Assembly (NCBI RefSeq): GCF_011398355.1
Contig: NZ_AP021889.1
Coordinates: forward strand, 124,001-188,000
Length of the DNA: 64,000 bases
Source: Thiosulfatimonas sediminis
Lineage (GTDB): Bacteria > Pseudomonadota > Gammaproteobacteria > Thiomicrospirales > Thiomicrospiraceae
Direction of reading: 5' to 3'
Shown here: positions 1 through 64,000 of the stretch, piece after piece
How the letters are laid out: each line of letters begins with the position of its first letter
How positions within the stretch are numbered: the first letter of the stretch is position 1
Notes under the pieces: model-generated
The model's input: the letters and a program-made list of their open reading frames with translations, nothing else
The model's database searches: none
Told to the model about the DNA's origin: nothing
Position numbers and translations under genes: made by a program

Positions 1-510
1 AATCAGTTTTTGGTGATGAAACATTTTATTGGTCCGCAAGTACCAGCGTATTTTTTGCCGCTGACCTTAGAGCAGTTACCCGTGTCTACAAAGGGTGGCG
101 CTTTTGATACGGTGTTTTCGATGGGCGTTTTATATCACCGTCGTTCACCGATTGATCATATTTATGAGCTTAAGGCACAGCTGAGGGCGGGCGGCGAATT
201 GGTTCTGGAAACCCTAGTGGTACCGGAATCATTTGGTCAGCTGTTGGTACCTGAAGATCGCTATGCGCAAATGCGTAATGTTTGGTTTTTGCCGTCTGTG
301 CCGGAACTGGAAATCTGGTTGCGCCGTTGTGGATTGGTGAATGTGCGTTGTGTTGATTTAGACCAGACCTCGATTGAAGAACAGCGTAGCACCGAATGGA
401 TGGAATGGAACTCGTTGCAAAGTTTTTTGGATCCGCAAGACCACAATAAAACCATTGAAGGCTATCCGGCACCTCTGCGCGCTGTGATGGTGTGCAATAC
501 CCCACAGTAG
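1..510 (+). CDS. cmoB: tRNA U34 carboxymethyltransferase CmoB, C-terminal part (5' truncated by window edge)
   Basis: The frame is open from the first base, so the gene starts outside the window; about 169 residues remain of a protein usually near 320. CmoB transfers a carboxymethyl group from carboxy-SAM to 5-hydroxyuridine at position 34 of tRNA, giving cmo5U. The visible part includes the class I methyltransferase segment [16 protein letters not shown], typical of CmoB, followed by the [10 protein letters not shown] strand and the family's C-terminal region with [11 protein letters not shown]. The assignment comes from recognising these family segments; the SAM-binding glycine loop lies upstream of the window. 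Confidence 0.9.
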
Positions 511-682
511 CGGAACAGCGGTTTTTTAGCGATTGAGCAGGTTGTTTCGGCAATGTAGGTAGAGTTTCTTGTTAAGATGAAATACCTACTATATTTAGCG
601 TAAGTAAAGTTTTCATTCACTACTGGTTGTGGATAAGCTTGTGGATTCTTGCGCTAGATTTTTTGGCCAACGCTGATATAGC

Positions 683-1333
683 CTAGCTTTGCGGTAGGGT
701 TTGCCAATCTGGATAACCTTGCGCCATACGGCTGGCTTGAAACGCTTGTTGGTTGAGTTGTTCAACCGCTTGATAAGACCACAAGCAGTATGGACCGCGA
801 CAATAAACAATCAATGGTTTATCTTTGGGCAGCATTGGCATTTTGTCGGCCAGTTGGTCGATTGGGATATTAATCGACCCTTTAATATGGCCGAATTGAT
901 ATTCGTCTTCCGGACGAACATCCAATAGGGTGATCTCGTTAGCGTCTAAATGTTTTTTAAGTTCTTTCGGATTGAACGGCATTAAGGGCGCTTTGGGGTT
1001 TAATTGTTGATGCAAAATTTGTGAAACTTCGGCCATTTGCTGTTCTGCAACTTGGCGCATAGCATGAATTAGCGGCACAATCTCCGGTGTGCTAAGGCGA
1101 TAAATGCGTTGCGAACCGTTTTTTTCGCAGATAACTAGTCCGGCTTGTTTCAAGCTTTGCAAATGTTTGGAGACATTGGCAATGCTCAATTGCAATTTGT
1201 TGCTTAGGGTTTCAACGTGTTGCGGCGCCTGCGCGAGGATATCTAAAATCATCAGGCGATTGGCGTGTCCGAGGGATTTGCCGATTTGGGCAAGCTGTTC
1301 AAATAGGCAGAGTTTTAAATTAGCGGTTTCCAT
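683..1333 (-). CDS. ArsR-family regulator fused to a rhodanese domain
   Basis: 216 aa. Residues about 10-85 form an ArsR/SmtB winged helix (helix-turn-helix around VETLSNKLQLSIANVSKHLQSL). Residues about 122-212 form a rhodanese domain with the active-site loop CRGPYC (Cys178, Cys183). Such fusions are predicted repressors that sense sulfane sulfur, metals or redox state through cysteines; Cys9 and Cys69 lie in the DNA-binding half. The start is the only good in-frame ATG, but its ribosome site is weak. A perfect 9-2-9 palindrome lies about 180 bases upstream (1514-1533) and is a candidate operator. The inducer cannot be told from sequence. Confidence 0.85.
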   Translation of the reverse strand: METANLKLCLFEQLAQIGKSLGHANRLMILDILAQAPQHVETLSNKLQLSIANVSKHLQSLKQAGLVICEKNGSQRIYRLSTPEIVPLIHAMRQVAEQQMAEVSQILHQQLNPKAPLMPFNPKELKKHLDANEITLLDVRPEDEYQFGHIKGSINIPIDQLADKMPMLPKDKPLIVYCRGPYCLWSYQAVEQLNQQAFQASRMAQGYPDWQTLPQS

Positions 1334-1375
1334 TTCGTTTTACACGGTTCCATTTACATCAGTTTATTTTAACCT

Positions 1376-1428
1376 AGCAAGGCGCTAAACACCTCGCTGA
1401 AGCGATGTAAACTTATTCAGTGTCTTTT
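1376..1428 (-). repeat. MITE-like repeat copy, one end only
   Basis: Read on the minus strand from the flanking TA (1429-1430) it starts AAAAGACACTGAATAAGT, nearly the same as the terminal repeat of the copy at 9130. Similarity continues through CTTCAG and GTTTAGC. The other terminal repeat was not found, so this looks like a decayed or truncated copy. Confidence 0.55.
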
Positions 1429-1485
1429 TAGTTTTACTTTATGGTGTGTGATAAAAAAGTTTAATTATTGATTTTAAAATAAGTT

Positions 1486-1533
1486 TTGACATTTTTAGGG
1501 CAATGCAAGTAATATTCAACCAAATGGTTGAAT
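1486..1533 (+). promoter_or_regulatory. Sigma70-like promoter overlapped by ArsR-type palindrome
   Basis: TTGACA at 1486-1491, an 18-base spacer and TAATAT at 1510-1515. Overlapping the -10 box is a perfect inverted repeat, ATTCAACCA (1514-1522) and TGGTTGAAT (1525-1533), with a 2-base centre. ArsR/SmtB operators commonly have such arms around a 2-base centre and sit over the core promoter. The neighbouring ArsR-rhodanese gene is the obvious candidate repressor; that link is an inference. Confidence 0.5.
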
Positions 1534-1624
1534 GCTGTAAATATAAAAGACTTTTTGGGAAAAATGCAACCGTGGCCATTTTCAATGCAATACGCCAATG
1601 TAATTGAAAGTGGCATCGATTCTA

Positions 1625-1668
1625 AGGAGAGATAGAACAAGTCAATGAAGACCTATTCTGTCTCTCCC
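1625..1668 (+). repeat. Minimal 44-bp MITE-like copy: two terminal repeats back to back
   Basis: AGGAGAGATAGAACAAG on the left matches 13 of 17 with the reverse complement of the right end (GGGAGAGACAGAATAGG). TA lies on both sides (1623-1624, 1669-1670). The inner GTCAATGA matches the right-hand interior of the 9130 copy, so this looks like an internal deletion derivative. Confidence 0.65.
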
Positions 1669-1798
1669 TAATCTTGACCAGTTGATTTTGGTATTTCTGG
1701 AAGAACTGGTCGAGGGCGGATTGATTTAGTTTTTAGTGTGCCATTCGCTCTGATCTAGCTATTTTAAATTTTTGAAAACCATACTTGATGATGCTCTT

Positions 1799-1822
1799 TA
1801 CCTCTTTGTTGAGGTTTTTTTG
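1799..1822 (+). terminator. Rho-independent terminator (orphan)
   Basis: ACCTC (1800-1804), a 6-base loop, GAGGT (1811-1815) and a run of T. No plus-strand gene lies upstream, which supports a non-coding transcript or an attenuator. Confidence 0.55.
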
Positions 1823-2102
1823 TTTTTAAGGCTTTGATTTTACCGGGTGTTGGAAAACGAGCGCTTTAATATCGGCATGAATGTCTCTTGACTTTGGAAA
1901 GCTTCATCGCCATTCTTTTTATCTTCTTTGTCAAGTCGCGGTGTTGTTTTACCTGCTCAAGGTAAAATTCAGTGCGTGCGATGATGACGTTTTGCGTAAG
2001 TTCAGGTCTGTGTTTATTTATGCTGGCTGTCAACGTCATGCAATGAAGATTCACTTACTGTTTATACGTCGATTTATCGTCTGAATTTAAAGGGTCTATA
2101 CC

Positions 2103-3083
2103 ATGCCAGCACAAGCAGAATTTGCAGCGCTAAAACGCCATCTACAATCCGTGATTGTTGGGCAGGAGCCGCTACTTGATAAGTTAATGGTGGCGTTACT
2201 GACGGGTGGGCATGTGTTGCTAGAAGGGCCTCCGGGTTTGGCCAAAACCACGGCGGTTAAAGCCTTGGCAGAAGGGATTCACTCCAGCTTTCAACGGATT
2301 CAGTTTACTCCGGATTTAATGCCCGGTGATGTGGTTGGTTCGGATGTATTGGAAAAAGACACTGGCGCTTTGTGCTTTGTACCTGGGCCGATTTTTCACG
2401 ATATTGTACTGGCGGATGAAATTAACCGTGCGCCGCCAAAAGTGCAGTCGGCCTTACTTGAAGCGATGGCTGAAAAACAGGTAACCGCGAGTGGTAAAAC
2501 CCGCCCTTTACCGGAGCTTTTCTTAGTTTTGGCGACGCAAAATCCACTTGAGCAAAACGGTACATATCCTTTGCCAGAAGCGCAACTTGACCGTTTTATG
2601 CTGCATATTCTGCTCGATTACCCAAGCCCAGAAGAAGAACTGGAAATTTTACGACGCGATCGGCAGCGTCATTTTGGTGAAGATCATGCCAGTTTACACA
2701 GTGCCTTAACCCCTGCGCAGGTGATGCAAGCGCGGCATCAAGTCGCTGAGCAGTATGTTAGCGAGCCTGTCGAAGCTTATATGGTGCATTTAGTTACTGC
2801 AACGCGCCGTTTAGCAGAACTGGATAGTGCTATGCAGGATGTATTGCAAGTTGGCGCGTCACCGCGAGCATCTTTGGCATTGTTGCATGCCAGTTGTGCT
2901 TGGGCGTGGTTACAGGGTCGCGATTTTGTGACACCCGATGATGTACAGGCGATGTTGCCGGATGTGTTACGCCACCGAATTATTCTGAGCTTTAGTGCGC
3001 ACGCTCATGGTTGGCACGCTGATAAAATTATTCAGCGGATTATTGAATTGGTGCAGATTCCGGTCTTGGATCATGCAAACTGA
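2103..3083 (+). CDS. MoxR-family AAA+ ATPase
   Basis: 326 aa, full length for the family. Walker A is GPPGLAKT (about residues 41-48) and Walker B is VLADEINRAPPKVQSALLEAM, followed by the sensor region ATQNPLEQNGTYPLPEAQLDRF. MoxR ATPases act as chaperones that assemble or activate VWA-domain partners. This is the first gene of a tight operon with DUF58, DUF4381, two VWA proteins and BatD, the usual Bat arrangement. The ribosome site AAGGG stands 9 bases before ATG. The stop overlaps the next gene by 11 bases. Confidence 0.92.
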   Translation: MPAQAEFAALKRHLQSVIVGQEPLLDKLMVALLTGGHVLLEGPPGLAKTTAVKALAEGIHSSFQRIQFTPDLMPGDVVGSDVLEKDTGALCFVPGPIFHDIVLADEINRAPPKVQSALLEAMAEKQVTASGKTRPLPELFLVLATQNPLEQNGTYPLPEAQLDRFMLHILLDYPSPEEELEILRRDRQRHFGEDHASLHSALTPAQVMQARHQVAEQYVSEPVEAYMVHLVTATRRLAELDSAMQDVLQVGASPRASLALLHASCAWAWLQGRDFVTPDDVQAMLPDVLRHRIILSFSAHAHGWHADKIIQRIIELVQIPVLDHAN

Positions 3084-4062
3084 GGCATTTTTGCCGCTGA
3101 ACTCAGCGCAAAGCGGTGAAATGATGGCGCAGCTTGACCAATGGCAACTGCAGCCGTATTGGAGTAAGCATCTTTCGCAGCAGCCGTTGCAAGGTGCGCA
3201 AAACAGTCGTCGACATGGGAGCGGCACGGAGTTTGCGGAAAGTCGTCCGTACACACAGGGGGATGAAATACGGCATCTGGACTGGCGCTTAATGGCGCGC
3301 AGCGGTGAGGCATTTAGCCGTCGCTTCGAGGAAACTCGGCAAGCCCAATGGTGTCTGTTAGTTGATATGCGTGCCAGTATGTGGTTTGGTACTCGTCGTC
3401 AGTTTAAAGTCACTCAAGCGCTGAAGCTGGCCGCTTTAATTGCGTGGCAGGCGCAGCAAAACCAAGCCACCTTGAAACTATGGGTTTTAAGTGAGCAAGG
3501 TTGCGTGCGCTTGTCGCTGAGTAATTTACATGGCCATTCTCTGGTGTTATCCCTCCTGAAACAGCTTAATCGTCCACAAAATACCTGGCAATCGACTGAT
3601 AACAAAGCCTCGATAAGCTTGGCGCATGGCTTGGGTGAATTGTTTGTGCAAGTGGACAGTGGTAGCCGTATTTTTGTGTTAAGCGATCTGCATGATTTAA
3701 ATGCAGACGATCATTTTGCCAAGCAACTTCCTATTTGGCAGCGCCGCTTGGATTTGCAATTTCTTTGGCTGTTCGACCCCGCTGAAGTGGCCTTACCGTC
3801 CGCACCAGGTTTACAGCTCGTTGGGGCCCTTGGTAAAGCGTTGCGCTTGGATCGCTCAGCCGCGCGCCAAGCTTATCAAGTTTGGGCGCAAGCGCATTTT
3901 GCGCAGTTAGAACAGGTTTTGGCACAAAGTGGCGGTCATTATGCAGCAGTGAGTACGCAGGTGGCTTTAGAGGACTTAGCGAGTGCTTATCAGCAGTTAT
4001 TTATTTATCCTTTAGGTGTGCTGGCTTGGATTGGCCGTAACTCGGAGGCAGAGCATGGCTGA
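3073..4062 (+). CDS. DUF58 domain protein of the MoxR/Bat operon
   Basis: 329 aa. The segment GSGTEFAESRPYTQGDEIRH and the following LDWRLMARSGE are the DUF58 signature; a VWA-like fold follows (LLVDMRASMWFG, then IFVLSDLHDL). DUF58 proteins accompany MoxR ATPases; biochemical function is not established. I chose ATG 3073 over upstream in-frame starts because it gives an 11-base overlap with moxR, whereas the longer form would overlap by nearly 90 bases. It overlaps the next gene by 8 bases. Confidence 0.88.
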   Translation: MQTEAFLPLNSAQSGEMMAQLDQWQLQPYWSKHLSQQPLQGAQNSRRHGSGTEFAESRPYTQGDEIRHLDWRLMARSGEAFSRRFEETRQAQWCLLVDMRASMWFGTRRQFKVTQALKLAALIAWQAQQNQATLKLWVLSEQGCVRLSLSNLHGHSLVLSLLKQLNRPQNTWQSTDNKASISLAHGLGELFVQVDSGSRIFVLSDLHDLNADDHFAKQLPIWQRRLDLQFLWLFDPAEVALPSAPGLQLVGALGKALRLDRSAARQAYQVWAQAHFAQLEQVLAQSGGHYAAVSTQVALEDLASAYQQLFIYPLGVLAWIGRNSEAEHG

Positions 4063-4561
4063 ATTAATTGATATTCTGCCACCTATATCGCCACAATCGG
4101 TGTTGCTCACTCCGGATTTCAGTGGATGGTTATTGGGCGGATTGTTGCTGTTGGCGTGTGCGCTAATCTGGTTTTTGCTCCGTACCTCGAAGGTATGGAA
4201 ACTTTGGTGGCAGTTGCGTAGATGGCAAGTTCAGGATACGCCGGAATCTCTGTGGGGATTGGTTGGAATTTTGCAACAATGGCAGATGCGCCTTCCATAT
4301 TTGCCATTGGTGCACCAGCGGTCGCTACAACTCACTTTGCAGCAAATCACTTTTCTTGCCAGTCAGCGGCAACGCCTTTCAATTGCACAGCAGCAAGCCT
4401 TGGCGACAAGTCTTCGGCAGTTAAGGACCGTTTATTGGCGGATCATCTTTAGCGGCTTCTTGTGCCGTTTGCAACGTCCTTTTTTAAAGGGATGGTCGCG
4501 TTTACAACCGCTGCGTTCGCGCTTAGTTGCTAAGCCTGAGGAGACAACGCATGAGCGCTGA
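4055..4561 (+). CDS. DUF4381 small membrane protein
   Basis: 168 aa. The N-terminus MAELIDILPPISPQSV followed by a single membrane helix (about residues 23-42, LLGGLLLLACALIWFLL) and a basic cytoplasmic part fits DUF4381, which regularly sits between DUF58 and VWA genes. A GGAGG ribosome site lies at about 4043. The stop overlaps the next start by 11 bases, so translation is probably coupled. Function within the Bat system is not known. Confidence 0.8.
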   Translation: MAELIDILPPISPQSVLLTPDFSGWLLGGLLLLACALIWFLLRTSKVWKLWWQLRRWQVQDTPESLWGLVGILQQWQMRLPYLPLVHQRSLQLTLQQITFLASQRQRLSIAQQQALATSLRQLRTVYWRIIFSGFLCRLQRPFLKGWSRLQPLRSRLVAKPEETTHER

Positions 4562-5672
4562 GTTCTCACCGTTACTTGATTGGTGGCACAGTTGGCACTT
4601 TGCCGAGCCACAATTTTTAGGGTTGGTGATATTGCTGCCAGGCTTGTGGCTAATGGCTTTGTTAAAACCGCAAGGCTTACTGGATTGGCAAGATTGGCAC
4701 TTTGCTAAAGTGCTTAGTGCACGGCATAGCTTGTTGGCGCAGATGCCGTCAGGTAGAGCGCCGGTCTCTGCCGTAACAACTCGGAATACGCCGATTAAAT
4801 TTTGGCAAAGTGCCATTTTACAACTGCTGCGCAGCTTGCTGTTACTCAGTTTGATTGTGGCCTTGGCGCAACCGCAACAGCCACTGCCGCCAGAACCACA
4901 GGCGCAGCAGAAAACCGTGCGCGACCTTCTGTTTGTGGTCGAATCATCGGCCTCTTTTTTGTTAAATGATTATCAGCAAAACGGGCAACCACAAACTCGC
5001 ATGGACGCGGTAAAACAGGTATTGGATCAATTTATGCGCGAACTGCCCGGCAATCGGTTTGCGATTACGGTCTACGCGGAAAGTGCTTTTAATTTGATGG
5101 CGCTCAGTGGCGATCAGCAAGCAGCACGCTTGTATTTGCAACGCCTACGCCCTTATTTGGCCGGACGCAGTGATGAGGCGATGGCAGAGGCTTTAGGCTT
5201 AGCTCTTAAGCAAACGCAGCAGGGCAGCTTGCTGGTTGCGAATCCAGAGCAGCGTAAGCGAGTGTTGATTCTAATCAGTGATGGCGATAATCAGCCAAGC
5301 CGTCTGCCGGTGCAGCAGGCGATTGATTATGCGCAATTATTGGGGGTGCCAATTTATACCATTGGGGTTGGTTCAACGTCAAAGGCGGCTGATACTCGGC
5401 AATTTCGAGGCCTGTTATATCAACCTTTGAAAGCGGAACTTTTGCAGCAAATTGCTGCGCAAACCAATGCTGCCTATTACCAAATCGGCAGTGGTCAAGA
5501 GCTGCAATCGGTACTGCAAAAAATCGATCAGGCGGAAGGTGTCCCATGGCAAGCACCACCGCAAGAAACCGGTTATCAAGCGATTTATTGGCAGTTTTTG
5601 CCCTTAACGTTAGGGCTGTTTGCAGCCTATCTGCTGTTACTGCTGATTTTTAAACCGCAGGAGGCGTTCTGA
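4551..5672 (+). CDS. VWA-domain membrane protein, BatA-like
   Basis: 373 aa. Membrane helices near residues 22-38, 88-107 and 345-367 surround a von Willebrand A domain. The MIDAS strand reads LLFVVESSASF (residues 127-136), so the first metal-binding Asp of DxSxS is Glu131. The later LILISDGDNQ and the Thr/Asp loop are present. BatA-type proteins are thought to be periplasmic or membrane-anchored and to work with MoxR in envelope stress or aerotolerance. The gene lies directly before the second VWA gene (no gap). Confidence 0.85.
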   Translation: MSAEFSPLLDWWHSWHFAEPQFLGLVILLPGLWLMALLKPQGLLDWQDWHFAKVLSARHSLLAQMPSGRAPVSAVTTRNTPIKFWQSAILQLLRSLLLLSLIVALAQPQQPLPPEPQAQQKTVRDLLFVVESSASFLLNDYQQNGQPQTRMDAVKQVLDQFMRELPGNRFAITVYAESAFNLMALSGDQQAARLYLQRLRPYLAGRSDEAMAEALGLALKQTQQGSLLVANPEQRKRVLILISDGDNQPSRLPVQQAIDYAQLLGVPIYTIGVGSTSKAADTRQFRGLLYQPLKAELLQQIAAQTNAAYYQIGSGQELQSVLQKIDQAEGVPWQAPPQETGYQAIYWQFLPLTLGLFAAYLLLLLIFKPQEAF

Positions 5673-7628
5673 GTGAACGGATTAGAGTTCTTGGCTTGGC
5701 GTCAGCCTGAATGGTTGTGGGCACTGTTCTTACCCCTTTTATTGTTGGTTTGGCGTTGGTGGCGGCAAAGAGCCAGTCAGCAAGTTTATGCTGACCCGCA
5801 TCTATGGCCCTTACTGAAATTGCAATTTTCAGGACGATTGACTGAGCGCGTGCGGTGGCGTTTTTCGCCTTTGCTTGGTCTATTGTTGGCGTGGGGTTGT
5901 TTGGTGATTGCTCTGGCTGGGCCGAAAATCTATCAACACGCTGAGCAGAGTAGCCGTTTGCAGGGTGTGGATATTATGCTGGTGATGGATTTATCCCGTT
6001 CGATGCTGATTACTGAGCAGCCGCAAGTCACCCGTTTTGAACAAGCCAAACTGTTGGCTGAAAGTTTTAGCAAGCAGTTGCAGCCGCAAGATCGTATCGG
6101 TTTATTAGCGTTTGCTGGCAGTGCGCATCTGGTTAGTCCACTGGTTTTTGATAAGTCGTTAATCGTGCAAGATTTGCAGCAATTGGCGCCAGGGATGTTA
6201 CCGTTGGATGGCTCTTGGCTGGAGCCGGCGATTTTGCAAGCTTTGCAACATCTGCGACTCAATCAATTTGTGCAAGACCAGCGGCAACAGATAAGCAAGC
6301 GTGCCAAGGCGGTAGTGGTTTTCAGTGATGGCGCAGCGCCCTTTTTACAGCCAATTGCTTTGCCGCAACATTTAAATGGGCTGCCTTTACAAGAGTGGCT
6401 TGAGGATGACAGTACGCAGTTGTGGATGCTTGGTATCGGGTCTTTGGATGCAAAGCCAGTGCCGGATACTCGGCAGCCTTCTGGATGGATGCATTTTCAG
6501 GGTTTGCCAGTCACCTCGCCTTTGCAAGAGCAGAGTTTGCAGCAATGGGCGGCGCGCGCTAAAAATGGCGTTTATTGGCGATCGGATGGCAATTTGAGTT
6601 TTTTACAGCAGCAGTTACAGACGTTGCGTGCTACATCGCAAGCACAAACCCTGCAAACCCAGCAGGCGGTGTGGTGGGATATCGCCCCTTGGTTTATCGC
6701 GTTGGCGTTGTTGTTTTTGTTGGCGGCTATTGCTCCTTATGCGTTGTGGTTATTGTTGTTGTGTGCTTTGTTTTTGGGGGTTCAGAAGGCGTTCGCCGCC
6801 GAGGTTGGGTTGAGTGATGAACAGCAGGCGTTTGAGTTGTATCAAGCGCAGGAATTTGTTGCGGCACAGCAAGAATATGTGGCGTTGAGCGCTCATTTGG
6901 GAGCGGTGCCCTCAGCATATCCGGCTTGGTTTGGGGCAGGTTCTGCGGCTTATAAAGCGCAAGATTATGTTGGCGCGGTGCGTTATTTGCAGCAGGCGGC
7001 ATGGTTGGCCGAAACCGATAGTGCCCGCGCGGATGCCTTGTTTAATCTTGGTAACGCCTATTTAAAAGGCAATTTGCCAGAGTTTGCAGTTGAGTCTTAT
7101 CAGCAAGCGTTAATGTATAAAAATCCATTTCCTCAAGCGGAACATAATCTTAAAATTGCTCTGCAGCGCCATGCTCAACAGGTGGCGAATCGAGAATCAG
7201 GAGACCCTTCTGGTGATGATGCTCAGGGTGAAAATCGCGGTAAAGGTCGTCAGCAAGACGGGGCATTTTATGGCGGCCAAAAACCGAATAATTCGCAGTC
7301 CGATGAAGCTGGTGTTGGCGCTGATGGGGATGCCTTAGGTGGAGATCGTAGTGGCGAGACGCCCCCTTTACCGCAGCAGACCGATTATCGAAATTATCAA
7401 TTAACGCAGGATACGTTAAGTCTTCAAACGCAGAGAGGTGTTGACTCCATAGCTGGGGAGATTATGCATCAGCAGTTGCAGTTGAAAAATGCCGAGCAGT
7501 TTGCTGGTGAATTGGCGACTTTGCAAAATCAGCAGCAGCGTTTATTGAAGCGTCTTTTTGAGGCCGAAGCGGGCTTTCATGCCGAACAGCAAACATCGCA
7601 TACGATTCCGGGGATTCAACCATGGTAA
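5673..7628 (+). CDS. VWA and TPR protein, BatB/BatC fusion
   Basis: 651 aa from a GTG start just after the previous stop. Two membrane helices (about 17-30 and 65-83) precede a VWA domain with intact MIDAS DLSRS (Asp106, Ser108, Ser110). Further helices lie near residues 343-375, then TPR repeats (about 385-500) and a Gln/Gly/Asp-rich low-complexity tail. In many genomes the VWA (BatB) and TPR (BatC) parts are separate; here they are one protein. It overlaps the BatD-like gene by 7 bases. Confidence 0.88.
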   Translation: MNGLEFLAWRQPEWLWALFLPLLLLVWRWWRQRASQQVYADPHLWPLLKLQFSGRLTERVRWRFSPLLGLLLAWGCLVIALAGPKIYQHAEQSSRLQGVDIMLVMDLSRSMLITEQPQVTRFEQAKLLAESFSKQLQPQDRIGLLAFAGSAHLVSPLVFDKSLIVQDLQQLAPGMLPLDGSWLEPAILQALQHLRLNQFVQDQRQQISKRAKAVVVFSDGAAPFLQPIALPQHLNGLPLQEWLEDDSTQLWMLGIGSLDAKPVPDTRQPSGWMHFQGLPVTSPLQEQSLQQWAARAKNGVYWRSDGNLSFLQQQLQTLRATSQAQTLQTQQAVWWDIAPWFIALALLFLLAAIAPYALWLLLLCALFLGVQKAFAAEVGLSDEQQAFELYQAQEFVAAQQEYVALSAHLGAVPSAYPAWFGAGSAAYKAQDYVGAVRYLQQAAWLAETDSARADALFNLGNAYLKGNLPEFAVESYQQALMYKNPFPQAEHNLKIALQRHAQQVANRESGDPSGDDAQGENRGKGRQQDGAFYGGQKPNNSQSDEAGVGADGDALGGDRSGETPPLPQQTDYRNYQLTQDTLSLQTQRGVDSIAGEIMHQQLQLKNAEQFAGELATLQNQQQRLLKRLFEAEAGFHAEQQTSHTIPGIQPW

Positions 7629-9097
7629 GTCGATTCCGCTGGGTTTACTTATGGCTGTTTTGTATGGGCGTGATTTTCAGTTGGCAGCCGGCAAAGGCTG
7701 CGGTGGTAAGCGTCAGCGATAGACAAATTCAACTGGGTGAGGCTTTGCATTTGCAAGTGCGCGCTTCGTCTGGTGAATCACTGCAAAAGGTGTTAGCGGA
7801 TTTGCCTTGGCAGCAATGGCAAGAAGATTTTATAGTGCAGCAACATTCGTACAGCAGCGATCGTGCAACCTATTACCTTTATCCCTATCAAGTTGGTCCG
7901 TTTGAGCTGGTTCCGAGTGTGCATTTTACAGGGAAAAAAGGGGTGGTTTTGCCTAACTCAATGGTGAATATTGAGTGGCAAAAAGGGGTGGAGTCGTCAG
8001 TATTTCAGCGTCAATCTTGGCCATGGCGTGCGCAGATTCGTCTTGCAGATAGTGGCTTGCGGGTTTCATTGGAGGCATTCATCGGTGGTGATTGGCAAAA
8101 AAATCCTCTCGGATTAGGTGTTTCGTTTGGGCAGCAAAGTTTATTGAGCGGTGAAATTGTCGGTGAGTTGGCAAGTTGGTATCAATGGCAACCTTTGTTA
8201 GCCGAAGAGCTCAACTTACAGGCGCAACCGCAACGATTCTATTCTCCTGTTGTGGTGGTGCAGCAGCCTAATTCAAATCGACCTTGGAAGTTTTTTGATC
8301 GTCCACTGGATTTAATGATTAAGCCTTTACCAAGTTTTTTGCCGCCGCAGGTTTTGTTGGGGCATTTGTCTTTGCAACCGCAAGCCGTTCCATTTTGGGG
8401 CATGCAAGGAGACCTGTTGTATTGGCAATGGCAGGTGTCGGGTGCCCAAATGAGCCAAGCCGAGTTTATTGTTGCGATGCAACAGTTGTTAGCGGAACAA
8501 CCGAAAAACTCGGAGTTTGAATGGTTTGCACCAACGATTGAGTTTTCCCAAACTTCGCAGAGTCAAGCGCAGGTGAGGATTCCAATGCGGTTGCAGGGTA
8601 CGGGTAAGATTCTTTTGCCGCGCTGGCAATGGCGTTATTTTGATTTGCAAAGCGGAAAATTGGCCGTGCAGCAAGCGCCGCAACAGCAGATTTGGGTGTT
8701 GGCAGCTTGGCAGCAGTATAGTGTGTTTGCAGCGGCAGTTGGCTTGGTTGTAAGTGGTGTGCTGTTATTTTTTATGGTGTTGCGTTTTTATTGGTTGCGT
8801 TGGCAGTTATTGAATTGGCTAAAGCATCAAGAGAATCCAGCGCTACTGGCGCCTGAACTTTGGCGGGCGAGTGCACGTTTGTTGGCGCAGCCGGTGATGC
8901 AGAGTTGGCGAGCTTGGCAACAACAGGTGAAGGCAACCGATGCGTTACGCGAAAGGCTTGAAAAATCGGCTTATAGTCGTGCGTCGGATGGGGCATGGCG
9001 TGAAGAATTATTTGCCCAATTTAAGCACCGCCAATTTAGTCTGGCAACGTTTAAAAACTATATCAAGTGGTTGATTAAGGTTTTGCAAAGAGCTTAA
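7622..9097 (+). CDS. BatD-like protein
   Basis: 491 aa. A signal peptide (residues 1-26, ending AKAA) is followed by a long periplasmic part with beta-rich repeats (VSVSDRQIQLGEALHLQV is typical of the BatD N-terminus), a membrane helix near 375-395 and a cytoplasmic tail. BatD is the last gene of MoxR/Bat operons and is linked to oxygen tolerance in Bacteroides; the role here is inferred from context. No clear terminator follows; a repeat copy begins 32 bases after the stop. Confidence 0.82.
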   Translation: MVSRFRWVYLWLFCMGVIFSWQPAKAAVVSVSDRQIQLGEALHLQVRASSGESLQKVLADLPWQQWQEDFIVQQHSYSSDRATYYLYPYQVGPFELVPSVHFTGKKGVVLPNSMVNIEWQKGVESSVFQRQSWPWRAQIRLADSGLRVSLEAFIGGDWQKNPLGLGVSFGQQSLLSGEIVGELASWYQWQPLLAEELNLQAQPQRFYSPVVVVQQPNSNRPWKFFDRPLDLMIKPLPSFLPPQVLLGHLSLQPQAVPFWGMQGDLLYWQWQVSGAQMSQAEFIVAMQQLLAEQPKNSEFEWFAPTIEFSQTSQSQAQVRIPMRLQGTGKILLPRWQWRYFDLQSGKLAVQQAPQQQIWVLAAWQQYSVFAAAVGLVVSGVLLFFMVLRFYWLRWQLLNWLKHQENPALLAPELWRASARLLAQPVMQSWRAWQQQVKATDALRERLEKSAYSRASDGAWREELFAQFKHRQFSLATFKNYIKWLIKVLQRA

Positions 9098-9440
9098 ACA
9101 AGGATCAAAATCCAATTGGTTTTAGTTTAGGGAGACACTGAATAAGTCCAAATGACTTCAGGCATAGAAGCGTTTAGCTGAGCAAGGCAGATGTTTTTAG
9201 CCATGTTTAGACCTGACAAAAACAGGTAACACAGCGCATTTCAAAGCCCCTACGTGAGCGGCTTACAGGTAACTTCGTCGTTGCGCTTTCCGTCCATCAC
9301 TTTGGCTATGTATTTCGAAGCAAACCTAGAATTTACTCCTTGTAAGAGCTTGCTGAGGTCAACGAGGGCTTATTCTGCGTCTCCTTAGGTGAAAAATTGA
9401 CGTCTCGTAGAATTTTTCAAGCCAGGTACTGTCTTTGTTC
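9098..9440. other. 343-base gap filled mainly by a repeat element
   Basis: Between batD and the convergent small membrane gene. Bases 9130-9385 are the longest copy of the MITE-like family. The remaining bases show no gene or clear terminator. Confidence 0.7.
9130..9385 (+). mobile_element. MITE-like element, longest copy (256 bp)
   Basis: The left end GGGAGACACTGAATAAGTCC and the reverse complement of the right end AGGAGACGCAGAATAAGCCC agree at 16 of the 19 bases after the first. TA stands immediately outside both ends (9128-9129, 9386-9387), the target duplication expected of IS630/Tc1-mariner type transposition. No coding frame inside. This copy is the best reference for the family. Confidence 0.75.
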
Positions 9441-9680
9441 TTAAAAATCTTTCATCACTTTGCGGTATTTTTGCCAAGCAATAAACAGTGCATAGCTGCT
9501 GAAAGCGAGCATGATTGACCAGCCGGCATAAGCCAATCCATTTGAAAAACTGTTTTCACGCACTAAGCTGGGGATAATCAATAAAATCCCCAAAAAAATC
9601 CCGATTGAAGCGGTTTTCCAGGCAATTTTTAGAATGCTGTTGCGCAGCAGTTTTTTGTGTTCGGCTGAGCCAAGTTCCAT
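9441..9680 (-). CDS. Small two-helix membrane protein, unknown
   Basis: 79 aa. I do not recognise a family. Two hydrophobic segments are visible, about residues 22-42 (TASIGIFLGILLIIPSLV) and 50-68, with a basic C-terminus KYRKVMKDF, so an inner-membrane protein with both ends inside is likely. It starts 8 bases after the trxC stop and probably shares its transcript. A GGAAA ribosome site precedes ATG. Confidence 0.65.
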   Translation of the reverse strand: MELGSAEHKKLLRNSILKIAWKTASIGIFLGILLIIPSLVRENSFSNGLAYAGWSIMLAFSSYALFIAWQKYRKVMKDF

Positions 9681-9688
9681 GGTTTTTC

Positions 9689-10114
9689 CTAAATATGTTG
9701 GTTAACCCATTGGGTGAAATTACTAAGATCCATTGCGCCAGAAATTCGAGTGATTTCTTTTCCACCTTGAAAAATCGCTAGGGTTGGAATAGAGCGAATA
9801 CCATACTGCATGGCTAATTGTTGTTCTGTTTCGGTATTAATTTTAATCAAGCGTGCTTTCGGTTCGAGCTGAACTGCAGCCTGTGCGAAGACCGGCGCAA
9901 AGCCTTGGCAAGGCCCACACCAAGGTGCCCAAAAATCAACGATTAAAGGTTGATCGGTTTTTTGCATAGCACGATTAAACTGCTCTTGGTTCATTTCTAA
10001 TGGTTTGCCGGTAAACAATGGTTGTTTGCATTTTGCACATTTTGGCGCTTGCTGGATTTTCTCGTCAGCCACTCGATTTAGGCCGCCACAGTGAGGACAC
10101 ATGGTAATCATCAT
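9689..10114 (-). CDS. trxC: Thioredoxin 2 (TrxC)
   Basis: 141 aa. The N-terminal zinc-binding extension has CPHC (Cys6, Cys9) and CAKC (Cys26, Cys29); the thioredoxin domain has WCGPC (Cys66, Cys69) and the cis-Pro strand RSIPTLAIF. TrxC is a cytoplasmic disulfide reductase, often under peroxide control in relatives. An AAGGAG site lies just upstream; ATG 10114 and the next ATG 10111 are both possible starts. Followed closely by a small membrane protein gene. Confidence 0.93.
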   Translation of the reverse strand: MMITMCPHCGGLNRVADEKIQQAPKCAKCKQPLFTGKPLEMNQEQFNRAMQKTDQPLIVDFWAPWCGPCQGFAPVFAQAAVQLEPKARLIKINTETEQQLAMQYGIRSIPTLAIFQGGKEITRISGAMDLSNFTQWVNQHI

Positions 10115-10163
10115 AAACTCCTTAATAACCTATGTTTGCTATATGGCGACATTTTGTTATTTT

Positions 10164-10616
10164 TCAAGTTAGCCAGTCCGGCTTCGGGCTTGGATTTTTA
10201 CTGGCAGTAAATCCTTGTTCCACAAAACCGTGCAGGGTTAAATCGTGGCAATGTATCAGTTCGATTAACTTAGGGTCATCACTGGTCAGTATCGCTTCGA
10301 TGCCGTTATCAAGCATTCGATATTCCATTTGCATCTGATCTTTATATTCAAATAAAGCGGCAAACAGCGGATCCCAAGAACGAATCGCGCGGCCTTTTGC
10401 AAAGCGCTTTTCCATGCCGACAACGTGTTGCTGAAGGATCTCAACCAATTCTGGTGTGGCGGCAGTGGTTTGTGCCTTAATACCGTTGGGTAGTCGAAAG
10501 GTTTGTCTTTGTAGTAAGGTGTGCTGTTCTAGTAACTGTTTGAATAGCGCTTGATCGTGCCGATGTTCGGCGTCTGAGCCGCGTCCAAAGCGATAAGTAT
10601 GTTCTGAATCTTGCAT
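10164..10616 (-). CDS. Conserved protein of unknown function with paired His-containing repeats
   Basis: 150 aa from the chosen ATG. The two halves look alike: one has LLEQHTLLQRQTFRLPNGIKAQT, then TPELVEILQQHV; the other has LFEYKDQMQMEYRMLDNGIEAILT, then DPKLIELIHCHD. I recall similar unnamed proteins in many bacteria but no function. Conserved His residues could bind a ligand; that is a guess. An ATG 13 codons upstream (10655) is in frame but lacks a ribosome site, while AGGAT stands before 10616. It lies upstream of trxC on the same strand, 50 bases apart. Confidence 0.65.
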   Translation of the reverse strand: MQDSEHTYRFGRGSDAEHRHDQALFKQLLEQHTLLQRQTFRLPNGIKAQTTAATPELVEILQQHVVGMEKRFAKGRAIRSWDPLFAALFEYKDQMQMEYRMLDNGIEAILTSDDPKLIELIHCHDLTLHGFVEQGFTASKNPSPKPDWLT

Positions 10617-11184
10617 TGGTGAATCCTGTAAACAAGTGAGAAGCAAATCGTGCATAAACTCAGGCGGTTAGGCTGAGAGAGCAGAGAATCGCGCCTGTTT
10701 GAGACCTGGAAAATTTTTTGGATGAATTTTGTATTGCTTATTCTAAATAAAAAAAGCGCAGTAATTGGCCTTACTGCGCTTAATTCAACTGAGGAGCATT
10801 CAAGTTTGCAATTAGGGGATGCAAACTTGAAAAAAGACTATAGAGACTTAGCCAACTAAATTAAAAAAAATAATCTATCTAATAAAGTTGTGATTAGTTT
10901 ACGGGTTATTTTGCAAACAAAGAATGAATGAAAATTGAAAGACAATTGAGGAATGTTTAATTGCTTATAGGGGTATTATTTTTTTTAATCACTGAAGCTT
11001 GCACGTAGCGGCTTTGAAAAATTTAACTGCGCGGTATTATTGCCTGTTTTTGCAAGATTTCGAGATGACAAGAAACCAACTTTTGTTCAGCTAGGTTCTT
11101 CACTCTCTGAGTGATTAACCACTTAAATTTGCGTCTTATTTAATACAACGTACATTCGCTTAGGTTCTAAACCGCTTATAAAAA
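10617..11184. other. AT-rich gene-free stretch of about 570 bases
   Basis: Holds a minus-strand terminator (10744-10781), an adjacent perfect inverted repeat CAAGTTTGCA/TGCAAACTTG (10801-10829, 9-base loop), and a two-part hairpin at 11094-11120 (GGTT..CACTC/GAGTG..AACC). No reading frame of note on either strand. The stretch is probably the 3' untranslated region of the minus-strand gene at 11185-11541. Confidence 0.6.
10744..10781 (-). terminator. Strong minus-strand rho-independent terminator
   Basis: AAGCGCAGTAA (10754-10764) and TTACTGCGCTT (10771-10781) form a perfect 11-bp stem with a 6-base loop. On the minus strand it runs into eight T. It would end a transcript coming from 11541. 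Confidence 0.8.
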
Positions 11185-11541
11185 TTAGCTGTTACGCTCA
11201 CCACGTTCTTCGCTTACCGGACTGGTTTCATTCATCAAATAGTTAGCTTGATTTTGTAGGCTACTCGCATACGTCATGCCGCTGCTGGTTTGATTGCCGT
11301 TGATTGAAGTTTGGCTTGTAGTATCACGGCTTTGCACGGTTTGTTGTGGATTTAGAGCCAAATAATCAGTAACCGGAGCGGCTGTTCCTGAACTAAGAGT
11401 AACCGTTGTTGAGCTTGCCGCCGAATTGACGGAACCACTTTGCGATGAGCTATCTGCTGCAGCTGGTTTACGCATTGATAAGTCTTGCGTAGCCTGCATA
11501 CTCATTAGAGCGGAAGATGTTGTAGGGTTAATTGTGTTCAT
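11185..11541 (-). CDS. Ser/Thr/Gln-rich small protein, unknown
   Basis: 118 aa. I do not recognise it. The composition is rich in Ser, Thr, Asn and Gln with no signal peptide or membrane helix; a somewhat ordered piece reads TVTLSSGTAAPVTDYLALNP. A good ribosome site (AGAGG, 5-6 bases before ATG) supports translation. It is divergent from the secreted-protein pair at 11984-16411, so a shared control region of about 440 bases lies between them. Low complexity makes any function call unsafe. Confidence 0.55.
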   Translation of the reverse strand: MNTINPTTSSALMSMQATQDLSMRKPAAADSSSQSGSVNSAASSTTVTLSSGTAAPVTDYLALNPQQTVQSRDTTSQTSINGNQTSSGMTYASSLQNQANYLMNETSPVSEERGERNS

Positions 11542-11983
11542 AGTTAACCTCTTTCAGAGTTGTCTAAATACTTCTAATAGATTAACAAATATCCACAAAA
11601 AAAGCACTGCTATGAAAATGCGCATTATGTAAAAGATATTTTGCAATTTAATGATTCGATTTTTTATTGGATCTTTTAGAAAAAAAGAAATAAGCATCTC
11701 GTTATATTTATGGGCTTAAACTACCTATAAGAAATTTCTAAAATTAAGCTAAGTAATTGAATAATAAATAAAATATTGGATTTTCCCTAGAGTAAAAGAA
11801 TGTTTCAGTAAAAAATGTTTACAACCTGTACCGATGGACAGTAGAGGTGCTTTACCTAAGACGGTAAGATAAGCACCAATCTCGAAAGAGAAAGGCTTAA
11901 AGCCTTCAAAATACGCCTGATAGATAAAACAAAATGACGGCTTTTCGAGCGTTTAAAATAATAATTACTCGGAGTAAATACTC
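11542..11983. promoter_or_regulatory. Divergent control region and structured leader of the 11984 gene
   Basis: AT-rich up to about 11810, then a compact structured segment. Hairpins: CTGT/ACAG near 11826-11842; GGTGCTT..TACC/GGTA..AAGCACC at 11846-11877; TCTC-GAAA-GAGA at 11880-11891; AAGGC/GCCTT at 11892-11906. CTCGAAA (11881-11887) can instead pair with TTTCGAG (11943-11949). The ribosome site in GGAGT (11971-11975) is flanked by ACTC on both sides (11967-11970, 11980-11983), so it could be hidden by pairing. No known riboswitch class was matched. Confidence 0.45.
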
Positions 11984-12994
11984 ATGGCAACTGAACTACT
12001 ACTTAACAACGTACTGGGTGACAAATTGTTTGGTGATATCAATACTTTTGATTCAACGGATGATTCAACTCGCATGGATACCGCTATGTTGGGCCTAATT
12101 GGCATTTTAAATACGAAAGCTGGTTTCGGTTACAAAGGCGCTACGGCTGGCGATGGAACAACCAACGTTAACGATTTTGTTAAGTTAATGACCAAAACGC
12201 TGCCTTTTGGCGATGCGATTTTTTATTTTAACAACCAGTTTTCACCAAGCAACGAATTGCTAAACCAAGGTGTTGCGATAATTAAATCTTTGCCATTTGC
12301 ACAAGATGTAATTCTGCCGATGCTTTCTCCGGCCGCAACGCAAGATGAATTTGGTGGTGACGCTTTGGGCGCTGGTGTTGGCCATCTGAAATCTTTCCCA
12401 ACGCTTGAGCCAATTGTTTCTGAAGTGATTGTTAATCTACACAATGATCCGCTTTTGGGCGACCAAGTCTCAATTGCGACTGCGTTTTTGCATGACTTCT
12501 CTTTCCTAGGTAACTTGATTGGCGGAACCATTCCTGCAGGTAATGCGTTAAGTTCAAATGATGGTACTGGCCACGATACGCTAGACGTAATGGTTGCATT
12601 CGCTAAGAAAATTCCGGTTGCTGGTGATGTCGTTGATACGATTATTCCGGATGTTTTCCCGAACGCACTAGGTGGCGACGTCCAAGCATTTGCAGGGTTG
12701 TTACATGATGTAATTCCTGGTTACACCACTGCGGATGCGTTAATCGGTAATGATGGTTTCTTTACCAATTTAATGGCCGGTGATTTGAACGCAGACAAGC
12801 TTTTCGAGGTTGTCGATATTATCGTTGATGCTGCGCCTGATGAACTAGGTGGCCTACTAGGCGGTTCTGGCGTTCTTTCTGTTGCTTCTTTGGGTGGTTC
12901 AGGTTCAGGTTCGGCAGACGCTGGAATCCTGGGTATCATTAACCTTGGCTCCAACTCAGCTCTTAGCTTAGATTCATTGACTCTTTTAGGTTAA
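11984..12994 (+). CDS. Unrecognised 336-aa probable exported protein with degenerate internal repeats
   Basis: 336 aa. No family recognised. No N-terminal signal peptide and no cysteine; rich in Gly, Asp, Leu, Val and Ile. Degenerate units of roughly 35-45 residues recur, for example IIKSLPFAQDVILPML, FAKKIPVAGDVVDTIIP and GLLHDVIPGYTTADALI. The C-terminus is Gly/Ser-rich and ends in a hydrophobic run (ALSLDSLTLLG), reminiscent of type I secretion signals, which are C-terminal and uncleaved. The next gene codes for a LapA-like protein with similar LLGG motifs, so co-export is likely. Two hairpins separate the genes. Confidence 0.75.
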   Translation: MATELLLNNVLGDKLFGDINTFDSTDDSTRMDTAMLGLIGILNTKAGFGYKGATAGDGTTNVNDFVKLMTKTLPFGDAIFYFNNQFSPSNELLNQGVAIIKSLPFAQDVILPMLSPAATQDEFGGDALGAGVGHLKSFPTLEPIVSEVIVNLHNDPLLGDQVSIATAFLHDFSFLGNLIGGTIPAGNALSSNDGTGHDTLDVMVAFAKKIPVAGDVVDTIIPDVFPNALGGDVQAFAGLLHDVIPGYTTADALIGNDGFFTNLMAGDLNADKLFEVVDIIVDAAPDELGGLLGGSGVLSVASLGGSGSGSADAGILGIINLGSNSALSLDSLTLLG

Positions 12995-13009
12995 TTCTTC
13001 TTGTCAATT

Positions 13010-13068
13010 CTCTCGGTGTTAGCCGAGAGGATTTTGCTCGCAACCTTTGCCCAAGGGTTGCTAGCAAA
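13010..13068 (+). other. Two strong hairpins between the 336-aa gene and the adhesin gene
   Basis: CTCTCGG (13010-13016) pairs with CCGAGAG (13023-13029). Then a long stem of TTTGCT/AGCAAA enclosing GCAACC/GGTTGC spans 13033-13068. Neither is followed by a T run, so they look like RNA-stability or processing elements, or a weak terminator, that could set unequal expression of the two genes. Confidence 0.5.
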
Positions 13069-13132
13069 GTACAAAAAAACAATATAAGAATTAATTTTAT
13101 AAAAAAACAATAAAAAATTTTGGAGAGAAGAG

Positions 13133-16100
13133 ATGGCTATTCAAGTTGGAACGGTTAAGTCGATTACCGGCGTTGTTAAGGCGATTGACCCAGAAACTGG
13201 CGTTGAGCGAATTCTGACTGCAGGCAGTCCAGTTTTTCAAGGTGAGCGCATTGAGACAATGAACGCTTCTAGTTTATTAATCGACATGAAAAATGGCGAA
13301 TTAGTGACTTTAGGCAGCACAACGATTTTGATATTAAATGATGATGTGGTTCCTGCAAATGCCGCTAGTGATGAGGCAGCAGTTCCAAAAGGCACCTTAG
13401 ATGCAATGTTGGCAGCAGGTCAACTTAACATCGATAACTTGGATTTAAATGAATTAGAAGCGACTGCAGCCGGTGAGGAAGGTAGCGCCAATGAAGGTGG
13501 TGTTACTATTGCTCGTTTGGGCTTGGAAGGAAGTGTGACATCCGGTTTTGACACTAACGGTCTGGGTGGTGGTGTTGCGCAAGTTGCGGAAGATGCGATC
13601 TTACTTGGCGGTGGTTCCTTTACCCCTCCAGATTCTAATAACACGCCGCCAAATGCGATTATTACTGATAACGGAAGCCGTTTAATTGGTTTAGTTGGTG
13701 CTGATCAAGCACAAGGCAATACAGGGACTGGAAGCCTAAGCCAAGCAGGTATTTTGGATTTAGGTGGTTTGCTCTCAATCTCTGGTAGTCTGAATACCGA
13801 GAGTTCGGCTTCATCACCATTATTTGGCGGTCAAGGTAACACCTTACTTGAGCTAGGTGCGTTAGATGTTGTCAACTATCAGCCTAAAAAAGAGTTTATC
13901 GCTGAAGACAAAGAAGACGAAATTCAACAAACTGAGATGAGCATTGATAATGGTGTTGGTCAAGACCTGCTGGGCTTGAGCAAAGTCATCGGTAACAATG
14001 AATTTGATGCGCCAGAGAATGACTCTACCCATAACTACGATGTTAGCGATGATGGTCAAACTGTAACAGTATCTCGTAAAGATGGTCGTCCGATGACTGA
14101 AGACGAAGCCAACGCAGCCATGTCGAATGTTGAAATTAAAGACACGAGCGTACTTGGATCACTGCTTTCTTCCGGGGTCATTATTGGCGGAACCTATGGT
14201 TTATCTGTTACAGATGCTGGCGGCTTAAATGCGAGCACACTACAGCGCCAGTTTTTGGATGTGAATCTCCTTCAAAATGGCACCAATGATGGGCTTGGTG
14301 GCTTGGTTGATGTGCCTCTATTGAATGTTTTAGATCCGGTCACAGGAATGCTTGACGATGCCCTTGGTAATACCGACGAGCAGCTTCTTAACACAGTTGG
14401 TGATGTCTTAGATACGGTTGATAGTGTTACCGATGTTCTTGATCCTGTCTTAACGCCGGTCGGGGATATACTTAATGAAGTAGGTAATTTGGTTACAGGT
14501 CTAACCGATAGCTTAGGTAAGCAAACCCCATTAGGCGATCCGATGTTGGGTGAAACGCTGGCAGACGGATTAAATCAAGGCTTGCAGCCATTAGTCGATG
14601 CAGGTTCTATTACAGAAGGTTTACTGGATGGATTGAACGTCGATCCGGGACTTGGGTTGACGGATAACCTGCTAGGCGGAGAGCCTGATGAGGAGATCAC
14701 GGCCGGCTTAGTGGACGACATTGTTGACCAAGTCACTGACGTAGTGGATGATTTGACGGCAGGATTGGGTCTACCGACAGACACTGAAAACTTAGACGAT
14801 GGTTTGAATGCGGTGACCACCGATGTGGACGACTTGCTGAACGGTGATCAGGATCTGCAACAAGTGCTTGGTAGCTTGTTGGGCGGCGAGCCGGACGAAG
14901 CGATTAAGCAAGGTTCAGCAGACCAAGTGGTTGATGGCGTCACCGATGTTGTTGACGACCTCACGGCAGGATTGGGTCTACCGACAGACACTGAAAACTT
15001 AGACGATGGTTTGAATGCGGTGACCACCGATGTGGACGACTTGCTGAACGGTGATCAGGATCTGCAACAAGTGCTTGGTAGCTTGTTGGGCGGCGAGCCG
15101 GACGAAGCGATTAAGCAAGGTTCAGCAGACCAAGTGGTTGATGGCGTCACCGATGTTGTTGACGACCTCACGGCAGGATTGGGTCTACCGACAGACACTG
15201 AAAACTTAGACGATGGTTTGAATGCGGTGACCACCGATGTGGACGACTTACTGAACGGTGATCAGGATCTGCAACAAGTGCTTGGTAGCTTGTTGGGCGG
15301 CGAGCCGGACGAAGCGATTAAGCAAGGTTCAGCAGACCAAGTGGTTGATGGCGTCACCGATGTTGTTGACGACCTCACGGCAGGATTGGGTCTACCGACG
15401 GATACGGAAAATCTGGACGACGGTTTGAATGCGGTGACCACCGATGTTGACGACCTGTTGCAAGGCGAGCAAGAGTTGCAACAAGTGTTGGGTAGCTTAC
15501 TTGGCGGAGAGCCAGGTGCAGAGATTACACAAGGTTCTGCTGACCAAGTTGTGGATGGCGTCACCGATGTTGTTGACGACCTCACGGCAGGATTGGGTCT
15601 ACCGACGGATACGGAAAATCTGGACGACGGTTTGAATGCGGTGACCACCGATGTTGACGACCTGTTGCAAGGCGAGCAAGAGTTGCTACAAGTGGTGGGT
15701 AGCTTACTTGGCGGAGAGCCAGGTGCAGAGATTACACAAGGTTCTGCTGACCAAGTTGTGGATGGTGCAACTGACGTAGTGGATGATTTGACGGCAGGAT
15801 TGGGTCTTCCGACGGACAGTGAAAATCTGGACGACGGTTTGAATGCGGTGACCACCGATGTTGACGACCTGTTGCAAGGCGAGCAAGAGTTGCTACAAGT
15901 GGTGGGTAGCTTACTTGGCGGAGAGCCAGGTGCAGAGATTACACAAGGTTCTGCTGACCAAGTTGTGGATGGTGCAACTGACGTAGTGGATGATTTGACG
16001 GCAGGATTGGGTCTACCGACAGACACTGAAAACTTAGACGATGGTTTGAATGCAGTGACAACCGATGTTGACGACCTGCTGCAAGGCGAGCAATCGCTTG

Positions 16101-16411
16101 ATGAAGCCATTGGTAGTCTTCTAGGTGGCAATTCAGATCAAGGTACAGCAGGTTCGGTTGACCAATTGGTTGATGGCGTTACTGACTTAATCGGAGATGA
16201 TGGCCTAGGCTTAGTTGACGATAATTCGTTGGATGATTTGTTCAATGACACGACAACTATTGTTAGCGATTTGTTGGGTGGAACGGCTCCACAAGTTGAA
16301 AATGAAAGCAGCAATGGTGACAATAATACATCGGTGAGCAACGATTTATTAAGCTTGAATTTGGTGACAGATTTGGGTGATAACATTAATAATCTGCTTG
16401 GCGGTTTTTAA
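13133..16411 (+). CDS. LapA-like retention-module protein with tandem repeats
   Basis: 1092 aa. The N-terminus matches the retention module of LapA-type adhesins: VGTVKSITGVVKAIDPETG, GSPVFQGERIET, NGELVTLGS. It is followed by a LapG-type cleavage motif TAAG (residues 111-114, within ELEATAAGEE) and the usual GFDTNG segment. In Pseudomonas LapA this module keeps the protein in its outer-membrane exporter until LapG cuts. Residues about 520-1000 are seven 69-aa Asp-rich repeats. No RTX nonapeptides or vWA domain are seen at the C-terminus, and the protein is short for the family. Export genes and LapD/LapG are not nearby. Confidence 0.85.
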   Translation: MAIQVGTVKSITGVVKAIDPETGVERILTAGSPVFQGERIETMNASSLLIDMKNGELVTLGSTTILILNDDVVPANAASDEAAVPKGTLDAMLAAGQLNIDNLDLNELEATAAGEEGSANEGGVTIARLGLEGSVTSGFDTNGLGGGVAQVAEDAILLGGGSFTPPDSNNTPPNAIITDNGSRLIGLVGADQAQGNTGTGSLSQAGILDLGGLLSISGSLNTESSASSPLFGGQGNTLLELGALDVVNYQPKKEFIAEDKEDEIQQTEMSIDNGVGQDLLGLSKVIGNNEFDAPENDSTHNYDVSDDGQTVTVSRKDGRPMTEDEANAAMSNVEIKDTSVLGSLLSSGVIIGGTYGLSVTDAGGLNASTLQRQFLDVNLLQNGTNDGLGGLVDVPLLNVLDPVTGMLDDALGNTDEQLLNTVGDVLDTVDSVTDVLDPVLTPVGDILNEVGNLVTGLTDSLGKQTPLGDPMLGETLADGLNQGLQPLVDAGSITEGLLDGLNVDPGLGLTDNLLGGEPDEEITAGLVDDIVDQVTDVVDDLTAGLGLPTDTENLDDGLNAVTTDVDDLLNGDQDLQQVLGSLLGGEPDEAIKQGSADQVVDGVTDVVDDLTAGLGLPTDTENLDDGLNAVTTDVDDLLNGDQDLQQVLGSLLGGEPDEAIKQGSADQVVDGVTDVVDDLTAGLGLPTDTENLDDGLNAVTTDVDDLLNGDQDLQQVLGSLLGGEPDEAIKQGSADQVVDGVTDVVDDLTAGLGLPTDTENLDDGLNAVTTDVDDLLQGEQELQQVLGSLLGGEPGAEITQGSADQVVDGVTDVVDDLTAGLGLPTDTENLDDGLNAVTTDVDDLLQGEQELLQVVGSLLGGEPGAEITQGSADQVVDGATDVVDDLTAGLGLPTDSENLDDGLNAVTTDVDDLLQGEQELLQVVGSLLGGEPGAEITQGSADQVVDGATDVVDDLTAGLGLPTDTENLDDGLNAVTTDVDDLLQGEQSLDEAIGSLLGGNSDQGTAGSVDQLVDGVTDLIGDDGLGLVDDNSLDDLFNDTTTIVSDLLGGTAPQVENESSNGDNNTSVSNDLLSLNLVTDLGDNINNLLGGF
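14692..16140 (+). repeat. Seven tandem 207-bp repeats inside the adhesin gene
   Basis: The marker AGGATTGGGT recurs at 14761, 14968, 15175, 15382, 15589, 15796 and 16003, always 207 bases apart (69 codons). Units 1-4 are almost identical in the NGDQDLQQVLG part and the last three share QGEQELLQVVG, so two subfamilies exist. Synonymous blocks are shuffled between units (for example GACGACCTCACG against GATGATTTGACG), which suggests recombination between copies. Confidence 0.92.
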
Positions 16412-16435
16412 TATAGGCTGATTGTTTTATTGCAT

Positions 16436-16463
16436 AAAAAACCCGCTAATGCGGGTTTTTTTT
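16436..16463. terminator. Bidirectional terminator between adhesin gene and convergent gene
   Basis: ACCCGC, TAAT, GCGGGT (16441-16456) with A on the left and T on the right, so it works for both converging genes. It overlaps the stop codon of the minus-strand gene. Confidence 0.85.
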
Positions 16464-16950
16464 ATTTGTGTTTAATTTGCACGAGTTGAGCCAGTTTTAA
16501 GAGCCAAAAACTTAATTTTGGAGTTTGTGAGTGCTGCACGCTGATGACTTCGTTCAAATGATTTTCAGTTAAAGGTTTGCCTAAAACAGTACAGGCGGTT
16601 TTCATTAGATAAACCATTTCGTGAATGCTGTAATGTTCATCCACTTTTAGATAACTCAGTTTAGCGATGATTGCGGCTTGCAGTGCTAATGGCCACTCTT
16701 CCGCGTGAACGCGATATTTTTCCAATAAAAATTTATCCGGCTCGTGCGATTGCCACAAAGTTAACATACGGTCTAAGGAAACCGTGGTAAACAGGTGCAT
16801 GACTAAGTCTCTGGAATTACCTGGTAGCGCATCGCGTAGGCTAAATTCGTAATTGCCATCATCATGTAACATCATTGCGACCTCGTTTGTTTCTTTTAAT
16901 CCGTCTAAAATGGTTAAAATGCCTGCTATTAGCTTAGCGGTTTTCTGCAA
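16462..16950 (-). CDS. Hypothetical protein, helical, unknown
   Basis: 162 aa. No family recognised. No signal peptide or membrane helix; the sequence looks mainly alpha-helical (EEWPLALQAAIIAKLSYLKVD, WLLKLAQLVQIKHK). It faces the adhesin gene and shares its terminator, and is divergent from apt with a 66-base gap. Base composition resembles the core genes around it. A role in nucleotide metabolism or attachment cannot be argued from the sequence. Confidence 0.65.
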   Translation of the reverse strand: MQKTAKLIAGILTILDGLKETNEVAMMLHDDGNYEFSLRDALPGNSRDLVMHLFTTVSLDRMLTLWQSHEPDKFLLEKYRVHAEEWPLALQAAIIAKLSYLKVDEHYSIHEMVYLMKTACTVLGKPLTENHLNEVISVQHSQTPKLSFWLLKLAQLVQIKHK

Positions 16951-17016
16951 TAAAAGAAAATCTTCTGAAAGCGGATATTTTTAAATTGTCACTTTATTCT
17001 TAATACAGAGAGTTCT

Positions 17017-17535
17017 ATGTCACAACATCCATTAGCCCAATATTTAGCGCAAGTACCCGATTTTCCAAAGCCAGGCATTTTGTTTAGCGATATTTCGCCA
17101 CTCTTAAAAACCCGTTTCAACGAGACAATCGATGCGATGAGCGAGCTTTTCAGTCAGGAGGAGTGGGCGAACATAGATTGTTTAGCGGGCATTGAATCGC
17201 GTGGTTTCATTTTTGCAGCCGCTTTGGCCTATAAACACAATAAAGGCTTTATTAAAGTGCGTAAGCCCGGTAAGTTGCCAAATGTACACGCCTCAATCGA
17301 ATATGGATTGGAATATGGCAGTGATAAATTAGAAATGCAAAAAGGCGATGGCAGTCGGATTGTTTTGCTGGATGATTTAATCGCCACGGGCGGCTCGATG
17401 GGCGCGGCGGCACAGCTTTGTGAACAGGTGGGGTATGAGGTTATTGGGATGGCGTGCCTGATTGATTTAAAAGCATTGAATAGTTTTGTTTATAAAGACA
17501 TGGCAGTGCGTTCCGTTATTCAATTTCACGATTGA
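17017..17535 (+). CDS. apt: Adenine phosphoribosyltransferase
   Basis: 172 aa, normal length. The PRPP-binding motif IVLLDDLIATGGSMGAA lies at about residues 115-131, and the N-terminal FPKPGILFSDISPLL and GIESRGFIF segments are typical of Apt. It converts adenine and PRPP to AMP in purine salvage. Single gene with its own terminator shared with argH. Confidence 0.96.
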   Translation: MSQHPLAQYLAQVPDFPKPGILFSDISPLLKTRFNETIDAMSELFSQEEWANIDCLAGIESRGFIFAAALAYKHNKGFIKVRKPGKLPNVHASIEYGLEYGSDKLEMQKGDGSRIVLLDDLIATGGSMGAAAQLCEQVGYEVIGMACLIDLKALNSFVYKDMAVRSVIQFHD

Positions 17536-17564
17536 TGCGCTTAATTTTTAACAGGCTTTAAATT

Positions 17565-17592
17565 AAAAACCCGCTCTAAACAGCGGGTTTTT
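17565..17592. terminator. Bidirectional terminator between apt and argH
   Basis: AAAAACCCGCT, CTAAAC, AGCGGGTTTTT: perfect stem with A/T runs on both sides, placed between converging genes. Confidence 0.88.
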
Positions 17593-17602
17593 GTTAAGCA
17601 TA

Positions 17603-19000
17603 TTATTGCGCTGCTAAATAGTCTTTAGCCCGCTCTACAGCGGCGCGGACTTGATTTGGCGCCGTGCCGCCGAAATGATTACGCGCAGCGACCGAACCTT
17701 CTAAGGTCAGCACTTCATAGACGTCTTCGGTGATTTGGTCGCAGAAACCTTGCAAAGTTTCTAGTGACATTTCCGAAAGGTCTTGCCCTGTTTTAATCCC
17801 ATGCGCTACGGCTAGACCGACTACTTCGTGTGAATCTCGGAAAGCCAAACCTTTGCCGACTAGGTAATCGGCTAAATCGGTAGCGGTAGAAAAGCCGCGT
17901 TTGGCTGCTTCGTAGGTAATGTCTTTTTTGACCAATATCGCAGGAACCATATCGGCAAAAGCACGCAAGCTCCCTCTCACCGTATCCACCGTGTCGAATA
18001 GGGGCTCTTTGTCCTCTTGATTATCTTTGTTGTACGCTAAAGGTTGCGATTTCATCAAGGTCAAAAGGCTCATTAAATGCCCGTAAACTCGACCGGTTTT
18101 TCCGCGCACTAATTCTGGAACATCTGGGTTTTTCTTCTGGGGCATGATTGAGGAGCCGGTACAGAAGCGATCCGGTAGGTCGATAAACTGGAACTGTGCC
18201 GATGACCAAAGCACCAATTCTTCTGAAAAGCGTGATAAGTGCATCATTAACGTTGCGGCAAAATGGGTAAACTCAATCGCGAAATCTCGGTCAGAAACGC
18301 CATCTAAAGAGTTTTCGCTGACGCGTTCAAAATGAAGCAATTCGGCAGTATAGTGGCGATCAATCGGATAGGTTGTGCCGGCCAATGCTGCTGAGCCAAG
18401 TGGTAAGGTGTTGACGCGTTTACGGCAGTCGTGCAAGCGCTCGACATCGCGTTTAATCATTTCAAACCAAGCCAGCATATGGTGTCCGAAAGTGACTGGT
18501 TGTGCGGTTTGTAAATGGGTGAAACCTGGCATGATGGTATCGGCTTCGCGTTCTGCCAACATCACTAAACCTTCCTGTAGGCGCTTTAGTTCCGGCAAAA
18601 TTTGATCGATTTCATCACGGATATACAGACGAATATCGGTGGCAACTTGGTCGTTACGCGAGCGACCGGTGTGCAGTTTTTTGCCGGTAATGCCTATAAG
18701 CGCGGTTAAGCGCGCTTCGATGTTCATGTGAATGTCTTCTTGTTTAATCGACCAGTTAAAATCACCCGCTTCAATTTCTGCCTGCACTTGGCTTAGGCCG
18801 CGTTGAATATCTTGCAACTCTTGTTGATTAAGAATGCCGACTTTATTGAGCATGGTTGCGTGCGCAATCGAGCCTTGAATGTCTTGTTTATACATTCGTT
18901 TGTCAAACATGATTGAGGCGGTAAAGGCTTCGACAAAGGCATCTGTTGATTCGCTAAAGCGAGCGCTGGAAAGTTTTTCTTGGTTGTGTTGGTTGCTCAT
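17603..19000 (-). CDS. argH: Argininosuccinate lyase
   Basis: 465 aa. The fumarase/lyase superfamily signature [12 protein letters not shown] is present (about residues 278-289), as are [13 protein letters not shown] and the substrate loop TFGHHMLAW. It splits argininosuccinate into arginine and fumarate, the last step of arginine synthesis. I chose ATG 19000 ([10 protein letters not shown]) because GAGAGA precedes it; an in-frame start at 19015 would add five residues without better support. The thioredoxin-like gene upstream is on the same strand, 42 bases away. Confidence 0.96.
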
Positions 19001-19042
19001 ATCTCTCTCAAACAAAGCGTAAATTCTAAATTTCTAAGACGC

Positions 19043-19600
19043 CTATTGCGGCGGCATTTGCTGCTGAATTTCTAACAACTCAGGGGTGGCCGGAATACGT
19101 TTTTGCAAGCCCATATTTTGGTAGGCTTGGTTTAATCGGTTATGCACGACACCGGCAAACATGGTGACTTCGGAAATGCCGACAATACGCTCAGCGACTT
19201 CTTTGCCGTGACCATCAAAAAAAACGATTGTTGGGGTTAAATCCGCATTAATTTGATAGGCCCAGTCGCGTTTTTTAAGTGGCTTGCCCTGCCAATCCGG
19301 AATCGGATCATCTTCGTCAATTGCCACATTGCGTAAATACATTACTTTGCCTTCATACAATCCGTTGATGGACATCGGATTAAGTACTTGTTCTTTGAGC
19401 AGAACGCAGTAATCACACCATTGCGCACTGAACATCAGCATAATCGGCAGCTCATTGGCCTTGGCTTGAGCGCCTAAGCTTTGTAAGTCTTGCAACTCCG
19501 GCAAGGAGTGCTGTTTGCCGGCCAGTGCGGTGCTATCGCAACCGGCTTGAAAGGCCAGCAAGCCGATAAGTGATATGCGTGTTACAACGTTCGACAGCAT
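19043..19600 (-). CDS. Thioredoxin-fold lipoprotein
   Basis: 185 aa. A lipoprotein signal peptide ends LAFQAGC (Cys20 as probable lipid site). The thioredoxin-like domain has WCDYC (near residues 62-66) and a cis-Pro strand DLTPTIVFF. Such periplasmic proteins reduce or shuffle disulfides; SoxW in sulfur oxidisers has a similar layout, so a SoxW-like role is possible but not shown. It precedes argH on the same strand and is divergent from hemC. Confidence 0.8.
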   Translation of the reverse strand: MLSNVVTRISLIGLLAFQAGCDSTALAGKQHSLPELQDLQSLGAQAKANELPIMLMFSAQWCDYCVLLKEQVLNPMSINGLYEGKVMYLRNVAIDEDDPIPDWQGKPLKKRDWAYQINADLTPTIVFFDGHGKEVAERIVGISEVTMFAGVVHNRLNQAYQNMGLQKRIPATPELLEIQQQMPPQ

Positions 19601-19758
19601 TTTGTATTCTCCTACAAAGTAACCTCTTCAGCCCGTGCGTTTTAAATACGTTATGAATTGGTGTAGTATGATGCGGCTATTTTATCGAAATCCCATTAAG
19701 GATTTCAGTAAAATGCCCATGAGTTTAAGACAAATGAACAGGCTAATTGGAAACAAGC

Positions 19759-20703
19759 ATGAGAGAAACATTACGAATCGCAACCCGTAAGAGCCCTTTG
19801 GCACTGTGGCAGGCAGAATTTGTGAAGGCGGAGCTAGAAAAAGCGCATCCTCACTTAACCGTTGAATTACTGCCGATGTCGACCAAGGGTGACAAGATTC
19901 TGGATGTGCCTTTGGCCAAAATTGGCGGGAAAGGCTTGTTTACCAAAGAGTTAGAAGACCGAATGATGGCAGGTGAAGCGGATATTGCAGTGCATTCGAT
20001 GAAAGATGTGCCGATGGAGTTGCCAGAAGGCTTTGCTTTGGGTGCCATTTTGCAACGTCACACGCCGACGGATGCGTTTGTCTCAAACAAATACCGCTCC
20101 TTTGCCGAGTTACCGCAGGGTGCGATTTTAGGAACCTCAAGCTTACGACGTAAAGCGCAATTAATGGCGATTCGTCCAGATTTGGATGTGCGTGATTTAC
20201 GTGGTAACGTCGGCACCCGCTTGGGCAAACTGGATGCCGGTGAGTATGATGCGATTGTTTTAGCCACTTCCGGTTTGCAGCGTTTGGGATTAGATGCACG
20301 TATCCGCCATGAAATTACCCCGGAAGATTGCTTGCCGGCGGTAACGCAAGGAACCTTAGGGATTGAGTATTTTGCGGCAGACGAGGAAATCAAAACAATT
20401 ATTTCGGTGCTTAACCATCGGCCAACTGAGATTCGTACCCTCGCCGAGCGTGCGATGAATCATCGTCTGGAAGGTGGCTGTCAGGTGCCGATTGGTGTTT
20501 TTGCTGAGCTTTTAGGAAATCAGCAAATTAAAATTCGTGGTTTAGTCGCTAGTTTAGACGGCAGTCAAATTATTCGCAATCAAGTGATTGGCCCGCAATC
20601 GCAAGCCTATGCTTTAGGTCGTGTGCTTGGTGACGCTTTGTTGGAACAGGGCGCGAAAGCGATTCTGGACGAGGTTTATGCCGGCGACCACAACAAAGGT
20701 TAA
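19759..20703 (+). CDS. hemC: Porphobilinogen deaminase (hydroxymethylbilane synthase)
   Basis: 314 aa. [18 protein letters not shown] at the N-terminus, [23 protein letters not shown], and the dipyrromethane-cofactor cysteine in EGGCQVPIG (around residue 240) are all present. It polymerises four porphobilinogens to hydroxymethylbilane. A TTG 12 bases upstream is in frame, but ATG 19759 gives the standard [12 protein letters not shown] start. First gene of hemCDXY. Confidence 0.96.
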
Positions 20704-20783
20704 TCTCTTCTTAATGGATAATGTCCCTTGCGAGATGTATTTAAGTGGCGCAAGGGCGTAGCCCTTTCTAAAAGGTTGAGTTG

Positions 20784-21572
20784 ATGTTGCAACTTGCAGA
20801 CCTCACATTTCTGAACACGCGTCCCGCGCAGCAAGCCCAGCCTTTAACACAGCTTCTTCAGCAAAACACGGTGCAGGTTTTGGAATGCCCAACTTTACGC
20901 ATCGCTTTGTTGGATGAGGTTGCCTTGGCTTCGCCAGTGCAGACCTACGATATGTTGTTGTTTACCAGTGTGAATGCATTGCGCGGTTGGCAGCAAAACC
21001 ATCTTGATGTTCAATTTGCTCACCATCAAACCTTAATCGCCATCGGTAAAGCGACCGCCGATTATGGCTTGCAGTTAGGTTGGCCGATTGCGGTCTTGGC
21101 GCAACAGCATTTTGATAGCGAAAGTTTATTGGCTCATCCACAAATGCAAGATTTGTCCGGTCAGAAAATTCTCTTAGTTAAAGGGCAAGGCGGGCGGGAT
21201 AAGTTACCTACGACTCTTCGTGCGCGTGGCGCGGTTGTTACTGCGTTAGACGTCTATAAACGTCAACCGGCATCCTATTGTGCAAGCTCTTGGCCAGCCT
21301 TTCGGGTTAGTCAGCATCCGGTGCTATTGATTAGCAGCTATGACAGTTTTTGTGGTCTAAATGCAATACTTGATGTGGCTGAAAAGCAGGTTTTATCGGC
21401 GTCTTGCGCGCACTGGGATTTTATTGAATTGGCGATTGTTTTTAGCCAACGTATCGCCGATAAAATGCGCGCTGCTGGTTGGCAAAGACCAATTAGCGTC
21501 ATCCCAACGCAGAGCAATCAAGGCGTTTTAGACGCTTTGCGCGCATATCTTGCGCAACGCCATGCGGAATAG
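20784..21572 (+). CDS. hemD: Uroporphyrinogen-III synthase
   Basis: 262 aa. The family is divergent in sequence; recognisable pieces are LNTRPAQQAQPL at the start, DMLLFTSVNALRGW, and KILLVKGQGGRDKLPTTLRARGA. It closes hydroxymethylbilane with ring-D inversion. The position between hemC and hemX fixes the call. AAGG stands before ATG 20784; a TTG three bases earlier is the only alternative. No membrane helix. Confidence 0.9.
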   Translation: MLQLADLTFLNTRPAQQAQPLTQLLQQNTVQVLECPTLRIALLDEVALASPVQTYDMLLFTSVNALRGWQQNHLDVQFAHHQTLIAIGKATADYGLQLGWPIAVLAQQHFDSESLLAHPQMQDLSGQKILLVKGQGGRDKLPTTLRARGAVVTALDVYKRQPASYCASSWPAFRVSQHPVLLISSYDSFCGLNAILDVAEKQVLSASCAHWDFIELAIVFSQRIADKMRAAGWQRPISVIPTQSNQGVLDALRAYLAQRHAE

Positions 21573-21689
21573 CGGAAGCGGCATAGATAAATTTACGCAA
21601 ACGCTTGTCAGTCCTCTACAATAAACAAAAACAGCCGTTTATACGCCACTTAAGGTCATTTGGGCGGCCTGTCATTTTGGAGTTAACCT

Positions 21690-22982
21690 ATGCCGGATAA
21701 AAATCATTCAACCTTAGCGTCGCATCATGATGTGTTGGAAGCCGAGGTCCTTTCCGAAGCGCCAGACGAACCATCACAGCGTGACAAGAAGCCAACTCAA
21801 AGCCCTACTGAATCGCGAATTAAATCACAAGTAAAGCAGTGGTTAACGCATTTAAAAGAGCGAATCGTCAGCAGTGCTTTAGTGTTACTGTTGATCATAG
21901 CTTTGGTGTATCTGTTTGCCCAGCAACAGTGGATGCAAAATCGTTTTGTTAATCTCGATCAGGATATACAGACTCTGGATAAGAACATTCAGAAAGCATC
22001 ACAGCAGGCACAAAACGTGCAGTCTGAGGTACAGGGCATCACTAGCCATGATTATGAGCAACAGTTAGAACAACAAAATGCAGCATTGCAAACTTTGCAG
22101 ACACAACTGAAAGCCATGGCTGAACAGCCTATGGTGAACGCGCAACAGCTGCAAGCATTGGAACAAAAACTGAGTCAGCAAATTCAACAGGCGACCAGTG
22201 GGCAGGCGGCATCCAGTGATGGGGAGGCATTAAGTCAGCTTAAAAATACTCTGCAACAGCAGATTAATGCCATACAACAAGCGCAGCAACAGCTTACTGC
22301 ACAGTTCAAGCAGGGGCAGGCAAAACAGGGGCCAGCAAATACACTTTCGCTTGAGGAGTTGCAGTACTGGGCGCTAAAAATAAATACCCAGTGGTTGTTA
22401 CAAGCGCCGATTGAGCAGACTTTGCAACAATTGTTGGCGTTTAAGCAAGCGGTTGGTCTTTTACCCAAAACACTCAATTACTCAATCACTTTATTAGTCG
22501 ACCAGGACATTGCGCAGTTAAAGCAGCGTGCCGCCCAGTCTGCACAACGTCCTGTTGTTGATTTATCTCAGTTACGTCAACGCGTGAAAACCTTGCCACA
22601 GCAGACGATCGACAAGGCAGAATCAACGCCAGAAGTTGAGCCTGTCGGCGGGCTCTGGCAAGGTTTGTTGGACAAGTTATCGAGTCTTGTCAAAATCCAA
22701 AAACGGGAAGCGGAGAGCGTCACAGAAGTGGAAGCTTTAATGCTGCGTGAAGTTATCCAACAGCGCCTGTTAATGGAAATCGACCGCTTGGAGTATGCGT
22801 TACAAGTGGAGTCCCCCGCTTTAGTAAGAGCGGCGACAGAGCGCTTAAATCAGTTGGCTAAAGCACAAGCGCCGGCGATTGCGTCAGCCTTTAGCAGTGA
22901 TTTATTACCCTTTGCACAGTGGCAAGCGCTGCAGCGCAAACCGCTACTGGTAAGCAAAATCGCCGATGCGGCGCAGTCTTAG
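21690..22982 (+). CDS. hemX: HemX-family membrane protein
   Basis: 430 aa. A charged N-terminal tail, one membrane helix (about residues 57-75) and a long Gln-rich coiled coil (about 85-205) precede a helical C-terminal domain. This is the layout of gammaproteobacterial HemX, once annotated as a uroporphyrinogen methyltransferase; no methyltransferase motif is visible. Its role in tetrapyrrole synthesis is unclear. It follows hemD by 117 bases and precedes hemY by 9. Confidence 0.88.
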   Translation: MPDKNHSTLASHHDVLEAEVLSEAPDEPSQRDKKPTQSPTESRIKSQVKQWLTHLKERIVSSALVLLLIIALVYLFAQQQWMQNRFVNLDQDIQTLDKNIQKASQQAQNVQSEVQGITSHDYEQQLEQQNAALQTLQTQLKAMAEQPMVNAQQLQALEQKLSQQIQQATSGQAASSDGEALSQLKNTLQQQINAIQQAQQQLTAQFKQGQAKQGPANTLSLEELQYWALKINTQWLLQAPIEQTLQQLLAFKQAVGLLPKTLNYSITLLVDQDIAQLKQRAAQSAQRPVVDLSQLRQRVKTLPQQTIDKAESTPEVEPVGGLWQGLLDKLSSLVKIQKREAESVTEVEALMLREVIQQRLLMEIDRLEYALQVESPALVRAATERLNQLAKAQAPAIASAFSSDLLPFAQWQALQRKPLLVSKIADAAQS

Positions 22983-22991
22983 GAGGCCGCA

Positions 22992-24167
22992 ATGAAATTA
23001 GTTGTCACTTGGACTCTCGCTTTACTGATTACCACTGCTTTAGCGACCTTAATGCTCTATGACAATGGCATTGTTTCGATGGCTTGGGGCGGATGGATTG
23101 TCGAAACCAGTTTAAGCTTTTTCGTGGGCGGATTCTTGGTGCTATTTATTGCCGCCTATTTTGCGGTGAATTTTATAATCAAAATATGGCGCTTTCCAAG
23201 ATATTGGCGCAACCGCAGCCAAATGCGTCGCTACTCTAAAGCGCAAGGTGCGATGACCGAGGGAATGATTGCACTTGAATATGGTGAATGGTATAAGGCA
23301 GAAAAAGCCTTGATTCGTGGTGCCAAACAGAGTGAAGCCGGTCTGATTAACTACCTTAGCGCGGCCAAAATGGCACAAAATCAAAATGCCTTTGATCGCC
23401 GTGACAAATATTTACAACAAGCGCGTGATGCTTATCCGCAAGAATATATGTTGATTGGTTTAGTCGAAGCGCGGTTGTTGCTCGAACAAGCGCCTTGGGA
23501 GGGACTGGCATTGCTGCAAGCGCTGCATGAACAAGAACCGAAACATGAAACCGTTTTAGCCGAATTTTGTAAGGTGTTGGTGCAGTTACAGCAGTGGGAT
23601 GAATTAGAGAGGCTAATGCCGTTGATTCGTGCAAGTAAGGCTTTGGTTCGTGATGAGTTATGGTCGTTACAGCGAGAACTCTGGGCCGGCAAGCTGAGCC
23701 AAACCAAAGATGTCGATGCGCTCGACCATCTTTGGCATCAATTGAGCAGTAAAGAACAGCAAGAGCCGGTTATTTTGGCGGAATATGTAGAGCAGCGTAT
23801 CGGTTTTGGTGAAGAAGTCGGTGTGGCCGAGTTAATTGAAAAAGCCTTGAAGCGTCAGTGGGATAATCGACTTTGCCATCAGTTTGGACGTTTAACGCTT
23901 GGGCCTGCGTTTGAGCTGCTAAAAAAAGCGGAAAAGTGGAGTAAGTCCCAGTCAGAAAATCCGATTTTACTGCTGACATTAGGGCGTTTAGCGTGCCGTA
24001 GTCAGATGTGGGCAATGGGCAAAAGTTACTTGAAGCAAAGTTTACGAATCGAGCCGCAACTGGAAACATTTCATGCGTTAGCGCGCTGTTTTGAAGCTGA
24101 AGGACAAGAGTCTGAAGCGGCGTTGGTCTACAAGCAGGCGATTGAACAGTTACAGCAGAAAAACTAA
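22992..24167 (+). CDS. hemY: HemY-family TPR membrane protein
   Basis: 391 aa. Two N-terminal membrane helices (about 5-25 and 38-62) followed by the basic RFPRYWRNRSQMRRYSKAQGAM segment and TPR-like helices, the standard form of proteobacterial HemY (unrelated to the Bacillus oxidase of that name). Genetic work in relatives ties it to late heme synthesis, possibly as a scaffold. An AGGAGG site lies just before ATG. Last gene of the cluster. Confidence 0.9.
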   Translation: MKLVVTWTLALLITTALATLMLYDNGIVSMAWGGWIVETSLSFFVGGFLVLFIAAYFAVNFIIKIWRFPRYWRNRSQMRRYSKAQGAMTEGMIALEYGEWYKAEKALIRGAKQSEAGLINYLSAAKMAQNQNAFDRRDKYLQQARDAYPQEYMLIGLVEARLLLEQAPWEGLALLQALHEQEPKHETVLAEFCKVLVQLQQWDELERLMPLIRASKALVRDELWSLQRELWAGKLSQTKDVDALDHLWHQLSSKEQQEPVILAEYVEQRIGFGEEVGVAELIEKALKRQWDNRLCHQFGRLTLGPAFELLKKAEKWSKSQSENPILLLTLGRLACRSQMWAMGKSYLKQSLRIEPQLETFHALARCFEAEGQESEAALVYKQAIEQLQQKN

Positions 24168-24186
24168 GATGCGAACTCTGCACAGT

Positions 24187-24207
24187 GGTTTCAGGTAGGC
24201 TGAAACC
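24187..24207 (+). terminator. Hairpin after hemY, weak terminator
   Basis: GGTTTCAG (24187-24194) and CTGAAACC (24200-24207), perfect 8-bp stem with a 5-base loop. The T run after it is short, so it may end or only stabilise the hemCDXY transcript. Confidence 0.5.
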
Positions 24208-24232
24208 GTTTAATCGCTAAAGTGCGCGCTGT

Positions 24233-24616
24233 TTACGCGGTGTGTACCTGATGAGCACTGAGGTGTTGCATGAAGTGTGAGGTACCGCTTTTGAATTTGT
24301 TTACCAACTGTTCTAGCCAGTGACGGAAGACATCAAAGTTGGATAGTAGTTGTCCACCAATCAAGAAGCAACCTTGGTTTTGTATCAGATTTTTGATTTT
24401 TAATTCAATCTGGATGAAGCGATTTTTGCTCTGTACTCCGGTATCAATTTCAATAGATATTATTTTGTTGATGTCCAAACCAGGCAGGGTGCTTTCTAGA
24501 CGTAGCCCTTCAGTGCTGATATTGAGCAGTTTTCCTTTTACTATGATGCCATCATAGCTAATCCGACAAGATTGCATAAACTCTAAGCGTTCTGATTTAC
24601 GACGATTGATTTGCAT
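24233..24616 (-). CDS. Single-domain PilZ protein
   Basis: 127 aa. The c-di-GMP binding signature is visible: RRKSER (RxxxR type, residues 5-10) and NISTEGLRLES (D/NxSxxG). The rest is a PilZ beta barrel with a helical tail. It probably acts as a small c-di-GMP receptor. The ribosome site is weak. A nine-G tract lies about 150 bases upstream (24764-24772). Confidence 0.85.
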   Translation of the reverse strand: MQINRRKSERLEFMQSCRISYDGIIVKGKLLNISTEGLRLESTLPGLDINKIISIEIDTGVQSKNRFIQIELKIKNLIQNQGCFLIGGQLLSNFDVFRHWLEQLVNKFKSGTSHFMQHLSAHQVHTA

Positions 24617-24791
24617 TTTTAGTTACCGAATTAAGTGTGTTGATTTCTATTTTTAGCAAAATAGTAAAGTAAATAAAGTTTACCATGTAATTTTTATGTA
24701 ATTTTAAAATTAATATGATAATCAATCATTTATTAAGAAGGTATGCCACAAATGTCTAAATCAGGGGGGGGGTGGTATAAAAGGATGGGGT

Positions 24792-25820
24792 TTAAATTCG
24801 GTCAACTAAGACAATGCCGATCGCGAATTTCTGGCCATAATGTTGCATATCAATCAGGCTGTCACCATATCCATTAAAGTATTGGACGTAGCCTTTGAAA
24901 CGGCGATTTATCCGGCGAGTGTATTCAAGTTGTATTGAGCCGTAAGTGTTTATTTGGTAGCGGTTGCGCACGGTTAGGGCAAATGTTCGGTCTTTCCATT
25001 TATAGGCAGCTTCAAGTTCGTAGTCGCCCAGATATTTTTGATAGTCAAAACTGTTATCGAATTCATCCTGCTCATCAAAGCGTTGCCAAGTCTTAACACT
25101 TAAATAGCTATTTTTGTGTTGCAGTAAGCCTTGCACGAAGAGGCGGTTCCAGCCACGTGATAGCGTCCCTGTTTGGCCATTCGACTGATGGTTTACACCG
25201 AACATCATTTTGTGCAAGTTAAAGTCCAAAATATCGACATTGGCATCCCATTCGACCCAAACTTCCGGCTCATGATTGGTTTCGCGGAAAGGGATTGAGT
25301 CTTGGTCATCAAAAAATTGCCAAAAAGAACGGTTCGTGTAAGCAGCGTAAAAATCGAATGATTTATCAAGCAGCAGTAAGTCTTTGTAGAGCGGAAATTT
25401 AAAGCTCAGTTGAAATTGCAATTCCTGATTTTCAAAAGCCAGATCTTTTCCCGACTGGCTTTCGAAAGGGGCTTGATTGATTGGGGTTTTGTAATAGGCA
25501 AAGGCCGCATAATTAATCCGATGCGGGGTGATGACAAATGGGTTTTTTTCGGTCACTTCTTCGTTAATGCGTCTTTGCGTCAAGGGCTTCAGCGCATTTT
25601 GAGCGGCACGACATTGGGCGCGCACTTCACCAAGAGTTGTGCTGTCCGCTTGGCTTAACAAAGCTTTTTGTAGGCAAGCGTTATAGTGCATTTCAGGATT
25701 GTTTTCGATCAGTAGACTGTCGGTTTGCGCCATCGCATTTTGGCTAAGGCAGGCAAGCAGCGGCACCATGGCAGACATCCAAATTTTCCGTAATACTGGT
25801 ACTTGATTACTCTGCTGCAT
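24792..25820 (-). CDS. pldA: Outer-membrane phospholipase A1 (OMPLA)
   Basis: 342 aa. A signal peptide ends near residue 31 (QNAMAQ). The catalytic region reads YTNRSFWQFF (161-170), FRETNHEPEV (178-187) and GVNHQSNGQ with His211 and Ser213, then SRGWNRLF; these match the OMPLA catalytic triad and calcium site. OMPLA is a 12-strand barrel, active as a calcium-bound dimer, that hydrolyses phospholipids in the outer leaflet. It starts just 27 bases after the flavin reductase stop on the same strand. Confidence 0.92.
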   Translation of the reverse strand: MQQSNQVPVLRKIWMSAMVPLLACLSQNAMAQTDSLLIENNPEMHYNACLQKALLSQADSTTLGEVRAQCRAAQNALKPLTQRRINEEVTEKNPFVITPHRINYAAFAYYKTPINQAPFESQSGKDLAFENQELQFQLSFKFPLYKDLLLLDKSFDFYAAYTNRSFWQFFDDQDSIPFRETNHEPEVWVEWDANVDILDFNLHKMMFGVNHQSNGQTGTLSRGWNRLFVQGLLQHKNSYLSVKTWQRFDEQDEFDNSFDYQKYLGDYELEAAYKWKDRTFALTVRNRYQINTYGSIQLEYTRRINRRFKGYVQYFNGYGDSLIDMQHYGQKFAIGIVLVDRI

Positions 25821-25847
25821 GGTTTGCCCTTTGGCGTAAAGCCGTCA

Positions 25848-26522
25848 TTAACTCACAAAGTGTTCGGCTTTTAAACCGGCTTTTGTAAAGGCTTCTTTGG
25901 CGGTTTGTACCATTGGCCAAGGACCGCATAAGTAAACTTGGAATTTTTCCAGACTTGGATGGTCTTGTAACACTTGTTGGTGAACCAGGCCGGTTTTGCC
26001 ATTCCAATTATCGCCATCATCAGAAATCACCGGAATATACTCGATGTTCGGATGCTTCTGGCTCAAGTCAATCATCTGTTGGTGCATATACAAGTCGGAC
26101 TGACAACGAGCACCCCAGTAGAAATGAATTGGCATGGCCGCTTGTTTGCGAATCAAGGCTTCTAATAGTGCCTTCATTGGCGCAAAGCCGGTGCCACCGG
26201 CAACGAAGATCGCCGGCAGGTGGTTGTCGGCAAGCTGCATTTGTTCTTTTGGGCCTTCGATAATTAATTGATCGCCGGCTTCTAAGGCAAACAATCTCTG
26301 CATCCATTCGCTTTGGTCATGATCACGAATATGGCATTCGATCAAACCGTCTTCACGAGGAGCGGCGGCAATCGAAAATGGCTTTAGCTCGTCTTCTTTA
26401 AAGCCGAGCATAATGTACTGCCCGGCATGATATTGCATCGGCTGTTGTGGTTTTAGAATCAGATTAATAATCGTTGGATTATAAAACTCTTTATGCACCA
26501 AAGTCACTGTGTGTACAGACAT
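25848..26522 (-). CDS. FAD/NAD(P)H oxidoreductase, Fre/LuxG-like
   Basis: 224 aa, close to the Fre size. FAD-binding segment KPFSIAAAPRED (residues 47-58), NAD(P)-binding GGTGFAPMKALLE (about 109-121), and C-terminal YLCGPWPMVQTAKEAF. It may reduce free flavins with NAD(P)H or pass electrons to an unknown partner. No ferredoxin domain is attached. Lies between xthA and pldA, same strand. Confidence 0.82.
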   Translation of the reverse strand: MSVHTVTLVHKEFYNPTIINLILKPQQPMQYHAGQYIMLGFKEDELKPFSIAAAPREDGLIECHIRDHDQSEWMQRLFALEAGDQLIIEGPKEQMQLADNHLPAIFVAGGTGFAPMKALLEALIRKQAAMPIHFYWGARCQSDLYMHQQMIDLSQKHPNIEYIPVISDDGDNWNGKTGLVHQQVLQDHPSLEKFQVYLCGPWPMVQTAKEAFTKAGLKAEHFVS

Positions 26523-26546
26523 GGAAATTCTCTTGTTTTTATCGGA

Positions 26547-27368
26547 TTACAGATCGAACTCTGTCCAGATCGGCGCATGGTCGGATGGTTTTTCCATACC
26601 GCGCACCGCATAGCCAATTTTGCTACTGATTGCCTTGGCATTGAGTGTTGCGGTGGCTAAAACGGTGTCGATCCGCAGGCCGCGTTTGGGCTCGCGGTCA
26701 AAGCCTTTTGAGCGGTAATCAAACCAGCTAAATCGATCATTCACTTCGGGATGGAGGCTGCGGAATGTATCAATCAGTCCCCAATTGCATAATTCAGCCC
26801 ACATTGTGCGTTCTTCTGGCAAGAAACTGGTTTTACCATCACGCAGCCAGCGTTTTCGATTGTCTTCACCAATGCCAATATCCAAATCGGTTGGAGAGAT
26901 GTTGAAATCACCGATGACCGCGATGTTCTGCTCCGGTGAGCAGTCGTCGTTTAGATAAGTCATCAGGTCAGCATAAAATTTTTGTTTGGCCGGGAATTTA
27001 ACCGGATGGTCGCGATTTTCACCTTGTGGAAAATACCCGTTGATGACACGTACCTCATTGCCATTCGGTAAGATAAAATCACCGATAATCATGCGCTTTT
27101 GAGACGCATCGTTGTCGGTTTTCCAGCCTTTTTGCAATGCTTTAAGTTGAATATCATTGCGATACAGCAACGCTACACCATAGTGGGTTTTTTGTCCCAT
27201 AAATTCGACTTTAAAGCCCATGGCTTCGATTTCCTCAATCGGAAACTCGTGATCCTGAACCTTCGTCTCTTGCAAGCCGATAATGTCCGGTGCAATTTGT
27301 TCATTCAATGCTGCCAATTGGTGAAGTCGCAAGCGCACGCTATTGGTATTAAAAGAGACAATTTTCAT
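26547..27368 (-). CDS. xthA: Exodeoxyribonuclease III
   Basis: 273 aa. The exonuclease-endonuclease-phosphatase motifs are intact: NSVRLRLHQL, GLQETKVQDHEFP, VINGYFPQGENRDHPVKFPAK, IGDFNISPTDLDIG and the terminal SDHAPIWTEFDL. It is an AP endonuclease and 3'-5' exonuclease in base-excision repair. It starts a minus-strand run with the flavin reductase and pldA. Confidence 0.95.
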   Translation of the reverse strand: MKIVSFNTNSVRLRLHQLAALNEQIAPDIIGLQETKVQDHEFPIEEIEAMGFKVEFMGQKTHYGVALLYRNDIQLKALQKGWKTDNDASQKRMIIGDFILPNGNEVRVINGYFPQGENRDHPVKFPAKQKFYADLMTYLNDDCSPEQNIAVIGDFNISPTDLDIGIGEDNRKRWLRDGKTSFLPEERTMWAELCNWGLIDTFRSLHPEVNDRFSWFDYRSKGFDREPKRGLRIDTVLATATLNAKAISSKIGYAVRGMEKPSDHAPIWTEFDL

Positions 27369-27510
27369 AATTTTTCCAATGACTTAGATTCAAAATGTTC
27401 GCTTAAATTATTGCGCCAAGATTATAACGGAAATTGCTTTAATCAGGGAAAAACTCCTTCCTGCTTGGTTTGGTTATGTTGTTTGGTCGTGATAATCCGG
27501 CAAGCATCCC

Positions 27511-27567
27511 CCTGCTCAGTCAGATTCTTCCGTGCTTGAAGCCATTTGGACTTGTTCTGTATCTTCA
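27511..27567 (-). repeat. MITE-like repeat copy, one end only
   Basis: On the minus strand from TA (27568-27569): TGAAGATACAGAACAAGTCC, then AAATGGCTTCAAGCACGGAAG and CTGAGCAG. It matches the left half of the 9130 and 43634 copies. The other end is not recognisable in 27370-27510. It lies between xthA and the rhodanese gene. Confidence 0.65.
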
Positions 27568-27666
27568 TAAGTAAAATACCGACTAATTCATTGAAGCGGC
27601 GCTGAAATACCGCGTTAAATTGAGTATCATTAGCATAATCATTCAATCATAAAACAGGAGTGGAAG

Positions 27667-28092
27667 ATGAGTAAGGGATTAATGGATTATGTTCAAGCGG
27701 CGATGGCCGAGATTAACAAAGTCGATGTTGAGGGCGCAAAAGGCTTGGTTGCCGAGGGTTATAAAGTACTGGATGTGCGTGAACCAGGAGAATATTTAAT
27801 GGATGCGATTCCGGGTGCCTTAAACGTGCCGCGTGGTGTATTAGAGCCAGCCGCAGACTTAAACTATCCAGGTGCAAATCCAGCATTACGTGATGGGCGT
27901 GAAGACAACTGGTTAGTCGTTTGTAAATCTGGAGGCCGAGCGGCCTTAGCCACTCAAACCCTTCAAGAGATGGGGTTTGCGAATGTGGTCAATATGGTTG
28001 GTGGCATGGATGCATGGATTCAAGCTGGTGGTGCCACAGAGGTGCCATCGGATGAAAACTCGACCGTCGTGCTAAAAGAGCCTTGTCTATAA
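27667..28092 (+). CDS. Rhodanese-like protein
   Basis: 141 aa, one rhodanese domain. LDVREPGEYLMDAIPGALNVPRG is the typical CH2A-type segment, and the active-site loop is CKSGGRA (Cys86). It may carry sulfane sulfur as a persulfide; the real acceptor is unknown. No signal peptide, so cytoplasmic. GGAG stands before ATG. Single gene with a terminator. Confidence 0.9.
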   Translation: MSKGLMDYVQAAMAEINKVDVEGAKGLVAEGYKVLDVREPGEYLMDAIPGALNVPRGVLEPAADLNYPGANPALRDGREDNWLVVCKSGGRAALATQTLQEMGFANVVNMVGGMDAWIQAGGATEVPSDENSTVVLKEPCL

Positions 28093-28114
28093 GGCCGTAC
28101 TATTGCAAAGACAG

Positions 28115-28147
28115 ACCCCGTAGTCGTTTGGTTTCGGGGTTTTTTTA
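28115..28147 (+). terminator. Terminator of the rhodanese gene
   Basis: ACCCCG (28115-28120) and CGGGGT (28135-28140) followed by seven T. Confidence 0.8.
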
Positions 28148-28267
28148 TGCGTGCTGAGTGGTAGAAAATTGCTTTAACAGCGCGCTTAAACAGCAGGTTT
28201 GCGCGGCAAGTCTACAAGTTTTTGATAAGATAAAGCGTTTTTAAATTTTAGCGAAGAGAAGAGTTGT

Positions 28268-29125
28268 ATGAGCCACGTGTATCGTTTGGTGATTTCTTGT
28301 CCCGATCAGGTTGGGATTGTTGCCTCAGTTGCCCAATATATCGCCGATCTTGGCGGCACGATTGTTGAGGCCAACCATCATACTGATGCGGCCAATAACT
28401 GGTTTTTTATGCGCCATGAAATTTTGGCAGGTTCTTTACGCGGCGGGCTGGATGCGTTTGCTCAAGGCTTTAAAAAACTTGCCGATGCTTTTGAGATGCA
28501 ATGGCATATTTCTGATTCCGCCAAACCTAAGAAAATCGCGCTATTTGCATCTAAAGAATCGCATTGTTTAGCCGATTTACTGCACCGCTGGCACGAAAAA
28601 GAACTGCCAGGCGAAGTGGTCTGCGTCATCGCTAACCATGACGATCTGCGCTCAATGGCCGAATGGTATCAAGTGCCGTTCCACCATATTCCAGTGACAC
28701 CGGAAACCAAACCGCAGGCCTTTTCTGAAACGGAACAACTGGTTGAACAATACGGTGCGGAAGTCATTGTATTGGCGCGTTATATGCAAATTCTGCCACC
28801 GCAGATGTGTAAGGACTACACAGGGCAAGTGATTAATATCCATCACTCGTTTCTACCGTCATTTGTCGGTGCGCGCCCATACCATCAAGCGAGCGAACGC
28901 GGGGTAAAACTGATTGGTGCAACCTGTCACTATGTGACCGAAGTGCTCGATGCCGGCCCGATTATCGAACAAGACGTTATCCGTATCAGCCATGCACACA
29001 GTATTGACGATATGAAACGCCTAGGGCGCGATGTCGAGAAAACCGTATTGGCGCGTGGTCTTCGCTTCCACCTAGAAGACCGTGTCCTGATTCACGGCAA
29101 TAAAACCGTCGTGTTTGATGTTTAA
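28268..29125 (+). CDS. purU: Formyltetrahydrofolate deformylase
   Basis: 285 aa. An N-terminal ACT domain (YRLVISCPDQVGIVASVAQYI, residues 4-24) precedes a formyltransferase-fold domain with INIHHSFLPSFVGARPYHQA and GATCHYVTEVLDAGPIIEQD. PurU releases formate from 10-formyl-THF and balances one-carbon and glycine pools. Full length. Followed by a perfect terminator. Confidence 0.95.
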   Translation: MSHVYRLVISCPDQVGIVASVAQYIADLGGTIVEANHHTDAANNWFFMRHEILAGSLRGGLDAFAQGFKKLADAFEMQWHISDSAKPKKIALFASKESHCLADLLHRWHEKELPGEVVCVIANHDDLRSMAEWYQVPFHHIPVTPETKPQAFSETEQLVEQYGAEVIVLARYMQILPPQMCKDYTGQVINIHHSFLPSFVGARPYHQASERGVKLIGATCHYVTEVLDAGPIIEQDVIRISHAHSIDDMKRLGRDVEKTVLARGLRFHLEDRVLIHGNKTVVFDV

Positions 29126-29150
29126 AAACGAGACACGTCTAAAAACACAA

Positions 29151-29176
29151 AAGCCCCAGATTTGGGGCTTTTTTTA
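29151..29176 (+). terminator. Terminator of purU
   Basis: AAGCCCCA, GAT, TTGGGGCTT (29151-29170) followed by T. Confidence 0.88.
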
Positions 29177-29204
29177 TTGGTGATAGCGTAGTTGTGCTTA
29201 ATTG

Positions 29205-29240
29205 GAGTCAGAATAAAGTTATTTAATTTTACTCTGACCC
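29205..29240. repeat. REP-like palindrome at the edge of the AT-rich islet
   Basis: GTCAGAATAAA (29207-29217) pairs with TTTACTCTGAC (29228-29238), with GAG and CCC flanks. The GGGTCAGAGTAAAATT motif on the minus strand resembles sequences often found next to REP-associated tyrosine transposases. No transposase gene is in the window. Confidence 0.5.
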
Positions 29241-29391
29241 TGGTTATTCAATGGGTATTCAATCACTTTCATCTATTTAATTCACTCAAACTCAGCATTG
29301 CGAAGGGTTTGATTTAACCGAAAACACGGTCTAAAAACAGTGGTTTCAAATCGTCGATTTTTAAAACATAATCGAGTCTGACGCTATTTCT

Positions 29392-29784
29392 TTACTTAAA
29401 AAACAGCTCTGCTTTAAATATGCCTTTTTCTCGCCAACTGCGTAAAAAACCTGATCGTAAATTGCCCGAAACACTAGATTCAGCTGTAAATTTTTCTGCT
29501 TTCCAATGCTTAGTGTCTTGTGAGCCATTTGTGTAATAAAGTGTTATATAACAATGTTTGTTATGGATTAATTCTTTTTTGAACTGCTCTTCACTTAAAC
29601 CTGAATAGTCAATCTCAAGATTAACGGCTTCCTTTATTTTCTTGATATTTTTAATTGGTTTGAAACCGTTTTCTTCATAGCTATTTAAAATTTTTTCTAT
29701 TACATTTGCAGGTGTGTCAAAGCCTTCAGCATGGCATTTTAATCGGTCATATAAGTTGTCAGAAATTCGGATTACTTGACTCAT
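29392..29784 (-). CDS. Putative DNA-binding protein with RHH-like N-terminus, unknown
   Basis: 130 aa, AT-rich, unlike its neighbours. Residues 1-38 (MSQVIRISDNLYDRLKCHAE, then TPANVIEKILNSYEE) look like a ribbon-helix-helix or antitoxin-type DNA-binding end. The rest (CYITLYYTNGSQDTKHWKAE, then SGFLRSWREKGIFKAELFFK) is unrecognised. A strong promoter with a palindrome between its -35 and -10 boxes lies just upstream, as expected for an autorepressor. No toxin partner is seen. Likely acquired DNA between purU and tmcA. Confidence 0.6.
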   Translation of the reverse strand: MSQVIRISDNLYDRLKCHAEGFDTPANVIEKILNSYEENGFKPIKNIKKIKEAVNLEIDYSGLSEEQFKKELIHNKHCYITLYYTNGSQDTKHWKAEKFTAESSVSGNLRSGFLRSWREKGIFKAELFFK

Positions 29785-29817
29785 GGTTAACTCTTTTTTA
29801 ATTAATAGCTAGGATTT

Positions 29818-29845
29818 ATTGTAACCATGTTACCAAATATGTCAA
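29818..29845 (-). promoter_or_regulatory. Promoter and palindromic operator of the 29392-29784 gene
   Basis: On the minus strand: TTGACA (29840-29845), a 16-base spacer and TACAAT (29818-29823). A palindrome GTAAC-CAT-GTTAC (29821-29833) overlaps the -10 box. A repressor bound there would block polymerase. An inverted repeat AAGCAATGG/CCATTGCTT at 29899-29925 lies further upstream. Confidence 0.55.
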
Positions 29846-29987
29846 TTTTGGTTTCAGCGCATAACGCCGCCATAAATGGTTAGTAATAGTTTGCTAAGAA
29901 GCAATGGTGTTAGATTCCATTGCTTGCGAAATTCTTATTTTTTGCGAATAAAAATATAGAATACATTTATTGCTGTATTTAATGAAT

Positions 29988-32123
29988 TTAAGCGTTTATT
30001 TGAAGGCGTTTTAAAGCGTCTTGAAAGCCTTGTTCCGCTTGTTTTTTGCCTATCAGTTTATGCGTTTCGACTAGCTCTGCCCAGCTGAGTTGTTTTAGCA
30101 GTTTGTCGGTTAGTAGCGATGCTTGCTTGCTTTCTAAGTTGCTAAGTAATGCTGGGTTTTGCAGTAAAAATTGCTTTAAAAAGTAACTTGAGGTGGTGAA
30201 AGGACGTTTTCCGTTTAGGTAGTCTTGAATGATTTCTGCGGTGTTGATTTCGGTTTCGCTGTTTGCAAAGTTGCTGGTAATTAATGTCAGTAAACGGCTA
30301 TCAAGTTGTTTGAGTTCGTCGTTCAGCAGCATCGGCAGTTGTTGTTGGAACTGTTGTTGAATCTGTTTTAGTGATTCAGCTTGTTCGCTAAGGGCTTGAT
30401 AGACCACGAGGTTATAGGTGCCGCTGGCTTTATCGCGTTTACAACCGAGGTGTAGTGGTTGCATTCCCTGTTGTATCCAAAAGCGAGTTAAGTCGTTTTC
30501 TGCACCGAAACTGCTGCTAATAAAGTCGATCTGTTCTGTTTGTGCCTGTTTTTGCCATTTCTCCACTAGCATTGAACCAATCCCTAAACTCTGCCATTCG
30601 GGTTCGATGGCAATGCGCATTAAACGCCAAGATTGCATGCTTAAAGCATCGCTAAAAGCATATTGACGATCTAAAAGTTGCGGCACAAGATGTCCGTGAA
30701 TTTTACTTTCATTGCCTGTTAAACCGCCTTCCTCTTGGCTGAGTAAAACGCCAATCGTTTGCTTTTGATAGCGTGTTACCCAAATACGGTTTGGCGAGTT
30801 GAGTAACTGTTGCAAATCATTCGGGCTGGTTTGGTAGTGTGCCTTAACTAAAAGCCCGAAAATCGCATCCAAATCGGCAAGCCGTTGCGTTTTGCTCAGT
30901 TCGTTTATCTCTAACTGCATCAATGCGGCTTGCGGGCAGTCCGGCAATGTTGGCGCGTCATTATCCGCTTGTAAAAGCAGGGCTTGGTTAATCGCGGCTT
31001 CTAAAGGGTCTTGATTATTCCAGCGTAGCGGCTGCTTAATGTGCAGGCGTTTCCAGTCTGGTGTTAGTTGGTTAAGGGTTTTGGTAAAACGCAATTCAAA
31101 ACCGCGACCGGAACCTTCATAGCCATGTAGCGTGGTGGCAAAGACCATGCGGTGATAGCTTTGCAAGAGCGAGGTCAGTAATGGCGTCGGAATCTGCGCC
31201 GCTTCATCAATCAACAATAGATCGCATTCAACGCGGTTTAAATTCAGATAGTCGGGTGCGTAAAATTTAAGCTGTTTTGTTTCGCCTTGGTATTCAAAAC
31301 TTAAGCAATCGCCGTGTGTTGAAATAGTGCTGATTTGTTCTGAAATGTTCTGTTCTAGCCATCTCTGAGCATGAAAAAAGGCATTGTGCGCTTGTTCAGG
31401 TAGGCTGGCGCTGATGGCGATATGGGCCTTGCCTTGCAGCAAGGCTTGCACCGCTGCCAATCCTAAAGCGGCACTTTTACCGCGCCCGCGGTCGGCGCTG
31501 AGTACCAACGGGCGTTTACGATGCCCAAAAGCGACTTTGAGAATCTGCGTAATCGCTTGGTTTTGCTCACGGGTCGCCGCGCCACTATCGAATTCAGTTA
31601 AGGCATTTTCGCTTTGTACTGAAGTGGTTTGGCAAATAAGTTGCGTTTGCTCGCCATGCTGTTTTAACCAAGTGCTCTGTTTTTGCCACGAGCTAGCTAG
31701 ATGACGATAAAACCACGGTTCGAGTTGTTGTGGTTGCAGAGGGGTATTGAGAAAACGGCTGTCTTGCGGATTGGCGATTTCCGGCCAAGTGGGCGGCATA
31801 ATTAAAAACAGCCCACTGCCGGCTTGTAAAAGCCCGGCAACAATACCGAGCGTATTGGCGCTAAGGCCGTCGTTTAAATCAATTGCCGCGCCAGCGAACT
31901 CTTTACCAAGCTGGTGTTTCAGGTTTTGCGGATTGGCAGAAGTCCTTGCTGAATCGCTTGGTGCATTGCCAATAATCAGAGAATTTGTGGGCAGATGCGG
32001 AGTAATGATTTGCCACGCCCAATCCGTTGAGCCTTGCAGTATTACAAGGTCACGATGACGGTTGCGGGCGAGGGTAGCAAGGTGTGCCTTAAGAAAAGCG
32101 TCTGGATCGGCGAGGGTATGCAT
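29988..32123 (-). CDS. tmcA: tRNA(Met) cytidine acetyltransferase
   Basis: 711 aa. An N-terminal domain leads into a RecD-type helicase module (Walker A DRGRGKSAALG, DEAH-like LLIDEAAQIPTPLL) and a GNAT acetyltransferase domain (RIAIEPEWQSLGIGSMLVEKW), with a C-terminal tRNA-binding part. TmcA makes N4-acetylcytidine at the wobble position of elongator tRNA-Met using acetyl-CoA and ATP. Its ATG overlaps the msrB stop by one base (TAATG), so the two are probably coupled. Confidence 0.94.
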   Translation of the reverse strand: MHTLADPDAFLKAHLATLARNRHRDLVILQGSTDWAWQIITPHLPTNSLIIGNAPSDSARTSANPQNLKHQLGKEFAGAAIDLNDGLSANTLGIVAGLLQAGSGLFLIMPPTWPEIANPQDSRFLNTPLQPQQLEPWFYRHLASSWQKQSTWLKQHGEQTQLICQTTSVQSENALTEFDSGAATREQNQAITQILKVAFGHRKRPLVLSADRGRGKSAALGLAAVQALLQGKAHIAISASLPEQAHNAFFHAQRWLEQNISEQISTISTHGDCLSFEYQGETKQLKFYAPDYLNLNRVECDLLLIDEAAQIPTPLLTSLLQSYHRMVFATTLHGYEGSGRGFELRFTKTLNQLTPDWKRLHIKQPLRWNNQDPLEAAINQALLLQADNDAPTLPDCPQAALMQLEINELSKTQRLADLDAIFGLLVKAHYQTSPNDLQQLLNSPNRIWVTRYQKQTIGVLLSQEEGGLTGNESKIHGHLVPQLLDRQYAFSDALSMQSWRLMRIAIEPEWQSLGIGSMLVEKWQKQAQTEQIDFISSSFGAENDLTRFWIQQGMQPLHLGCKRDKASGTYNLVVYQALSEQAESLKQIQQQFQQQLPMLLNDELKQLDSRLLTLITSNFANSETEINTAEIIQDYLNGKRPFTTSSYFLKQFLLQNPALLSNLESKQASLLTDKLLKQLSWAELVETHKLIGKKQAEQGFQDALKRLQINA

Positions 32124-32521
32124 TATTCCGGAATAAAGTCCAGTGATGCGGAGTTGATGCAGTAACGCAGTCCGGTCGGTTGCGGGCCATCTGGGAAAAC
32201 ATGGCCTAGATGGCTATCGCATTTGGCGCAGCGTACCTCGGTACGAATCATTCCGTGCGAATCATCGCGCAATTCGCGTATCACGCTTCTACTGATCGGT
32301 TGCCAGTAGCTCGGCCAGCCGGAGCCGGAATCGTATTTGGTTGCGGAACTAAAGAGCGGCGTTCCGCAACAGGCGCAGGTATAGGTACCTGCGGCTTTGT
32401 TATCCCAATATTTTCCGGTAAAGGCGCGTTCGGTGCCGCCACAGCGACAGATTTGATACTGTTCTGGATTGAGTTTTTCACGCCAGGTTTGATCGTTCGT
32501 ATTGTTAATTGGTTTATCCAT
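32123..32521 (-). CDS. msrB: Peptide methionine-R-sulfoxide reductase
   Basis: 132 aa. Zinc cysteines are in CACCG (Cys49, Cys52) and CAKC (Cys98, Cys101); the catalytic Cys121 is in [11 protein letters not shown]. It repairs the R form of methionine sulfoxide with thioredoxin as reductant. No signal peptide. First gene of the msrB-tmcA pair, divergent from mnmC. Confidence 0.96.
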
Positions 32522-32588
32522 GTTACACCTCCCGTGATGCGGTTTCAGCCATTATAATAGCGAGAATTTTTTTAAGAAAATATTGAGC

Positions 32589-34586
32589 ATGAAAAAAATG
32601 GCTTTAGAGCCGGCGCAAATTCACTGGCAAGCGCAAGTGCCTTTCGCGACCGAATTTGGCGACAGTTATTTCTCGCAGCAAGATGGCCTGAGCGAAACAC
32701 GGTATAACTTTTTGCAGCACAATCAGCTGGGGCAGCGCTTTGCTGAACTGAAATCGAATGACAAGCTTGTATTTCGTATTGCGGAGAGTGGCTTTGGTTC
32801 GGGGCTGAATTTTTTGGCCACACTGCAGCTATGGCAGCAGAATTGGGCAGGGCAAGCACCGAGTGCTGAATTGCACTTTATCTCTTTTGAAAAGTTTCCG
32901 TTGCGCTTTTCAGACTTACAGAAAGTACATCACGTTTTTCCTGACGTCGCAGAACAGGCTGCTTTTTTGCAGGCGCATTATCCACCGCTTTTACCAGGCT
33001 GGCATGATCTGTATTTACCGCAAGCGAATGTGCGCTTAAGTGTGTGGTTTGGCGATATTCAGGACGGCTTTAAAGAGTGTGACCCGAGTGCCAAAGTCGA
33101 TGCATGGTTTTTAGATGGCTTTGCGCCGTCTAAAAATCCTGAGATGTGGCAACCGGCACTGTTCCAGAATATAGCGCGTTTGAGCCATGCACAAACCACC
33201 TTTGCCACCTTTACCTCGGCAGGAATCGTGCGCCGTGGTTTGCAAGATGTCGGTTTTGCGGTGCACAAAGGTAAAGGGTTTGGTCGCAAGCGTGAAATGT
33301 GTTTTGGGCAGATGGCGCAGTTACGTCAATACAGTGATAAGGCCCCTTGGTTTAGCCGCCCATCGTCAGTGCCTAGAGTGCAAACGGCGCTGGTGGTTGG
33401 CGCGGGTATGGCCGGCGCGGCAGTGGCGCATACCTTGGCGCAGCAAGGTATTAAGGTAACGGTCTTAGACCAAGCGGATGACATTGCTAGTCAAGCATCA
33501 GGCAATTTGGCTGGTACTCTGCACCCGTTGATAACCGTTGATTGGAACCTGCGTTCTCGTTGGTATTGGGCGGGTTATCAAGCGACCTTGCGTCGCTTGC
33601 AGCCGTGGTTGGCGACCGGCCAAGTCAAAGGCGACTTGTCGGGCTTGATTCAACTTGCGCAAGCGGATGGTAAATTACAGCATCATTGGCAACAAACATT
33701 GCAGCGTTTGGCGGTTCCTGTGTCGGTTGCGCAGTGGTTAGCGTCAAGCGAAGTGCAAGAAAAATTAGCCATGCCGGAGTGTCCAGCTGGACTGTTTTAT
33801 CCGCAAAGCGGTTGGATTTATCCGCGTAGTTTGGTTGAAACTTGTCTTGCGCATGCCAATATCGAGGTGCTTTGTCAGCAGCGTGTTGCGTCTTGGCGGT
33901 ACCTTGACGAAGCGTGGCAGGTTGATACCCAGCGTGGGCGTTTTCGAGCAGACGCGTTAATTTTTGCCAGCGCCAGTTTGGATAATGACATCAACCAAAC
34001 GCTGCAAACACCGATGCGTCCGGTAAAAGGACAGGTAACCCATTTGTCTGCTGAACAAGTGCAAACGCCTTTGCCGCTGGCGGTAACCCATGCGGGTTAT
34101 GCCTCGCCAACCGCAACCGGCGGTTATGTTGCGGGGGCGACTTTTGAAGCACCGGATATGGGCACTGAGCTCTCGCACGCAGGGCATGAACATAATCTGC
34201 ATCAGGCGCAGCAGAACTTAGCGCACTGGCTAAAAGCAGATGCGATTACCGAGCAGCCGCTGCAAGCAGGGCGTATCGCTTTTCGGCCGACAACGCCTGA
34301 TCATCTGCCGGTGGTCGGTGCTGTGCCGGATTGGGGTTTTGTTCAGCATAGTTATCTACAGCAATCACATACCAAGGCGATTTTTCACTATCCTGCACAG
34401 CACTATCAGCCGCACCTGTATGTTTCAAATGGACATGGAGCACGCGGTTTGCTTTCGGTGTTTTTGGCGGCGGATATCATTGCGGCACAATTGTTTAATC
34501 ACGCTTTGCCGTTGGCACAATCACTGTATCACGCCAGTCACCCAGCGCGATTTGCGATTCGTTCTTGGCGCGCCGGAAAAGGGTGA
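32589..34586 (+). CDS. mnmC: Bifunctional tRNA mnm5s2U biosynthesis protein MnmC
   Basis: 665 aa. The N-terminal methyltransferase part has FRIAESGFGSGLNFLATLQLW and AWFLDGFAPSKNPEMW. The C-terminal FAD oxidoreductase begins with TALVVGAGMAGAAVAHTLAQQG (Rossmann motif) and ends with YVSNGHGARGLLSVFLAADI. The FAD part removes the carboxymethyl group of cmnm5U34 and the other part methylates nm5U34. I chose ATG 32589; ATG 32598 is also possible. Confidence 0.94.
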   Translation: MKKMALEPAQIHWQAQVPFATEFGDSYFSQQDGLSETRYNFLQHNQLGQRFAELKSNDKLVFRIAESGFGSGLNFLATLQLWQQNWAGQAPSAELHFISFEKFPLRFSDLQKVHHVFPDVAEQAAFLQAHYPPLLPGWHDLYLPQANVRLSVWFGDIQDGFKECDPSAKVDAWFLDGFAPSKNPEMWQPALFQNIARLSHAQTTFATFTSAGIVRRGLQDVGFAVHKGKGFGRKREMCFGQMAQLRQYSDKAPWFSRPSSVPRVQTALVVGAGMAGAAVAHTLAQQGIKVTVLDQADDIASQASGNLAGTLHPLITVDWNLRSRWYWAGYQATLRRLQPWLATGQVKGDLSGLIQLAQADGKLQHHWQQTLQRLAVPVSVAQWLASSEVQEKLAMPECPAGLFYPQSGWIYPRSLVETCLAHANIEVLCQQRVASWRYLDEAWQVDTQRGRFRADALIFASASLDNDINQTLQTPMRPVKGQVTHLSAEQVQTPLPLAVTHAGYASPTATGGYVAGATFEAPDMGTELSHAGHEHNLHQAQQNLAHWLKADAITEQPLQAGRIAFRPTTPDHLPVVGAVPDWGFVQHSYLQQSHTKAIFHYPAQHYQPHLYVSNGHGARGLLSVFLAADIIAAQLFNHALPLAQSLYHASHPARFAIRSWRAGKG

Positions 34587-34652
34587 CTAATTGATTTTTC
34601 AGTTCTGGTATCATAAACGGCAATTAAAGAACGGATTTAGAGGCGCGGCAGT

Positions 34653-34886
34653 ATGATGAGACTTTTTGGCTTATTCAGTTTAATCATTTGGTTGGTTATT
34701 TTTATCGGCTTGGCGATTATGTTTGATTGGTTTAATAGTCGTGAAGTGGCGCGTTATACGTTGGCCGGTGCTGTTGAGTTAGTCGACTATTTGGAGCAGA
34801 CAGGTGATGGCGCGCAAGAAGTCATGGGGTCGATGTCTGACGGCGCGAAAGACGTTAAGCAGGGCGTTGAAAAAGCGGTTGAATAA
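34653..34886 (+). CDS. Small membrane protein, unknown
   Basis: 77 aa. One membrane helix (about residues 5-26, FGLFSLIIWLVIFIGLAIMF) followed by an acidic amphipathic stretch (GAQEVMGSMSDGAKDVKQGV). GAGG stands 8 bases before ATG. It follows mnmC in the same direction and ends 4 bases before the convergent thiD stop. No family recognised. Confidence 0.65.
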   Translation: MMRLFGLFSLIIWLVIFIGLAIMFDWFNSREVARYTLAGAVELVDYLEQTGDGAQEVMGSMSDGAKDVKQGVEKAVE

Positions 34887-34890
34887 TTGA

Positions 34891-35754
34891 TTAAGTTAGC
34901 GGCGTTAGAAAGTGATGTAAGCCACCATTTCGGTGGCTTTTTGTTTTAAGCGGCAAATAATGCGGTTGCCCTGCGGAACTGTGTAGTAAAGCCTGTTGCA
35001 AATAGTCTTTTGCTTGGCTGACGGCTTCGTGCAGCGTCTCCCCTTGAGCCAGTTTACAGGCAATCGCCGAGGACAGAGTACAGCCGGTGCCGTGATTGTG
35101 TTGGCTGGTAATTCGAGGTTGAGCAAAACTGTGTATTTGTGGATGTTTGTGGAAGTCGCTAAAGAGATAATCGACCGCCATATCTTCTGTGCTATGACCC
35201 CCTTTAAGCAAAATATTAGCACAGTGTAAGTGCGCTAGGGCGTCACGGATGGTGCTGAATTGCTGTTTGGTCAATAGGTGGTTTAGGTCAACGTGCACAC
35301 CGCAATGTTCGAGTAACAGTTGAGCTTCCGGTAGATTGGGGGTGAGTAAGGTCACCTTCGGTATCAGGTGGTGCAGGAGGTGTTGGATAGCGTCTTGTGC
35401 CAGTAAAATTTTGCCGCTGGAGCTGACCAATACCGGATCGAGTACACAGGCGGTTTTGAGTGGCAGCTTCGTGAGAATGTCAGCGCTTTGCAAGACCTTG
35501 TCGGCGTCGGCTAGCATACCGATTTTTAGCGCATCAATGTGGTAGTCAGCTAAGAGAGCGTTTACTTGGGCGGCAAAAATGAGTGGTTCAACCGCAAATA
35601 CAGCTTGTACGCCTTGTGCGTTTTGCGCGGTTAACGCAGTGGCCACGCCAAGCGCGTAACCGCCGAGGGCATGGATGGTCTTACTGTCTGCTTGTATGCC
35701 TGCGCCGCCGCTCGGATCTGAGCCGGCCAAAGTCAAAACGGTTGCCAATGCCAT
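34891..35754 (-). CDS. thiD: Hydroxymethylpyrimidine/phosphomethylpyrimidine kinase
   Basis: 287 aa. The N-terminus has LTLAGSDPSGGAGIQADSKT; then CVLDPVLVSSSGKILL; the anion-hole motif NHGTGCTLSSAIACKLAQG is present. ThiD phosphorylates HMP and HMP-P for thiamine synthesis. The last 20 or so residues extend past the usual end and are encoded through a terminator hairpin that serves the opposite strand, so the tail is probably not part of the fold. Confidence 0.93.
   Translation of the reverse strand: MALATVLTLAGSDPSGGAGIQADSKTIHALGGYALGVATALTAQNAQGVQAVFAVEPLIFAAQVNALLADYHIDALKIGMLADADKVLQSADILTKLPLKTACVLDPVLVSSSGKILLAQDAIQHLLHHLIPKVTLLTPNLPEAQLLLEHCGVHVDLNHLLTKQQFSTIRDALAHLHCANILLKGGHSTEDMAVDYLFSDFHKHPQIHSFAQPRITSQHNHGTGCTLSSAIACKLAQGETLHEAVSQAKDYLQQALLHSSAGQPHYLPLKTKSHRNGGLHHFLTPLT
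34919..34947 (+). terminator. Terminator for mnmC and small membrane gene, inside thiD coding end
   Basis: GCCACC (34921-34926), ATTTC, GGTGGC (34932-34937) followed by TTTTTGTTTT on the plus strand. It lies within the 3' end of the thiD reading frame. Confidence 0.75.
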
Positions 35755-35837
35755 TACGCTAATTATTCCCTGTGATAGATGTCTTATAATGGCTGTTTAT
35801 TATGACACAGCCGCCTTTTTCATAATGGAGACATTGT

Positions 35838-36584
35838 ATGCCTGAGATTGGGCTAATTATTATTGGTGATGAAGTCTTATCGGCAAAACGTCAAGATCGC
35901 CATTTGGCGAATGCGAATGCGTTATTGCAGCCGCGTGGTTTGGCACTGAGCTGGGTGCAGATTTTGGGTGACGAGGCGCAGCGCTTGGAGGCAACTTTAC
36001 GGCGTAGTTTTGCCAGCGGCGATATCGTTTTCTGCTTTGGCGGCATTGGCGCGACACCGGATGATCGAACGCGGCAATGTGCGGCGGCGGCGTTGGATGT
36101 TCCGCTGCAGCGTCACCCACAAGCGGTTGCCGAGATTGAAGCGCAGTTTGGCGAGGCGGCTTATCCACAAAGGGTCAAAATGGCGGAATACCCAAAAGGC
36201 GCAGAGATTATCCCGAATGGCTTTAATCGGGTGCCGGGTTTTTCGATTCAGCAACATCATTTTATGCCGGGTTTCCCAATGATGGCGCAGCCGATGATGG
36301 AGTGGGTGTTAGACACCTATTATGCGCCGCTGTTCAGAGAGCAGCAGTTGGAGCACGCGGTGTTGATTGTGGATGGGCAAGAGTCCGAATGGATAGTGTT
36401 TATGGAACAATTTGAAAAAAAATTTCCGGATTTACGTTTGTTTAGTCTGCCGAAAATTGACGACCAAGGGCGACGTTTCATCGAACTTGGCGTGCAAGGT
36501 TTTGCCGCACGAGCGCAGTTGGGTATGCTAGAAATTCAGGAAGAAATTTTGCGCCGAAATATGCAGTGGGAGCCGTTGTACTGA
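35838..36584 (+). CDS. CinA-like molybdopterin-binding domain protein
   Basis: 248 aa, COG1058 type. GLIIIGDEVLSAKRQDRH at the start and FCFGGIGATPDDRTRQ (GGxGxTxDDxT) are the MoCF/CinA signature. The C-terminal NMN deamidase domain of CinA is absent, so this is the short form. Binding a molybdopterin-like or nucleotide ligand is only predicted. The ATGA overlap with the next gene points to coupled translation. A GGAG site precedes ATG. Confidence 0.86.
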   Translation: MPEIGLIIIGDEVLSAKRQDRHLANANALLQPRGLALSWVQILGDEAQRLEATLRRSFASGDIVFCFGGIGATPDDRTRQCAAAALDVPLQRHPQAVAEIEAQFGEAAYPQRVKMAEYPKGAEIIPNGFNRVPGFSIQQHHFMPGFPMMAQPMMEWVLDTYYAPLFREQQLEHAVLIVDGQESEWIVFMEQFEKKFPDLRLFSLPKIDDQGRRFIELGVQGFAARAQLGMLEIQEEILRRNMQWEPLY

Positions 36585-37777
36585 TGAATCTAACACAAAA
36601 ATGGGACGTGATCATTATCGGGGCGGGAGCCGCTGGTTTGATGTGTGCTGCAACGGTCGGTTATCAAGGATTGGCGGTTTTGGTGATTGACCACGCACCG
36701 AAAGCGGCGGCTAAAATCCGGATTTCTGGGGGAGGGAAGTGCAATTTCACCAATCTGGATGTCACGGCGAAAAATTTTATTTGTCAAAATCCGCATTTTG
36801 TTAAAAGTGCCTTGTCGCGTTATCCCAGCAGTGCATTTATCGAAATGGTCGAGCGGCACGGTTTGCACTATGAGCAGCGCGAATTAGGCAAGCTGTTTTG
36901 TAAGCAAGGGGCTTCGGATCTGATTCAAATTTTGCGTGCGGAGTGTACTTGGGCGCAAGTGACGTTTTCATTGAAGACCGAGGTGAATAAAGTGCAAGCG
37001 GTGGCTGGAGGTTTTCAAGTTGATACTTCAGTCGGCGCTTTAAGCTGCAGTAAATTAGTCATTGCTACCGGTGCACTCTCTTTCCCGAAACTGAAAGCGT
37101 CCGGTTTTGGGTATGCCATTGCTGAACAGTTTGGGTTAAAGGTTTTACCAACTCGTCCCGGTTTGGTGCCTTTAAATTTTGAAGGTAAGTGGCATGAACG
37201 GATTGCTGAGTTATCCGGTTTGTCACTGGATGTGGCGGTGAGTGTTGGAGGTAAATGTTTTCACGAGGCGATGTTATTTACCCATCAAGGATTGAGTGGG
37301 CCGAGCATTTTACAGGCCTCGAATTACTGGCGCGAGGGCGAGCCAATCCAGATTAATTTATTACCGAATTCGAATGTACTGGACGATTTAAAACAGTTAC
37401 GTAAGCAAGCGAGCAGTTTAAACCGATGGCTTGGGCAGTTTTGGCCGAAACGTTTTATGCAGTTTTGGTTGACGCTCTACCCCGCCCCGGAAGATATTGC
37501 AAATGCCAGCGATGAAACGCTTGAAGCCTATGCGCGCCAGTTAACTGAATGGTCGCTCTATCCAAGTGAAACCGCCGGCTATGATAAGGCCGAAGTGACC
37601 CTTGGTGGCGTGGATACGGATGAGGTTTCTTCCAAAACGTTGGAAGCCAAAAAACAGCATGGATTGTATTTTATTGGCGAAGTGCTCGATGTCACCGGTC
37701 AATTAGGTGGTTACAACTTTCAATGGGCTTGGGCCAGTGGCGTGGCCTGCGGCACGGCGATTGCGTCCAGCGGTTAA
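36584..37777 (+). CDS. YhiN/HI0933-type FAD-dependent oxidoreductase
   Basis: 397 aa. FAD-binding IIIGAGAAGLMCAATVGYQG (residues 11-30), then KIRISGGGKCNFTN, and C-terminal KQHGLYFIGEVLDVTGQLGG followed by NFQWAWASG, the complete HI0933/BaiN family layout. The physiological substrate is unknown in most bacteria. ATG 36584 overlaps the previous stop (ATGA); a start 18 bases upstream is less likely. Confidence 0.9.
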   Translation: MNLTQKWDVIIIGAGAAGLMCAATVGYQGLAVLVIDHAPKAAAKIRISGGGKCNFTNLDVTAKNFICQNPHFVKSALSRYPSSAFIEMVERHGLHYEQRELGKLFCKQGASDLIQILRAECTWAQVTFSLKTEVNKVQAVAGGFQVDTSVGALSCSKLVIATGALSFPKLKASGFGYAIAEQFGLKVLPTRPGLVPLNFEGKWHERIAELSGLSLDVAVSVGGKCFHEAMLFTHQGLSGPSILQASNYWREGEPIQINLLPNSNVLDDLKQLRKQASSLNRWLGQFWPKRFMQFWLTLYPAPEDIANASDETLEAYARQLTEWSLYPSETAGYDKAEVTLGGVDTDEVSSKTLEAKKQHGLYFIGEVLDVTGQLGGYNFQWAWASGVACGTAIASSG

Positions 37778-37815
37778 TGAATTTACATCCCCAATTTTTA
37801 AAAAGAGATTGCAGA

Positions 37816-38265
37816 ATGAATTTAATGAATTTTGATGAAAAGAATCGCGATTCTTTTTCCAACATTGTTAAAACCTTGGTGAATCGCCATCAGACTGACC
37901 CAAAAGAGATGTTTATGCACGTTTTAGAAAGTGAAGCGGAGCCGGAAATGAACTATTGGATGACGAGGGTCTTGGTGCAGGAATATTTTGTTTCTGCGCA
38001 TTTGGTTGTGGCGAAAGATGCTGCTGGCGAGCCAGTCAAAGCCTTGCAGGCGGCTTGTTTATTGCAAAATGTTGGCATGGTTGCGGCGTTATTGGAGCTG
38101 GGCAGTTTTAAAGGCGCGGTGACTGAGCAAGAGTACCAGTTGGCGGCACGTATCGCATCAAAGCATGAAGACCAAGCGGTATTAGGATTATTAATGAAGT
38201 ATGCTCAGGAAAAATCCTTGTTGGAACCGTTTATGCGTAAATTACAAGGCGAGACTTTGCAGTAA
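37816..38265 (+). CDS. Hypothetical helical protein
   Basis: 149 aa from ATG 37816. No family recognised. Helical, with a stretch of ankyrin-like spacing (ALQAACLLQNVGMVAALLELG, then EYQLAARIASKHEDQAVLGL), but too short and irregular for a sure repeat call. An upstream in-frame start would overlap the flavoprotein gene by 55 bases, so ATG 37816 is preferred. Confidence 0.65.
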   Translation: MNLMNFDEKNRDSFSNIVKTLVNRHQTDPKEMFMHVLESEAEPEMNYWMTRVLVQEYFVSAHLVVAKDAAGEPVKALQAACLLQNVGMVAALLELGSFKGAVTEQEYQLAARIASKHEDQAVLGLLMKYAQEKSLLEPFMRKLQGETLQ

Positions 38266-38572
38266 TTTCCGTATTTTTGCTTTTATGGCTCATGATTGGC
38301 GTTTCAAACCTTATTGGCGTTTGATGAGAAAGGGGAGAAGATGCTCTTGTTTTAAAGCCTTCGAGACAGACAGGGTAGAGCGATTGGATAGTCTTTTAAA
38401 AGAGAGATTATTAATTTTTATGGTTAGTTAAAAACTATTAATTTCTTAAAGATATTCAATTTTACTAATATTAAACTTATTTATAGAATGTGCGTTAACA
38501 AAGCGAAGCAGGTGATCCCTTTATTTCGTTTTATTCGTCATCAAAATTATCGCTTAACTGGAGAACCCTAGA
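38266..38572. other. 307-base intergenic stretch before the peroxiredoxin gene
   Basis: AT-rich. A 48-codon frame (38285-38431) has no ribosome site. Bases 38440-38572 probably hold the promoter of the next gene, with a GGAG ribosome site just before 38573. No terminator or named regulatory site is clear. Confidence 0.5.
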
Positions 38573-39328
38573 ATGGCTTTACCAAACAGAGAAGGACAAC
38601 GCGTCCCTAACGTCACTTTCCCAACGCGTCAAAATAATGAGTGGGTTAATGTTACTACCGATGAAATTTTTAACGGTAAAACCGTGGTGGTTTTTTCGCT
38701 GCCGGGCGCTTTCACGCCAACCTGTTCATCAACTCACTTACCGCGTTTTAATGAATTGGCGCCGGTTTTCCGTAAGAATGGTGTTGATGAAATCGTCTGT
38801 GTTTCAGTAAACGATACATTTGTTATGAATGAATGGGCCGCTGATCAAGAGTGTGACCATGTACGTGTGATTCCGGACGGTAATGGAGAATTTACCGATG
38901 GCATGGGGATGTTGGTCAATAAAGAAGACTTGGGTTTCGGTATGCGTTCTTGGCGCTATTCAATGTTGGTTAAAGACGGCTTGATTGTCAAAATGTTTAT
39001 CGAGCCGGAAGTTCCAGGAGACCCGTTTGAAGTTTCGGATGCGGACACCATGTTGAAGTTTATCAATCCAATGGCAACGGCGCCTCGTGTTGCAACGGTT
39101 TTCTCCAAGCCAACCTGTCCATTTTGTTTGCGTGCGAAGTCAATGTTGGAAGACGCTGGTATCCCTTATGAGGAAATTACCGTTGGTAATTCTGGTATTA
39201 CCTCACGTACATTACGTGCGGTAGCGAATGCTGGCACTGTGCCACAAGTTTTTATTGATGGCGATTTGATTGGTGGGTCAGAAGCGTTGCAAGCTTATCT
39301 TCAAAGTGAGAACAGCAACGCAGCTTAA
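38573..39328 (+). CDS. Peroxiredoxin-glutaredoxin fusion (PGdx)
   Basis: 251 aa. Residues 1-160 are a Prx5-type peroxiredoxin with peroxidatic Cys51 in [16 protein letters not shown]. Residues 170-251 are glutaredoxin with CPFC and the GSH-binding [18 protein letters not shown]. The fusion reduces peroxides with glutathione alone, as in Haemophilus. Glutathione reductase is the next gene, a fitting electron supply. A terminator and a repeat copy separate them. Confidence 0.95.
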
Positions 39329-39340
39329 TGCCATACGTTA

Positions 39341-39430
39341 AGACGACACGGAACAATTCGGCAGGGTAAGTTTAGATTAACGCCTTGCGAGACTTCGATG
39401 AAGTGAATTTGGATTTATTCTCTGTCTTCT
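39341..39430 (+). mobile_element. MITE-like element, 90 bp, both ends
   Basis: The left end AGACGACACGGAACAATTC and the reverse complement of the right end AGAAGACAGAGAATAAATCC are related. TA flanks both sides (39339-39340, 39431-39432). Inserted between the peroxiredoxin stop and its terminator. Confidence 0.65.
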
Positions 39431-39447
39431 TAAATCAGTTTACAAAA

Positions 39448-39486
39448 AGGCGCGGCGACCGGATGCCGGATACCGCGCCTTTTTTT
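39448..39486 (+). terminator. Terminator of the peroxiredoxin-glutaredoxin gene
   Basis: AGGCGCGG (39448-39455) and CCGCGCCT (39473-39480) enclose an inner GACCGG/CCGGAT stem; T run follows. Confidence 0.85.
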
Positions 39487-39551
39487 GTTATGAAAATTAC
39501 TTTTTGGCGCGATATGTGACAAAAACAAGTGTTAAAAAAGGATTTACAGTG

Positions 39552-40907
39552 ATGGCTTATGATTACGATTTAATTGCGATTGGTGCCGGCAGCGGTGGTT
39601 TATCGGTGGTTGAGCGTGCTGCTGAGTACGGTAAAAAATGTGCGGTGGTTGAGGCAAAAAAACTGGGCGGAACTTGCGTTAATATTGGTTGCGTTCCTAA
39701 AAAAGTGATGTGGTTTGGCGCGCATATTGCCGAAGCATTACGTGATGCACCGGATTTTGGGTTTCACGTGAAACACGATGGTTTTGATTGGGGTAAATTG
39801 GTTCGCCAACGCGAGCAGTATATTCGCAATATTACTACCTGGTATGACGGTTACATGGCCGAGAAAGGGGTTGATGTGCTCCAAGGCTGGGGCTCGTTTA
39901 TTGATGCGCATACGGTTGAGGTAGACGGCAAAACCTACACGGCAGAGACGATTGTCATTGCACCGGGCGGTAAACCTTTGATTCCAAACGAGACGGAAAA
40001 TGCGGATTTAGGGATTACTTCTGATGGTTTCTTTGCCTTAACCGAACAGCCGAAAAAAGTGGCGGTAATCGGCAGTGGTTATATTGCGGTTGAGTTAGCC
40101 GGTGTATTGCAGGCATTGGGTACGCAAACAACGTTGGTGAGTCGCAAAGATTTGGTATTGCGCGGTTTTGACGACATGATCCGTGAAACACTAACCGATG
40201 CGATGATTACCAGCGGTATTCATAAAGAGTATCACTTTAAAGTGAAAAAGCTGGAAAAAATGGATGATGGCACCATCACCATTCACAGTGAAGATGACCA
40301 GCACATTGGCGGTTACGACCAAGTGATTTGGGCGGTTGGCCGTGAGACGCTCATCGAACCTTTGAAATTGGAAAATGCCGGTTTGAGTGCCAACGGACGA
40401 GGCTTTATCGAAGTAGATGAGCGTCACAAAACGTCAGTGGATAATATCTATGCCATCGGTGACGTGACCGGACAGCCACAGTTAACCCCTGTAGCGATTC
40501 GTGCTGGGCGCTATTTGGCTGAGCGTTTGTATAATAACAAACCGAATTTATTGCTTGATTTGCACGCTGTGCCAACCGTCATTTTTTCGCATCCGCCAGT
40601 TGGCACCGTTGGTTTGGCGGAGCACGATGCGCGCCGTCAGTATGGGCATGACAATGTTAAAATTTACAGCTCGGTATTTACGCCGATGCGTTATGCCTTT
40701 ACTGAACACCAAATCAAAACTGCGTTGAAGTTGGTTGTGGTTGGTGAAGAGGAGCGCGTTGTTGGGATTCATATCGTCGGTGATGGAGCGGATGAAATGC
40801 TGCAAGGGTTTGCTGTTGCAGTGCAAATGAATGCCACGAAAGCGGATTTAGACGCAACGATTGCAATCCATCCATCCAGCTCGGAAGAATTGGTGACCAT
40901 GCGTTAA
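39552..40907 (+). CDS. gor: Glutathione-disulfide reductase
   Basis: 451 aa. FAD-binding [17 protein letters not shown], redox-active [13 protein letters not shown] (Cys42, Cys47), NAD(P)-binding [16 protein letters not shown] and the terminal catalytic His in [13 protein letters not shown]. The FAD-side and substrate residues fit glutathione reductase better than other family members. I chose ATG 39552 (AAGGA upstream) over an in-frame start at 39504. Confidence 0.93.
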
Positions 40908-40934
40908 TTGGACTGCCGATTGAGAAAACAAACA

Positions 40935-40968
40935 AAAGCCGTTTACCTTTAAGGAAACGGCTTTTTTT
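40935..40968 (+). terminator. Terminator of gor
   Basis: AAAGCCGTTT and AAACGGCTTT form a perfect 10-bp stem with T following. Confidence 0.88.
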
Positions 40969-40992
40969 ATTTAGCGGACACTATTTTTGCGT

Positions 40993-41391
40993 TTAAGCGA
41001 GGATATAGCCTAAACGCTCACTGAGCGAAGCGGACGGTTTTGGTTGCGCATAATGTTGTAGTGTAGACATGATGTCGCCAAAGTAGTTTTTTAACTGTGT
41101 GCCGATAGAAAAATTTTCTTCGTCTTCCATCCGGCAGTGTTTTACTTCTAATTTAAGATGAATTGGGCGAGCGCTCGGATTATTTTGTGGTTTGATAATC
41201 AACTCAATTTCATCATCCATATTCAACGGAATTGATGTCCGCAGACGAATACCGCCTTCAGAATAATCCATAATTGTGGTGTAACTCATCGATTTTTTAT
41301 CAATTAATACCGAGGGAATACGCACGTCTTGGCGAGGCGATTGGCGTCGGTTAATCATTTCTTGTTCGGTTAGTGTATTTGGCGAGTTCAT
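40993..41391 (-). CDS. Single-domain PilZ protein (second copy in window)
   Basis: 132 aa. RRQSPRQDVRIPSVL (RxxxR at residues 15-20) and DYSEGGIRLRTSIPL (DxSxxG) are the c-di-GMP contacts. The C-terminal part after ENFSIGTQLKNYF resembles the tail of the PilZ protein at 24233-24616, suggesting paralogues. A GGAGG site stands before ATG. Confidence 0.88.
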   Translation of the reverse strand: MNSPNTLTEQEMINRRQSPRQDVRIPSVLIDKKSMSYTTIMDYSEGGIRLRTSIPLNMDDEIELIIKPQNNPSARPIHLKLEVKHCRMEDEENFSIGTQLKNYFGDIMSTLQHYAQPKPSASLSERLGYILA

Positions 41392-41807
41392 GGTCGGCCT
41401 CCTAAATAAGGAGAAAAAAATTAAATGGATGATTATTATGTAAATGATACGGCTTTTTGCGAGTTGAATAAGAGTCTAAATAATTTAATTTTATGGAGTA
41501 TTGATAAATTCTTGTGTTTACCGATCTGTGTTTTTCGTGTCTTCTTGGTTTGTGTGAAATCAGGTGGCCTACTGGTAAGTAATTTACAATTTGCTTCATT
41601 AAATGCAGGATTTAAAAATACATTACAATCTTAGAGAGTATGCAGAATAAGCTCCGCAATGCTTTATAAGCATAGAAGATTTGCGTCGAGTAAAATCGGT
41701 TTGCCGTCCTGTCGAGACCTGACAAAACCGGCAATTCCGTGCGGCAGTTCACTGCTGCTCTGTGTTTCTTTAGGTTGTTTTATCGAAAAGTAAAAGGGGT
41801 GGTGGAT
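41392..41807. other. 416-base gap before the carbonic anhydrase gene
   Basis: Contains a repeat copy (41634-41770). A 69-codon frame at 41425-41634 has a GGAG too far upstream and ends exactly at the repeat; not accepted as a gene. The ribosome site for the next gene is AAGGGG near 41794. Confidence 0.6.
41634..41770 (+). mobile_element. MITE-like element, 137 bp
   Basis: The left end GAGAGTATGCAGAATAAGC and the reverse complement of the right end AAGAAACACAGAGCAGC are related; TA on both sides (41632-41633, 41771-41772). The inner GACCTGACAAAA is shared with the 9130 copy. The right end is 37 bases before the carbonic anhydrase start. Confidence 0.65.
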
Positions 41808-42353
41808 ATGTCGATTCGTAATTATAAAGGGGTTTGTCCGCAATTAGCTGAGTCGGCTTGGGTGGACGAATCCGCGGTTGTGATTGGCAAATGTGTTTTG
41901 GCGGAAGATGTCAGTATATGGCCGAATGCCACTTTGCGTGGTGATGTGAATGACATCAAAATTGGCGCGCGTTCCAATATTCAGGATGGTGCGGTGGTCC
42001 ATACCACACATGAAAGCGAGATTTCAAAAGGCTCGAAATGCATTGTTGGTGCGGATGTTACTGTTGGTCATAACGCAGTATTGCATGGCTGCATCATTGA
42101 AGATGAGTGTCTGATCGGTATGGGCGCGGTGGTTTTAGATAATGCGGTCGTGCAGAAACATGTTTTGGTCGCAGCGAATGCATTGGTTCCGCCGGGAAAA
42201 ATCTTAGAAAGCGGCTATTTGTATGTTGGGTCACCCGTCAAGCAAGCACGCCCACTTAGCGAAAAAGAGATGGCGTTTTTTAAATATTCCGCGGCGCATT
42301 ACGTTAAGTTGAAAAATGACTTTGCCGCCGAAATGCAAGACGTAGAAAAATGA
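41808..42353 (+). CDS. Gamma-class carbonic anhydrase-like protein
   Basis: 181 aa, left-handed beta-helix with hexapeptide repeats. The three metal-binding His are in VVHTTH and VGHNAVLHGC (about residues 65-95). YrdA/CaiE-type family; real carbonic anhydrase activity is uncertain for this subgroup. I chose ATG 41808 with AAGGGG upstream, since the longer frame from 41739 starts inside the repeat element. The next gene overlaps by 4 bases. Confidence 0.9.
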   Translation: MSIRNYKGVCPQLAESAWVDESAVVIGKCVLAEDVSIWPNATLRGDVNDIKIGARSNIQDGAVVHTTHESEISKGSKCIVGADVTVGHNAVLHGCIIEDECLIGMGAVVLDNAVVQKHVLVAANALVPPGKILESGYLYVGSPVKQARPLSEKEMAFFKYSAAHYVKLKNDFAAEMQDVEK

Positions 42354-43606
42354 ATTTTGCTGAGAGTCTATGGGGTGATTTTATTGTCACCTTGATGTTT
42401 GGGTTTTTAACTGGTTTGGAGTTAAAGGCTTATCTGCAAAAATACCATCAAAGCACCGATGAGGTCTTTTTTGGGACTGTGCGAACCTTTGCTTTTACCG
42501 CAATCGCTGGGTTCAGCTTTTTCTTACTCGACTTTTGGTTATTTCTGGTGGGCTTTATCGGCTTGAGCGCACTCTATATGCTGTTTTACAGCAAGGCGTT
42601 AACGCGCGACCATGGCAGTGTCTTGTTGTATTGGGTTTGGGCACTGGTGTATGTGTATGGCGCTTTGGCACAAACACAGCCATTTTGGGTTTTGGCGGCG
42701 ATTTTCGTTACCATTGTCATTGTTTTAAATGCCAAACAAACCATCAACAGTTTGGCGGAGAAAATCTCCGGTGACGAGCTGACTACGCTGGCGAAATTGA
42801 TATTGCTCAGTGGCATTATTCTGCCGTTATTGCCCAACGAAATCTTGCATCCTTGGCTGCCGGTCTCGCCATTCAAGATCTGGCTGGCCGTGGTGGTGGT
42901 CTCTTCGGTTTCTTATCTAGGTTATGTTGCGCAGAAGTATCTGTTCAAGAATCAGGGCATCTTAGTCACCGGTATCTTTGGTGGCCTCTATTCTTCTACG
43001 GCAACAACGGTGGTGTTAAGCCGAAAATCGAAAGATGTGCCGCGTATGAGTTACAAAATGACCGCGGCGATTATGCTGGCCACGGCGATGATGTATTTGC
43101 GTTTATGGGCAATTGCTGCGGTCTTTCAATGGAAAGTTGCACAGGCGTTGGCGCCGTATTTAGGTATTTTTGCGCTACTGAGTTTATTGATTGTGTTTGC
43201 CTTTATTCAAATTGAACGTCGTAATGTGCAGTCGCAACCGGTCATGTCACAGGCAGGCAATCCTTTAGAGTTAAAAGTGGCGTTTATTTTTGCTGGCCTG
43301 TTTGTGTTGATGGCAGTGATTACCCAATTTGTTACCCAATTTTACGGTGGTGATGGTTTACGTTATCTGTCCTTAATTGTAGGGTTTACCGATATAGACC
43401 CATTTGTCTTGTCACTATTGAATGGCAGTTATTCGGCTGACACACAATTGATTGCCAGTGGTATTTTGATTGCTGCGGGTTCTAATAATTTATTAAAAGC
43501 CCTATACGCTTGGATTTTAGGTGAGCCGATTGCGGGCAAATATTCCGCGATTGGTCTAGGTTCCTTAGGGATTTTAACCATTGCGACAGGGTGGTTGATG
43601 ATTTAG
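42350..43606 (+). CDS. MgtC/DUF4010-family membrane protein
   Basis: 418 aa with about ten to twelve membrane helices. The N-terminal LMFGFLTGLELKA and FFGTVRTFAFTAIAGF match the MgtC/SapB part; the rest (GLYSSTATTVVLSRKSKD, ASGILIAAGSNNLLKALYA) matches DUF4010. Transport substrate unknown. ATG overlaps the previous stop by 4 bases, so it is in an operon with the carbonic anhydrase-like gene. Confidence 0.85.
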   Translation: MNFAESLWGDFIVTLMFGFLTGLELKAYLQKYHQSTDEVFFGTVRTFAFTAIAGFSFFLLDFWLFLVGFIGLSALYMLFYSKALTRDHGSVLLYWVWALVYVYGALAQTQPFWVLAAIFVTIVIVLNAKQTINSLAEKISGDELTTLAKLILLSGIILPLLPNEILHPWLPVSPFKIWLAVVVVSSVSYLGYVAQKYLFKNQGILVTGIFGGLYSSTATTVVLSRKSKDVPRMSYKMTAAIMLATAMMYLRLWAIAAVFQWKVAQALAPYLGIFALLSLLIVFAFIQIERRNVQSQPVMSQAGNPLELKVAFIFAGLFVLMAVITQFVTQFYGGDGLRYLSLIVGFTDIDPFVLSLLNGSYSADTQLIASGILIAAGSNNLLKALYAWILGEPIAGKYSAIGLGSLGILTIATGWLMI

Positions 43607-43633
43607 GTGTCCTAGCTGTTGTAGCTGTTGGTA

Positions 43634-43783
43634 GAAAGACGATACAGAGCAAGTCCAAATGGTTTCAGGCACAGAAAAATTTAACTGAGCAATGCGGCTC
43701 TTTGTTGTTCTGTCTAAGACCAGCCAAAAATAGGGAGTCTCATGCTGAAGTCAATGAGAGCTTGTTCTATGTCGCCCTCTCGC
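43634..43783 (+). mobile_element. MITE-like element, about 150 bp
   Basis: The left end after TA (43632-43633) reads GAAAGACGATACAGAGCAAG, then TCCAAATGGTTTCAGGCACA. The reverse complement of the right end reads GAGAGGGCGACATAGAACAAG. The inner GCTGAAGTCAATGAGAGCTT matches the right part of the 9130 copy. No right TA remains. It lies between convergent genes. Confidence 0.7.
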
Positions 43784-43801
43784 GGAAGCAATGCATGGCG
43801 T

Positions 43802-45448
43802 TTAGAGCATAACAATCAAATAGTTTGGTCCGAATAAGTCGCTGGTTTGCAGTTGATAAAAACGCGCTAATTGCGGAATACTGTTGCCAAGAGCATTTTG
43901 CAAGGTCAGGGGGATTTTGAGCTGTTGATTGACTAAATTGGGCAGCTCATCGAGCCAATCCTCAATCGGATTGAACGTACAATCAATTTCTAAAATTTTG
44001 TTAAAAGATTCGCCAACAAATGCGTTGAGTTGAGGTGGGAGGTTTGTCAGTAGAGGCTCGCTCAGTTGCACAATTTTTCCATGGTTGTCGATAATCAGTG
44101 ATGTGCTGTTCTGTAATAGTGCGGTGGCGAAAACATCTCCATTATGTGCTTCGTTGTAAAGATCGTGGTAGCTTGTGGTGGCCAGATTAATTAAAGCGTG
44201 ATAGGCACGTTTTTTATGGTCGCTGCTAATCTGTGCGCTGCGATTAATGAACGATTCATAGCGTTTTTTAGGAGCTTCTGATAAAGCCAATAGCGTGGTG
44301 GTGATGTTCAATAAGGTGGCGTCGCAGCGCTTGCCTAGAGTTGTGCGGTAAATCTCCCCATAGGTGAAGAAACCACTTAAGGGAGCGACGCCATCCAGAG
44401 GCACCAGTTCGTTTTGTAACTCTTCGCCAAAAAAAGATTTACGCACCGAACAGGAAAACACAAAGACCCCTTCAGCGCCAAAGTTTTGCAACTCGCGCTG
44501 CATTTTTTGACTGCCTTCCAGCAGACTAAATTTATCGGCTACGCCAAAACGGACGCGACTGCCTTGTGGTAGATTTCCGGCAAACACAATCGAACCGTTT
44601 TCATTTACCTGAATCATGGAGCGCGCAATTGGCACGCCTTTATCTTGAATAATCAGCGGAAATTCAATTGCACTTTCCGGCATATGATTAACGATTTCGT
44701 TCCCTAAGTAGTGGCGATAAAATTCGATAATAGGTCGGTTGTTGATTTCGTAGACGGTCGCGCCTGTTGATTTGGTGACGAGCATCTCCGGTCCAAGACA
44801 TCGCCAGCTAAGGTTAAACGTATTGCAGGCGCGTAATGTATTGCTGTTAAAGCTGACGGCAACAGCCGCATTACTTCTAAGATTTTGGTTAAAGAATACC
44901 CAAGTTTCTTGAAACTTCAAATTGTCAGCAGCCATGCCGCCAGAAATAATTGGCTTTTCTTGGGCGATTTCAGCGGCACGTTGATTAAAATCTTGTGCAA
45001 CGTCTTCGCCGTTAATGGTAAGGCCATCCATTAACAAAATGCAGGCTTTACTGTTTTTTTGTATCACTTTCTCCGCAAGGGTTTTACCTAAATGTCCTTT
45101 TAGAAAGGACTCATCTTGCCGATTTTCTAAAAGCGTTGCCTGCAATTTGGTGTTTTGAAAACCACAGACATTGAGCACCATTTGCTCTTCAAGCATTACG
45201 CCGCCATAAATTTCACCCGCAGTCGTTGCGCCAATCAGGATTAATTCTTGTGCACAATGTTGTTGGCAAATTGGGTTGAGGGTTTGATAAATCTTGTCGA
45301 GCGTGCGTTTGATGCGCTTTGGGTCTATTACACCGCTGTAAAGTTGAATCAGTACGCTTTGGTAGCGTTCTTGTTCAATGTTCTGTGCAATTTCATTAAG
45401 AACAGGTAAGGCTTCGTCTGGCTGAAATATGTGGTTAATACAGTACAC
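43802..45448 (-). CDS. FIST-domain sensor protein
   Basis: 548 aa. FIST_N (about residues 1-215: LILIGATTAGEIYGG, ACILLMDGLTINGEDVAQ, PIISGGMAADNLKF) and FIST_C (about 225-400: GVAPLSGFFTYGEIYR) are clear. FIST domains are thought to sense small ligands such as amino acids. The C-terminal 150 residues look PAS-like but no kinase, GGDEF or methyl-accepting part follows. I chose GTG 45448 with GAGGAG 9 bases upstream over a TTG at 45478. Confidence 0.82.
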   Translation of the reverse strand: MYCINHIFQPDEALPVLNEIAQNIEQERYQSVLIQLYSGVIDPKRIKRTLDKIYQTLNPICQQHCAQELILIGATTAGEIYGGVMLEEQMVLNVCGFQNTKLQATLLENRQDESFLKGHLGKTLAEKVIQKNSKACILLMDGLTINGEDVAQDFNQRAAEIAQEKPIISGGMAADNLKFQETWVFFNQNLRSNAAVAVSFNSNTLRACNTFNLSWRCLGPEMLVTKSTGATVYEINNRPIIEFYRHYLGNEIVNHMPESAIEFPLIIQDKGVPIARSMIQVNENGSIVFAGNLPQGSRVRFGVADKFSLLEGSQKMQRELQNFGAEGVFVFSCSVRKSFFGEELQNELVPLDGVAPLSGFFTYGEIYRTTLGKRCDATLLNITTTLLALSEAPKKRYESFINRSAQISSDHKKRAYHALINLATTSYHDLYNEAHNGDVFATALLQNSTSLIIDNHGKIVQLSEPLLTNLPPQLNAFVGESFNKILEIDCTFNPIEDWLDELPNLVNQQLKIPLTLQNALGNSIPQLARFYQLQTSDLFGPNYLIVML

Positions 45449-48020
<2,572 letters not shown>

Positions 48021-48063
48021 TCGCTTTCAATAATGCGGCTTACTTTATGTAAGCTCTAAATCA

Positions 48064-48103
48064 AAAACGGCAGTTCTGAATGTTCAGGACTGCCGTTTTT
48101 TAT
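48064..48103. terminator. Bidirectional terminator between katG and aroE
   Basis: AAAAACGGCAGTTCTGAA and TTCAGGACTGCCGTTTTT with a 2-base centre; one G-U pair. Confidence 0.88.
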
Positions 48104-48120
48104 TGCTGAAAAAAATGAAA

Positions 48121-48966
48121 TTAACTTTCTTGACTCATCAGCTTACGCACTTCAGCAATGACCGGAGCGGTTTTGGGTTTCACGCCGCGCCATAAATAGA
48201 ACGCTTCGGCTGCTTGTCCAACAAGCATTCCTAATCCATCCATTACCGTGCAATTCGGTTGATGTTGCTTAGCCCAATTCATAAAAATAGTCGGTTCAGC
48301 GCCATACATCATGTCGTATACCAAACTGTTAGCTTTGATTACGGCTTCAGAAACTGGCGGTAACTTGTTATCTAAACTGGCAGAAGTACCGTTAATAATA
48401 ATGTCATAGCCTTCTGTCACTGGAATATCGTCCCAACCACTACCCGTTACCGGAATATCAGTTTCAAAGCGTTGTCCTAAAACTTCTGCGCGTTTAGCTG
48501 TTCTGTTGGCAATATGCACAGAGGCCGGCTGTTTTTCTAGAAGCGGCTCCATAATACCTTGCACAGCACCACCGGCACCGAGAATCAAAATGCGTTGATC
48601 CTTAAATGAACGTCGGCCATTGATTTCAATATCATTCACTAAACCGATGCCGTCGGTATTGTCGCCGGTGGTTGAACCGTCCTCATTGAATACAAAAGTG
48701 TTAATGGCATGCGCGCTCTCTGCGCGACTGGATTTGCTGTCTGCATACTCAAACGCATCTAGCTTAAAAGGCACTGTGATATTAATGCCCTTGTAACCAC
48801 GCTGTTTTAAATCTGCCATGCTCCAGCGAAAAGTGGTCTCTTCATTATCAATCAAAATCGCTTCATAACACATATCTTGTCCCGTCTGTTCAGCAAACAA
48901 ACGATGAATTAAAGGAGATTTGGAATGGCCTATCGGATAGCCAACCACTGCATATTTATCTGTCAT
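48121..48966 (-). CDS. aroE: Shikimate dehydrogenase
   Basis: 281 aa. GYPIGHSKSPLIHRLFAEQ, INITVPFKLDAFEYAD (catalytic Lys in the VPFK segment), and the NADP-binding ILGAGGAVQGIMEPLLE with ANRTAKRAE. It reduces 3-dehydroshikimate. Slightly unusual is Asp instead of the common Lys-Ala arrangement after VPFK, but the core is intact. Single gene. Confidence 0.95.
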   Translation of the reverse strand: MTDKYAVVGYPIGHSKSPLIHRLFAEQTGQDMCYEAILIDNEETTFRWSMADLKQRGYKGINITVPFKLDAFEYADSKSSRAESAHAINTFVFNEDGSTTGDNTDGIGLVNDIEINGRRSFKDQRILILGAGGAVQGIMEPLLEKQPASVHIANRTAKRAEVLGQRFETDIPVTGSGWDDIPVTEGYDIIINGTSASLDNKLPPVSEAVIKANSLVYDMMYGAEPTIFMNWAKQHQPNCTVMDGLGMLVGQAAEAFYLWRGVKPKTAPVIAEVRKLMSQES

Positions 48967-49060
48967 GATGCTCTCGTTTTAGATGAATTTTTAAACAAGT
49001 CATTCTAAAGGGCGCATACAAATAACGCGAGCCTTGTCATCAATCAGTCAAAGAGATTTA

Positions 49061-49223
49061 CGCAAACAGAGAACAAGCTTGATTCGTTAAGCGATGAGCA
49101 TTTGGCCTTTTGAAAAGGAGCGGAAAGTGAACTTCGTTTTTCATTGACTGAATTTGCGGAATAGATATGCGAAGTATTTTGGGTTCCTGGAGGAATTTGC
49201 TTCTGAGCTCACCTGTGTTTTCT
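49061..49223 (+). repeat. MITE-like element, diverged copy
   Basis: TA (49059-49060) then CGCAAACAGAGAACAAGCTTG; the right end before TA (49224-49225) reads, reverse complemented, AGAAAACACAGGTGAGCTC. Ends match the family loosely. It fills most of the gap between aroE and the outer-membrane protein gene. Confidence 0.45.
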
Positions 49224-49244
49224 TAGCGTAAACTTGAAGAAAAA

Positions 49245-49979
49245 CTAAAAACGGTAGTTCATTCCAAAGTTGAAAATTGGTAATACATCGTATTTACCGG
49301 CTTTTTTGTCAAAGCTGTCGATTTGTTCGCTGCGTTCTTCATTGACGACGTCGATTTGATTAATGTCGGTGCCGTCGACTTCGCCATCGGTAACGAGAAT
49401 CAGTGTTGGGTCGCCAAAGAATAGGGCGCCAATTTCAAACCGGATTAAAAAATGGCGGTCAACATCGAAGAGCCAGCCGGTGGAGAGTCGGGGGCCGTGT
49501 TCCCGCCAGCGAATTTTGGCGTCAAGGGTGATGTCATCAGTTGCGGTGGCGGTAGCGGAAATCAATGGAATGCCGAGTACATTTAGTGAGCCTAGACTTT
49601 GCCGCGAGCCTTGAGGGATTTCCGAGTCGCCTTTGATTTTGAAGCGGTTGAGCACATAGCCGGTGGATAGGAAGAAGCCGTTGTCGAAAGGGTGGAAATC
49701 GGCAGTAAGCGAGGTCATGCTGCCGTCAGTGTAGTAGTGATAATCGTAGCTGAGATACCGTTCGTATTTTTCATACTCCAGCCCTTGTGCGTGTTGCAGT
49801 CGAAGATTGACGTTGCGATGCAACCGCATACTGCCTTCAAAGATCAGTCCTTCTACACCACCAAATCCGACACCGATGCTAAAAGGGTTTTTGCTGGGAT
49901 CGGTTATGTCGCTTGTGGCGTGACTGTTGGGTAGCCAGGTCACAAGCAGGCATAGGGTAAAAAAGAGAAGAGGCTTCAT
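49245..49979 (-). CDS. Outer-membrane beta-barrel protein, unknown
   Basis: 244 aa. Signal peptide residues 1-21 (ending SHA). Alternating aromatic/polar strands and a C-terminal FNFGMNYRF with terminal Phe are typical of small barrels (about eight strands). An acidic loop near residues 195-225 (VTDGEVDGTDINQID) is notable. No known family. Followed by a repeat copy. Confidence 0.75.
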   Translation of the reverse strand: MKPLLFFTLCLLVTWLPNSHATSDITDPSKNPFSIGVGFGGVEGLIFEGSMRLHRNVNLRLQHAQGLEYEKYERYLSYDYHYYTDGSMTSLTADFHPFDNGFFLSTGYVLNRFKIKGDSEIPQGSRQSLGSLNVLGIPLISATATATDDITLDAKIRWREHGPRLSTGWLFDVDRHFLIRFEIGALFFGDPTLILVTDGEVDGTDINQIDVVNEERSEQIDSFDKKAGKYDVLPIFNFGMNYRF

Positions 49980-50159
49980 TTTATAATCAGATGCTTAAAT
50001 AGGTAAATTTTATTTACAGTGATAAAAAACTTATTATCGTGGATTTATCTTGTGACGCAACGGTTATTTGTATGAAGATTTGATCTGTTTGATGATGGGT
50101 ATCGCGCGCCTGTGTGTTTCTAAGATTGTCAGCAGGCGCGCAAAAGTGAGGTTACTTAT

Positions 50160-51188
<1,029 letters not shown>

Positions 51189-51287
51189 TTAGGTGCTAAG
51201 CATAATACTCGCGGGCTTGCTAAATTTCAAAAGCCAATGTGCGTCAATATACATATAATTGCCAGGTGGATATAAGGAGACGCTTTT

Positions 51288-51737
51288 ATGGAACAGGCTC
51301 AATTTACTTTTTTTAGTGAGTCACTGGCGCAGCGCTACTGGCAATTTTGTAATGATTTAGGGTTGTTGGTGGCGTTGACGGTAGAAGATTCGCCGTCTGG
51401 CGGCGATGCGGTTTTTAATGTTAATTTGCAAGAAGAAGCAACTGAAGAACAGACTGCGCAGTTGGAGGCTTACTACGATGAACTGTTTTTTGGTGAGCAG
51501 GCGGCGGAAATTGACGGCAATGACCCCGATGGCGCTTTGGCTGACGCTTGTGGTGTGCAGGTCAAATTGCAATCTGGTGAATATACGACTATCGCCATCC
51601 ACCCACAAATTATGAATAAGATTCTTTCGGTATTGAGTATTGATGAGTTACAGCAATTTTTAGCGCAAGTGGCTGAAGATATCGAAAATCCAAAATCGGG
51701 GCCAATCTGTTCGCGAGATAATCTACCTACTATATGA
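51288..51737 (+). CDS. Hypothetical acidic protein
   Basis: 149 aa, acidic. No family recognised. Conserved-looking pieces are FFSESLAQRYWQFCNDLGL and a C-terminal VAEDIENPKSGPICSR with the one other cysteine region (DACGVQVKL). No signal peptide or membrane helix. AAGGAG stands before ATG. Divergent from hemB and 246 bases before soxC. Confidence 0.7.
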   Translation: MEQAQFTFFSESLAQRYWQFCNDLGLLVALTVEDSPSGGDAVFNVNLQEEATEEQTAQLEAYYDELFFGEQAAEIDGNDPDGALADACGVQVKLQSGEYTTIAIHPQIMNKILSVLSIDELQQFLAQVAEDIENPKSGPICSRDNLPTI

Positions 51738-51859
51738 TGTGTTTTTTTCTAATAAAATTAAGCAGATAGATTAAGGGGGTCAACGTCATAAAAAATTTAT
51801 ATAAGAGAGTCCTAATTTTTCGTCACCTAAGACTTGCAGTCATTGTGGATAAATTTTAA

Positions 51860-51865
51860 TATAAT
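51860..51865 (+). promoter_or_regulatory. Probable -10 box of soxCD
   Basis: TATAAT within TTTTAATATAATCG about 120 bases before the soxC start. The -35 box is not clear (TTGCAG is 20 bases upstream), so an activator may be needed. Confidence 0.35.
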
Positions 51866-51983
51866 CGCCCAGCAATAACTGTAATTGCCGAAATGGTCGC
51901 TCGTTTAGGCTAAAAATAATTATTTAACTCTTGAATTTGGGGTTGTGCTGTTCGCAAGCAGTTACACCTTCAAGGAGCAATAA

Positions 51984-53345
51984 ATGACAGATAAAATCGT
52001 AGAAAAGGTTGCAGTTCAGACTGAAGAATCTCGCAACCAAGGTCGTCGCGCCTTTCTTAAAGGCACGGCGGCTGTAGCTGGTGGTGTGATGTTCACTAAT
52101 GCAGCTAGCGCAGCAGAGGGTGCTGTATATGACCCTAAGAAAGCGGTTGCACCTTACGCCGGTAAAGAAGAACTGACTGAAGTACTACAAGACGGCGCTG
52201 CGCGTAAGTCTTTAGGTTTCGGTGTTCGTAAGTATCCTTATGGTATGCCTTCTCCTTTTGAAAAAGAAGTGCAACGTCGTACCCTTGAGTGGCTAACGCC
52301 TGACTCAATGGCGTCAATTACCATGACACCGATTCAAAGCCTACACGGTATCATCACTCCAAACGGTCTTCACTTCGAGCGTTTCCACGGTGGTGTTCCA
52401 ACAATCAACCCTGAAGAGCACCGTTTGGTCATTCACGGTTTGGTTGAGCGTCCTTTGATTTTCACGATGGACGACCTAAAACGCTTCCCTTCAATTTCTC
52501 GTATCCACTTCGTGGAATGTCCTGCAAACGGCGCGATGGAATGGAAAGGGGTTCAGTTGAACTCAGTTCAGTGGACTCACGGTATGATGTCTTGTGTTGA
52601 ATACACAGGTGTACGTCTATCTGACCTATTGAAAGAAGCGGGTATCAAGCCAGAAGGTAAATGGATTATTCCTGAAGGTGCGGATGCTGCGGGTCTAACT
52701 CGTTCTATCCCATTAGATATCGCGATGGATGACTGTTTTGTTGCTTACGCGCAAAATGGTGAAGCTCTACGTCGTGAACAAGGTTACCCAATCCGTCTAG
52801 TTGTTCCTGGTTGTGAAGCGAACATGTGGATTAAATATCTACGTCGTATTCAAGTACACGATGTACCTGCACAGCACCGTGAAGAGACGTCTAAGTACAC
52901 CGAGCTTATGCCTGATGGTACTGCACAGCGTTTCTCATGGTACATGGAGCCAAACTCAGTAATTACTTACCCTTCTCCAGACTTTAAAATGGAAGGCCCA
53001 GGTAAATACTATATTCGTGGTCTAGCATGGTCTGGTCGCGGTAAAGTTTCTCACGTTGATATCTCTTTCGACGGTGGTAAAAACTGGAAAGAAGCACACT
53101 TCACTTCTCCTGTTTTAGACAAAGCTTGGACGCGTTTCGAGATTGAATGGGAATGGGATGGTTCTGAAGCATTCCTAATGAGCCGTGTTACTGATGAAAC
53201 CGGTTACGTACAGCCTCCAATGCCGCAAATGCGTCAGTTGGAAGGTACGAACAACGTTTATCACCGTACAGCTATGGTTACATGGCGCGTACACGCATGG
53301 GAAAACGGTAAGAGCGGAGGCATGATTGAAAATGTTCAGTACTAA
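51984..53345 (+). CDS. soxC: Sulfur dehydrogenase molybdenum subunit SoxC
   Basis: 453 aa. A twin-arginine signal RRAFLKGTAAVAGGVMF (residues 21-37) directs the folded protein to the periplasm. The sulfite-oxidase fold has the molybdenum-ligand Cys179 in HFVECPANG, and a C-terminal dimerisation domain. SoxCD oxidises the SoxY-bound sulfane sulfur in the Sox cycle. The rest of the sox genes are not here. AAGGAG precedes ATG. Codon use is strongly biased. Overlaps soxD by 14 bases. Sulfite dehydrogenase SorA is a less likely alternative. Confidence 0.92.
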   Translation: MTDKIVEKVAVQTEESRNQGRRAFLKGTAAVAGGVMFTNAASAAEGAVYDPKKAVAPYAGKEELTEVLQDGAARKSLGFGVRKYPYGMPSPFEKEVQRRTLEWLTPDSMASITMTPIQSLHGIITPNGLHFERFHGGVPTINPEEHRLVIHGLVERPLIFTMDDLKRFPSISRIHFVECPANGAMEWKGVQLNSVQWTHGMMSCVEYTGVRLSDLLKEAGIKPEGKWIIPEGADAAGLTRSIPLDIAMDDCFVAYAQNGEALRREQGYPIRLVVPGCEANMWIKYLRRIQVHDVPAQHREETSKYTELMPDGTAQRFSWYMEPNSVITYPSPDFKMEGPGKYYIRGLAWSGRGKVSHVDISFDGGKNWKEAHFTSPVLDKAWTRFEIEWEWDGSEAFLMSRVTDETGYVQPPMPQMRQLEGTNNVYHRTAMVTWRVHAWENGKSGGMIENVQY

Positions 53346-54402
53346 GAAAACTTTAGTTGCAGCATCTGTTGCGACTCTTTTTGCCGGTTCTGCCATGGCT
53401 ATGTCTGGTGGTTCAGACGCACCTGCGGCTTCTGGTGCAAAAATCGATGGTAAATACGCTGCAAACTATGCACAAATCATTCGTGATGCAGACGGTAAAT
53501 ACCTAGACTCAGCAGTCATCGAAGCGATTCTTGGTAAAGATGCCGCTCACGGACGTGAAGGTCTTGCTGGTAAGCTTGATCCAGCGAACCCTTACTCTTT
53601 TGAAGTGGATGACAGCATTGATGGCGGTAACCACGGTAACGCACAGTGTAAGATTCCTGCGGCTTTCGTAGAAGTACATGATGCTGTTGCGGCGAACTAC
53701 ACCAACGATGCAAACTTCGTTGCGCGTGGTTTCGGTACGCCTATCGCAGAAACAGCGCTAGCGAAATGGAACATCGTTGTTGACGGTGACGGTAAAGGTC
53801 TTCCAGATCCTTCTGTCGGTATGACCGTTGATGAAGGTGCAAAAGTTTACGTTCAGTTCTGTGGTATGTGTCACGGTGAGTTTGGTGAAGGTGCGAAAGG
53901 TTACCTAGCTCTAGCGGTAGAAGAGTCTCTAATCACTTCTTCATTCGACGATCCAGCACCGATGAAAACAGTTGGTAACTACTGGCCGTATGCAGTAACT
54001 TTCTTCGACTACATTCGTCGTACTATGCCTTTCTGGACACCAAACGCTCCGTTTATCGGGGATGCTGGTTACCTAGGCATTACAGGTTACATCATGCAAT
54101 CTAACTACATTCCGATTGATGCGGAAGGTACTGAGTTAGATGGCGATACCTTCTATAATTCTGAACTGATGATGAAAAGCAATAAGTTCATGAAAAACCA
54201 AGGTAACTTCTTCTGTGACCACCGTCCAGTCATTCACAACGCTCGTTGTATGGAAAACTGTGCGGATGAGCAAGTAGGTGATGGTAAAGGTAATATCAAC
54301 AACTACAAACAAGCTCGTTTGCTACCAGACGGTACGCCTCAGTATAACGTTCCACAACGTATGCATGAAGATCCGCCAGGTGTAGGTCACTCAGGCATGT
54401 AA
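53332..54402 (+). CDS. soxD: Cytochrome c subunit SoxD
   Basis: 356 aa. Signal peptide residues 1-23 (ending AMA). One c-type heme motif CGMCH (Cys177, Cys180, His181). The segment YWPYAVTFFDYIRRTMPFW, followed by ITGYIMQSNYIPID, is typical of SoxD. The C-terminal part holds three more cysteines (FFCDHRPVIH, ARCMENC) but no second CxxCH, although well-studied SoxD proteins are diheme. It passes electrons from SoxC to the respiratory chain. ATG 53332 lies inside the end of soxC. Confidence 0.9.
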   Translation: MFSTKKTLVAASVATLFAGSAMAMSGGSDAPAASGAKIDGKYAANYAQIIRDADGKYLDSAVIEAILGKDAAHGREGLAGKLDPANPYSFEVDDSIDGGNHGNAQCKIPAAFVEVHDAVAANYTNDANFVARGFGTPIAETALAKWNIVVDGDGKGLPDPSVGMTVDEGAKVYVQFCGMCHGEFGEGAKGYLALAVEESLITSSFDDPAPMKTVGNYWPYAVTFFDYIRRTMPFWTPNAPFIGDAGYLGITGYIMQSNYIPIDAEGTELDGDTFYNSELMMKSNKFMKNQGNFFCDHRPVIHNARCMENCADEQVGDGKGNINNYKQARLLPDGTPQYNVPQRMHEDPPGVGHSGM

Positions 54403-54536
54403 TTTTTGACAACTTAAGAGGTCGCTATTTTTTGTGATCTCTTTGTTGGGAAACAATTACCTAGTTAATTTAGGCTCATGTTTCCCGCCTTGATTTCAAA
54501 AATTTCGCTCTTAAGAGAGTCAAAAAGACGACTAGA

Positions 54537-54570
54537 AAAGCCCGATACTGTTTTCAGTGTCGGGCTTTTT
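54537..54570 (+). terminator. Terminator of soxCD
   Basis: AGCCCGATACTG and CAGTGTCGGGCT with a short loop, then TTTTTGCTTTTT. Confidence 0.88.
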
Positions 54571-54730
54571 GCTTTTTAGAATGCGAGTCAAAATAGCTTA
54601 GTCACAGCAAATTCCATTCTTTTGTCATATTTCCCCATATGTAGCCTGGATCCCTGATGTTTTCTGGACCCTCTTTAATCCTTCCTAATACATTGATTAA
54701 TAATATAAATTAGAAAAAACTTATGTCTTG

Positions 54731-54784
54731 TTGATTTTGTTTAAAAGTTCTTTACAATGCGTTATACCCACGAGGCGATAATGC
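54731..54784 (+). promoter_or_regulatory. Probable moaA promoter and short leader hairpin
   Basis: TTGATT and TACAAT with a 16-base spacer, then GCGTTAT (54759-54765) pairing with ATAATGC (54778-54784). The leader is too short for a Moco riboswitch. Confidence 0.4.
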
Positions 54785-54822
54785 TTTATCAACGTAAACC
54801 GGGCTAACTAGAGCAAATAATT

Positions 54823-55824
54823 ATGCGTAATGAGTTGATTGACCCATTTAACCGAAAAATTGAATATGTGCGTGTTTCCGTCACCGACTTATGTAACTAC
54901 CGTTGTGGTTACTGTATGCCGGAGCAAGGCGTGCATCCTGATGGTCATCATAAAGAGTACTTGTCTTATGAAGAATTAGCGCGAATCATTAAAGTCTTTA
55001 CTAAGTTAGGCGTGAGCAAAATTCGTTTAACGGGTGGAGAGCCCTTGGTTCGTAAGCGTTTGCATGAACTCGTGGAAATGATTAAGCCATACGAGGGGTT
55101 GGAAGACATCGCCTTATCCACCAATGCGCATTATCTTGACCGCGAAGCGGAAGCTTTAGTTAAGGCAGGCGTCAACCGCTGTAATATCTCGATTGACTCA
55201 CTTCGTCCGCAGCGCTTTAAAAACATCACGCGCGGTGGTGATTTGGAAAAGGTGCTTGCTGGCGTTGATAAAGCATTGGAAGTCGGCATGAAGCCGGTGA
55301 AATTCAATATGGTGGTGATGAAAGGCACTAACGACGACGAAATCGAAGCGATGGTCGATTACGGTATTGAGAAAGGCGTTGAAGTGCGTTTTATTGAAAC
55401 TATGCCTATTGGTCCTGCCGGCGTATCGATGATGGATCAGCATTATGCTGCCGAGAAGATTTTGAAACGCATCAAAGCCCATGTCGGTGCCGATTTGCTT
55501 CCATCAACAGACCGTTCCGATGCCGGTCCGGCAAGAAATTTTCATATTGCTGGAACCAATGCCCGTATTGGTGTCATCTCTGCCGTCTCTAACCACTTTT
55601 GCGATACCTGTAATCGTGTGCGTCTAACCGCTCGCGGGGTCTTGGCTTTGTGTCTTGGGCAAGAAGATTCGGTCGATTTGCGTAGTCCATTACGCGACGG
55701 CGTCAGCGATGAGGAATTAGAACAAATCATCATCGCGGCCATCGCCAAAAAACCAGAACGTCATTTCTTTAGAGAAAACGTTCACAATATCGAATTCAGA
55801 CAAATGGTTCAGCTTGGCGGTTAA
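54823..55824 (+). CDS. moaA: GTP 3',8-cyclase
   Basis: 333 aa. Radical-SAM cluster cysteines in CNYRCGYC (24, 28, 31); the second iron-sulfur cluster in FCDTCNRVRLTARGVLALCLG; the C-terminal GG tail is present (QMVQLGG). First step of molybdopterin synthesis, with MoaC. Leads moaA-moaD-moaE, then moeA. Confidence 0.96.
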   Translation: MRNELIDPFNRKIEYVRVSVTDLCNYRCGYCMPEQGVHPDGHHKEYLSYEELARIIKVFTKLGVSKIRLTGGEPLVRKRLHELVEMIKPYEGLEDIALSTNAHYLDREAEALVKAGVNRCNISIDSLRPQRFKNITRGGDLEKVLAGVDKALEVGMKPVKFNMVVMKGTNDDEIEAMVDYGIEKGVEVRFIETMPIGPAGVSMMDQHYAAEKILKRIKAHVGADLLPSTDRSDAGPARNFHIAGTNARIGVISAVSNHFCDTCNRVRLTARGVLALCLGQEDSVDLRSPLRDGVSDEELEQIIIAAIAKKPERHFFRENVHNIEFRQMVQLGG

Positions 55825-55850
55825 GCCAGCAAATTAACGAGGATAAGAAG

Positions 55851-56099
55851 ATGTTAAATATTCTGTATTTTGCCAGTTTCCGTGAAGTATTAGGCCAAGC
55901 GCAAGAGCAAATGCCAGCTGATTACAACACCGTTGAATGTCTACTAAAAGCATTGGCTGAACGTGGTGAAGCGTGGCAGCAAGCTTTATTGCATAATCAG
56001 AACCTGCAAATCGCGGTTAATCACGATGTCGCTAATCGCAGCACGGCGATTAAAGCCGGTGATGAGGTGGCTTTCTTCCCTCCAGTAACAGGAGGCTAA
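55851..56099 (+). CDS. moaD: Molybdopterin synthase small subunit
   Basis: 82 aa, ubiquitin-like fold. ILYFASFREVLGQAQEQM at the start and the essential C-terminal VAFFPPVTGG, whose last glycine carries the thiocarboxylate sulfur. Works with MoaE. GAGG stands before ATG. No moeB-like activating gene is in the window. Confidence 0.94.
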   Translation: MLNILYFASFREVLGQAQEQMPADYNTVECLLKALAERGEAWQQALLHNQNLQIAVNHDVANRSTAIKAGDEVAFFPPVTGG

Positions 56100-56102
56100 T
56101 TG

Positions 56103-56582
56103 GTGACGAATCCAGAACCGATGTTTCCCCACATTCGAATTTGTGAAGAGGATTTTGACTTAACCACCGAAGCGGCAAATTTGCGTGCCGGCCATAAAGA
56201 TATCGGTGCGGTGGTGACCTTTGTCGGCACGGTACGCGATATTAACGAAGGCGACGAAGTGTCCATTCTGGAATTGGAACACTATCCTGGGATGACTGAA
56301 AAAGCGCTGGAAAAAATCCGTTTGGAAGCGCATCAGCGTTGGCATCTCGAAGCCAGTCATATCATCCACCGTATCGGTAAAATGTATCCGTGTGATCAGA
56401 TTGTGATGGTGGCCGTTGCCAGTCGTCACCGTGAAAATGCGTTCCATGCGGCGCACTTTATTATGGACTACCTAAAAACCAACGCCCCTTTCTGGAAAAA
56501 AGAAACCCTGCCGGATGGCTCTGAGCGTTGGGTGGATGCGAGAGTGTCGGATAAAGAGGCGGAGTCGCGCTGGGCTAAATAA
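56103..56582 (+). CDS. moaE: Molybdopterin synthase large subunit
   Basis: 159 aa from GTG 56103. Family segments GAVVTFVGTVRDINEG, LELEHYPGMTEKAL, HRIGKMYPCDQIVMVAVASRHRENAF and FWKKETLPDGSERWV are complete. It converts precursor Z to molybdopterin with MoaD. The AGGAGG site overlaps the moaD stop and stands 7 bases before GTG; TTG 56100 and ATG 56121 are alternatives. Confidence 0.94.
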   Translation: MTNPEPMFPHIRICEEDFDLTTEAANLRAGHKDIGAVVTFVGTVRDINEGDEVSILELEHYPGMTEKALEKIRLEAHQRWHLEASHIIHRIGKMYPCDQIVMVAVASRHRENAFHAAHFIMDYLKTNAPFWKKETLPDGSERWVDARVSDKEAESRWAK

Positions 56583-56730
56583 TGGCCTTTTTACGTGACT
56601 TTTTTGTTGGATAGCGGGCTCCGCTACTCATGTATTCGCAGATAGACTCCGTTGCTCGCCAGCCAATTCAAGTTCGAGCAAAATACTCATTTTTGATAAT
56701 CAAATTAAACCAAGTCAATCGAGTTAAACC

Positions 56731-57939
56731 ATGAAAACTTTTGATGAAACACTTTATGCCTTGCTGAATGACGTGCAGGTGACGACCAAAACTGAAACCA
56801 TCAATGTTGCCGATGGTCTGTACCGCATTTTGGCAGAAGATATCGTTTCTAGCGTGAATGTGCCGCCGCATGATAACAGTCAGATGGATGGTTACGCCTT
56901 ACACAGTTTTGATTTGGAGCATGCCGATACTTTTCCTGTCAGCCAGCGTATCGCCGCCGGCGCAGTGGGAACGGAGTTAGAAAACGGTACCGTTGCTCGT
57001 ATCTTTACCGGCGCGCCGATTCCGCCGGGAGCCAATCAGGTGGTGATGCAGGAAGACACCGAAGAGGTGGATGGTCAAATTCGCATAAAAGTCAAAGCCA
57101 ATCCGAACGAGAATATCCGTAAGAAAGGCGAAGACATTCAAGTCGGACAAACCATTCTCAAAGCCGGTACGCGTCTGCGTCCGCAGGAATTAGGTTTAGT
57201 CAGCTCGATCGGCATTGGTGCAATTAAGGTTTATCAGCCGCTGAAAATCGCCACTTTTACCACGGGCGATGAGTTGTTGGAGCCGGGCGAAGCACCGCAA
57301 GAAGGTAAGATTTATAACGCCAATCGCTATACCCTCAGCGGCTTGATTCCGCAGCTTGGTTTTGAACTGATTGACCTAGGTCGGGTGGAAGATACGTTGG
57401 AAGCCACCGTTGATGCGATTGCCAAAGCGGCTGAGCAAGCGGATGTAGTGATGACCACCGGTGGTGTTTCGGTGGGTGAAGAAGATCATATCAAACCGGC
57501 GATTGAGCAGTTGGGTAGCCTTTACACTTGGAAGGTGAAGATGAAACCGGGTAAACCGCTGGCGTACGGCAAGATTAAAGCGCAAAAAGGCACGATTCCT
57601 TTCTTCGGCTTGCCGGGCAATCCGGTGTCGGCGTTTGCCACCTTCAAATTGTTTGCGCGTCCGTATTTAATGAAAATGCAAGGGGCTAGCCAAATCAAAA
57701 CCAATCCGATTTGGTTGGCCGCCGATTTTGATTGGCCGAAAGCCAATTTTCGTCGCGATTTTTTGCGTGCACGCATTACCAACAAGCGACAAGAGTCGGT
57801 CATCGAAATTTATCCGCAGCAAGGCTCTGGTGTGTTGATGTCCGCTTCTTGGGCGGAAGGCTTTGTGGTGATCCCGGAAGATACCACGATAGCTAAAGGT
57901 GATAAGGTCGCTTTCTATCCGTTCAGTACGTTTGTATAA
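56731..57939 (+). CDS. moeA: Molybdopterin molybdenumtransferase
   Basis: 402 aa. DNSQMDGYALHSFD, RIFTGAPIPPGANQVVMQED, TTGGVSVGEEDHIKPA and FFGLPGNPVSAFATFKLF are the MoeA signatures. It inserts molybdenum into adenylylated molybdopterin. It follows moaE by 148 bases, perhaps on the same transcript. Confidence 0.96.
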   Translation: MKTFDETLYALLNDVQVTTKTETINVADGLYRILAEDIVSSVNVPPHDNSQMDGYALHSFDLEHADTFPVSQRIAAGAVGTELENGTVARIFTGAPIPPGANQVVMQEDTEEVDGQIRIKVKANPNENIRKKGEDIQVGQTILKAGTRLRPQELGLVSSIGIGAIKVYQPLKIATFTTGDELLEPGEAPQEGKIYNANRYTLSGLIPQLGFELIDLGRVEDTLEATVDAIAKAAEQADVVMTTGGVSVGEEDHIKPAIEQLGSLYTWKVKMKPGKPLAYGKIKAQKGTIPFFGLPGNPVSAFATFKLFARPYLMKMQGASQIKTNPIWLAADFDWPKANFRRDFLRARITNKRQESVIEIYPQQGSGVLMSASWAEGFVVIPEDTTIAKGDKVAFYPFSTFV

Positions 57940-57963
57940 GAATTGAGCTAAGCCTTAACGAAC

Positions 57964-57995
57964 AAAGCCGCAGTAATGGCGTTTACTGCGGCTTT
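57964..57995 (+). terminator. Terminator of moeA
   Basis: AAAGCCGCAGTAA and TTACTGCGGCTTT, perfect stem; T-rich sequence follows. Confidence 0.8.
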
Positions 57996-58020
57996 GCTGT
58001 GTTTATTTCTTTTGGGTTTA

Positions 58021-58284
58021 TTAGTTAGCGTAGGGTATCGGCTCTCTCGTCATGGTTTGCGTTTGAGTACGGGTCTGAGTCTGAGCCATGGTTTTATCGC
58101 CATTACCTTCTTTTGAGCCTTTATATTGATGTTTTTTCTGTTCGCCGCTCCCGCTGTGGTCGGCTGACTGGCTGTTAGAGCCTTTATATTGGTGTTGTTG
58201 TCCTGAGCCATTGCCGGCAAAAGCCGTGCTGGCGAACAGTGCGGTGATAGCGGTTGTGATCGCAATTTTTTTTATTGTTTGCAT
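58021..58284 (-). CDS. Small secreted protein with HQYKGS repeats
   Basis: 87 aa. Signal peptide residues 1-23 (IAITTAITALFASTAFA). The mature part is hydrophilic, with HQYKGS twice (near residues 31 and 52) and a TQTRTQTQTMTR tail, and no cysteine. No family recognised. AAGGAG stands before ATG 58284; the longer frame from 58320 lacks one. It lies on the opposite strand between moeA and moaC. Confidence 0.7.
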   Translation of the reverse strand: MQTIKKIAITTAITALFASTAFAGNGSGQQHQYKGSNSQSADHSGSGEQKKHQYKGSKEGNGDKTMAQTQTRTQTQTMTREPIPYAN

Positions 58285-58395
58285 GGTTTTTCTCCTTTGT
58301 GCGGTAGGCATTATCGGCAAACAAAATGAATTTAAACTGAAAAATCTGCATTTAATGCGTATAAGTGCATTGAATTACGTTAAGGAGAATTTTAA

Positions 58396-58887
58396 ATGGC
58401 GAATGAACTAACTCACTTGGATGAAAAAGGGCAGGCGCGTATGGTTGATGTCAGCGCAAAAGATCATACCGAGCGTGAAGCGCGGGCGATGGCAGTGATT
58501 AATATGTTGCCGCAAACCTTAGCGATGATTGCCCAAGGAAAGCATAAAAAAGGTGATGTACTGGCAACGGCGCGTATTGCCGGCATTATGGCGGCGAAAC
58601 GTACGCCAGATATTATCCCGATGTGCCATCCGTTATTATTGACCTCGGTAAAAGTGGAACTGACGCCAAATTTCGAGAATAACTCGGTGGAAATTATCGC
58701 TATCTGTAAATTGGTCGGCCAGACCGGTGTTGAGATGGAAGCCTTAACCGCCGCAACGGCTGCCGCACTAACACTCTATGATATGTGCAAAGCGGTTGAT
58801 AAAGGCATGGTGATTGACCAGGTGCAGTTGTTGGAAAAGAAAGGCGGTAAGTCAGGGCATTGGTTGCGAACGGGTGACCAAGTTTAG
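58396..58887 (+). CDS. moaC: Cyclic pyranopterin monophosphate synthase
   Basis: 163 aa. [53 protein letters not shown] and [20 protein letters not shown] are all present. It turns the MoaA product into cyclic pyranopterin monophosphate. AAGGAG precedes ATG. The GIY-YIG gene overlaps its end by 14 bases. Confidence 0.96.
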
Positions 58888-59164
58888 TTCAACAACAGCA
58901 AGTTGGCAGGTATATTTACTGCGTTGCGCCGATAATACCTTGTATTGTGGGGTGACCAATAATTTGTCGCGTCGACTGAGGCAACATAATGGTGAGCTCA
59001 AAGGGGGCGCGCGCTATACCCAAATGCGTCGTCCGTGCCGATTGGTCTATCAAGAAGCGTGTTCTAATCGGCAAACCGCTTGTCAGCGCGAATATGCGAT
59101 CAAGCAACTTCCCAGACGCCTGAAAGAGAGCTTGCTGGCTGATTACACTGGTTTTGAGTCATAG
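58874..59164 (+). CDS. GIY-YIG domain protein, YhbQ-like
   Basis: 96 aa from GTG 58874. [20 protein letters not shown] is the GIY-YIG motif; RRLRQHN and [16 protein letters not shown] follow, as in the UPF0213/YhbQ group. These are single-domain nuclease-fold proteins of unclear job. It overlaps moaC by 14 bases and the convergent GGDEF/EAL gene by 22 bases. Confidence 0.82.
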
Positions 59165-61458
59165 ATTGCTGGATGCTTAGCTTGGGGTTTATCCAAATAA
59201 TAGCCTTGCCCCATGTCGATGCCCAAATCATAGCAAGCCCGCAGCGTAGCAGGGGTTTCGATAAATTCAGCGATGGTACGCTTGCCTAAGCCTTTCGCGA
59301 CCATCACCATACTCTCCACAAATAGACGGTTTTCACGGGAGCTATCCAAGTTCCGAATAAAAGTGCCGTCGATTTTTAACACATCTACTTTTAGATGTTT
59401 CAGGTAGGCAAAAGAGGCGAAGCCGGTGCCAAAATCATCCAAGCAAAGTACGCAGCCGATGTCATGCAGGGCATTGATAAAGGTGATGGCGTCTTGAATA
59501 TCCGCAACGGTTTCGGTTTCGGTTAGCTCAAACTGGATGCGTTGCGGTGCGACTTGATAATGCGCCACTGTGGCTTTGATAAAATCAGGCAAGGAAGCGT
59601 CCGCAAATGAGCGACCAGATAAGTTGATGGCAATATCTGGCATATCAGGATGTCCTGCCAACATTGCGATGCTATGTGTAATCACGTAACGGTCGATGAG
59701 AATAATCTGTCCGTTCTTCTCGGCAATTGGGATAAATTCGTTCGGATAAATTAACTTGTTAGTGTGCTTGTCTTGCAAGCGAATCAGTACTTCTAAATGA
59801 TGAATCTGTTGTGTGGCGCAGTCGTAAATCCCCTGAAAATGAAGCTCAAAGCGTTCATTTTCCAACGCGCTTTCAATCGCTTCTGTCCAAGTTAAACGCG
59901 CTATTTCTTGATCCAAGCGAGTGTCGTTTGGATTATAGATGGCAAACGTATTTTTGCCCTTGGCTTTGGCGTGATACATGGCGATATCCGCGTGTGACGG
60001 TAACATTCTCGGATCGCTACTTAAGTGCGGATAGAAAGAGATGCCGATGCTGGTGGTTAGGCGAATCTGTTGTGTGCCAAAGTCGTGGTGACTGTTTGCT
60101 AAGGCGTTGATGATGCGCTGCGCCAGTTGTTCCGCTTCGTTTTGATCGTTCACAATTGATAGCAGCGCAAATTCATCGCCGCCCAGACGGAACAGCCATT
60201 CATCTTGGCGCTTTAAGGAGCGCATGGTATTGGCGACAGCAATCAGTGCTAGGTCTCCGCGAGCGTGTCCAAAATTATCGTTAATTAATTTAAATTCATC
60301 GAGATCGAAAAACAGCAGTGCCAGCAATTGATTGCGGCGTTTGGCATGCGCTGCCATGCTTAGGAGTTGAGGTTCAAAACCGTGTCGATTATTTAGGCCG
60401 GTCAGCGGGTCATAATTGGCCATCTGAATTAGGTCATTTTCCATTTTTTTCTGTTGAGTAATGTCTTCAAACACCCACAGATGACCGTTGCCGGAATGGT
60501 TTTGTTTCACGAGCATATGCGACTGTAAGATGGTTCGTCCATCTGACAGGGTGCATTCAGAACGCTGTTCGCCAGAACGATTCACGTTAAGTTCTTGATG
60601 CGCGACCACGTGCACGGGGGCGTGTTCAATAATGCTTTCGCGCGATTTCTGATAAATTGGCGTTTCTGGGTTTAGGCACCAGATTTCAAAAAACTGCTGA
60701 TTATGGTATTCAATCATTTTGTCGGCGTTTTCAAATAAGATACCGACATTCATGGTGTCGAGCAGAGAATGCAGGCGGTTTTGTTCCAGTTCGACAAGGA
60801 GGCTGCGTTGTTCAATCGATTGGCGTAAGGCCTCAAAACTTTGGCCGAGGATGCCGATCTCGTTTTCACCCAATTTGGGCACCGGGGTTTGATAGTCGCC
60901 GCGAAGCATCTTTTGGCTTGCTGCTTTAAGTTGATGCAGTTCTTTGGTGAGTAAATTCATCAATAAACTGGTTAGCAGGATGGTGAGTATAATCGCTAGG
61001 GTGGTGAGCACGATCATTTCTTCGCGCAGCTCTTTTTTGAGGACGGCGTATTGTTTAAAACTGAGTTGGTAGTCAATTGTACCAACCGTTTCGCCGGCGA
61101 TAATGAGAGATACCTTGTCGTTAAAGCTTTTGCTGTCGGCCTGTTTTTCCGTTATCTGGTGTTGAGCTGCGACGAGATTGAGCGCCGCGTCACGCACCTC
61201 AATCGAGCTTAATTCCGGATGATTGGCCGCGATTTGGGCGAGCTGCGAATTAAGGTTAGCGTAGTCTTGTGTGAAAACTAGGGGAGCCAGTGAGATGTTG
61301 AGAAACTCAGAAAATTGTTGATGAATATTGTGCTTTTCTTTTTCAGAAAAATGGCTGATGGAGTCGTTAATATTCATGATTAACAGTAAGAGCAGCAGCA
61401 ATAAGCTGCCGCTAATCGCCATATTGATTCGGTTGGATAATCCGGAAAACCTTCTCAT
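59143..61458 (-). CDS. Membrane GGDEF/EAL c-di-GMP enzyme with PAS domain
   Basis: 771 aa. Two membrane helices (about 12-30 and 147-168) frame a periplasmic sensor region; then HAMP-like (about 165-220), PAS (about 230-345), GGDEF and EAL. The GGDEF motif is intact (FRLGGDEFALL); the EAL part has EVLIR, NLSG, ELTE, DDFGTG, KIDG and AEFIE, so the metal and base residues remain. The I-site position reads RQDE instead of RxxD. Its ATG overlaps the stop of the PhnD-like gene by 4 bases, suggesting that protein supplies its signal. Confidence 0.9.
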   Translation of the reverse strand: MRRFSGLSNRINMAISGSLLLLLLLLIMNINDSISHFSEKEKHNIHQQFSEFLNISLAPLVFTQDYANLNSQLAQIAANHPELSSIEVRDAALNLVAAQHQITEKQADSKSFNDKVSLIIAGETVGTIDYQLSFKQYAVLKKELREEMIVLTTLAIILTILLTSLLMNLLTKELHQLKAASQKMLRGDYQTPVPKLGENEIGILGQSFEALRQSIEQRSLLVELEQNRLHSLLDTMNVGILFENADKMIEYHNQQFFEIWCLNPETPIYQKSRESIIEHAPVHVVAHQELNVNRSGEQRSECTLSDGRTILQSHMLVKQNHSGNGHLWVFEDITQQKKMENDLIQMANYDPLTGLNNRHGFEPQLLSMAAHAKRRNQLLALLFFDLDEFKLINDNFGHARGDLALIAVANTMRSLKRQDEWLFRLGGDEFALLSIVNDQNEAEQLAQRIINALANSHHDFGTQQIRLTTSIGISFYPHLSSDPRMLPSHADIAMYHAKAKGKNTFAIYNPNDTRLDQEIARLTWTEAIESALENERFELHFQGIYDCATQQIHHLEVLIRLQDKHTNKLIYPNEFIPIAEKNGQIILIDRYVITHSIAMLAGHPDMPDIAINLSGRSFADASLPDFIKATVAHYQVAPQRIQFELTETETVADIQDAITFINALHDIGCVLCLDDFGTGFASFAYLKHLKVDVLKIDGTFIRNLDSSRENRLFVESMVMVAKGLGKRTIAEFIETPATLRACYDLGIDMGQGYYLDKPQAKHPAIYDSKPV

Positions 61459-62327
61459 TCCACTTGTTCCTTGCGGTGCTCTGGATTAAGCATTCCTAAT
61501 TCATTCAAAAAGGCATCCAGTTGCGGCATGTCCTGTGGTGTTTGTGGGCGTCCGCCTTGTAAACCTTGCGCGCTAAAATAACCTTTCCCAGCAGCGGTCG
61601 TATCAAAGGTGAGGAAGGCGTGTCGTAACAGAGTGATTTTTTCTTTGCCAAGGCGTTTATGCGCCATGAGGGCAAAGCCCGGAATGTATTCTGATTGGAA
61701 CAGCTTGATTAAAGTGTCCTTGCCGGCAAGTTTGCCGTTTTCCCAAATGGGTTTGCCAAAGCCGGCCAACGGGTAAATTCCATTAATGACCGCCAGCATG
61801 GCGCTTTGATGTGAATTGGTTTCGATAATGTCAATGTCAATGCCGGGGCGCAATCCCGCTCGAATTAAGGCTTGGCGGCTTAAGTAGTTTACGATGGCCG
61901 TACGTGGCGGCAGAATAATTTGTTGTCCGGTAAAGTCTTGCAGGCGTTTTGCCGGGTGTGCTTGATTGGTGACAATGACCGCATAAGATTGGTTGCGAGT
62001 AAAGCCAAGCCATTCGTATTGTCCGCTCAATTCCGCTAGCCTGCCCATGTGCGGTGCCGCAAGTATAATATCGTAGGTTTCGGCACGAATGCCGGCACTG
62101 AAGCGGGCAAAATTAGGGGCGCTAATAAAATGTATCGGAGTTTGCAGAACATCTGAAAAATGCGTTTTCAGTGGTTGATGAGCCTGAATTAGATGGGGGG
62201 GCGTGGCATATGGAAACAGCGCCATATTCAGACTGGGTGGTGTCTGTTGGGCGTGTGCTAAGCCGTTGAATAACAGTATGAATAACAACGTCATGTGTAG
62301 CGAATGCCGAAGCTTAAGCATTTTCAT
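61455..62327 (-). CDS. PhnD-like periplasmic substrate-binding protein
   Basis: 290 aa. Signal peptide residues 1-26 (ending AHA). LNMALFPYATPPHLIQAHQPL, DIILAAPHMGRLAEL and LPPRTAIVNYLSRQALIRAG match the phosphate/phosphonate-binding PhnD-like family. No ABC transporter genes accompany it; it is translationally coupled to a GGDEF/EAL enzyme, so it likely senses a ligand. The ligand is unknown. Confidence 0.82.
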   Translation of the reverse strand: MKMLKLRHSLHMTLLFILLFNGLAHAQQTPPSLNMALFPYATPPHLIQAHQPLKTHFSDVLQTPIHFISAPNFARFSAGIRAETYDIILAAPHMGRLAELSGQYEWLGFTRNQSYAVIVTNQAHPAKRLQDFTGQQIILPPRTAIVNYLSRQALIRAGLRPGIDIDIIETNSHQSAMLAVINGIYPLAGFGKPIWENGKLAGKDTLIKLFQSEYIPGFALMAHKRLGKEKITLLRHAFLTFDTTAAGKGYFSAQGLQGGRPQTPQDMPQLDAFLNELGMLNPEHRKEQVE

Positions 62328-62556
62328 GATAAAGGCTCACTAAAATTGAGGGCAGAAGCGTATTTCATTTGGTTGCGAGCTAACCATTTAGCGATCGCCT
62401 ATCCTAGGATTTAAATTGCGTTTGATGGGTTGCGTATTCAAGCAATGCCATGTCTATAGAGGGGTTATTCTACCCTAGTTTGTATACGGGTAAAGCCTTG
62501 TCTGGCTTGTTATGCAGGGATGGGAGGTTCTTCTGGCGGGGTGTTTTTTGTGGGAC

Positions 62557-62592
62557 AAAAAAAAGCAGCCGAGTCGAAACTGCGGCTGCTTT
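62557..62592 (-). terminator. Terminator of the DEAD-box helicase gene
   Basis: AGCAGCC (62564-62570) and GGCTGCT (62584-62590); on the minus strand it ends in eight T. Confidence 0.85.
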
Positions 62593-62625
62593 CATTTTTA
62601 CGTGTTTTGTTCGCTTAGCGAGATA

Positions 62626-64000
62626 TTAATCGCGAGGCTTTCTGCGCGCACGTGGTGCAGCAGGATTTGGTTTAGCGTCTTTATTACTGTGACGGCTTAA
62701 ACGCACGCGTTCAGTCCCTTGTGATTTTACTTCGGAAATTTTTAGTTGTTGTCCACATACCCACGCTTTTTTCAAATCAGCAAGGGCATCTTTCGACATC
62801 TTTTCCGGAAGGTCAACCATTGAATAACTGTCTTCGATGGTTAGCTGACGGATAAATTCGCTGTCGATATTCGCTTCGTTAGCAATACAACCCACGATAT
62901 TACCTGGACGAACGCCGTGTGAGCGGCCGACTTCGATACGGTAACGGCTCATGCCTTCATCCGGCGCGCTGCTTTGACGGCGTGGTTTACGTTCCGCACC
63001 ACCGTCACGGTTATCGCGACGTTCACCACGGTCGCCACGGTTGTTGCGATCGCCACGACGGTCGTCACGCTCAAATCCACGGTCGCCACCGCTTCGCTCA
63101 CGAGTCGAAACTTCACGCACAGGCTTGTCTTCGATAAAGAAAGGCACGTCGCCTTGCATCATACGTGCAAGCGCGGCAGCAATTTCAGCGGCCGGAACGT
63201 TTTGCTCGTTTTCAACTTGTTCGATTAGGTTTTGGTAGAAGCTTAAATCATCTTGACCAAGCGCTTCAACAATACGCGTTTTGAAACGATCTACGCGAGT
63301 GTCGTTAATGGTTTGCGCTGACGGTAAGTGCATTTCGTCAACTAATTGTTTGGTAGTGCGTTCAATCGATTTCAGTAAACGGCGCTCGCGCGGTGTAACA
63401 AACAGTATCGCAGTACCGGAGCGACCAGCACGACCAGTACGACCGATACGGTGCACGTAGGATTCGTTATCTTGCGGGATATCAAAGTTAACAACATGGC
63501 TGATACGTGGAACATCAAGACCACGAGCAACGACGTCGGTTGCGACTAAAATATCCAGTTTGCCGGTTTTCAATTGGTCAACAATGCGTTCACGTTGATT
63601 CTGAGCAATATCGCCATTCAGTGCGGCGGCTGAGTAACCGCGCGCTTCCAGTTTTTCGGCCAAGTCAATGGTGGCATTTTTGGTGCGCACGAAGATAATC
63701 ATGCCGTCAATTTCGGAAGACTCTGCTTCTAAGATACGAGTTAGCGCATCAAGTTTGTGCCCTCCGCTGACCAGTAAGAATTTTTGTGCAATCGTGATGG
63801 CCGTCGCTGTTTTTTGCTTGATGATGACTTCAATCGGATCGTTCAGGTAGTTGCTGGCAATACGGTGGATTTCGTTTGGCATCGTGGCTGAGAAAAGCGC
63901 AATTTGACGTGTATCTGGCGTGTGTTCAAGCACCCACTCAACGTCATCGATGAAGCCCATACGGAGCATTTCATCGGCTTCATCCAAAACCAACAGTTTT
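62626..64000 (-). CDS. deaD: DEAD-box RNA helicase, DeaD/CsdA-like (5' part outside window)
   Basis: About 458 residues of the C-terminal part. DEAD motif II is in VLDEADEMLRMGF, motif III in FSATMP, motif VI in HRIGRTGRAGRSG. After the helicase core come a basic Gly/Arg/Asp-rich linker (about 300-350 of the visible part) and a DbpA-type RNA-binding domain (YRIEVGRSHGVRPGNIVG). DeaD helps ribosome assembly and mRNA turnover, especially in the cold. The Walker A part lies beyond base 64000. Confidence 0.92.
   Translation of the reverse strand, partial: KLLVLDEADEMLRMGFIDDVEWVLEHTPDTRQIALFSATMPNEIHRIASNYLNDPIEVIIKQKTATAITIAQKFLLVSGGHKLDALTRILEAESSEIDGMIIFVRTKNATIDLAEKLEARGYSAAALNGDIAQNQRERIVDQLKTGKLDILVATDVVARGLDVPRISHVVNFDIPQDNESYVHRIGRTGRAGRSGTAILFVTPRERRLLKSIERTTKQLVDEMHLPSAQTINDTRVDRFKTRIVEALGQDDLSFYQNLIEQVENEQNVPAAEIAAALARMMQGDVPFFIEDKPVREVSTRERSGGDRGFERDDRRGDRNNRGDRGERRDNRDGGAERKPRRQSSAPDEGMSRYRIEVGRSHGVRPGNIVGCIANEANIDSEFIRQLTIEDSYSMVDLPEKMSKDALADLKKAWVCGQQLKISEVKSQGTERVRLSRHSNKDAKPNPAAPRARRKPRD

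Follow-up and report, generated by a model that had tools for sequence, protein, structure and literature searches.

The locus and its two-way promoter

The stretch of DNA analysed here (64 kb, hereafter the window) comes from a complete genome of 2.72 Mb and carries, between the gene for an ArsR-rhodanese regulator and the operon headed by moxR, two opposed promoters that share a palindrome, followed by a series of hairpins:

683-1333, minus strand: arsR-rhodanese regulator gene (216 amino acids; ArsR-type helix-turn-helix [HTH] domain plus a rhodanese domain with CRGPYC; Pfam)
1386-1441, minus strand: decayed terminal-repeat copy of a mobile family (matches the G009 repeat end at 15 of 21 positions; 78% identical over 58 bases)
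1486-1515, plus strand: rightward promoter, TTGACA/TAATAT
1491-1519, minus strand: leftward promoter towards arsR, with the -35 element TTGAAT (1519-1514) inside the operator and a weak -10 element AAAAAT (1496-1491)
1514-1533, no strand: predicted ArsR-rhodanese operator, ATTCAACCA-AA-TGGTTGAAT, a pattern found near arsR-rhodanese genes in relatives
1568-1621, plus strand: hairpin 1 (z -2.6)
1623-1670, no strand: hairpin 2, made of two terminal repeats that face each other; a short member of a mobile, MITE-like inverted-repeat family
1673-1714, plus strand: hairpin 3 (z -4.3)
1800-1822, plus strand: weak terminator-like hairpin (5 pairs, -6.7 kcal/mol, run of seven T)
2103-3083, plus strand: moxR (AAA ATPase; Pfam AAA_3), first gene of the downstream operon

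The rightward promoter consists of the -35 element at 1486-1491, an 18-base spacer and the -10 element at 1510-1515, and with 10 of 12 matches to the consensus it is the near-consensus promoter that the initial annotation had described. That annotation also placed a perfect 9-2-9 palindrome over the -10 box; the palindrome is indeed perfect, but its position was loosely worded, as the overlap with the -10 box amounts to the final two bases of that box and the palindrome lies mostly over the expected start site. The leftward promoter reaches 8 of 12 consensus matches in the window. Since two palindromes of the 9-2-9 type occur in the 64 kb, a form that is by itself not rare, the meaning of this one derives from its conservation.

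Conservation of the operator among relatives

Among the 32 genomes of the genus, the palindrome pattern is present at 7 sites in five genomes (control pattern: 0), and none of the matches is farther than about 4 kb from an arsR-rhodanese gene. When mismatches are allowed, most of the other arsR-rhodanese loci also carry the operator, often two or three times, in near-identical variants with one or two mismatches. Because the pattern occurs only near arsR-rhodanese genes in these 32 genomes, the palindrome very probably serves the adjacent ArsR-rhodanese regulator as its operator, and the assignment made in the initial annotation is therefore very probably right. No second intergenic operator was found in the genome studied here: the single one-mismatch site, and the one two-mismatch site that looks like a palindrome, were considered and rejected, as both lie inside open reading frames, and two-mismatch sites as a class are at chance level (20 versus 15 for the control).

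The arrangement of promoters and operator is kept in eight related genomes, in which the rightward -10 element runs into the operator and the operator holds the leftward -35 element. In G031, G022, G008 and G006, the rightward -10 element ends in the first two bases of the operator, and the same register applies to G014 and G002 if a spacer of 18 bases is taken. The right half of the operator reads TTGAAT, the -35 sequence of the leftward promoter, which takes the form TTGAAT-16-TATAAT (10 of 12 matches) in G008, G014, G015 and G002. Comparison of these sequences establishes that a palindromic operator overlapping promoter elements has been conserved together with the regulator gene, and it strongly supports the view that the site is a two-way promoter-operator, a real and conserved repressor switch.

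Two further arrangements were observed at the loci of relatives. G010 possesses two near-identical clusters of arsR-rhodanese, sulfur and MFS transporter genes (L049, L050), with three operators before each MFS gene. In G008, G006, G014 and G002 (L044, L045, L046, L048), a gene for an alpha/beta-hydrolase-fold protein of about 304 amino acids sits between the operator and arsR, and for this reason it is probably part of the leftward unit in these four genomes.

The ArsR-rhodanese regulator and its probable signal

The regulator unites an ArsR-type HTH domain and a rhodanese domain in one protein; its matches to the Pfam families HTH_5 (2.1e-9) and Rhodanese (3.9e-19) are both above the Pfam cut-offs, and the HTH_metalloreg model scores 68.4 bits (cut-off 55). 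Seven genomes of the genus contain intact homologues with 64-73% identity, and 11 others contain more distant homologues. The cysteine pair of the rhodanese domain (CRGPYC, once CRGPFC) is kept in all 19 aligned homologues, while the same 19-row alignment contains no conserved cysteine in the DNA-binding domain. Metal sensing, which the initial annotation had entertained, is hence unlikely; the location of the family-wide cysteine pair in the rhodanese domain points to sulfane sulfur rather than to metals. Judged by its domains, the repressor would probably be released when the rhodanese cysteines carry sulfane sulfur. The operators of relatives are accompanied by a gene for a metallo-beta-lactamase resembling sulfur dioxygenases and by a Sulf_transp/TsuA-like transporter gene, a neighbourhood that fits a sulfur signal.

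Several ArsR-type repressors, among them BigR, SqrR, sHdrR and SoxR, respond to sulfide or sulfane sulfur (PMC5823870, PMC12423496, PMC8960804). BigR is a sulfide sensor whose operon is found in Xylella and Agrobacterium (PMC5823870), and SqrR, sHdrR and SoxR are sulfane-sulfur repressors that are thought to leave the DNA on exposure to sulfane sulfur (PMC12423496, PMC10451225). The system described here is similar to that of BigR with respect to the ArsR-type repressor and to the sulfur-related genes at the loci of relatives. It differs in that the regulator has a rhodanese domain of its own and lacks a cysteine pair in the HTH domain, and its score with the BigR model (41.3 bits) is far below the cut-off of 155. 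The two conserved cysteines in the ArsR fold that characterize BigR and SqrR, and with which SqrR, sHdrR and SoxR sense their signal, are not found in this protein, in which the rhodanese cysteines alone are conserved. We did not find a paper on an ArsR-rhodanese fusion in this group in the literature.

A transporter gene probably lost between arsR and moxR

In relatives, an MFS transporter gene (Pfam MFS_1) separates arsR from the moxR operon. In G031, G022, G008 and G006 this gene comes immediately after the same promoter layout and is followed by moxR, and the same MFS protein adjoins the operator in G010, G020, G027, G003, G009 and G011. The gene is missing, while the operator is kept, in the genome studied here as well as in G014, G002 and G015. 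A C-terminal remnant is recognizable in G014 (18.8 bits; among 100 shuffles of the window interval, the highest score was 4.2). Between 1534 and 2102 of the window no such remnant was detectable, since profile scores are no better than those of shuffles; a 15-residue match at 1673-1717 was rejected as a remnant on the same grounds. Nor is there an orthologue of the MFS gene elsewhere in this genome. The loss of the gene from the window is thus deduced from its presence in relatives.

A tree of MoxR, which represents one gene and contains several open forks, places the genome studied here apart from G014, G002 and G015, and near G009, G022, G031 and G020. Because of this separation the losses look independent, and the MFS gene was apparently lost once here and separately in the group of G014, G002 and G015. 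No further genome of this species was found.

The moxR operon downstream of the operator

The linkage of the operator to moxR is evident in relatives, where moxR follows the same operator either directly or through the MFS gene. The operator lies 240-340 bases before moxR in G014, G002 and G015; in G003 it precedes moxR by 131 bases and is accompanied by a promoter of the form TTGAAT-18-TATAAT. No terminator was found between operator and moxR in G014, G002 and G003. At moxR loci that are devoid of a nearby arsR-rhodanese gene, no operator is present within 1.5 kb upstream of moxR. G009, the closest genome with respect to moxR (89%), holds another gene in its cmoB-moxR stretch and no arsR. Behind cmoB, at 625-650 of the window, lies the sequence TTGTGGATAAGCTTGTGGATT with two DnaA-box-like words, and a near-identical stretch is present upstream of moxR in G009 (L101).

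One could argue that the operator has been kept solely for the autoregulation of arsR, and that the rightward promoter survives as a relic of the lost MFS gene and gives an idle RNA that ends at 1822, with moxR served by a promoter of its own. The leftward promoters of several relatives are strong and have their -35 element in the operator, and the terminator-like element at 1800-1822 would also suit this proposal. We nevertheless regard it as rather doubtful: in the window it is the rightward promoter that is still near consensus and the leftward one that is weak (8 of 12), the operator of G003 stands directly before moxR, and a scan against the promoter consensus revealed no good moxR-proximal promoter and none between 1516 and moxR that is better than the rightward one.

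The interval between the promoter and moxR

The region behind the promoter had initially been annotated as 300 bases devoid of a gene but rich in structure, and both observations hold. No plus-strand open reading frame of at least 60 amino acids starts between 1534 and 1880, moxR begins at 2103, and three hairpins, at about 1568-1621, 1623-1670 and 1673-1714, are followed by a terminator-like element at 1800-1822. A minus-strand open reading frame of 62 amino acids (1866-2054) reads like a protein, and neither a Pfam match nor a relative in the genus was found for it.

The predicted fold of 1522-1823 is more stable than that of all shuffles (z -4.5), and hairpin 2, hairpin 3 and the terminator each have a z-score below -4 (hairpin 1, -2.6). 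Folding of the reverse strand is about equally strong (z -4.05), and the z-score of the stretch falls to -2.6 when hairpin 2 is left out; the signal hence reflects inverted repeats at the DNA level rather than a property of a single RNA strand. Terminator-like elements on 1-4000 are not more numerous (seven) than in shuffles (5.6). The stretch as a whole is unmatched in the 31 other genomes of the genus, which yielded short fragment matches only, and 1534-2102 is unmatched in the plasmid collection. The window contains no Rfam match at the gathering score. Hairpin 1 has no match in the same genome or in the genus, and neither it nor hairpin 3 has convincing relatives; a weak match of 28 bases between hairpin 3 and a helicase gene of G020 (L003) is probably due to chance and was dismissed.

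Hairpin 2 originates from a repeat, as initially proposed. Each of its arms matches the terminal repeat of an amplified family at 16 of 21 positions, in facing orientation. The consensus repeat end (up to three mismatches) has 53 hits in the genome studied here and 87 in G009, and at most four in any other; a control yielded none or one (none in the genome studied here). The family is thus abundant in these two genomes only. Hairpin 2 itself is more diverged than the three-mismatch limit of this count and has one clear second copy in the same genome. Copies of the family measure about 44 to 300 bases, short hairpin forms like hairpin 2 among them. With their facing terminal repeats, size and many copies they are similar to MITE-like elements, of which hairpin 2 is a short, diverged representative; we take the ends of the family to resemble those of IS5-type elements. 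Further copies or ends (end TAAGGARACRCAGAAYAAGTCC) are found in the window at 9128-9387, 27549, 39412 and 1386-1441, with the ends at 9128 (plus) and 9367 (minus) bounding an element of about 260 bases.

These data bear on the two functions initially suggested for the interval, a small RNA or an attenuated leader of the moxR operon. A near-consensus regulated promoter, followed by a folded region that lacks an open reading frame and ends in a terminator, is what a trans-acting, repressor-controlled small RNA of about 300 bases would be expected to show. Such an RNA is very unlikely here, as the stretch is not conserved in the 31 other genomes, the fold signal is equal on the other strand and largely due to the mobile repeat, and a simpler promoter history with the MFS gene and moxR is at hand; the proposal of a dedicated small RNA is thus not supported, given also the mobile origin of hairpin 2 and the role of the promoter in relatives. 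The idea of a moxR leader fares better. That this leader acts as an attenuator, with the hairpins and the terminator at 1800-1822 switching folds to set the entry of transcripts into moxR, is in turn highly improbable in spite of strong local hairpins: relatives have no counterpart (they possess another leader or none), hairpin 2 comes from a mobile repeat, no Rfam family is matched, and the predicted fold contains no recognizable alternative pairing of the anti-terminator kind.

A probable leftover leader under the control of a retained switch

We consider it reasonably likely that a retained ArsR-rhodanese promoter now serves both moxR and arsR across a decayed leader with a weak terminator, and that any short RNA is a by-product. 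A dimer of the repressor would bind the 20-base palindrome and so cover the -10/start region of the rightward promoter and the -35 element of the leftward arsR promoter, blocking both; sulfane sulfur on the rhodanese cysteines would then cause the repressor to let go. The ancestral rightward transcript would have comprised the MFS transporter gene and then the moxR operon. With the MFS gene lost, transcription would read through about 570 decayed, repeat-bearing bases into the moxR operon and stop in part at 1800-1822, maybe giving a short RNA of about 300 bases. Because the promoter of relatives drives a transporter gene that is lost here, this RNA is most likely a leftover leader and not a selected small RNA. 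Two findings count against our explanation, namely the terminator-like element with its good T run between the promoter and moxR, and the undetectable remnant of the MFS gene in the window.

It is conceivable, albeit quite improbable, that the loss of the MFS gene left an orphan promoter that captured the repeat hairpin and the terminator, so that a new species-specific small RNA or attenuator came under the control of sulfane sulfur.

For an ArsR-rhodanese fusion that has received little study, the locus offers an operator that can be tested. In sulfur-oxidising bacteria, a single regulator would tie together an MFS transporter, sulfur genes and the moxR operon. The locus also shows clearly how an intergenic region with a promoter and RNA-like structure can resemble a small-RNA gene although gene loss and a mobile repeat account for it better.
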